A stretch of 37,983 nucleotides of DNA from Candidatus Poseidoniaceae archaeon (GTDB lineage: Archaea > Thermoplasmatota > Poseidoniia > Poseidoniales > Poseidoniaceae), in assembly GCA_949538025.1 (NCBI GenBank), contig CATISI010000132.1:1-37983 (forward strand), read 5' to 3'. Of the stretch, positions 1 through 37,983 are shown one piece after another. Every line of letters begins with the position of its first letter. Position 1 is the first letter of the stretch. A program made the position numbers and the translations under genes. The notes under the pieces were generated by a model. It was given only the letters and a program-made list of their open reading frames with translations, ran no database searches and was not told where the DNA came from.

Positions 1-1
1 A

Positions 2-934
2 AAATCGTATGATGGAATAACAGAATGTCTCAATGACACCAAACCATTTGTTGAACTTGTAAAACAACAACGCAGAGGCTGGTACATCCTCCCAAACCAA
101 CTCCACGGGATTGCTCGTCGAATGATCAATGCTGCCGTAATTCTTCTCCTCACCACACTTGTCTACCTCTTCGTAGAACCTTTATTGAGCAGTATAGGCA
201 TTCCGAGTGTTGGTACGAAAAGCCTACAAATTGGTCTTCTTGATTACCCCCTTCTCAGCATCATAGTGGTCCCCATTTTGATGCTACCCATCCTACTCCG
301 TTTGGTTGCGAATTTTGTTGATCTCAAACGACAACAGGACTTCTTTCGAACACCAATTGAACAACCGGTTGTCGAATTCAATCACCCAGCTGTTAGTGGA
401 AAGCCATTAACTGGCAGAATCAAACTGCCCACTAAGTTACCAGATTGGAAATCGATATCATGCCATTGGCAAGTAGGTACTCTTCCACCATCAAGAGAGG
501 CTCTTATTGAACTTTCCAATTCAACAGAGGGATCACAACCACCTGTTGGTCTCTCAACACCCTTACCGCATCACTGGGAGGCAAGTCTGGATGATGGTAC
601 TGCAGGTGGTGAAGATTCGCCAATCGAGAGGCAGGACATTCAAGGTGGCGTCTTTTTGCGGCCTATGCGATTTTCTGCGGAAGGTGGTTCATCGAAAATT
701 GAAGAAGATGGAACATTTACAATCAGTCCTCCGGACCAACTGTGGCCCGGTACAGTCAATTCTCCACTGCACCGCATCCATTGGGAATTCATTCTAAAAA
801 TAAAAAGAATCAAGCAAATGCCTCTACTTTGGGTTTGCCCAGTTCCCGTTCAATTTCCAAATTCAAGCGTTCACCTCGATGACCTTGAAATCAACGATCC
901 CAGAACAGAACAGTTCTTCATCGGCGAACGTTAG
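2..934 (+). CDS. Uncharacterised membrane protein, 5'-truncated by the window edge
   Basis: The ORF track starts at ATG 122, but the same frame is open back to base 2 (KSYDGITECLNDTKPFVELVKQQRRGWYILPNQLHGIARR-MINAA). Hydrophobic N-terminal segments follow (AAVILLLTTLVYLFV, YPLLSIIVVPILMLPILL). Confidence 0.6.
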   Translation, partial: KSYDGITECLNDTKPFVELVKQQRRGWYILPNQLHGIARRMINAAVILLLTTLVYLFVEPLLSSIGIPSVGTKSLQIGLLDYPLLSIIVVPILMLPILLRLVANFVDLKRQQDFFRTPIEQPVVEFNHPAVSGKPLTGRIKLPTKLPDWKSISCHWQVGTLPPSREALIELSNSTEGSQPPVGLSTPLPHHWEASLDDGTAGGEDSPIERQDIQGGVFLRPMRFSAEGGSSKIEEDGTFTISPPDQLWPGTVNSPLHRIHWEFILKIKRIKQMPLLWVCPVPVQFPNSSVHLDDLEINDPRTEQFFIGER

Positions 935-964
935 ATTCATGTCCCTTACGGCCATGTACTGAAC

Positions 965-3900
965 ATGGCCAACAAGCCTTTCTTTGCTGTTTTGCTTTCG
1001 CTGTTGATGCTATCCGGTTGTTTCGGAGGTGGTGACTCGAATTCTGAAGTCAATGAGGAGGAACCGGTTCCAATCCCGTTCACGTTAACTGCAGAGTGGG
1101 ATAAAGAATCAATTACTGGTGAAGTTGGTGAAATTGCAAATCTAAACATCCTTCTTGAGACGACAGGAGTAGGCGACTACTCTACGGAGGCAAAGATGAC
1201 ACACTCTGGCGAGACTGTAAGCCAGTCTGATTACAGTATAACCAAGAAGACAACAAGTATTTCTGTCGTTTTGCTACCAAACGAACCTGGAATATACAAT
1301 ATCGATGTCACGATTGTACCAACAGAGGGAGATGTGATCAGCATGACGAATACAATCGAAATCCTTCTTCCCGATGAAGGAACCACATCGATGGTCGCAC
1401 CACAATTTCTTGTCGTTGAGGCTTCAATGCTTGTTCTAGAAGGCCAAGTTTTGCATGAAGCGTTGGAATCCTGTACAGCCATGGTTGAAATCGATGAAGA
1501 AGATTTTTCGGTGACAAGTAGCGCATTGCCTCTACAAGATGACGGTACCTTTTCGTATATTTTGACGGATCTTGACTTGCGTACTGAATCTTTTGTCGTC
1601 CGAACAAGTGCAGTATGTGGAGAATACACGCGCACTGGAGATTCGAAAAACATCAGCATCATCGTAGAAGAAAACAACGATGCCGATGGGGATGGAATCC
1701 AAGATGATGTCGATTTCTGCCCAGATGGTTATGGTGAATCGGACGGATGGGCATCGAATACTCAAAGCGATGCTGATCAAGATGGTTGCAGAGATTTCGA
1801 TGAGGACTTGGATGATGATAATGATGGAATCCATGATGCCAATGATGGTTGTACATCGAGCATTGGTTGGACAAGCACGCTACAGAACGACCGTGATCAA
1901 GATGGTTGCCATGATGACACCAACGATAACGACGATGATGGCGACGGTATACTTGACCTCAGTGATGCCTGCCAAGATGGGGAAATTAATTGGCCAGCGA
2001 ATCTCTACAACGACTGGGATCAAGATGGTTGCAACGATCTTCTTGAGGATTCAGATGATGATAACGATGGTGAACTTGATGCAACAGATGCGTGCCCAAA
2101 AGGTCGCTCAAATTGGGAATTAGAGCGAACAATGAACACGGATTTTGACATGGACGGTTGTTATGATGCAACTGAAGACATTGATGATGATAACGACAAT
2201 GTCAACGATGTTAACGCAACAGGAGCAGTATTGGATTTGTGCCCAACAACGCCAATTAATGCAACGGACGTTGATGAATATGGGTGCGCAGCCATCGAAC
2301 GTGACACGGACGGAGATGGCGTCAACGATTTTATCGATGCATGTGAAGGCACACCGAGCGGACTAACTGTGAACACAGTGGGTTGTGCTGACCTCGATGG
2401 TGATGGCGTGTTTGCCAACGTCGACAGCTGTGCAGATAGTCCAACAAGGTGGACCATCGATTCAGATGGTTGTGCCATCGTGCAAAAGCCAGTTCAATGG
2501 ACAGCAGGGACTTCTGTAAATGGCCCGATGGACATTGTCCCCACCTTCACAGTTCCAACACTCAATGGTACGTATACATTCCAGAATAAGTGGACTGGGA
2601 ACGATGTCTATTTGTTCATGTTCAAGTATACAGACGGCAGTGGAAACTCGAATTCTGGGACCTGGTCAACCAATCCTGGTACATTTATTCGTAATTTGCC
2701 TGACAACACCCACCTGTTCTTCGGCTCATTTGATTCAAGTTACCACAATGATATACTCTCGCGGAAGAGTGATGTTGAAGCACGACTCAACCCAAGTGAA
2801 GAAGAACAATGGGATGGCCGAATTCACTACATCGATATGGATGCGAGTAACATTCAAGGCGGCTTAGGTCAAATGATATCCAACTTTAACAGTCCTTTCT
2901 TCATGGGAATCGATCGCTTCCAACGTGCACGCGACACTGGCTCAATTTATGCATGGGTTTCACAAACGAATGATCCACTCCACTACACATATGAACCACA
3001 TCAATGGAACGCTGAATTTGAACCAGAAATTCGAATGCAAGATTCTGGCATTGATGTTGTTACCCTCTACGATTTCGATCGACATGCGGGTGGGTGGGGA
3101 GCCAATCACAATTCGTACAGAAACGCTACATTCACATTACCTGAGAACCTCTCGTCCTATGACACACTCGAAGTGTTTCATGAACATGCCTGTGATGAGA
3201 GAGCAAATAGGTATCAGAAGAGCGATGGTAGTTACGGAGGATGTCATGAATGGGATTACCTCGCTCATCTCTACATTTGTGACGCAGACAATTCCTCGGT
3301 TTGTGGAACTGAATTCATGCGGTGGATTACAACCTACGGACGCGAAGGTCGGTGGCTGACTGACATTAGCCCGTACCTGTTCATGCTTGAAGATGAACAA
3401 GAGCGAAGATTCAGATACAAAGGTGCAAACAAAGGAGACCTTACCATCAAATTCCTGTTTTCAAATTGGGGAAGTGGTGAGCGAGCATTTGATGCCGAGT
3501 TTGGCTTCACTGGCGGACAATTCGATGGAACCTACAACAATGAGAGTCGATATGTTCGGAGCCTGAATTTTACTGTTCCAAGTGAAACAACTCGAGTCGA
3601 AATTGTTGCAACCATCACGGGTCATGGTTTCCAAAAGGACGATGCAAATTGCGCTGAGTTCTGCGACCATCAACATCACTACTACATGGATTCACACCAC
3701 ACCTATGAGTGGCATCCAATCGTTTATTCAAGCACAGGTTGCGAGAACGAAGTTAGCAATGGAGTGGTTGCCAATCAATTCGGATCATGGCCGTTTGGAA
3801 GAGCAGGATGGTGTGCTGGTCAAGATGTCAAACAATGGAGTTTCGATATCACTTCATGGGTTGATATGAATGGCCAAAACAACGAATTGACCTATCGAGG

Positions 3901-4006
3901 TCTCTTCAACGGGCAAGAGTACAACCCAACTGGTGAATCGAGCAAAGGAGGACGAAACATCGTCGCTGAGATATGGGTCGTGTTTTACACCAACTCAACG
4001 GCTTGA
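965..4006 (+). CDS. Predicted secreted lipoprotein: thrombospondin type 3-like Ca-binding repeats plus a C-terminal PNGase F-like (peptide-N-glycosidase) domain
   Basis: Lipobox-like N-terminus (LLSLLMLSGCFGGG). Tandem DxDxDGxxDxxD/C repeats. The C-terminal half has motifs typical of PNGase F-like proteins (GGCHEWDYLAHLYIC, FMRWITTYGREGRWLTDISPYL, ITGHGF...CAEFCDHQHHYY, GVVANQFGSWPFGRAGWCAGQDVKQWSFDITSW, YRGLFNGQEYNPT). Confidence 0.8.
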   Translation: MANKPFFAVLLSLLMLSGCFGGGDSNSEVNEEEPVPIPFTLTAEWDKESITGEVGEIANLNILLETTGVGDYSTEAKMTHSGETVSQSDYSITKKTTSISVVLLPNEPGIYNIDVTIVPTEGDVISMTNTIEILLPDEGTTSMVAPQFLVVEASMLVLEGQVLHEALESCTAMVEIDEEDFSVTSSALPLQDDGTFSYILTDLDLRTESFVVRTSAVCGEYTRTGDSKNISIIVEENNDADGDGIQDDVDFCPDGYGESDGWASNTQSDADQDGCRDFDEDLDDDNDGIHDANDGCTSSIGWTSTLQNDRDQDGCHDDTNDNDDDGDGILDLSDACQDGEINWPANLYNDWDQDGCNDLLEDSDDDNDGELDATDACPKGRSNWELERTMNTDFDMDGCYDATEDIDDDNDNVNDVNATGAVLDLCPTTPINATDVDEYGCAAIERDTDGDGVNDFIDACEGTPSGLTVNTVGCADLDGDGVFANVDSCADSPTRWTIDSDGCAIVQKPVQWTAGTSVNGPMDIVPTFTVPTLNGTYTFQNKWTGNDVYLFMFKYTDGSGNSNSGTWSTNPGTFIRNLPDNTHLFFGSFDSSYHNDILSRKSDVEARLNPSEEEQWDGRIHYIDMDASNIQGGLGQMISNFNSPFFMGIDRFQRARDTGSIYAWVSQTNDPLHYTYEPHQWNAEFEPEIRMQDSGIDVVTLYDFDRHAGGWGANHNSYRNATFTLPENLSSYDTLEVFHEHACDERANRYQKSDGSYGGCHEWDYLAHLYICDADNSSVCGTEFMRWITTYGREGRWLTDISPYLFMLEDEQERRFRYKGANKGDLTIKFLFSNWGSGERAFDAEFGFTGGQFDGTYNNESRYVRSLNFTVPSETTRVEIVATITGHGFQKDDANCAEFCDHQHHYYMDSHHTYEWHPIVYSSTGCENEVSNGVVANQFGSWPFGRAGWCAGQDVKQWSFDITSWVDMNGQNNELTYRGLFNGQEYNPTGESSKGGRNIVAEIWVVFYTNSTA
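1681..2500 (+). repeat. Tandem ~40-41 aa (about 120-126 nt) thrombospondin type 3-like repeats inside the PNGase F-like lipoprotein gene
   Basis: GATCAAGATGGTTGC occurs at 1775, 1895 and 2018 (spacing 120 and 123 nt), with a diverged copy (GACATGGACGGTTG) near 2147. Protein unit is roughly DxDQDGCxDxxEDxDDDNDGxxDxxDxC. Confidence 0.8.
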
Positions 4007-5169
4007 CGTGGTGGTTGACTGATCGTATCAGGTGCGTCGGCAAGTGCATCTGGTGTTGGAAGCAAATCATAGTCACTGTTTCTTCGTTTTGGAATGAATC
4101 CTGCACGTTGAATCGAAAGTTGAAGTTCGTATTCTGTTGCGCTGAATTTAGTCGTACCCGAGGCGGAAACAACGTTCTCTTCCATCATGGTTGATCCCGC
4201 ATCATCAGCACCTGCGAGTAGGGCCATCTGTGCAATACCCATACCCATCGTTGGCCAAGATGCTTGAATGTGATCTACATTGTCCAAAAACAATCGAGCA
4301 ATTGCCACATGACGCAAATATTCCGTTGAACCAGCTCCACGTTCAAACTTGTTTTGGCCACGATTTCTTTTGCCGAATGTATTCGCTTCCAACTGTACTG
4401 GCCATGCGATAAACGATGTGAATCCAGGTAGACCTAGTGAAAGGATATTTTCTTGCTGTTCTCGGATTCGATGCAGGTGTTGAACACGGTCTGCGTTGGA
4501 CTCACCAAAACCAATGACATTGGTTGCACTTGTTGTCAATCCAAGCAGTTGGGCTTCTTTCATGACCCTCAACCAATTGTCAGGGTGCCCCTTTTTTGGA
4601 GAAACATCCTTCCGTACAGACTCAACAAGCATCTCAGCGCCACCTCCAGGTAGTCCATGCATACCAGCATCCTTGAGATGTTCCAATACAGCCTGTGTGG
4701 ACAATTGAGTTACTTCGGCAATTCCCTCAATTTCGATAGGGGAAAAGCAATCCAAATCAATCGTTGGATGGCGTTCTCGCAATGCTTTGATCAGTTCGAT
4801 GTACCAATCAAAATCAAGGGCGGGGTTCACGCCTCCTTGCATCAATATGCGAGAACCTCCAATTGCCTCCAATTCATGTATGCGATTATGAATTTCCTCG
4901 TAGGATTGAGTGTACGTTTCCTCATGACCGGGTGGCCTGTAGAAGGAACAAAATTGGCAGTTAATTGTGCAGACATTGGTGTAATTGATGTTTCGATCAA
5001 CGAGGTAGGTAACTTCATTTGAGGGGTTATGTAAACACCTTCGATGATGAGCAGCTGCCATCAACTGGTGAAGAGGAGCATCATTGTAGAGTTCAATACT
5101 TTCTTCCACCGTCAACCGGAACGCTTCCTTCGAAGAAACAATCCGTTGCAGCGTCTCTTGCCAAGCCAT
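3985..5169 (-). CDS. mqnC: Radical SAM protein of the MqnC/CofH group, most like cyclic dehypoxanthinyl futalosine synthase
   Basis: CxxxCxxC motif in NYTNVCTINCQFCSFYRPPG; ILMQGGVNP; FSPIEIEGIA; LPGGGAEMLVESVR; QASWPTMGMGIAQMALLAGADDAGSTMMEENVVSASG. Confidence 0.75.
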   Translation of the reverse strand: MAWQETLQRIVSSKEAFRLTVEESIELYNDAPLHQLMAAAHHRRCLHNPSNEVTYLVDRNINYTNVCTINCQFCSFYRPPGHEETYTQSYEEIHNRIHELEAIGGSRILMQGGVNPALDFDWYIELIKALRERHPTIDLDCFSPIEIEGIAEVTQLSTQAVLEHLKDAGMHGLPGGGAEMLVESVRKDVSPKKGHPDNWLRVMKEAQLLGLTTSATNVIGFGESNADRVQHLHRIREQQENILSLGLPGFTSFIAWPVQLEANTFGKRNRGQNKFERGAGSTEYLRHVAIARLFLDNVDHIQASWPTMGMGIAQMALLAGADDAGSTMMEENVVSASGTTKFSATEYELQLSIQRAGFIPKRRNSDYDLLPTPDALADAPDTISQPPRQAVELV

Positions 5170-5178
5170 GAGGCCACC

Positions 5179-6555
5179 TCAAATGCTTCCAACAATTCGT
5201 TCAATATCAGCAATTGTTTTTGGACACGAAATGGTAAGGACATCAGGATCACCATTCGTGACGAGGACATCATCTTCGATGCGAATCCCGATGTTTGCAT
5301 ATCGCTCCGGACAATCGACATCAGGACGCCATGCTCCAAAATATAGTCCGGGTTCTACGGTCAGGACCATTCCCTCTTCAAGCAAACGAGGAGTCCCATC
5401 TGGCTTGTAGGTGCCCACATCGTGTACATCTAGGCCAAGCCAGTGTCCCGTATTGTGCATGTACCACTTGCGTAGTTCACCAGTCTCACCATCAAGTGCT
5501 TCATCCAGCGTTTGAGTAATAACTCCAAGACGAATCAATCCTTCAGCCAGTGCTTTTCGAGCAACTTCGTGTGGCATGTTGTATGGGTTACCTACTCGAC
5601 AAGCGTCGATGGCTTTCTCCTGAGCATCCAGAACGATTTCATAAATTTCCTTTTGTGCATCTGAGAAGGTTCCCCCAATAGGCCAGGAGCGCGTAATATC
5701 AGCTGCGTAACCTTGGTACTCCGCACCAGCATCAATCAGAATAATTTCATCAGATTGGCATGGTGAATTATTGACAGTGTAATGGAGAATCGTTGCATTT
5801 TCACCGCATCCTACGATGGATGGGTAAGCCCAACCACTTGTACCTCCGTAAACGAAGAATCCCTCAATAATGGACTGGATTTGAAATTCATGTATGCCGT
5901 CTTTGCTCGCTGCCATTGCCAATTCGTGTGCTTTCGACGAAACTTCTGCAGCATAACGCATTTGTTGAATCTCCTCTTTGGATTTACGCAAACGCATCTC
6001 AGCAATGCGACGGCTGGGATCTTCGACACTAATTGGACCGGAGCCAAAGTGCTGGCGCTTTCGATCACGCTTCTCAACGGCAGCCATCACGATTGAATCG
6101 ATGCGAGAGTCAATACCTGGGCGAACGTGTACACGGACCGAGGACTCGAGAAGGTGTTCTAGATGTGAGCACATGTCATGAGATGAATCGGCGCGATCGA
6201 TTGGCCAATTCCTCAATGCACCTTCTGTGCCTGGACGTCGCCCTTCCCAAATTTCCATCAATGTATCTTTAGGCTGAACAAAAAGATGAGAAATCCATTT
6301 TCCATCATCATGATAAAACATCAACGTTGCTTCAGGATCGGTCCAACCACACATGTACATCATGTCGCTTGAAGATCGGTAAGGATAATGCACATCGTTG
6401 CTCCTCGTTGCTTCTTGTAGAGAGGAGATGATGATTAGATCATCAACATCGTGTTGGGAAAGCAAACGAGATTGTCGTTCCCGATAAACTTCCTTCGACA
6501 GAGTCGGTGGTTTCTCCGGCAACGTCCCGTAAGCCTCGTCGAACATTGTGCTCAT
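5179..6555 (-). CDS. pepP: Xaa-Pro aminopeptidase / M24-family metallopeptidase
   Basis: M24 signature: ILIDAGAEYQGYAADITRSWPIGGTFSDAQKEIYEIVLDAQ, HNTGHWLGLDVHDVG, GMVLTVEPGLYF, IGIRIEDDVLVT. Confidence 0.88.
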   Translation of the reverse strand: MSTMFDEAYGTLPEKPPTLSKEVYRERQSRLLSQHDVDDLIIISSLQEATRSNDVHYPYRSSSDMMYMCGWTDPEATLMFYHDDGKWISHLFVQPKDTLMEIWEGRRPGTEGALRNWPIDRADSSHDMCSHLEHLLESSVRVHVRPGIDSRIDSIVMAAVEKRDRKRQHFGSGPISVEDPSRRIAEMRLRKSKEEIQQMRYAAEVSSKAHELAMAASKDGIHEFQIQSIIEGFFVYGGTSGWAYPSIVGCGENATILHYTVNNSPCQSDEIILIDAGAEYQGYAADITRSWPIGGTFSDAQKEIYEIVLDAQEKAIDACRVGNPYNMPHEVARKALAEGLIRLGVITQTLDEALDGETGELRKWYMHNTGHWLGLDVHDVGTYKPDGTPRLLEEGMVLTVEPGLYFGAWRPDVDCPERYANIGIRIEDDVLVTNGDPDVLTISCPKTIADIERIVGSI

Positions 6556-6585
6556 TGTATCTATCCAAGCGCCACAGTTTTTTAA

Positions 6586-8115
6586 TCAATTCTTTGGCTC
6601 TTGACTCCGTTCAGTCCATTTCGCAAACCCTGTGTTCGAATCGGATTGCCTACGTTGACGCATGTAAAAAAGCACAGCAATTGCAGAAATGAAGAGAATT
6701 GAAACTGTCGATGCCAGAATTGAACCAGTGTTCGAATCGGATAATTGCTCCTCTTGCTGTATAACTTGGAAAGTTAATTCAGAGGATTCGCCATCATCAT
6801 CGGTAACCTGGACCCTTATTTCTCGATAATTGGTTTGTTGAAGATCGTCAGACTCAAGGTAGGATTTACCGCTGAGAAGTGTTTTCCCATCGACGAACCA
6901 CGTGTACTCGAGAAAATCTTGATCGTTGGACGTGTCGATTGAAGTATTGGCACTGAATGTCCAATTCTCTGAGGATGGAACATTGATGGTTGAACCGTTT
7001 TCTACAAGAAAACCATCGAATCTGAGTTCGATAATTGGAATAACATTGCTGACGCTTACATTGTGATTCACTGTCACAAGATGCCCCCCTGTATCGCGAA
7101 CCAGGGCATTGACACGATACTCCCCTGCCTTTGTTGGCTTGAAAACCAAACGATTGTCATCGAGTATCTCAGACTCCAAAACTGCACGTGGCGTACCATC
7201 TGGTTCTGTGATGCTCCATGTTATGGTATACGTCGAGCCTTCGTATCCGTCATCCACATCGATATCAACCACGATCGGTTGTGATTCATTTACTTCATCA
7301 ATGGCTGATAGGTTCACAACAGGTTTGGATTGATCAACAACAACAAACTGGGTAATGTTGTTCGAGAATGTAAGGTATACATCTTGAATTTGTACCTGCA
7401 ACAAGTAATACCCGTCTTGTATCGATTGTGCATCAGCATCAACTTCGATTGCAAGTAGGTTGTCTGATGTAATGTCGGTGCTGTCGAGATTTGTATAGGA
7501 TTCTGAACAGATACCGAATGGTGCGGGACAAATTCGAACATTTGAAAGAATCAATTCGCTTGTCTCGGGTGACTGTATTTCTAGTGGTGGCAGCAAAAAA
7601 TTGAATGTCAATTCAAGTGAATAATCATTGAAAATCTTTGTCGCATACATTTGACTCTCTTCAATATCCAGTGCATGCCTGAGTACCGGGCGATGGTATT
7701 CATCGCCAATGTAAGCAATCAAACCAAATGAAATCAAATCTGTCTGCTCAAGCAACGATATTTCGATGTAACACGTACAATCTATTGATTCCATGTTGAA
7801 TGAATGTTCCCATGACCACATGGTTAAATCCGTACCAGAATCAGTGAAAGGTACAACTTGATCAAGAAAAGGACTTGTAATCAGGAGAGACCATTGGTCC
7901 GGTTGAGAAATGTTCCAAACAGTGATTTCCACTGATGTTAGAGGAACAGTTGATTCACCTGATAGATTCAAAATTGATACTGCATGTATTCCATCGACTT
8001 GGTCGAATGATATCTCGGGATCCGTTGTTGTATCGGTAGCAGTTACTGCAATTGAGAAGACATTGAGGATTAAAAACAAGACGAGCGAATGGGCTGTCTT
8101 GATTTTTCCTAACAT
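6586..8115 (-). CDS. Predicted exported, C-terminally membrane-anchored protein with Ig/PKD-like segments
   Basis: N-terminal signal-like segment (HSLVLFLILNVFSIAVTATD). Repeated beta-rich segments (YTITWSITEPDG, EYRVNALVRDTGG, LEYTWFVDGKTL). C-terminal TM helix (GSILASTVSILFISAIAVLFYMRQRRQ). Confidence 0.65.
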   Translation of the reverse strand: MLGKIKTAHSLVLFLILNVFSIAVTATDTTTDPEISFDQVDGIHAVSILNLSGESTVPLTSVEITVWNISQPDQWSLLITSPFLDQVVPFTDSGTDLTMWSWEHSFNMESIDCTCYIEISLLEQTDLISFGLIAYIGDEYHRPVLRHALDIEESQMYATKIFNDYSLELTFNFLLPPLEIQSPETSELILSNVRICPAPFGICSESYTNLDSTDITSDNLLAIEVDADAQSIQDGYYLLQVQIQDVYLTFSNNITQFVVVDQSKPVVNLSAIDEVNESQPIVVDIDVDDGYEGSTYTITWSITEPDGTPRAVLESEILDDNRLVFKPTKAGEYRVNALVRDTGGHLVTVNHNVSVSNVIPIIELRFDGFLVENGSTINVPSSENWTFSANTSIDTSNDQDFLEYTWFVDGKTLLSGKSYLESDDLQQTNYREIRVQVTDDDGESSELTFQVIQQEEQLSDSNTGSILASTVSILFISAIAVLFYMRQRRQSDSNTGFAKWTERSQEPKN

Positions 8116-8118
8116 ACT

Positions 8119-11100
8119 TCACTGACCTTCAAACGGATCGCACAATTCACCTTGACCAGGGAAACTAATTGGATTCCGAGGGTTCGTATCCCACTTGAAC
8201 TCACAGTAATTTGTATGGCCGTCACCATCACTATCCACAAGCCGGTCTGCTCCATCAAATGGGTCGAATTCGAAGTGGAACTCCCAACCTGTAGCCATTC
8301 CATCGTCATCGTGATCCATGTAGTAAACTTCTGGGCCGTCCTCCCAAGCGTCACCATCTGTATCGTTGGTTACAGGGTTTGTACCGTTTTGAAGTTCCTC
8401 AAAATTGGTGTAATTCTCAAGGTTGTTGTAAAATTTCATTCCGTCTGGTGTATCGGGGTCAATATTGCACTCAGCATTGGTCGAGTCGTTGTATCCAGGG
8501 CAGTATTTTTTAATCAAACCTGTTCGGTTTAGACCATCTTGATCTGGGTCTTCCTCTCCATCATTGATTCCATCGAGGTCACTGTCAGCCATCGAAGGGT
8601 CCATGACACCACGTGCGCCATATGCATTGATGGTCGCATTGTCAACGAGATTATTGTTAATCGCTTCATAGGAGTATTTCACTTCCCATCCATCCGGTAA
8701 ATTATCGCCATCAGTATCGTCATCCACCGGATTTGTGTTCCAATTTGTTGGGGATTCAGCACCGTTCGGCAACGTATCGTTGTCGATGTCGTATGTGTCG
8801 TCCTTCAGCGAGTTGAGAGATGGGTCAAGTGCCCAGCGACCTTTGCATCCATCACAGAGTGGATTACCTGGCATATCAAAACCTGATAGATTCATTTCGT
8901 GGACCTCGTACTTCTTTTGCAACTCAAAACCACCGAGCCAATTGATCCAGACATAACCTCCTGGTTCCATAAGACAGCTGTTGGATGTACTTTCAGTGCA
9001 TCCGGGTCGGTCCCAATTTGAAATCGCAACCCAAAGAGAATGGGAATTTGTGTTGTCTTCGGTTGACTTGACTTGCATTTCCCATCCATCAAGCATGCCG
9101 TCGGCATCCGTGTCGTTGATCAACGGATTGGTTTCATGCTGGAATGGTCTTGGAATGAACAGAATTTCGTTGCCATCGATTAGACCATCGTTATCCGTAT
9201 CCGAGTTATTGGCATGCGTGACAAAGTTATCGGCACCGGCGATTACCTCTTCGCCATCTTCGAGTCCGTCGTTATCGGTGTCAAACATACAAGCCGACGT
9301 AAAGTACTGTTCACCGTTGAAAATGTAGCCGAGTACAGCCTCTTGCTGGTCACTTTCACCGTCGCCGTCTGTATCAACATTGGAAGCGTTGGATCCTTGA
9401 CCATCACAAGCGGAAGAGAACTCAACAAAGTCCGAAAGGCCATCCGAATCAGTATCAGCGAGGCCAGGGTCTGAGACAACCCATGTCAATTGCACGCCTC
9501 TGTTGACAACCAAAATCTCCCAGCCACCGACTTCAATCCCGTCGAGGAGGCCATCGAGATCCGTGTCCCCATGTGTTGGGTCTGTTGATCGTCCAACAGC
9601 ATTGCCGTTGTCGTCAAATCGAGCTTCATATTCCATCAAATTGGTGAACCGCTCGGATTCTTCAACAACGTTCATCCATACGAACAATCGAGAGTCAACT
9701 TGATCACCGGGTGCAACATTGATGTGGTAGACGTACCCATCGACTGGAGCAACCAGGTAGACGGTCTGCTTGTTTCCACCACCGAGCGTGTATTGCCCTC
9801 GTGCAACGGTTGAATTTGCAGTAACATAGTCGCCTTTTTGTACGTACACGTCGACAACCGTTGTTGTGAGTTCAAGTTCATCAAAGACGACGTCACCGTC
9901 GCCATCCGAATCCCATCCATCAAAATCAATGTCATCGTTTGCATTGCTAGCATTGCGTGGGTTGAGTGGATATTCGAGCGTCGTTCGGTTGTACTGGCTT
10001 GCTTCCCAACCATCAGGCATACCGTCTTGGTCCGTGTCTTCAGTCCAAGGTGAAGTGAAAGATGGGAGGCCATTGACGAGATCGAATTTGAGAGCGACTT
10101 GATACTCTTCAAGATTGTTGAGCCCGTCTTCATCCCAGTCGTTGTATCCGTCCGATGCATTGGATGGGCTGAGGAGTTCAGAAACGGCTTTTTGCGGATT
10201 AGTTGCACCGAATGGATGGTTGTCCTTGAATGAGAAACAATACTCGAATCCGTCTGGCATTCCGTCACCGTCTGTGTCCCAGTCACTTGGGCCATTGAGA
10301 TAGCCATCTCCATCCATGTCCGACAAGAACCACGATGCGCTTACTTCGTCAGCAAAGGGAGCAGCGGTTGGAAGACGTTGTGAAGGGGGTGTGATGACGG
10401 GTTCACCGCAGTTTGAACCGAGCTGGAAGTCAAGAATCATGTTAGCGTTGTTGACTTCAAGAATGTCAGGGAGCATGTCGTTGTCAGAGTCTTTCGCAGC
10501 GGGGTTCGTACCATATGCTTCCTCCTGGAAATTCAGGAGACCATCGTCATCAAAATCGAGGACTTGGTCACAGGAGTGGCGGCCAAGAGGGCTTTCCAAT
10601 TCTTCCCAAGTTGGTGCATCTTCGAACTCCTCGAGCATGTCTGAAAGTGTTTGTTCAAGTGGACCGTTGAGAAGTGAACAATCCCAGTTACCTGAGAGGG
10701 GATTAAACAGTGTTACCGTTCCATCTGGCGATGAGACGTTCATTGTGTAAATTGACTCCCATCGGTCGTTCAAACCATCGTTGTCTGTGTCTGCTCTCTG
10801 AGGATCAGTTCCCAGTTCAGCTTCTTGCTCGTTGGTGAGACCATCGTTGTCAGGGTCACCGTATTTTCCTTGTGTTGGGTCCGGCCATGAATCACTTTCG
10901 TTGCTGACTTCTGCACCATCAGCTTGGTTCGTTGACCCTGATTCTTCCTCAGCTTCTTCTGCTTCACCACTGTCAAGTGGATTCAGACCATGAGCAACTT
11001 CCCAACCATCACTCATACCGTCATTATCCGTATCAGGGTCGTCTTTCAGCGTACCGTACTGTGATTCTTCAAGGACATCAGGCAAACCATCTCCATCGGT

Positions 11101-11280
11101 GTCGATTGCATCACCGGAGGAAATTTCGATTTGCGGTGTGATCTCATCTTCAGCCGCACTATCAAAATCTCCAACGCCCGATGAGGTTTGGTAGAACCCG
11201 CTAATACCCACGAAAAGGGATCCGAAAATGAGTGTTGAGATGATTGCTGCGTACGCCATTTGGTTGTGATTAAGTGACAT
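8119..11280 (-). CDS. Large exported protein with many thrombospondin-3/EF-hand-like DxDxDGxxD repeats and an embedded lipoyl/biotinyl-like segment
   Basis: N-terminal hydrophobic segment (AAIISTLIFGSLFVGISGF). Many repeats (DTDGDGLPDVLEE, DTDNDGMSDGWEVAHGLNPL, DTDGDGMPDGFEY and others). Internal KGDYV...YLVAPVDGYVYHINVAPGDQVDSRLFVWM. Confidence 0.75.
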   Translation of the reverse strand: MSLNHNQMAYAAIISTLIFGSLFVGISGFYQTSSGVGDFDSAAEDEITPQIEISSGDAIDTDGDGLPDVLEESQYGTLKDDPDTDNDGMSDGWEVAHGLNPLDSGEAEEAEEESGSTNQADGAEVSNESDSWPDPTQGKYGDPDNDGLTNEQEAELGTDPQRADTDNDGLNDRWESIYTMNVSSPDGTVTLFNPLSGNWDCSLLNGPLEQTLSDMLEEFEDAPTWEELESPLGRHSCDQVLDFDDDGLLNFQEEAYGTNPAAKDSDNDMLPDILEVNNANMILDFQLGSNCGEPVITPPSQRLPTAAPFADEVSASWFLSDMDGDGYLNGPSDWDTDGDGMPDGFEYCFSFKDNHPFGATNPQKAVSELLSPSNASDGYNDWDEDGLNNLEEYQVALKFDLVNGLPSFTSPWTEDTDQDGMPDGWEASQYNRTTLEYPLNPRNASNANDDIDFDGWDSDGDGDVVFDELELTTTVVDVYVQKGDYVTANSTVARGQYTLGGGNKQTVYLVAPVDGYVYHINVAPGDQVDSRLFVWMNVVEESERFTNLMEYEARFDDNGNAVGRSTDPTHGDTDLDGLLDGIEVGGWEILVVNRGVQLTWVVSDPGLADTDSDGLSDFVEFSSACDGQGSNASNVDTDGDGESDQQEAVLGYIFNGEQYFTSACMFDTDNDGLEDGEEVIAGADNFVTHANNSDTDNDGLIDGNEILFIPRPFQHETNPLINDTDADGMLDGWEMQVKSTEDNTNSHSLWVAISNWDRPGCTESTSNSCLMEPGGYVWINWLGGFELQKKYEVHEMNLSGFDMPGNPLCDGCKGRWALDPSLNSLKDDTYDIDNDTLPNGAESPTNWNTNPVDDDTDGDNLPDGWEVKYSYEAINNNLVDNATINAYGARGVMDPSMADSDLDGINDGEEDPDQDGLNRTGLIKKYCPGYNDSTNAECNIDPDTPDGMKFYNNLENYTNFEELQNGTNPVTNDTDGDAWEDGPEVYYMDHDDDGMATGWEFHFEFDPFDGADRLVDSDGDGHTNYCEFKWDTNPRNPISFPGQGELCDPFEGQ

Positions 11281-11349
11281 AGGATGTAGCCTCCGCTTCT
11301 TGACTACTCTGTCGACGACATGGTTCGGTTATGAACCTTGACCCTGTTT

Positions 11350-11365
11350 GCTCAAAAATTTGAGC
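11350..11365. other. Short inverted repeat GCTCAAA-AA-TTTGAGC
   Basis: Exact 7-bp arms with a 2-bp spacer, in the ~100 bp intergenic gap just downstream (minus strand) of the 11382-12401 stop codon. Confidence 0.4.
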
Positions 11366-11381
11366 GCAAATACGGAGACAA

Positions 11382-12401
11382 TCACTGATTTCCATAGTCC
11401 AGTAAAGATTGGATTTTGACTACAAAAGTATCATTTTCTCGATGTAACGATAGTCGACAAGCTCGCCCATGTGCACGTTCCCACATTCCACACAGTAATC
11501 CAATCGTGAATGGAAATTGGCACTGCATGGACATTCTCAGTTCCAAAGTAAAGTCTAATGTGTCGTAATCAGTAACGTGAGCATTGCCCCATCCTCGCTC
11601 ACAAATGTAGTTCTCGATGTATGCAGGCCAACTAGTTTCATCAATAATGTAGACAGGTTGCTCACTCTTAAGAAACATGCCGGATATTGACTGTATTATC
11701 GCTCTTAGGAGGTGCTCAAACGTGTTGAGTTTACATGAATGTGCATCGAACCATTCAACATCTTGTTGAGGAACGTATGGTAGACACCCAACGAGAAAGC
11801 GTTCCATTGATTCGATTGGAATCAAAACGACACGCTCGCCTTCAAACTTCAATTCATTTGGAGAGTGCTGGTCGATTGTCAACGAAAAATCTGTATTTTT
11901 CTGCTGGCTGACAATGGACCATGGCAAAGCTTCGAGAGGCTTTGGACATGGAAGATCAGTGGATGCTTCTGTTTCGAGTTGCACAGTTTGTGGCCTCGGT
12001 TCGACCCATCGTACCTTGAATCGCTGATCATGAAAGGACTCGAGGAGGTACTGACCTAACGCTACAGACAACAGGGAGTGAGCGCTGTGGACGACCTTTT
12101 GGTCCTCGAGTTGGAATGTACCCCAACCGAGTTGGGACTCGATTCGATTGGATTCTTTCTTGAATTTCTTTTTCCGAAACAAACCACCGACCTGAGGCAT
12201 TGTATTCTTGAACTCGAGAGAATCAACGACGCCATTGATGAATGTGCGGCTCAAAGGGTGATTGATGACGGTTTCAAACTGATTCCACCACGAGTGGAAT
12301 TCGTGCTGTCTCCAAAGAACGACTTCACCGAAAAGTGGATGGATAAGCTGGCCGCGTTTTGAGAGGAAATCCAAAGAAACGGTTGCTTCGATGAACCTCA
12401 C
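11382..12401 (-). CDS. Uncharacterised protein
   Basis: 339 aa ORF with a GTG start overlapping the SHMT stop (GTGA). No family recognised by eye. Coding status supported by length and operon context. Confidence 0.55.
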   Translation of the reverse strand: MRFIEATVSLDFLSKRGQLIHPLFGEVVLWRQHEFHSWWNQFETVINHPLSRTFINGVVDSLEFKNTMPQVGGLFRKKKFKKESNRIESQLGWGTFQLEDQKVVHSAHSLLSVALGQYLLESFHDQRFKVRWVEPRPQTVQLETEASTDLPCPKPLEALPWSIVSQQKNTDFSLTIDQHSPNELKFEGERVVLIPIESMERFLVGCLPYVPQQDVEWFDAHSCKLNTFEHLLRAIIQSISGMFLKSEQPVYIIDETSWPAYIENYICERGWGNAHVTDYDTLDFTLELRMSMQCQFPFTIGLLCGMWERAHGRACRLSLHRENDTFVVKIQSLLDYGNQ

Positions 12402-13690
12402 ATCCCTTCGTATGCAGGGATGGATTCGGAATCAAAGCAATACTGGACGTGCTGGAAATCGGATTTCAAATGCTGAACATCATTGCGGACCTGCTCAGGT
12501 GCTTCTTGCTTCAGCAAAACTCGTGCATAGAGCGATGCTACTTCCGCCATTTCATTGACGCCCATGCCAACACGAGTCAATTCTTGAACGCCGAGACGAA
12601 GTCCAGATGGAGACATTGCCTTTGTATCGCCTGGAAGCATATTCATGTTCGTGATGATTCCTGCTTCCTCAAGTTGGCGTGCAGCAATAGCACCTGCTCC
12701 TGAATCGGTTTCGCCGTGTCGTGTGAGAACTTGATGCGATGCCGTGTAACCCCTTGACTCAGCAAGAACATCAAACCCTTCTGCAGCAAGTGACTGAGCA
12801 AAGGCCTTTGCATTTCGTACAATATCGCTCGCATAGGCTTGACCAAACGCCTCAAATTCAGCAAGTGCCACGACCTTTCCTGCAACGTGGTGCAAATGGT
12901 AAGAAGAGCACACGCCGGGGAACATTGCATTGTTGAGACGTCGATGAAACGATGCATCTTCGCTTGACGAGAGGAGAAATCCTCCTTGAGGACCAGGGAA
13001 GGTTTTGTGTGACGATCCAGTCATGATATCAGCACCTTCACGCAACGGGTCTTGGAAGACTCCACCAGCAATAAGACCGAGGACATGCGCACCATCGTAC
13101 ATCACCGTTGATCCGACCTCATGTGCTGCATGGGCTAATTCTTTCAACGGAGTAGGGAACAAAAACACCGATTGTCCTACCAGTGTAATTCGGGGCTGTA
13201 CCTCTCGAATGAGAGCACATGATGCATCGACATCCGGTTCCATCCGATCCTCGTCCCAAGGATACGTGGAAACGTTGAGGTCACGTAATCCAACAGCACC
13301 CATTCGGGCATGGGAAATGTGACCCCCATCTGCGGTTGAAACAGCAGTAATGGCATCACCAGGTTTTGCGAGTGCTTTGAGTGCTCCAATATTTGAAACG
13401 GTTCCAGAAGTGGATTGAATGTTGGCAAAATTTGCTTGAAAGACCTTTTTTGCAAGATTAATTCCAATATCCTCGATTGTGTCGAAATCATCGCAGCCTT
13501 GGTAATACCTCTTACCAGGTAACCCTTCTGCATATCGCCCATGGAGATCTGAATTGATTGCCCGCTTAACATTAGGTGAAATGATGTTTTCAGAAGCGAT
13601 CATGCCAAGGCCATGCCCGTACAATCGTGCACTTTTCGCTGATGCATTGAGTACTGCGTTAACCGAATCACGTGGAGAGAGATTTCCCAT
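12398..13690 (-). CDS. glyA: Serine hydroxymethyltransferase-like PLP enzyme
   Basis: LGMIASENIISPNVKRAI, GRYAEGLPGKRYYQGCDDFD, NIQSTSGTVSNIGAL, MTGSSHKTFPGPQGGFLLSS (PLP-Lys region). The ORF track begins at TTG 13747; ATG at 13690 (MGNLSPRDSV) is the more likely start. Confidence 0.85.
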   Translation of the reverse strand: MGNLSPRDSVNAVLNASAKSARLYGHGLGMIASENIISPNVKRAINSDLHGRYAEGLPGKRYYQGCDDFDTIEDIGINLAKKVFQANFANIQSTSGTVSNIGALKALAKPGDAITAVSTADGGHISHARMGAVGLRDLNVSTYPWDEDRMEPDVDASCALIREVQPRITLVGQSVFLFPTPLKELAHAAHEVGSTVMYDGAHVLGLIAGGVFQDPLREGADIMTGSSHKTFPGPQGGFLLSSSEDASFHRRLNNAMFPGVCSSYHLHHVAGKVVALAEFEAFGQAYASDIVRNAKAFAQSLAAEGFDVLAESRGYTASHQVLTRHGETDSGAGAIAARQLEEAGIITNMNMLPGDTKAMSPSGLRLGVQELTRVGMGVNEMAEVASLYARVLLKQEAPEQVRNDVQHLKSDFQHVQYCFDSESIPAYEGM

Positions 13691-13743
13691 AACATGTGCT
13701 AGGCAAAGAGGTTCATGAATTCTATGAAGCGACCAACACAGAT

Positions 13744-16700
13744 TCAACGCTGACCTGGCCTTCTAGGCCCAGAGTATGTGGACCGTTCACTTGCGATGGT
13801 ATGTGTCGGAACATTCCGCTTGGAGAGATTCAGGTCGGAAACAGGCGTTCGACTCGGACCAAGGCTTGTTGAGCGGTTGAGCGCTGTCGTCTTTTTCTGC
13901 ACCATTGCTTGTCGGCCTCTGTAGGCAACAGGGCCAATCAATCGTTCGAGTGCAGGCGTGTCTGCACCCTCTTCTTTCGGCCTCTTCAGCCACCATCCTG
14001 ACGAAAGAATGGATAGTTTACCAGGTCGATTCTTAGAAATTGATAGCGCATTACGCTTCAATCGTGATCGAATCGTTTTATCAGAATCCTTGGGCAAACG
14101 TTCCGTCAACCACCCTGGAAGGCCAATGTCCAAAACAACACCGTTGACTGTCACAAGGATACCAGACAGCAGGAGATGTGTTCCAACGGGAATGTTATCT
14201 CGACTTGGTTTAACCTTCGAACGCTTCATCATTTTTGCATACTGAACCAAGGATCGTTGATCTCGGTGTTTGATTTGTTTGCGTTGCTGACGATTGAATC
14301 GGTGTATTCCAAATTGAAGAACGAACAATGTCACAGTAGCAACCGCACCTTCGGCAGCTCCATAAGCGGAATCCAGCCCAATCCCCGCAAGAATGAACAC
14401 CATTGGAAGCAGGAAGAATTGAACAATTCGATGAACGAGCGATGATGAATAACGTGGTGTCATGCCTCTACGAACTGCCTCGTGGTTGACAATCATAACA
14501 TTGGCGTTGATGGCTTCATCTATACCACCTTTTGTGGCTAAGCCTGCTACAGGATTTACTGGAGCATCATCGAGCCACCGTCGCAAGGACTTTCCTTTCT
14601 CAAGAACCAGAGAAACTTCAATATCTTCAGCGTCTTCTTCGTGACCAAGTATGACAGAAAGTGCCTTGACACGAGGGTCGTTAACATCGCTCTCACGCAG
14701 TTCCTTGTAAATTGAGAGGGCTTGATGCCAATCGCCTCGATCGAGCAGACATAATGCCGCAGCAATGCGGGGGCGAACTCCGAGCGGTTCTTGCTTCACA
14801 GATTCCAGAGCCAATTCCAACGCTTCCTCGTGCTTTCTTTGCATACGTAGCGTGGCCACATTGGATATCGATGATACAAGGGAGATTCGGTCGTTGTGCT
14901 GTGTGGCCTCCTTTGAAAACGTTGGCGACCAATAACGAAGCATCCGCATCTTTTCGTTCAGGTGATCAATCGTCGAATTGTTTTCCCAATCCCACAAATC
15001 ATCCTCGTCGACACTTCCGTGCCAAGGGTCGATCCATTCACAAATAAAGGCAAGAAGTTCAGGCTCGTCATATCCTTCAGGCTGTTGCAACCCACGCAAC
15101 GCGCCTCGTGCTGCATCCAATCGACGAGTCGCAATGTAGCCAGTAGCAATCAACATCCTTGCTTCGTCGTCGTCACCACCCGATTGTGCAAGTACCTTCT
15201 TTGCTTCTTCGATGGCTTTCGGCCACAATCCACGGATGGCACAGGACCACATTTTAGCACGTGCTTTTTCGTGGCGAACCAAGGATTGGTCACCTTCTAT
15301 TGATTGTTTTTGGAAACGAATGAGAGCGTCAAGGTCTTCCTGTAGAGCAGCATCATCGATGTATTCACGCATCCAATCGCCACCAGCCATCATAACAGCA
15401 CCTTCACGTCGCTCTTCTGGATCCAAATCAAAGCGAATCTGGCGAAGAGGCGACAATCGTGCTATCGATAGCAACCAAGTGAAGAGGAAAACAGCGTTAC
15501 CAACTGCAATAAACATCCAAGTAGCGAGCAATCGCATTTCTTCGTTAAAACCTCGATTTTCCAAGTCTGAAGTAAACGGCATGAGGTCCCCAAATTCCTT
15601 GTAGCAAACAAGAATGAGAAGAAGAACAGTATAACCAGAAAATCCAGCAAATGCAAATGAAATTTGACGGCCTTGTGCCGCTTCTTCGGTTCGAATTTCA
15701 CGCGGTGTGTCGAGTGTTACGCCAAACATTCCGCCGAATGTCTGCCCACCGAGGATCAAGTTTCTTGTAAGTTCAAAAATGAACGCTAGACCGACAATAG
15801 CAATGTTCAGCGAGAGATAAAACGACAAGAACTGTGGCATGGATTTGATGAATTCCCAATGGAACAAAATCTCCGAAATAAGGTCGATTCGCACGTAAAT
15901 GGAATGGCCAATGATTCCGCCAAAATTCAGAATCTCTTCGCTGTTGTTCGGACTATTGTAGAGGACGTGAAAGACAGTAACAATACCGTTCAAGGCCGTG
16001 ATTGGCATCGTAATCAAAAACAAGACGAGAAGCAGTGAAAACAAGCGGTTGACAAAGGAGGGTTTGTCAGGATCGATTGGGTTCTTTCGACCGTTTGCAG
16101 TTCTCCACTTGTTCACGAGTAGCATGTTCCAAGAGGCACCCATGATGCGACCATACGCTAGGATCGTTGGTGCCATAAAGACCAACATGGTAATCGCAAG
16201 CCAGACAGGAGTGATTTTTCCGTCATTTTGGTTCATACCATAAAAGAGCGCAATCAATGTAGCAAACAGGAGAATAGAGAGCGTGAGAATACGTCGAACA
16301 CCGACACTAATCGAAGATGCACCTATTCTTGTATCACCTTTACCTGCCAACTGAGCATTCATGGTTTCCCAAGGAGAGATGAGAATAGGAAGTAGCACGA
16401 ATAAACCGATGATCCACAAATTCGGCATGAAGTAAACCTCGGGCTGGAAGACAAGTTCAGAAATCAAAAGGAGAACACCAAGCATTCCCATCATGTAAAG
16501 TCCGACACCAAAGGCCACACGACCCTGTTGTAGGATATCCCGAGCATCGTCAACGGTACGCGTCAATCGGTGAACTTCGTACAAATTATCGTCAATTTCA
16601 AACGCTACTTGGAGCGCAGAAAGTTGTCGAGGAACAAAAAATTTCCACAGCAGTACTGCAATAAATAGAGCAGTCAAAAGAGGGTAAAGATAGGCGACAT

Positions 16701-16842
16701 CAAAATCTGTTGGTTGTGCAACCGTTGATGCTGAAACTTGTGGAAGGAGTCCCAACGAAAAAAGGACACTGCCCAAGAGTACCTTCCGCATGGTACATAC
16801 CCTGTGATTATTCATCATGAATACTTCGCCGTCGTTCATCAC
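13744..16842 (-). CDS. Large multi-pass membrane protein with a TPR-like soluble region
   Basis: Signal-like MRKVLLGSVLFSLGLLPQVSAS (ATG at 16791 is a plausible start). Several hydrophobic helices, then TPR-like helical repeats (HEKARAKMWSCAIRGLWPKAIEEAKKVLAQSGGDDDEARMLIATGYIATRRLDAARGAL; KHEEALELALESVKQEPLGVRPRIAAALCLLDRGDWHQALSIYKEL) and two more TM segments. Confidence 0.65.
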   Translation of the reverse strand: MMNDGEVFMMNNHRVCTMRKVLLGSVLFSLGLLPQVSASTVAQPTDFDVAYLYPLLTALFIAVLLWKFFVPRQLSALQVAFEIDDNLYEVHRLTRTVDDARDILQQGRVAFGVGLYMMGMLGVLLLISELVFQPEVYFMPNLWIIGLFVLLPILISPWETMNAQLAGKGDTRIGASSISVGVRRILTLSILLFATLIALFYGMNQNDGKITPVWLAITMLVFMAPTILAYGRIMGASWNMLLVNKWRTANGRKNPIDPDKPSFVNRLFSLLLVLFLITMPITALNGIVTVFHVLYNSPNNSEEILNFGGIIGHSIYVRIDLISEILFHWEFIKSMPQFLSFYLSLNIAIVGLAFIFELTRNLILGGQTFGGMFGVTLDTPREIRTEEAAQGRQISFAFAGFSGYTVLLLILVCYKEFGDLMPFTSDLENRGFNEEMRLLATWMFIAVGNAVFLFTWLLSIARLSPLRQIRFDLDPEERREGAVMMAGGDWMREYIDDAALQEDLDALIRFQKQSIEGDQSLVRHEKARAKMWSCAIRGLWPKAIEEAKKVLAQSGGDDDEARMLIATGYIATRRLDAARGALRGLQQPEGYDEPELLAFICEWIDPWHGSVDEDDLWDWENNSTIDHLNEKMRMLRYWSPTFSKEATQHNDRISLVSSISNVATLRMQRKHEEALELALESVKQEPLGVRPRIAAALCLLDRGDWHQALSIYKELRESDVNDPRVKALSVILGHEEDAEDIEVSLVLEKGKSLRRWLDDAPVNPVAGLATKGGIDEAINANVMIVNHEAVRRGMTPRYSSSLVHRIVQFFLLPMVFILAGIGLDSAYGAAEGAVATVTLFVLQFGIHRFNRQQRKQIKHRDQRSLVQYAKMMKRSKVKPSRDNIPVGTHLLLSGILVTVNGVVLDIGLPGWLTERLPKDSDKTIRSRLKRNALSISKNRPGKLSILSSGWWLKRPKEEGADTPALERLIGPVAYRGRQAMVQKKTTALNRSTSLGPSRTPVSDLNLSKRNVPTHTIASERSTYSGPRRPGQR

Positions 16843-18050
16843 GCAGTGCGGTGTCTTTTCAGGAATGCATCGATGCGGTCAAACGCTGTATGAAGAGTCG
16901 CAACATCAGGCAAGAAAACGAGTCGAACGTGACCTTTTCCTTTGTCTCGGCTGAACCCAGAACCGTGGACGAGCAGAACATGTTCCTCATGGAGTAATTT
17001 GAGGACAAACTGCTTGTCGTTTTCTTTCCATTGATCGTCCGTCAATCGAACGAACATGTAGAATGACCCCTCGGGTGTTTCGACTTCAAGCCCCTCAATC
17101 TCTGATATTCGTTGAAGACAGACATCACGACGTTGTTTCACAGTTTTGGAATATTCTTTCATCCATGAGCGATCTTCCTGCAAGCCAGCCAAGAATCCCA
17201 ATTGTGCTGGCGTGGATGCACAAAGACGCGAACGAAGGATTCGTTCAACACCATCACGGACTGAGTTCAAAATGGATGTTGGGTCATGAATTGCCATGTA
17301 TCCAATTCGCCATCCAGGTGCATAGTAGACCTTTGAGACACCGTTCATAGTTACAACTGGAATTGAATTCGATCGACTTGCTACGCTTACTTGGCGGTTT
17401 GAAAAATCAAGACCGTCATAGATTTCATCAGCAACGAGGATGCAGTTGGGCCATGGTTTCAGAATCTCCAGCAACCGATCAATTTCTTCTTGACCAACCA
17501 CAGCACCTGTTGGGTTGTTTGGATTAATTAAAACAAACAATCGAACCTCATCGTTCATTTTTGATTCAATGTCTTCAAAATCAAGCGCCCATCCATTATC
17601 CGAATTTAATCGATATTCGATTGTTTCAGCACCATACATTTGTGGATATGCCATGTAAGGAGGATAGTGGGGGCCCGGAGCCAAGACTTGACTGCCCTCG
17701 TCCAGAGTCGCTTGGAATAGGACTTGAAGGGCTTCTGTTACACCATGGCAAACATACACATCATCCGCTGAAGCAGGCCAACCCTTTGTTCGTTCATCAT
17801 TCGCAATCGCTTCACGTAACTCTGGTAAACCATAAGATGGCGAGTAACCATTCCTCCCGTCGTTCAAAGCCTTGGCGAAGGCTTCGACCATGTGTTTAGG
17901 TGTTGGCAATCCAGGGTATGCGATTGGATCGCCGATGTTGAGTTTGATGATGGAGTGGCCTTGAGCTTCGAGTTCAGTTGCAGGAACAACCACATCGCGA
18001 ATGGCGTACTCGATATTCAGAGCACGGTCTGTTGCGCTAATGTGTTGCAT
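16839..18050 (-). CDS. Class I/II PLP-dependent aminotransferase (aspartate/alanine aminotransferase-like)
   Basis: LNIGDPIAYPGLPTPKHM, GYSPSYGLPELREAIA, LINPNNPTGAVV, ILVADEIYDGLDF, MNGVSKVYYAPGWRIGYM, VRLVFLPD. Confidence 0.88.
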   Translation of the reverse strand: MQHISATDRALNIEYAIRDVVVPATELEAQGHSIIKLNIGDPIAYPGLPTPKHMVEAFAKALNDGRNGYSPSYGLPELREAIANDERTKGWPASADDVYVCHGVTEALQVLFQATLDEGSQVLAPGPHYPPYMAYPQMYGAETIEYRLNSDNGWALDFEDIESKMNDEVRLFVLINPNNPTGAVVGQEEIDRLLEILKPWPNCILVADEIYDGLDFSNRQVSVASRSNSIPVVTMNGVSKVYYAPGWRIGYMAIHDPTSILNSVRDGVERILRSRLCASTPAQLGFLAGLQEDRSWMKEYSKTVKQRRDVCLQRISEIEGLEVETPEGSFYMFVRLTDDQWKENDKQFVLKLLHEEHVLLVHGSGFSRDKGKGHVRLVFLPDVATLHTAFDRIDAFLKRHRTA

Positions 18051-18059
18051 GGAATCACT

Positions 18060-18539
18060 TCACTCAACTATTGATGGGTCAACGCCACCCATGTTGCAGA
18101 TGTGTCGAAACTCGTTTTCTTGGACTGGCTGAATCGAGAGTCGTTGTCCTCTTCGGATCAACAACATATCCGCAAGTGCTTCTTCTTGTCGAACAGCATC
18201 CAATGAGACGATGTTTTCGAGTTCACATACAGGCTCAATATCGACCATGAACCATCGAGGATTTTCAGGAGTTGACTTCTCGTCAAAGTATTTTGATGAC
18301 GAATCCCACGAAGTAAAGTCACCATATCCTTCGTTGCATACTTTGGCGATACCTGCGATGTGAGGTGGTTTGCAGTTAGAATGATAGTAGAGAATGAAAT
18401 CTCCAACTTTCATTTCGTCTCGCATCATGTTCCGTGCTTGGTAATTGCGAACACCGTCCCAATGTGTCTTGCCATCTGCAACAAGTTGCGCATAGGGGTA
18501 GACATCGAGTTCCGACTTCATCAACCAATACTTGACCAT
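18060..18539 (-). CDS. EVE domain (thymocyte nuclear protein 1-like) protein
   Basis: MVKYWLMKSELDVYPYAQL...WDGVRNYQARNMMRDEMKVGDFILYYHSNCKPPHIAGIAKV; PRWFMVDIEPV. Start taken at ATG 18539, because the upstream residues in the ORF track do not fit the family. Confidence 0.8.
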   Translation of the reverse strand: MVKYWLMKSELDVYPYAQLVADGKTHWDGVRNYQARNMMRDEMKVGDFILYYHSNCKPPHIAGIAKVCNEGYGDFTSWDSSSKYFDEKSTPENPRWFMVDIEPVCELENIVSLDAVRQEEALADMLLIRRGQRLSIQPVQENEFRHICNMGGVDPSIVE

Positions 18540-18580
18540 GTTTGTTGGTAGGAATACAGGTCTTATCCCTTTGCTTGGCT

Positions 18581-21500
18581 TCACCACGCTTCTTTGTTGC
18601 TCGGATCATGGATGAGAACGGCCTCCAAGACGTCCGGGTCATCAGCTTTCATTTTTCCAAGTCCCAATCGCCTCGACATCGCAGAAGGTCCTCCAACAAC
18701 ACCGATTCCAAGTTTCTCAAGCGTGACGAAGATGGCAGGAAGCAGCAGTAGGGCACTCGCTGCCGCAACCCAAAGCAAGATGAGGATAACCGTAACGAAC
18801 GGTTTAATTTCAGGAATCGGGATTTGATAGGCAGTAAACATACCAAGGGAAGTAACGACTGCCGCCTCAAATAGCGACATTCCTGTTCCGACTGCAGCGG
18901 AACGAATCGCCTCAATTCCACCGCCGAGTTCACGTATACGATTGGCGATATGAATCGAAAAGTCCACTCCCACTCCAACCAGAATCGAACCAATCATGAC
19001 CGTTACGAGTGATAATGGCACATCCATTTGCCACATGACGAGCCACTGAAGTGCAACGGTGGCGATAACAGGTGATGTCGTCAAAAGAGAATAACGAATG
19101 TCTCTGAACACGACAGCGAGTACAATCAGTGTAAGCACAATGGCAAATCCAAGCGAGGTCCATTGTGAGTCAACAATCAATTTGTTGACTTCGATAGCGG
19201 TTGCAGCGACTCCTGTCAATTTTTCAGCACGTTCTTGATGCGTACCTTGGAATCCTTCAGAGTACTCGTTGATTTGATCAACAGCTACGGCAGTATCAGC
19301 TACTGGAATGAATGGCATGTCGATGTAAATCAGCGTTCGATCATAATCCGAGTTAATGAAAATCTCACGCATTTCCTTTGTTAGTGATGAATAGAATACA
19401 TCAAGCAAGAAAATCTGAGTCTGTCTTGAACCCGGCAATCCAAATTCTTCGGGAGTCGTCAACAGATCCCAAAAAGTTGCACCTTGTGTGACTTCTTGGT
19501 CGAGCAATATTTCGAAGATTTCTCGGGTCTCTTGTGGAAGGGCATTGTAGCCAGGAATTTCTTTTATTTGAGCGAGAATGGGTTGGCCTGAAAGTGTGGT
19601 ACCCAATCCCGTTGCTTTCATCAAAAACACAACAGATACGGCAGATGCATTTTCAACGGTGTTGAGATTTCTCTCTAGCCCGTCAATGAGTTTCAGATTT
19701 TGAGCCGGATCGTCGTTGGTTGGGTCAGTGTCCTGAATATCACCAGATACGTTGGCGTGGACAAGAACCATACCGATTTGCCCTGCGTTAAATTCACGGC
19801 TGTATTGTTTCATTTTGATGACCGGTTGTTCACCTTCTGGAGCCATGCCTAGCAAGTCGATGTTCTCTTCAACGTTAGCCTGGCCCAGCGTCGCTGAAAC
19901 GAGTACGAGAATCAAGAAAAATCCGATCAAGCTACGATTGCGTTTGACCGGAATATCCACCGCGGCATCGAAAACTTTCAATGGAGGATGTTTCGGTTTA
20001 CGCAAATCAAGAATCAGTGTAAGATTCGGTACCATGAACATAGTCAAGATATAGACAACGACAATACCTCCTGAGAGAGCAATTCCGACTGTTTTGATCG
20101 GCGCCATTGGCGTGAAAATCAAGGAAATGAACCCAATAACGGTTGTGACAGCAGATAGGAAAACCGCACGACCGGTCGACTTCATCGAAGCCTGCATCTT
20201 TTCGGATCTGCTGCCCTCCTCTTCAGCGTACCTGTTGGTGATGTGCAAACCGTACGAAACGCCCAGTGCAAGCAAAATTGGACCGACGATAATGACCGTC
20301 ATCGTCACTTCATAATTCGATGCACCTATGATTCCAAGCGTCCAAAAGACTGCACATAATGTTGGAAGTCCGGCAATGATGACAACTTTGATTCCTTGAA
20401 TTGGGCGAATGCCCGAGATTCCTGCTTGCAGTAAATCGGAGTGGAAAACAAACAACCCAAGTGCAACCAAAACAACAGCCATCGGGAAAATTTCCCAAAA
20501 CAAACGGAATGAAAACTCAGTCACTGAATTCGTAATTGGGACAGGCCCTGTCAGGGTCATCTTCAACCCAAGGTCATCCCAAGTACAACGGTCGGCGCTC
20601 GCTGGATTGCCGTTTTGATCGAATTCGCATGGCCGCTGTTCGACTGAGATGTTGTCGAGTCGTTGTTGTGTTGCCTCAATGATATCTTTGGCCTCGACAG
20701 AGTCTACAACTGCAACCGCCATGATGGCTCGATCGAGTTTAATGTCTTCTCCTTCAAAACATCCGATGTCATCAGTCCCTTCGTCGTCCGGTTGGCCGCT
20801 GCATGCGTTAGTATTCCTAGCAAGTTTATCAAGACCTGGAGTTGGTGATCCGTCGTTTTCATACATTTCCCCGATGATCAAATCGATGGTTGTCTGGGAC
20901 GGGATTTCATAACCACCAGCAAATTGATCGTCACCTGCAGACAATGCCGTGTTTACGCTTCCTGCGAAGTTTTCACATAGATCTTCACCGATTGGACATT
21001 GACGCCCCAGTTCGGTAATGAAAGCATCTCGCACACGAGGCAAACTCGAATTGATTTCCTTTAGTACCGTAGAAATTGAAAGAATGTAAATAACGTCATC
21101 GCTCTCGTTATCAGACACGTAAGGGTTGATGCTTTTCTCTACGTAACTGATTTCTTGCAAAATCCTTTGGTCAGTAATGTTGTTTTTATCTGACTCGATG
21201 TAAATGACCATGACGTTAGTTGTCCAATCAGCTTCAACCATTTCGATAAGTTCCTTGACCTCACTTCCATCGGGAAGATATACTTCCATGTCACCGTTGA
21301 CATTAAGCGCAGGTTCGTTCGGATCATCATCAAATTGCGTGTCGTCAAGGAATCCTGACGTTGTAACGAAATACAATGTAATCATCAAAAACAAGGCAAC
21401 AGTTGCAACCGGGAAACGCGTGATAGCACCTGTTGCTCCAGATTTTTGCCATTCTCGTTTCAGCCTCTTTGGAGCTTCAAGGACTGCGTCAACAGCCTTT

Positions 21501-21658
21501 TTTGCATCAAAGTCACGTACACGAGCAGAGATGTCAACCGAGGCTACTCGTACACGTTCTCGGCTGTAATCAGCAATCGCCTGAAGACGCCCAACGTCCT
21601 CCCCATCATGAGAGGATGTTTTCTCTTTGGCGTCATCCGGCATACGGCTACCCAGCAT
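18581..21658 (-). CDS. MMPL/RND-superfamily (SSD-like) multi-pass membrane protein
   Basis: 1025 aa with two TM blocks separated by large extracellular loops: VALGVSYGLHITNRYAEEEG...STGRAVFLSAVTTVIGFISLIFTPMAPIKTVGIALSGGI and ILVGVGVDFSIHIANRIRELGGGIEAIRSAAVGTGMSLFEAAVVTSLGMFTAY. Confidence 0.85.
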   Translation of the reverse strand: MLGSRMPDDAKEKTSSHDGEDVGRLQAIADYSRERVRVASVDISARVRDFDAKKAVDAVLEAPKRLKREWQKSGATGAITRFPVATVALFLMITLYFVTTSGFLDDTQFDDDPNEPALNVNGDMEVYLPDGSEVKELIEMVEADWTTNVMVIYIESDKNNITDQRILQEISYVEKSINPYVSDNESDDVIYILSISTVLKEINSSLPRVRDAFITELGRQCPIGEDLCENFAGSVNTALSAGDDQFAGGYEIPSQTTIDLIIGEMYENDGSPTPGLDKLARNTNACSGQPDDEGTDDIGCFEGEDIKLDRAIMAVAVVDSVEAKDIIEATQQRLDNISVEQRPCEFDQNGNPASADRCTWDDLGLKMTLTGPVPITNSVTEFSFRLFWEIFPMAVVLVALGLFVFHSDLLQAGISGIRPIQGIKVVIIAGLPTLCAVFWTLGIIGASNYEVTMTVIIVGPILLALGVSYGLHITNRYAEEEGSRSEKMQASMKSTGRAVFLSAVTTVIGFISLIFTPMAPIKTVGIALSGGIVVVYILTMFMVPNLTLILDLRKPKHPPLKVFDAAVDIPVKRNRSLIGFFLILVLVSATLGQANVEENIDLLGMAPEGEQPVIKMKQYSREFNAGQIGMVLVHANVSGDIQDTDPTNDDPAQNLKLIDGLERNLNTVENASAVSVVFLMKATGLGTTLSGQPILAQIKEIPGYNALPQETREIFEILLDQEVTQGATFWDLLTTPEEFGLPGSRQTQIFLLDVFYSSLTKEMREIFINSDYDRTLIYIDMPFIPVADTAVAVDQINEYSEGFQGTHQERAEKLTGVAATAIEVNKLIVDSQWTSLGFAIVLTLIVLAVVFRDIRYSLLTTSPVIATVALQWLVMWQMDVPLSLVTVMIGSILVGVGVDFSIHIANRIRELGGGIEAIRSAAVGTGMSLFEAAVVTSLGMFTAYQIPIPEIKPFVTVILILLWVAAASALLLLPAIFVTLEKLGIGVVGGPSAMSRRLGLGKMKADDPDVLEAVLIHDPSNKEAW

Positions 21659-21742
21659 CCCCTAGGGTCTTTCATTGAAAGTATTGCTGTCTCGTTGTGA
21701 GGGAACCGTTGAAAAAGAAACGCAGACAGGGTCAATCGGACC

Positions 21743-21759
21743 CCCCCAGTTACAGGGGG
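21743..21759 (+). other. Hairpin-capable sequence CCCCC-AGTTACA-GGGGG upstream of valS
   Basis: 5-bp G:C arms around a 7-nt loop, 17 nt upstream of the proposed valS ATG (21777). Confidence 0.3.
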
Positions 21760-21776
21760 AAGGGCCGGTGTTAAGC

Positions 21777-24239
21777 ATGGGAACGCCTCGACTTCCAGAA
21801 AAAAGATGGTCAATCGACCTCGAAAAGAGCATACAGGAACAACACTACGCCGATGAAAGCGCGTATCAACAACGATATGGTTTCAAGCCAAAAAGCGGGA
21901 AACCAATTTTTGTGATTGATACACCACCTCCATACCCCTCAGGAACGTGGCATATTGGTGCTGTTGCTCAATATTCCATGATTGATGTCCTAGCGCGTTC
22001 ACAGCGGTTGCTGGGTAAGGAAGTCTATTTCCCCTGGGGCGTGGACCGAAATGGAATCAATATTGAATTCACCGTCGAAAAGAACACAAAGCGAAAGATG
22101 AAGACCTACGACAGAGAAGAGTTTCTCAACCTATGTCGTGAAACCATTGAGACGTTCACCCAAGCCATGCGAAAAACAGCTGCTCGTGTTGGATTATCCT
22201 GCGATTTCGCCGCCGAGTATCTCACCGACGCTTCTGATTACCGATCGGTAACCCAATCAATTTTCATTGAATTGTTCAAAAAAGGAGACATCGTCGAAGA
22301 TTTGAGACCAAACATCTACGACCCTGTGGAAGGAACCACGATTGCCGATGCTGAAGTAGAGCGAATTGGTCGAATGACAAAGTTGGTCGACGTTCGTTGG
22401 AAGACCGAAGATGGTGAAGACCTCATCATCTCGACAACTCGGCCGGAATTGATTTGTGCATGTGGCGTCGTTGTTGTCCATCCCGATGACCAGCGTTATC
22501 AACATCTTATTGGAAAGAAGGCCATTCTTCCAATGCCGGTAACCGGACGTGAACAATCCGTTGAAATTCAGACACACCCCTCGGTTAAGTCCGAATTCGG
22601 AAGTGGAATTTTGATGGTTTGTTCGTTTGGTGATCAAAACGACGTTGCAGTCTTCAGAGAACTTGGCCTAGCGCCGTTCCAAGCAATAGATTTGAACGGA
22701 TGCATGACCTCAATCTCGGGACCGCTAGAAGGATTATCGGTTCTTGATGCCCGAGCAAAAGCGATTGAGATGTTGGAAATACAGGATAACATCGATGCTA
22801 TTGAGGAGCGACAGCAGGAAGTCCCCGTTTCAGAACGAGGAAAGAATCCTGTGGAGATTATCCTTCTGAAAGAATGGTACGTTCGCCAAACACACATGCA
22901 AGAAAAGATGCTCGACTTGATAGAACAGATTGAATTCCATCCACCACGTAACCGACAATTCTTACTGGATTGGATGGACAACATCAGCATCGATTGGCCA
23001 ATATCACGACGACGATGGTACCATACTGAGATTCCAATTTGGTATAGCGAAAACGAGGATTGCATCATCGTTCCACCTGCTGGAACCTATGTACAGCCAT
23101 GGAAAGACGCACCACCAGAAGGATCAAGAGTGTTACAACGAGATACACGAGAAGACATTGGATCTTACTCCGAACTCAAGGAGCAGATGGGACACATCCG
23201 TGGCGAAGAGAAGGTATTCGACACATGGATGGATTCTTCCAACTCCAATCTATTCGTCAGCGGCTATCTCAACCAACCTGACGTTTTCGAGAAGGCGTTC
23301 CCGACAGCATTGCGTCCACAAGGAAAAGAGATTGTCCGTACGTGGTTGTATTACACCCTGCTCAAATCCGCACTGCTGCTCGAACAGCCTGGCTTCAAAC
23401 ACGTGTGGATTGATGGATTGGGGATGGACCCTTGGGGCAGAAAGATGTCGAAATCGCTCGGAAATGGAATCGATGCTGATAGTGTCCTCGAATGTGGCGC
23501 TGGAGGACGAACAGGTTCATGGAAGGTCCGAGGACCTGATGGGTCGGTCAGTCTCAAAGCAAACAAAATTGGTAGCGAATGTTTTCGACTCTGGAAGGCA
23601 TGTGAAGCTCAAGTTGGAGATGATTTCCACATCAACCCAGAAGAGATTGAATCGAAGTACTTTGGTGTACTAACGAAAATATTCAACGTCGCCCGATTTG
23701 CCAGCCAGTTTGATTGTCCAGATGAAGAACCACCTGCACCATATCCGATTGAGGATCGTTGGATTCAGTCCGAATTTGCAACCATGATGGCAATCGTTCG
23801 AACGTCTTGGGAAAACCTCGACATATACACTGCCACTCAGGCTCTTAAGACATTTGGAACAGGGATTTTGCCTTCACATTGGCTTGAAATGGCAAAATCT
23901 CGATTGTACGACGGAGATGAACATGCTGCTTGGACCATTCACAACATTTTACGTGACTTCCTCGCTGCATTCAGCCCAATTTGTCCCTTCTTTTGTCATC
24001 ACATTTCGATGACGCTCTACAAAACAAGCGCAGTTGATGTTGATTCCTTCCCAAACCTACCGCCTGTCGATGAGGATTTGAATGCCAAAACTTCAGACAT
24101 TGAATCGTTCAACAGTGAAGTTTGGAAAACGAAGAAGGAAAATGGCTTGTCATTGAATGCTGAAATTGAAGGCATCGCAATACCAGACAACCTCAAAGGG
24201 TTCAAGGACACCCTCACTCGGATGCACAAATTACTCTGA
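21777..24239 (+). CDS. valS: Valyl-tRNA synthetase
   Basis: Class I motif TPPPYPSGTWHIGAVAQYSMIDVLARSQRLLGKEVYFPWGVDRNGINIE; TTRPELICACGVVVVHPDDQRY; FGSGILMVCSFGDQNDV; KMSKSLGN. The ORF track starts at TTG 21675; ATG 21777 (MGTPRLPEKRWSIDL) is preferred. Confidence 0.85.
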   Translation: MGTPRLPEKRWSIDLEKSIQEQHYADESAYQQRYGFKPKSGKPIFVIDTPPPYPSGTWHIGAVAQYSMIDVLARSQRLLGKEVYFPWGVDRNGINIEFTVEKNTKRKMKTYDREEFLNLCRETIETFTQAMRKTAARVGLSCDFAAEYLTDASDYRSVTQSIFIELFKKGDIVEDLRPNIYDPVEGTTIADAEVERIGRMTKLVDVRWKTEDGEDLIISTTRPELICACGVVVVHPDDQRYQHLIGKKAILPMPVTGREQSVEIQTHPSVKSEFGSGILMVCSFGDQNDVAVFRELGLAPFQAIDLNGCMTSISGPLEGLSVLDARAKAIEMLEIQDNIDAIEERQQEVPVSERGKNPVEIILLKEWYVRQTHMQEKMLDLIEQIEFHPPRNRQFLLDWMDNISIDWPISRRRWYHTEIPIWYSENEDCIIVPPAGTYVQPWKDAPPEGSRVLQRDTREDIGSYSELKEQMGHIRGEEKVFDTWMDSSNSNLFVSGYLNQPDVFEKAFPTALRPQGKEIVRTWLYYTLLKSALLLEQPGFKHVWIDGLGMDPWGRKMSKSLGNGIDADSVLECGAGGRTGSWKVRGPDGSVSLKANKIGSECFRLWKACEAQVGDDFHINPEEIESKYFGVLTKIFNVARFASQFDCPDEEPPAPYPIEDRWIQSEFATMMAIVRTSWENLDIYTATQALKTFGTGILPSHWLEMAKSRLYDGDEHAAWTIHNILRDFLAAFSPICPFFCHHISMTLYKTSAVDVDSFPNLPPVDEDLNAKTSDIESFNSEVWKTKKENGLSLNAEIEGIAIPDNLKGFKDTLTRMHKLL

Positions 24240-25379
24240 TTCATCAATAAGGTCAAGCGTGGTTTGACGGAAGTCCATTTCTTCGAGTTGACCCAGTCGG
24301 AAACCAATCAGACGAATTTTTTCATCCTGGTGAACGTTTTCTGCAAACAGTCTGCGAACTTGTCTCAGAAACACCTCCGTATCATCCATGGCAACAGGTA
24401 TCGAACGACCGTGCGTGTGTGTTTCAAAGCCAGTGTATCGGATTTTGACTTCTGCAAGGCGACCCGCAATTCCCTCAGTTCGTGCTTTTTCCAACACAGT
24501 CTGCGTCAATTGTTCAAGAAGATGAAGTACATGCTCATGATCACTTTGATCGCTGGAAAATGTTCGTTCCTTACCAATCGAGCGGCGAGATCTTAGAGGA
24601 CTGACATCGTTGGATGTCAAACCCTCAACCACCCTTAACAACCAAGAAGCAAATCGGCGAGATGTCATTCTGGCAAGAGCGAGCTCACCCAATCCAACCG
24701 CCTCGTCCATGGTTGTCACACCCCACTCTGCAAGAACGTTCGCAGTTTTCGGGCCAATACCAGGTACTTCTCTTACAGATCGAGCATCAAAGAACTCCGA
24801 TACCTCGTCTGGCAGAACTCGATGAATACCGTTTGGTTTGTTCACTTCGGAGGACATCTTTGCGATGATTCGTGTTGGCCCAATTCCAAAAGAAGCGGTC
24901 AGACCCACTTTCTCATGAATCGATCTTTGGAGTCTTCGTGCAAGAGCCATCGCTTCATCCCAATCGTGCTTGACAATCTCAGTGACATCGAGATAAGCTT
25001 CATCGATGCTCGCCTGTTCGAATTTGTCTGAATTTTGCCTCAGAATCTTCATGACCCGTCGAGAAGCCATCGAATACAACGACCGAGTACCCCGAATGAA
25101 TCGTGCAGGGCCAAAAGGGTGACCTGGACATCGGCGCCATGCTTCAGAAATCGGCATCGCAGACCGAACGCCGTATTGTCTTGCAGCATAGTTGCATGTT
25201 GAAACAATACCTCGTCCACGACCTTGCATCGGATCCGAACCAATGATCAACGGTTCATCCTCAGGAAAGCCATGGTGAAGAATTTCGACTGATGCAAAAA
25301 ATGCATCAAGGTCGCAATGGATGATGATTCGCTCCTCACGCACACATCGACACACTTGTCGGCAGTGTTTGAAATTCAT
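24231..25379 (-). CDS. dinB: Y-family DNA polymerase IV
   Basis: RIIIHCDLDAFFASVEI, FEQASIDEAYLDVTE, GIGPTRIIAKMSSEVNKPNGIHRV, VPGIGPKTANVLAEWGV: catalytic carboxylate motifs intact. The exact start is uncertain (GTG codons also lie just downstream of the ATG). Confidence 0.92.
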   Translation of the reverse strand: MNFKHCRQVCRCVREERIIIHCDLDAFFASVEILHHGFPEDEPLIIGSDPMQGRGRGIVSTCNYAARQYGVRSAMPISEAWRRCPGHPFGPARFIRGTRSLYSMASRRVMKILRQNSDKFEQASIDEAYLDVTEIVKHDWDEAMALARRLQRSIHEKVGLTASFGIGPTRIIAKMSSEVNKPNGIHRVLPDEVSEFFDARSVREVPGIGPKTANVLAEWGVTTMDEAVGLGELALARMTSRRFASWLLRVVEGLTSNDVSPLRSRRSIGKERTFSSDQSDHEHVLHLLEQLTQTVLEKARTEGIAGRLAEVKIRYTGFETHTHGRSIPVAMDDTEVFLRQVRRLFAENVHQDEKIRLIGFRLGQLEEMDFRQTTLDLIDESE

Positions 25380-25452
25380 CCTTCACTTTTCCATTACTCT
25401 CTGCAAAAACACTGAGGTTTGATTTCGGTGATTGGCAATACTTGGTGAGACA

Positions 25453-26289
25453 ATGCATCCAGTAGAACGACAACCTAGTGAATTGCGCATTCCTTCGACA
25501 GGCATCACCCTGCTTGAGGGACCGGGATACTTTGGACAAGACGGGCGGTTACTTGCCCAACATTGGACGAGCATTCTTCTTTCAAAAGGACATGCTGTGC
25601 ATTGGATAGATGGAGGCCATCGATTTGATCCAAGCAGATTTTTTTCATCCATGCGTTCACTCGATTGTCCTATCGAAGACGGTTTACGTCGATTGTATAT
25701 TGGACGAGGATTCACCTTGCATCAACTGCATGCACTGATTCAAAGAGTTCGACATGAGGTTGCATTAACACAGGCATCGATGATTGTTGTTGATAGTATG
25801 CTTACAATGTTTCTTGATGAGCAAATCAAACGATTTGAAGCACGTTCCATTCTACGCCATTGCATGGCCTCGCTTGAAGAAGTTTCTCGATACTGTCCAA
25901 TTGTTCTTCTTGATGGAAAGGCGATGTCGCCCTTGCATCAACAACTCAAGCATACGATGCGACCTTATGTTCACCATCGGTTGAGAGGAACATGGGGCGA
26001 CCGAGAGAAAACAACACTTCGACTCGCAAGTTCCACAGGCATCTACGACGTGGCGATGAAACAACCGAGTCATGCAATAGCTCAACAGCAATTGAATCAT
26101 TTCACATCCATTGATCCAACCGAACAACTGGCGGCTCAAGCAATTGCTCTTCCGACCATCCAAACGGAGCGAGAACCGACCATATTGCACGCACAGCAAG
26201 CCGACGATAATAATCAACATCAGTGCGCCGAACTGGGTGGTCCTGATGTTCACATTCCCGTGCAAGAACGACACGCTGCAATGGATTGA
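25453..26289 (+). CDS. RecA/RadA-like fold protein with degenerate Walker A (candidate ImuA-like accessory factor)
   Basis: RecA-type architecture: ITLLEGPGYFGQDGRLLAQHWTSILLSKGHAVHWIDGGHRFDPSRF (Walker A region and the 'ID..RFDP' strand), then SMIVVDSMLTMFLDEQIKRFEARSILRHCMASLEEVSRYCPIVLLDG (Walker B region). The ORF track starts at TTG 25432; ATG 25453 is preferred. Confidence 0.6.
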   Translation: MHPVERQPSELRIPSTGITLLEGPGYFGQDGRLLAQHWTSILLSKGHAVHWIDGGHRFDPSRFFSSMRSLDCPIEDGLRRLYIGRGFTLHQLHALIQRVRHEVALTQASMIVVDSMLTMFLDEQIKRFEARSILRHCMASLEEVSRYCPIVLLDGKAMSPLHQQLKHTMRPYVHHRLRGTWGDREKTTLRLASSTGIYDVAMKQPSHAIAQQQLNHFTSIDPTEQLAAQAIALPTIQTEREPTILHAQQADDNNQHQCAELGGPDVHIPVQERHAAMD

Positions 26290-28495
26290 CGGCATCTTGT
26301 GTACACACAACAAAACGTACCTTTGAAGCTAATTCCAAAGGATAACCCAGCGATTCTGAGCGCTGATAAGCCAACATGGCTACGGTTTGTGAGGAATTCT
26401 TGGAAGGCCTTCGAGAAATTCGTTGAGCAATGAGCAAATCCTTTGCGCGCACCTGATGGTGTTCGAGACGTTGCACTTCGTCGAGGAGAAGTCGTTGAAT
26501 TTGGCACTGTACACGATAACTTGGAATGTTGTCAATCAAATCATCGGTATCCGCCAACAACTCCAACGCTCGCGTCTGCAGTTGAGCAACCCAAGGACAC
26601 GTCGAATGTTGCCGCAACTCAAGGCCCCGAATCTTCATTCCCTTCTCGCCATATGCCCAGTACTTCGTTAGTGAACCACCGCTGTGCATCCGACTTGGAA
26701 GAAAGGCAATGCACCGATACGTTGCTTCGTATTCGAGAGGAATGCCCGTCATTTTATGCACATGATTCGAGAGATCCATCGCAGATTGATGCTGCTCTTC
26801 GAGAGAGCGACCCTCACGATCACGGATCCAGATGGAATCAACAATGGCATGCAACACTTCCCAGCCACGTTGTTGAGCACAATCGATGGTCTGCAGGAGA
26901 AGTTCACGAGCCCAGGCGCATATGGCTTCGTGTGCTTCAATACGACCAAAACGAGCGTTTCGATATCCTGTGTAACCAAAGCACGTGACAAGAAGCCATT
27001 TGAGAGCATTCTGCTGACGATCGGCGGCATCGCCTTTGGCGACAATTTGTTGCTTAAGCTGACGACGACGTTCGATGAGAGGTGCAACGACTCGACCGAG
27101 AAAGCCGTGCCTTCGACCACATGTATGCGTCATCAATTCAGGGACCTGAAACGCATTTGAACATTGTTGAGGAAAAGCAAGACTTGCTGATTTCCATTGC
27201 TGCTGTTGCAATTGAAACCGCTTTTTGGCTTCATCAGGGTGGAGAGGTAGGGGCATGGTGTTCTTCGCCGGTTGACAACAACTGCAATTCAAGGTCTCAG
27301 GAGAGATGTTACGCGTTGCAATGATGCTAGGAAAGAGGCTTGCAAAATCGAGTTCGATGACGTTGGCATAGACGCCAGGTCGGCTATCCAAATAGAGCCC
27401 TCCCCGGTCGGATTGCAGCAAATCCCATGCTGACTTGGTGTCTTCAGGACGCGTCTTTTTCCACGGAACAAGCACACCATCTTCCATCGCTACTCGGTAT
27501 TGTATTGCACTGATGACCGAGCCCGGAGATTTTCTCGATGCATCACTGATTCGTGTAGCGGAAACACGCGCAAGTTCGTACAGTCCATCGAGTCCCCCTT
27601 CACGGAACATGAAACTTGACGAAAGATCGATATGAATACGACCTTCGAGTGGGAACTGAGGGTCGCTTCGTAACACCTGCCCATAGGACGAAAGAACTCT
27701 CGTTTGACCAACTTGTCTCAGAGGGGTTTGGTTTCGTCCAAGACTAAGCGCTGTATGTTTGGCTTCAACATACCGCAACAGATGTGGAAGCCCTTCGGTA
27801 TTGCCACGTAACGACAGCACAAGATCAGGGTCGTACTCTCCAAACCACTGCTCCAATTGTTGCAGAGATCTAGATTGCTGAAGAGAAAACGCAACTTGTG
27901 GGCCCGTGACGTTGCCAGAAGTATCGCACGGTGTAACGAGAACACGCGTTGGCTGGCGGCACAGTGTTCCATCTTGACCAATCTGCTCGAGAACAATTTC
28001 AAGTCGACAACAACGCCAGTCGCGTCGATGAACGTCTCTTTCCAAGAGCGAGAGGTAGTTGTTTTCAAGGCGCACGGGTGAACCAATGGTCAATCGTTTA
28101 GAGGTGAGATACTGCTGTTCAGCTCGGATATCTACAGAATAAAGGTTGTATCGAACATGCTCGCCACGCGCATCGATGTGTTCAGCGAGGGCGCGTAACG
28201 TCGCGCACGATTCGAGCGTAAGTGCGAGCATACGTTTCGTATCGAAGGAACCCAATTCGGGTCGTTTTTTCTCAAACGCGTAACGTTGCAGACCGTATCG
28301 AATCCAGAGTTCTGGCTGCGACAACCACTCGATGAGATGCTCGAGATCTGATGAACTTCCGGCGACATGAAGTGTAGGATGCCAAGGCTCGCGAAATGAA
28401 ACAACGGAACCCTCCTCAGTCACAATCCATACCAGCATTTCGAGTTGCGCTGAGCAGAGATGGGCGTCTAAAATCCAGCCACTAATGCTGGTCAT
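26102..28495 (-). CDS. Divergent B-family DNA polymerase (PolB2-like), probable proofreading-deficient
   Basis: Motif A ELDFASLFPSIIATRNISPETL; motif B region QQNALKWLLVTCFGYTGYRNARFGRIEAHEAICAWARELL; motif C region LHAIVDSIWI; thumb KGMKIRGLELRQHSTCPWVAQLQ; C-terminal DYYRRLAVRAIWSVLAPFGW. N-terminal exonuclease motifs not recognisable. Confidence 0.85.
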   Translation of the reverse strand: MTSISGWILDAHLCSAQLEMLVWIVTEEGSVVSFREPWHPTLHVAGSSSDLEHLIEWLSQPELWIRYGLQRYAFEKKRPELGSFDTKRMLALTLESCATLRALAEHIDARGEHVRYNLYSVDIRAEQQYLTSKRLTIGSPVRLENNYLSLLERDVHRRDWRCCRLEIVLEQIGQDGTLCRQPTRVLVTPCDTSGNVTGPQVAFSLQQSRSLQQLEQWFGEYDPDLVLSLRGNTEGLPHLLRYVEAKHTALSLGRNQTPLRQVGQTRVLSSYGQVLRSDPQFPLEGRIHIDLSSSFMFREGGLDGLYELARVSATRISDASRKSPGSVISAIQYRVAMEDGVLVPWKKTRPEDTKSAWDLLQSDRGGLYLDSRPGVYANVIELDFASLFPSIIATRNISPETLNCSCCQPAKNTMPLPLHPDEAKKRFQLQQQQWKSASLAFPQQCSNAFQVPELMTHTCGRRHGFLGRVVAPLIERRRQLKQQIVAKGDAADRQQNALKWLLVTCFGYTGYRNARFGRIEAHEAICAWARELLLQTIDCAQQRGWEVLHAIVDSIWIRDREGRSLEEQHQSAMDLSNHVHKMTGIPLEYEATYRCIAFLPSRMHSGGSLTKYWAYGEKGMKIRGLELRQHSTCPWVAQLQTRALELLADTDDLIDNIPSYRVQCQIQRLLLDEVQRLEHHQVRAKDLLIAQRISRRPSKNSSQTVAMLAYQRSESLGYPLELASKVRFVVCTQDAVNPLQRVVLARECEHQDHPVRRTDVDYYRRLAVRAIWSVLAPFGWSEEQLLEPPVVRLDQWM

Positions 28496-28775
28496 GATTC
28501 ACTCCATCCAAAGATAAGATGTGTTGTTGAAGAGACACAATACGTTCTTCAAGCGCTTGAATTCGTTCATGAGCGCCAAGAATCATCGACAAAAGCATCG
28601 GCCTCCACGCCTCGTGCGCAGGAAGCATCCCTCCTGCTGCTCGACGCATGCGAACATCATGGAGCATCGCATCAAAACGACAGCGATCCTCATGCGATAG
28701 TGCACGCCGGTACGGTACGAGAATTTCGATCTCTTGTTCAACGCGTCCTCGCCAAGTTGGTACAGTTCGTCCCAT
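28482..28775 (-). CDS. Small conserved-looking helical/coiled-coil protein, overlapping the polB start
   Basis: 97 aa: MGRTVPTWRGRVEQEIEILVPYRRALSHEDRCRFDAMLHDVRMRRAAGGMLPAHEAWRPMLLSMILGAHERIQALEERIVSLQQHILSLDG. 14-nt overlap with the downstream polB start. Resembles, from memory, small haloarchaeal proteins starting MGRTxPTYRD. Confidence 0.6.
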   Translation of the reverse strand: MGRTVPTWRGRVEQEIEILVPYRRALSHEDRCRFDAMLHDVRMRRAAGGMLPAHEAWRPMLLSMILGAHERIQALEERIVSLQQHILSLDGVNHDQH

Positions 28776-28837
28776 AGTGTTGGAACGACGAACGCTAGTG
28801 AAGCGTTGTGCGAACCCCTTCTGAAAAGTGAAAATGG

Positions 28838-29824
28838 TCAGGAGAGATCGCTTCGATTGACGGTAGTTTCTGCCATGCCACCATCCAAGACAGTGAGAAC
28901 GGCGTCGGCGATATCCAGTCCGACACGTCGTTGTGCTTCAATGGTGGCAGCCCCGATGTGCGGAGTACCATGGAAGTTCTGATGCTGAAGAAGAGGTGAT
29001 GCGGAGTCAACTGGTTCGTATTCGAAGACATCAAGGGCCAAGGACGACAGTTGTCCAGATTCAAGAGCCTCGAAAGCTGCATCTTCATCAACAATACCTC
29101 CCCGGGCGCAATTAACGACGTGATTCCCACATTTCAGATTGAATGGGTCGACGCCAGGCATCATATTGATGCGCTTTTGATTGACAAGATGGTGAGTCTC
29201 ATCAGTCAGGTTGCAGTGAATGGAGATGTGCGTGCACGTTTTGAAAAGGTTGTCCACGTTCTTGTGCATCGTAACACCCGCTTTCTTTGCGATGGAAAGT
29301 GGCAGGTAGGGATCGTAAGAATGAACCTCCATCCCAAAGGCTTGAGCAACATTCGCAACACCTTGTGCAATCCGGCCGAAGCCAACAAGGCCGAGCCGTT
29401 TTCCATGGAGTTCTGTCCCATTGAGTTCCTTTTTTGCCCACCTACCCTCACGCAAAGAGTGATCCGCACGTGGAATAAATCGAATGGAAGAAAGCAAATG
29501 TCCAACGGTGAGTTCCACAACGCTCTGGGTACTCGCCCGTGGTGCGTTGACAACCGGTAGGCCTAGACAAGAGGCTGCGTCAATATCGATGTTATCGACA
29601 CCCACACCTGCACGTGCTACCACTTTTAGTCGAGGTTGACTCACTTCCAACATTTCTTTCGTCAGTTTAGTTGCACTACGAACAATGATTGCATCGAAAT
29701 CAGCCAATGCTCCCTTAATGAGTTGATCTTGGTCGATGAAACCCTGAACAACCTCGCAACCTGCATTTTCGAGTTTCTTGACGGCCTCTTGAGCCATACC
29801 GTCCGTAACGACTACTCTTCGCAT
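28838..29824 (-). CDS. serA: D-3-phosphoglycerate dehydrogenase-like 2-hydroxyacid dehydrogenase without ACT domain
   Basis: DAIIVRSATKLTKEML, VVARAGVGVDNIDIDAASCLGLPVVNAPRAST, LGLVGFGRIAQGVANVAQAFGMEVHSYDPYL, VNCARGGIVDEDAAFEAL, GTPHIGAATIEAQ. Confidence 0.88.
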   Translation of the reverse strand: MRRVVVTDGMAQEAVKKLENAGCEVVQGFIDQDQLIKGALADFDAIIVRSATKLTKEMLEVSQPRLKVVARAGVGVDNIDIDAASCLGLPVVNAPRASTQSVVELTVGHLLSSIRFIPRADHSLREGRWAKKELNGTELHGKRLGLVGFGRIAQGVANVAQAFGMEVHSYDPYLPLSIAKKAGVTMHKNVDNLFKTCTHISIHCNLTDETHHLVNQKRINMMPGVDPFNLKCGNHVVNCARGGIVDEDAAFEALESGQLSSLALDVFEYEPVDSASPLLQHQNFHGTPHIGAATIEAQRRVGLDIADAVLTVLDGGMAETTVNRSDLS

Positions 29825-29924
29825 GGTTGATGCTTATCCATGAGGTGTTAGAACATTGGGTTCGGTTCGAATTTGTCACAATGGATTGATAGGAAGGAGA
29901 AAACTGGAGTAGTCAAGTGAGCCT

Positions 29925-31070
29925 ATGGCAGCAGAGGTTGATCTTCAGTCACTCATCTGGGCTTTAGGCATCCTCTCTGTGCCCGTTTTGGCAGCGATTC
30001 CACTCCGCTTTATGTGGCAGTATTGGATCGGCGGAAGTCATGAGGAATCGGAGTACAGAACAAACGTTCGACAAATCATTGATTCTGGAAGACAATTGGA
30101 AAGTTACAGACATTCGCTGAACGATGTTGCACGAAGCTTGAGAATTACTCCATCACGACAGCGGTTGATTGAAGCAGATATATTGAATCCTTTATCGATT
30201 TCCCATTTTCTCATCCTTCCAGCGTTGATTATTTTTCCACTTGCTTTCATAGTTGCCCTTCCCGTCATGCTGGTTGGTCTGCCTGTGATTCTTTTGGTTG
30301 AATTTGTCCTTATTCGGCAACGCGTTTTAATTCGAATCATGAGCCTTGTCGAGCGAACAATGCATTGGCAAATCATCCACATCCCTCAAGCTCATCGTGG
30401 AAATCCTGCACAAGAGCGGAATTACACTGAATTTTCACAGCACATTGAACACTTTCACAGAGTACCACGTGGCGTATTTCTGGGATTGTTCGCCTATTTG
30501 ATTGTTCATTGGATCTTCAAGTTGGAAAACTTTGGAACAGAAATCATTCTCTCCTCCTTGCTGTATATCGCATTGCTGGCTCTGGTCGGTGTCCTCTCAA
30601 CAGCGTTTGAAACAGACCTTGTCTTTGTTGATCCATCCAAAGGTCGACTCATACCAATCGATCAATGGGTAGAGTCGTTGCTCAAACCTCTGGTCGGTGT
30701 TGGTTTGATCTTCCTTCTCGGGCGAGATTTGCTTGAGGAAGCACGTGGCGGAAATGCAGCTCTGTTTGCTGCAACCTTCCTTGCCATCCTCTATGGAGCA
30801 GCCATCGTTGGAATTGCATATCAATGGGGGTATTCAATATGGAGAGGACGAAGAGTCCAACGATCGTTCGAACAACAGGTCATCGAAGCACTTGACCCAC
30901 TTTCCTATGATTTGACACGAAGTAAGGGTCGTATCGAATTTATTGTTCGAAAGCCAATGGCAGAGCGGCTTCAGGAAATTGAGGAAATTCACACCGGACA
31001 ACTGACCTTCGAGGACCTCGAATCGATGCCGAGTAGTGCTCCAAAAGAAGCACCAAAGAACCCTCTCTAA
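29925..31070 (+). CDS. Uncharacterised multi-pass membrane protein
   Basis: 381 aa with several hydrophobic segments (LIWALGILSVPVLAAIPLRFMW, FLILPALIIFPLAFIVALPVMLVGLPVILLVEFVLI, AALFAATFLAILYGAAIVGIAYQWG). Confidence 0.6.
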   Translation: MAAEVDLQSLIWALGILSVPVLAAIPLRFMWQYWIGGSHEESEYRTNVRQIIDSGRQLESYRHSLNDVARSLRITPSRQRLIEADILNPLSISHFLILPALIIFPLAFIVALPVMLVGLPVILLVEFVLIRQRVLIRIMSLVERTMHWQIIHIPQAHRGNPAQERNYTEFSQHIEHFHRVPRGVFLGLFAYLIVHWIFKLENFGTEIILSSLLYIALLALVGVLSTAFETDLVFVDPSKGRLIPIDQWVESLLKPLVGVGLIFLLGRDLLEEARGGNAALFAATFLAILYGAAIVGIAYQWGYSIWRGRRVQRSFEQQVIEALDPLSYDLTRSKGRIEFIVRKPMAERLQEIEEIHTGQLTFEDLESMPSSAPKEAPKNPL

Positions 31071-33601
31071 TCTTCAATCAGTTCAGCGTCTAGAGATGTA
31101 GAAACCAACATCTTCGGATCATCAATTCGGCTCGAACGCACGAGATATCCAATGCCAACAGCACTCAATAGAACGAACAAGAAGAAGAAACTTGCAGCTC
31201 CGAAATAATCGGAAAACAAATCGCCTAGCGCCGAAAAGAAGCCTTCCTCAACATCGTCTGTGACAACTTCCTTTGGCTGAATCAATGCCGCAACGGCTTG
31301 TTGGTCGTACACTGGTCGTGTGAAGGTGAGCATTCCATCGTACTCGGGATTGTAAGCATCCGAGGGCGATGCCGGGTCGAGGTCCGAGTAGAAATCAGGT
31401 CGTTGCTCAATGGAAATGTCGATGGGTTCGCTCAAATCCAAGGTGAGTGTAACATCAACCGTGTAGGGAATTCGAGATTCAAAGAACTCAGGATCGTTGA
31501 GGATACCTAGGAACGTGAATGCTTGACCGGTGACATCGAAATGCGCCCATGAGTTCCAGTGCGATGATTCAACATCGAGGTCGCAAATCCATGCGTCCGA
31601 AACACGTGTGCACGCTCCTTGTGCATCGTTGCTTCCATCTTCTCCGAGATCGATTTCAAGTTGCAAAGCACCTCCTTGTGCGGTATCCAAATCAAACTCT
31701 GTTGGAACGAAGCGAGCCTCCATTTGAGTTGTGCCGTTTGGAATCCACACATAATGCGAATCTTCTGTGTAATACACAGCTCCAGTGGCACCGTTGTTGA
31801 AATGATTCCAATCGCCCTTCCAACTATGGCTTACTCGATCAGTATTGACTGGAATAGATGTTTCAACCATCATAGATTCGTAAATATCCCATGCATCCCA
31901 AACTGTGTATTCTGGATGATCAACAAAACCGTCCTCATCTTGGTCGCGCATGAGTTGAAGCGTTCGTGCCAATGCCATGGCTGCATCAACATCGGTCAAA
32001 CCATGACCAACCCTCCAATCATGGCATTCACCCGTTGCCGAGCGATAACATTCCTCGGGAATATCGTTGCATGAATCTTCGTCGTTACCTTCTTCGCACG
32101 CATTGTCCATTCCTTCGTAACGTGCCGTTAATTCAAGGATTAGTTCAAGTTCGTGAACACGTGAATAGTTGGCTGTATCCCAATCTTCGAATTGCCCGTA
32201 TGCAGCTGTGCCTTCACCACCAACGAGGCTATCGGCTTCATCGTGGTCCTCACGATGGTAATCTGCAACACCCAACGAGGGAGCAATGTCGAGGATGACT
32301 CCAGCCATGCCACCAACGTGAGGGGTTGCCATCGAAGTCCCAGAGATGGCCATGTAGTACAAGTCACCTTGTGTACGAGTGCTTGCATCTATGGCTGTTC
32401 CACGAGGAGCTGTCGCCCAAATGTCACGACCTGGAGCACCTACATCTGGCCAAGTGTGCTGTTGATTCATACAGCCTCTTGAAGAAAAGGAAGTGACCTG
32501 TGTTCCGTCGTGTGTTAGAGCAGCAACGGAGATTGCCGAAGGCGTGTTAGCGTAGACGTTTGTTCGCAAATCACCACCACATTCGCCTCCACCACCTGAA
32601 CCACCTGAATTGGAAGCGGCGAAGATAACTGCAACACCGTTTTCGAAGGTGAGTCTGTCGGTGATTGTAGCAATTGCACCGTTTGGATCGTAATCACCGT
32701 CTGTCCCCCATGAATTTGATACGACTCGAATATGATAGGGGTTTTGTGATGGAATCGAGTGCTCATACGTCCATTCAAGGCCTTGTTCCGCAGCAAAGAT
32801 GGAAGCTCCATCGCCTGTTCCTAGCGCAACCATTTGTCCACCCTTGGCAACACCTGCCCTTCGACCTGCGGATGCATCGCCGTTTCCAGCAATGGTTCCT
32901 CCGACGTGTGTACCGTGTCCAGAGGATGTGTCGGAGTTACGGGTTTCTGTCCAAACGCCGTTCCATTTCGCAGAGTAGATGACCTTTTCACCTGTCCAAG
33001 GTTCAAGATAATCAAAGTCTGGGTGACCAGCATCGACGCCTGTGTCGAGGTCAACAACAGCGGTGCCATCACCGTCCCACTCTGTGAAGGCATTGTCCGT
33101 TTCAAACTGAACATTTCCATCGACATCGATGATGGCCCGATGCCATGCGTCCGTTGCCCGAACGACATGTGTGGTTTCGTGCATCATGAGAGAAGGATCG
33201 GTGGGGTCGCCACCCCAGTCAGGAGGCAAGTAGAAGAAGTCCAATTCCCGGTTCAATTCAAGATATTCGACACGCTCCCAGTTCGAAAGTTTTCGAAGAA
33301 CATCCGTAGGGGCTTCAATAAGTCCACCATCAATCAATTTCGCTTCGTGAAGGTGCGTTGCTCCAATCTTGGAAAAATAAGCCATGTCAACGGATGTTAC
33401 CGGTGAGTGTAGTTGGAAGATGACCTCAAAGGATTCATCTACACCTTGTGCAGATTGTAAGGCAGACTGAAGAGCTTTGTCCATTTTACTAACATCACCG
33501 TATGGATTTGTACCCTGCGCAAGAGGGGAGGTTAGTGAAAGCAGGAATATCAATTGAAGGAAAAAAACCAAGTGGATTTTCTTACGTTTCATTTTGGCCA
33601 T
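31067..33601 (-). CDS. Secreted subtilisin-like serine protease (S8 family) with C-terminal TM anchor
   Basis: Catalytic triad motifs VVDLDTGVDAGHPDF, SSGHGTHVGGT, ISGTSMATPHVGGMAG. N-terminal signal (HLVFFLQLIFLLSLTSPLAQG). C-terminal hydrophobic helix (AASFFFLFVLLSAVGIGYLV). Start set at MAKMKRKK (33601) rather than ORF-track 33655. Confidence 0.9.
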   Translation of the reverse strand: MAKMKRKKIHLVFFLQLIFLLSLTSPLAQGTNPYGDVSKMDKALQSALQSAQGVDESFEVIFQLHSPVTSVDMAYFSKIGATHLHEAKLIDGGLIEAPTDVLRKLSNWERVEYLELNRELDFFYLPPDWGGDPTDPSLMMHETTHVVRATDAWHRAIIDVDGNVQFETDNAFTEWDGDGTAVVDLDTGVDAGHPDFDYLEPWTGEKVIYSAKWNGVWTETRNSDTSSGHGTHVGGTIAGNGDASAGRRAGVAKGGQMVALGTGDGASIFAAEQGLEWTYEHSIPSQNPYHIRVVSNSWGTDGDYDPNGAIATITDRLTFENGVAVIFAASNSGGSGGGGECGGDLRTNVYANTPSAISVAALTHDGTQVTSFSSRGCMNQQHTWPDVGAPGRDIWATAPRGTAIDASTRTQGDLYYMAISGTSMATPHVGGMAGVILDIAPSLGVADYHREDHDEADSLVGGEGTAAYGQFEDWDTANYSRVHELELILELTARYEGMDNACEEGNDEDSCNDIPEECYRSATGECHDWRVGHGLTDVDAAMALARTLQLMRDQDEDGFVDHPEYTVWDAWDIYESMMVETSIPVNTDRVSHSWKGDWNHFNNGATGAVYYTEDSHYVWIPNGTTQMEARFVPTEFDLDTAQGGALQLEIDLGEDGSNDAQGACTRVSDAWICDLDVESSHWNSWAHFDVTGQAFTFLGILNDPEFFESRIPYTVDVTLTLDLSEPIDISIEQRPDFYSDLDPASPSDAYNPEYDGMLTFTRPVYDQQAVAALIQPKEVVTDDVEEGFFSALGDLFSDYFGAASFFFLFVLLSAVGIGYLVRSSRIDDPKMLVSTSLDAELIED

Positions 33602-33639
33602 ATTCAATCGACGAGAAGACACTTCAAATGTGTTTGCAC

Positions 33640-34347
33640 TTACTGTGAAAGCCACGGAATCTCATCAGGAATCTCTGCGAAGATGTTTGCTGGAAGAGCG
33701 GTTTTGATTTTTGAAACAGAACCGAGCTTTTCTGCAGTTTGGGTTTGCCACTCTACAAATTCATCGAACGAAGCCATGGTCAAAATTGGGTTGTGCTCAC
33801 GATTCCAACCAAGTGTTTGCAACTCAGTACCTGGTGGTTCATGTCCACTGCAGACAAGTACGTTATCAGGCAGTACAGAGAGCGATTGTATTGATTCCCA
33901 GTGTTCGACAAGACGGCCGCTGGGAAGGTCATCACGTCCAACACCGGCATCGCCATTGAACAAAAAGTCACCAGTGAAAATGTGACCATCGATGCAGATG
34001 ATGACAGAATCTTGCGTGTGTCCTGGAACGTGGAAGAACGTGTACTCAACGCCAGCAATGGTGATGGAGGAATCCTCGCCGATGTAATCCGTTACGCCAA
34101 GTGAGGCCGTATCCTTCCACATGTAAAAGGGAATTCCTCGGTCCTTGGAGAGCGTAAAGCAAGCGGTGATATGATCGGCGTGCGTATGTGTCGCCATGCA
34201 TGCTGCAAGATTGAGACCTCGCTCTGCAAGTACCGTTTCATAGTGTTTGATGTAATCGTACACAGGGTCGATTAAGACGGCTTCACCGTTGTTGGAGACA
34301 AGATATGTGCAAGCCCAGCCCTCCGGACGAATATCTTCTACGTGCAT
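33640..34347 (-). CDS. Metallo-beta-lactamase-fold hydrolase (glyoxalase II / ETHE1-like)
   Basis: THTHADH metal motif; VEYTFFHVPGHTQDSVIICIDGHIFTGDFLFNGDAGVGRDDL; LVCSGHEP. Confidence 0.85.
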   Translation of the reverse strand: MHVEDIRPEGWACTYLVSNNGEAVLIDPVYDYIKHYETVLAERGLNLAACMATHTHADHITACFTLSKDRGIPFYMWKDTASLGVTDYIGEDSSITIAGVEYTFFHVPGHTQDSVIICIDGHIFTGDFLFNGDAGVGRDDLPSGRLVEHWESIQSLSVLPDNVLVCSGHEPPGTELQTLGWNREHNPILTMASFDEFVEWQTQTAEKLGSVSKIKTALPANIFAEIPDEIPWLSQ

Positions 34348-34426
34348 GATTCAACGACGGCAAAGTCCTACTTCAACCATTCCGAAAAAGACGAGGCTTC
34401 ATGAAGGGAGAGGACAAGCATTGCAC

Positions 34427-35149
34427 ATGCACCCGAGGACCGTCGTCTATCTCGAACACGACGGAAAACTTCTGCTGGTGGATGCGAATGGCAATGGACC
34501 CAGAGATTGCATCATGGGCCGGAGCACAAGCGAGGTTTTGCTTCGGTTTCCAACACCAGAGGAAGTTGAACGTCACGGCATTACATGGTCAGTGGGTCGA
34601 GAAACTGATATCAGATTTGGAAATGAAACTTACACAGTCCTTCATGGAGAACCGGAAATCGATTGGCCGGAGCATTGGACTTGGAAAGACAAAGTTGTCT
34701 CTGACAACACCGTTCATCCAGTTGCTCGAGAAGCGGTCTATCGTTCTCTTCATCGTCTCGTATCCAAGGTCATGATTCGTAACGACAAGAGCGAGATTCT
34801 CATGGCCAAGGTTGAAAGAGGGTTCTTCAAAGGATATTGGGGATTACCTGGAGGTTACATGAACCATAGTGAAGAGCCCGCAGATGGCTGCGTTCGAGAA
34901 ACACAAGAAGAGTTAGGAATTCTCATCGAACTTGACAAGCGTACACCTGTTATCACGCAACGATCGTTCTTCAGAGACGGTGTATCTTTTGTCAGTTTCA
35001 CATATTGTGGGCGATGGAACGGCTCGATTGATGAATTGAAATTAAAGCAAGGGGAAATCGAAGAAGCTGCATGGTTTAGTCTGAGTGATGCTATTGAGAA
35101 CGCTGCGTCTGAATTTGACAGATTGGCACTGGAATCGCTTCAGGATTGA
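34427..35149 (+). CDS. NUDIX hydrolase
   Basis: Complete Nudix box GYMNHSEEPADGCVRETQEELGIL (Gx5Ex7REUxEExGU). The ORF track starts at 34289 but overlaps the MBL gene 5' end; ATG 34427 (MHPRTVVYLEHDGKLLLVD) is preferred. Confidence 0.87.
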   Translation: MHPRTVVYLEHDGKLLLVDANGNGPRDCIMGRSTSEVLLRFPTPEEVERHGITWSVGRETDIRFGNETYTVLHGEPEIDWPEHWTWKDKVVSDNTVHPVAREAVYRSLHRLVSKVMIRNDKSEILMAKVERGFFKGYWGLPGGYMNHSEEPADGCVRETQEELGILIELDKRTPVITQRSFFRDGVSFVSFTYCGRWNGSIDELKLKQGEIEEAAWFSLSDAIENAASEFDRLALESLQD

Positions 35150-37983
35150 ACAAGGTCTTTTGCGGCCTGCAACGCATCATCAAGACCGCTTGCATCAGAA
35201 CCTCCACCTTGAGCCATGGTTGGACGACCGCCACCACCACCCTTGATAAATGGAATAATCGACCGGAGCAACTCAACTGCGTTGTAACGTTCGGATGCAA
35301 TCGTATTCTCTGTGCATGCAATCATGAGCTTGCCGCCTCCTTCCTTGGAACCCAAGACGGCGAGTGTTGGTGTTGCAATATCACGCGTGAGTTCTTGCAA
35401 CATTGAAGTCAACTGTTTCAAGTTCCCTTCAACTTCTATAATTACGACGCGAACGCCGTCAATTGTCATTGAATCATCGCCGCCTCCTGAGGTTCGAAGT
35501 CGAACGATTTCTGCCTCGAGTTGTTCAATGCGCTTGCGTTGTTCCTTCCACTCGGAGAAGAAACGTTCTGCGGTTTTCGGTAGGTCTTCTGAGGAGACAG
35601 CAAATGTTTGCGATGTTGCTCGGAGCAATTCGTCTTGTTCTCGTGCAAACTTGAGCGCGGACTCACCTGCTACGATGTGGAGGCGCTCGACACCGTCTTG
35701 AACCGCAGTGGAACGCACAACGCGAATCGAGCCGATTTGTCCAGGCTCATCGTGGTGTGTACCGCCACAAGCCTGTACATCGTGGTCAGAAATTCGAAGC
35801 ACGCGAATTTCATTACCTTTGGGAGCACCACCTTGATACAGATCAAATCCATACTTCTTATCGGCTTCATGGCGAGGAAGGATGGTCTTTTCAGTACGAG
35901 AAACCTGTCCTAGAACTTTGTTTGCAAGAATTTCAATGGCATCCAAATCGTCACGAGTAAGCCGACGGTAATGTGTGATGTCAAGACGAGCAAGTTCAGT
36001 TGATTTGTTCGCTCCTGCCTGGTAGATATGAGGGCCAAGAATGCGTCGTGCAGCACCACCTACGATGTGGACTGCGGTATGATGATCCATCAGCTGCTTC
36101 CGTCGACGCCAATCAATGGTCCCGTGAACAAGGTCCCCGATTTCGAGCGGGCCATCACAGAGATGAAGGATAAGATTCTCTTCTTTTTGGGTGTCCAAGA
36201 CTTGACGTGACGTTCCGTCTGTCGTGAGTGAACCGTAATCTCCTTCTTGCCCTCCACCTTCTGGATAAAAACACGTTTCAGAAAGAACAATTGCATGGGT
36301 GGCTCCGTCTGGACCGGCTCCCTCAACAAGCGGGATAGAAGCCAACACGCTCGCATCGAAACTACGTTGTTGAACATCATTGTAGTACAAAGGAACTGTT
36401 TCTGGGAGAATCGGTAATTGATTGACGAGTGAAGATTGTTGGCTTGTAGCGGCTGCAGCCTTTGCCATCTTTGCATGTCGTTCGGCCATCTCCGCAGAGA
36501 ATCCAGTTCGAAGTCGCAGGTGTGACCATCCACTCTTCTGAGCCATGTTGATGACCATGTCGGGTGGCAAGCCATGCGAATCATTGAGTTGGAAGAGCAA
36601 CTCATCAGGCAATTCGTCAGCGCTTTGGTCAACAGATTTCAAAGACTGTTGAATCAAATTGGTCCCTTTTCTCAAAACCTCGCTGTAACGTTCCTCTTCA
36701 AGATTCATGATGGTCAATAAGCCATCCCTTGTCTGTTTCATTTCATGCCCCCTCATGTTGACATCAAGATGATGCTTGATGAGGTCTGAAAGCGAGACTT
36801 CCATTCCTAAATCATCACGCATTCTTAGGATTCGACGGGCAAGCATACGTGCCAAGTAGCCTGCCTTCGCATTGGAGGGAACGAGACCATCACCAAGCAT
36901 ATGCGTCAAGGCATGAAGGTGGTCTGGGATGGCGTAAACACGAGACAGAGGTTCCGTAATGGCCATGAATTGCTCTTTCGTCAGATCAACGCCACGTTGT
37001 CCAAGTCGAGCGATGAACAACTGAGAGAGTTCCTCTGCATCGACGCCAGGTTCGATGTTCATAATTCCATTAAGACGGCTCATCTCACCAAGAAGTTGAT
37101 TCAAGTCCAAATCAGGCCATTGGGTGACGACGTCAGAGAAGCCTGACAGATCTTTCAGCCAAGCAACTGTTTCGGGGTAAATCGCTTCGTAGATGGTAGG
37201 CGTTCCTGCAGCAGCCCAACAAAATCGCTCTAAACCATAGCCAGTATCGATAATTTGCAATGGCATTTCTTTGTAGCAATCTCCTTTGAGTTCGATGTCA
37301 CCATCTTCGGATTCTTCGAGATTCATGAATACCAGGGTTGCAAGTTCCAGACCGCCAACAATCACTTCGACCGCAGGGCCCGCATTTCCTCCACCACACC
37401 ATGGATTTTCGACGTATGTAATCTCCTTGTCATCAATTCCGAATGTTTCCGTTAACATGGAATGACAGTAAGCAACACACTCTTCCATCCAATAGTACAT
37501 CTCGCCGTCATCAGGTCGATTGAAGACGTGATGAGCCATCATCTCAAACGTTGTCAAGTGTCGACCCGAGCGACCAACAGCATCAACATCCGTCAATCGA
37601 ATGCATGGTTGCGAGATAGTGAGCGGGTTCGCCGGGGGCGCAACCTGGCCTGAGGTAACGTGGGGTTGGAAATCAGCAATCGATGCAATGGTGAGGTGAA
37701 TATCATCACGCCAGCGTGCGAGAACAGGATAGGGTTCAACTCGATGATGTTGATGAGTTTCAAAAAACGTAAGGAAAGCTTCTCGCATTGCATCTTTTAA
37801 TGCACGGCCACGCTGGTCGAATCCATCGATAAGTGGTTTTCCAATGAAGGAATATTCATCTTCGTGCGTATCCCCGCAGGTCGTTCGTTGGGAATCGCAT
37901 GTCCAGAACCACAAGTCAGTGATACGGCATTGCTGACGGGTGTAACCATTGTCGTGAAACACTGCCAAGTCAATCGGGGGTAG
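35140..37983 (-). CDS. alaS: Alanyl-tRNA synthetase (archaeal type), 5' end beyond the window
   Basis: FHDNGYTRQQCRITDLWFWTCDSQRTTCGDTHEDEYSFIGKPL (archaeal AlaRS N-terminus), TFEMMAHHVFN, HHTAVHIVGGAARRILGPHIYQAGANKS, VQACGGTHHDEPGQIG, C-terminal GGGGGRPTMAQGGG. The ORF-track start is a TTG and the frame stays open to the edge (LPPID-LAVFHD). Confidence 0.92.
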   Translation of the reverse strand, partial: LPPIDLAVFHDNGYTRQQCRITDLWFWTCDSQRTTCGDTHEDEYSFIGKPLIDGFDQRGRALKDAMREAFLTFFETHQHHRVEPYPVLARWRDDIHLTIASIADFQPHVTSGQVAPPANPLTISQPCIRLTDVDAVGRSGRHLTTFEMMAHHVFNRPDDGEMYYWMEECVAYCHSMLTETFGIDDKEITYVENPWCGGGNAGPAVEVIVGGLELATLVFMNLEESEDGDIELKGDCYKEMPLQIIDTGYGLERFCWAAAGTPTIYEAIYPETVAWLKDLSGFSDVVTQWPDLDLNQLLGEMSRLNGIMNIEPGVDAEELSQLFIARLGQRGVDLTKEQFMAITEPLSRVYAIPDHLHALTHMLGDGLVPSNAKAGYLARMLARRILRMRDDLGMEVSLSDLIKHHLDVNMRGHEMKQTRDGLLTIMNLEEERYSEVLRKGTNLIQQSLKSVDQSADELPDELLFQLNDSHGLPPDMVINMAQKSGWSHLRLRTGFSAEMAERHAKMAKAAAATSQQSSLVNQLPILPETVPLYYNDVQQRSFDASVLASIPLVEGAGPDGATHAIVLSETCFYPEGGGQEGDYGSLTTDGTSRQVLDTQKEENLILHLCDGPLEIGDLVHGTIDWRRRKQLMDHHTAVHIVGGAARRILGPHIYQAGANKSTELARLDITHYRRLTRDDLDAIEILANKVLGQVSRTEKTILPRHEADKKYGFDLYQGGAPKGNEIRVLRISDHDVQACGGTHHDEPGQIGSIRVVRSTAVQDGVERLHIVAGESALKFAREQDELLRATSQTFAVSSEDLPKTAERFFSEWKEQRKRIEQLEAEIVRLRTSGGGDDSMTIDGVRVVIIEVEGNLKQLTSMLQELTRDIATPTLAVLGSKEGGGKLMIACTENTIASERYNAVELLRSIIPFIKGGGGGRPTMAQGGGSDASGLDDALQAAKDLVQS

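Follow-up and report, generated by a model that had tools for sequence, protein, structure and literature searches.

The protein encoded at 25453–26289 on the forward strand of the window, which is the whole 37,983-nucleotide stretch of a Candidatus Poseidoniaceae contig (CATISI010000132.1) analyzed here, is very probably the ATPase-dead iRadA scaffold of a Poseidoniales PolB2 translesion mutasome, a complex that would be tethered to PCNA and in which a DinB inserter would hand over to a PolB2 extender; the iRadA gene has most simply been inverted once. The basis for this reading is a RadA-core fold that has lost both the catalytic Glu and a working P-loop, purifying selection on the protein, linkage and co-occurrence with the partner genes, signatures in these partners, and a PCNA-box-like motif. 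In the mutasome model of Timinskas (2025), as set out in the main text of PMC11791011, PolB2 acts with PPB2 and with iRadA, a RadA that lacks the N-terminal domain and whose ATPase site is inactivated; the gene association had been analyzed earlier by Makarova and colleagues (2014, PMC4104785). The features of the locus are as follows, with the evidence in brackets.

24231–25343, reverse strand: Y-family polymerase DinB (Pol IV), transcribed divergently from iRadA, with a probable leaderless GTG start at 25343 and a PIP-like tail, RQTTLDLI (searches and alignment)
25344–25452, no strand: divergent dinB–iRadA intergenic region with a conserved TATA-like TTCAAA 30 bp before dinB (alignment)
25453–26289, forward strand: iRadA, putative scaffold of the PolB2 mutasome, a RadA ATPase-core fold that lacks the N-terminal domain and has lost the ATPase (searches, AlphaFold, Foldseek, dN/dS)
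25519–25542, forward strand: degenerate Walker A, GPGYFGQD, with the ancestral loop length kept (codons and ortholog alignment)
25615–25617, forward strand: Gly at the position of the RadA catalytic Glu, WIDGG against YIDTE in the RadA of the same genome (ortholog alignment)
25777–25812, forward strand: Walker B-like SMIVVDSMLTMF, its Asp retained in the window's family (ortholog alignment)
26083–26103, forward strand: PCNA-binding (PIP) box-like QQQLNHF at the functional C-terminus of iRadA (motif count against shuffled tails)
26102–26289, both strands: 188-nt antisense overlap between the 3′ ends of iRadA and PolB2 (locus comparison)
26102–28495, reverse strand: PolB2-type B-family polymerase with motif A LDFASLFPSII, motif C AIVDS and the DRGG loop (searches and alignment)
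28482–28775, reverse strand: PPB2 (arCOG07300-like), 97 aa, with N-terminal MGRT and Arg9 (alignment)

Elsewhere in the window, 965–4006 on the forward strand encodes a 1013-aa archaeal protein in which Pfam detects a peptide-N-glycosidase F C-terminal domain (E = 1.8e-20).

Polymerase partners and gene order

The window locus has in common with the PolB2 mutasomes of archaea and some bacteria all three components and their defining signatures (PMC4104785; main text of PMC11791011), those of PolB2 and PPB2 being as Timinskas and colleagues describe them in that main text. Motif A of the polymerase is intact, and motif C reads Ile-Val-Asp, the first Asp of DxD being lost; Ile-Val-Asp and the DRGG loop are each present in 40/40 aligned Poseidoniales PolB2 proteins. 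PPB2 begins with MGRTVPTWR (Arg at positions 3 and 9), and MGR[T/S] is likewise found in all 40 aligned Poseidoniales PPB2 proteins. A tblastn search with the window's polymerase recovered canonical trios on haloarchaeal plasmids, ordered iRadA–PPB2–PolB2 and carrying MGRT, IVD and DRGG. Among 98 genomes (that of the window and 97 relatives), strong matches to iRadA occur in 47 and to PolB2 in 46, the only difference between the two sets being a genome in which the contig breaks off within iRadA. The iRadA of canonical haloarchaeal operons matches the profile of Poseidoniales iRadA (hhalign probability 97.8, E = 8.6e-13); on this match and on its gene partners, the protein is counted among the archaeal iRadA proteins that belong to PolB2 mutasomes.

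The earlier note had likened the protein to mycobacterial ImuA′, and as an analogy this holds, in that an inactive RecA-family protein is tied to a polymerase. Kinship does not, given the haloarchaeal iRadA match and the neighbors DinB, PolB2 and PPB2, with no linked ImuB or DnaE2 gene found at the locus. In bacterial ImuA′–ImuB–DnaE2 and Pol V (UmuC–UmuD′2–RecA), a RecA-family protein likewise serves an error-prone polymerase rather than recombination, but these systems employ a C- or Y-family polymerase and a bacterial RecA lineage, and they are analogous as systems, not homologous.

The known mutasome and the window locus differ in gene order. The single orientation that is typical of the trio, found 'in most cases' according to the main text of PMC11791011 and not strictly defining, is absent from the window, where PPB2 leads PolB2 and iRadA is inverted, convergent with PolB2 and overlapping it at the 3′ end. 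Of 20 loci in the remaining families of the phylum, 18 yielded the complete trio, on one strand in 18/18, in the order iRadA–PPB2–PolB2 in 17 and PPB2–PolB2–iRadA in 1. At every Poseidoniales locus with both genes, by contrast, iRadA lies downstream of PolB2 on the other strand and the two genes converge; the 3′ overlap spans 14–219 nt in most loci other than that of the window. Given that the PolB2 proteins of Poseidoniales form one clade (SH-aLRT 100), a single inversion of iRadA in the Poseidoniales ancestor would be the simplest account. A matching locus, at 85% protein identity, is present on contig CALDQY010000189.1 of an 'uncultured Rhodobiaceae bacterium' MAG, apparently a Poseidoniales contig binned or titled wrongly.

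The dinB neighbor and the clamp motif

A second departure from the known mutasome is the usual position of the cassette right beside dinB in the window's family; dinB is not among the neighbor enrichments given in the main text of PMC11791011 (orc1/cdc6, lexA, SRAP and DUF72). Immediately divergent dinB and iRadA genes are present in 33/35 sampled genomes of this family holding both, and in a second, more mixed sample dinB falls inside the stretch in 9/17, several of the others being short contigs. None of the 20 loci examined in the phylum's other families has dinB nearby, and the second Poseidoniales family has the cassette with no detectable dinB, so DinB is not obligatory for it. Fifteen sampled genomes of the window's family have dinB without PolB2, and some cassettes are located elsewhere. 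Genomes of the family that lack the cassette show the order tRNA-ligase-like gene, dinB and PGDH, and because dinB there stands directly beside PGDH, it looks like the older resident. The adjacency may thus stem from a single insertion of the cassette into an old dinB–PGDH neighborhood. The linkage may be partly accidental, owing to where the cassette lies.

Losses are seen as well. In one member of the genus (G007; L120, ~5040–5180), a recent deletion has taken out iRadA and PolB2, with a fragment of PPB2 surviving beside dinB, and in another genus degraded PPB2 remnants are all that is left (L121, 1689–2279; L122, 8336–8665). The cassette is therefore dispensable, and its genes are lost together, with dinB remaining.

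The intergenic region contains a TATA-like TTCAAACAC at 25365–25373, exactly 30 bp ahead of the GTG at which dinB probably starts without a leader (25343); its spacing is equal in many relatives, and it can resemble a conserved N-terminal peptide. Such a peptide (N-F-K-H), considered as a mutasome-binding tag of DinB, was rejected, as stops interrupt it in several genomes and some of its carriers have no PolB2; the stretch that would encode it is better read as the TATA-like box before a leaderless start.

PolB2 (Dpo2) of Sulfolobus is an extender of mispaired ends (PMC8764526), and abasic sites are bypassed sequentially in this organism, by the Y-family Dpo4 and then by Dpo2 (PMC8721586). Sulfolobus likewise combines a Y-family polymerase with an Ile-x-Asp PolB2 in one organism (PMC8721586, PMC8764526), whereas in the window's family the two polymerase genes are adjacent. 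Given this hand-over from a Y-family inserter to a PolB2 extender, the dinB linkage is consistent with a bypass unit of two polymerases. A stronger version, rated as rather unlikely, would make DinB and PolB2–PPB2–iRadA of the window's family one co-regulated bypass machine on PCNA, its assembly gated by ATP binding without hydrolysis wherever GK[S/T] and the Walker B Asp are kept.

The C-terminal tail of iRadA carries QxxLxx[FWY] in 10/15 rows of the window's genus (0.5 expected from shuffling), in 8/12 of the second Poseidoniales family (0.2 expected) and in 14/17 of other Thermoplasmatota (0.4 expected). Outside its genus, the window's family has the box in iRadA in only 5/30 rows and often at the C-terminus of PolB2 instead (QPSLLEF, QVSLLEF). 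According to the main text of PMC11791011, a clamp-binding motif is present in iRadA or PolB2 of many mutasomes, though not all, and 'shuttles' between the two proteins; the switching of the box within the window's family is read from the alignments as this same 'shuttling' motif. The overlap of iRadA and PolB2 places the C-terminal clamp-motif regions of both in or beside sequence that is read on both strands.

The RadA core and its ATPase site

The open reading frame of iRadA extends from 25432 to 26289 on the forward strand and opens with TTG, but the likely start is ATG 25453, which gives a product of 278 aa, on account of a preceding GGTGAG-like ribosome site that is shared by most of the genus. 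Beyond ~26112, the protein continues as a lineage-specific extension antisense to PolB2. On its own, the sequence matches weakly, with the RadA and RadB models scoring best and all far below cut-off (Pfam Rad51, E = 0.002, short of the curated threshold; NCBIfam RadA, E = 0.0009). A profile of 38 iRadA orthologs matches RadA at E = 2.8e-8, and an AlphaFold model built with the same orthologs (mean pLDDT 83 over 241 residues) shows the RadA core without the N-terminal helical domain, the first core strand starting at residue 18. Its top Foldseek matches are ATPase-domain structures of P. furiosus RadA (E ~1e-8, probability 1.00). Together with dN/dS, these results make membership in the RecA/RadA superfamily, as claimed in the earlier note from the letters of the DNA, more than chance, and the structural comparison places the protein inside the RadA fold. 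The degenerate GPGYFGQD loop on which that claim was centered is confirmed at 25519–25542 (GGA CCG GGA TAC TTT GGA CAA GAC), and the fold elements said to flank it, HAVHWIDGGHRFDPSRF and the Walker B-like segment at 25777–25812, are both present.

Those weak matches to RadA and RadB models are what would recommend a free-standing recombination mediator of the RadA/RadB type that stands near polymerase genes by chance, but such a role is very improbable, since iRadA shares the presence and absence pattern of PolB2 and is linked to it in the relatives sampled, its profile matches the haloarchaeal iRadA of canonical PolB2 operons, and a separate canonical RadA, with GAFGSGKT, DTE (YIDTE) and YIDTEDTFRPER, is encoded on another contig of the same genome. 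The adaptor rather than recombinase role proposed earlier is supported, as far as a role can be deduced from membership in the PolB2 mutasome.

The earlier note had tied the loss of ATPase activity to the replacement of the Walker A Lys and Ser/Thr by Gln and Asp. The loss itself stands, on a missing catalytic Glu rather than on these two changes: the Glu of the RadA DTE motif is lost in 47/47 iRadA orthologs (DTE to DGx, with a small residue in its place), and judged by the alignment, the diagnostic inactivation is the change from Glu to Gly at 25615–25617, a point absent from that note. As for the loop, only the second of the two replacements is fixed, the Ser/Thr position being Asp or Glu in all 22 rows of the genus, window included. 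Lys is kept in 21/21 other members of the genus and Gln occurs only in the window's genome, so Lys-to-Gln is rejected as a family-defining change and reads in the alignment as a late, local step private to this genome. Orthologs with an intact GK[S/T], which had been named as evidence against the idea, do exist in part, being found in 10/32 rows of the window's family outside the genus and in 0/22 within it, and these could still bind nucleotide. The remaining rows outside the genus vary, even within one genus (GAS, GRS, GRR, GGR, GKA, GKL and others).

The P-loop of the window's family is less decayed than that of haloarchaeal iRadA, which has eroded in its own distinct way, or that of other Thermoplasmatota. 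In the latter and in the second Poseidoniales family, most loops are three residues shorter and most members lack the Walker B Asp. Only the window's family keeps both the full-length loop and this Asp, yet it groups with a family that has neither. The PolB2 tree joins the two Poseidoniales families (SH-aLRT 100) and rejects a clade of the second family with other Thermoplasmatota (AU p = 0.0008), and the least-decayed P-loop therefore lies inside a group of decayed ones; the iRadA tree alone is compatible with one short-loop clade (AU p = 0.21). Regain of the loop in the window's family was considered, given that the second family and other Thermoplasmatota share the shorter loop while the PolB2 tree places the two Poseidoniales families together. 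Since the Walker B Asp is also kept, retention in the window's family, with independent decay elsewhere, is the preferred reading of these sequences.

In this family, which alone keeps the ancestral loop length and the Walker B Asp and has 10/32 consensus GK[S/T] loops outside the genus, iRadA could be a nucleotide-gated switch, with bound but unhydrolysed ATP controlling assembly or release of the mutasome. Such a switch is nonetheless very unlikely, as GK[S/T] is missing from the whole genus, the window's genome has lost the Lys as well, and P-loop residues differ freely among close relatives, a pattern suggestive of relaxed constraint.

The protein as a whole is maintained despite its degenerate P-loop, as follows from a dN/dS of 0.08–0.15, measured where synonymous sites are unsaturated, and from the concentration of substitutions at third codon positions in 8/8 relatives compared. 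A decaying pseudogene, whose P-loop erodes because the whole gene is dispensable, could be suspected from the wide variation of Walker A (GKD, GKE, GQD, GKS, GAS, GRR, GGR) and from the cassette losses in G007 and in the genus with PPB2 scraps, but it is contradicted by this selection signal, by a core without internal stops and by the invariant residues H50, W51, D53, G54, P60, R85, T88, Q91, R98, M119 and D122, and is hardly credible.

A working model and its meaning

With the scaffold reading preferred, the interactions of iRadA, its binding to the clamp and the hand-over from DinB may be pictured as follows. iRadA would form no ATP-driven filaments, and the surface through which RadA protomers contact each other would serve instead as a fixed dock for the PolB2 loop that precedes the DRGG motif. 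The N-terminal arm of PPB2 would be wedged between iRadA and PolB2, locking the pair, and the QQQLNHF tail of iRadA would tether the complex to PCNA. DinB would insert opposite the lesion, after which the PolB2 complex would extend the mispaired end; inserter and extender would thus be encoded at one locus in the window's lineage.

The iRadA family and the PolB2 mutasome themselves are already described. The inversion of iRadA, its linkage to dinB and the gradation of the P-loops are not, as far as the literature searched shows, with PMC11791011 covered in its main text: it yielded no paper on a Poseidoniales PolB2/DinB locus and no biochemical study of the iRadA subunit of a mutasome.

PolB2 mutasomes are known so far from genomes, genetics and models, and the graded P-loops within one family, from an intact GKS to GQD, offer a handle on whether nucleotide binding matters. 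The rearranged cassette separates the expression of iRadA from that of PolB2 and PPB2, and the natural linkage of a Y-family inserter to a PolB2 extender matches the two-polymerase bypass reported for the Sulfolobus proteins. Given that Poseidoniales are abundant archaea of the surface ocean, exposed to sunlight, their DNA damage tolerance is ecologically interesting.
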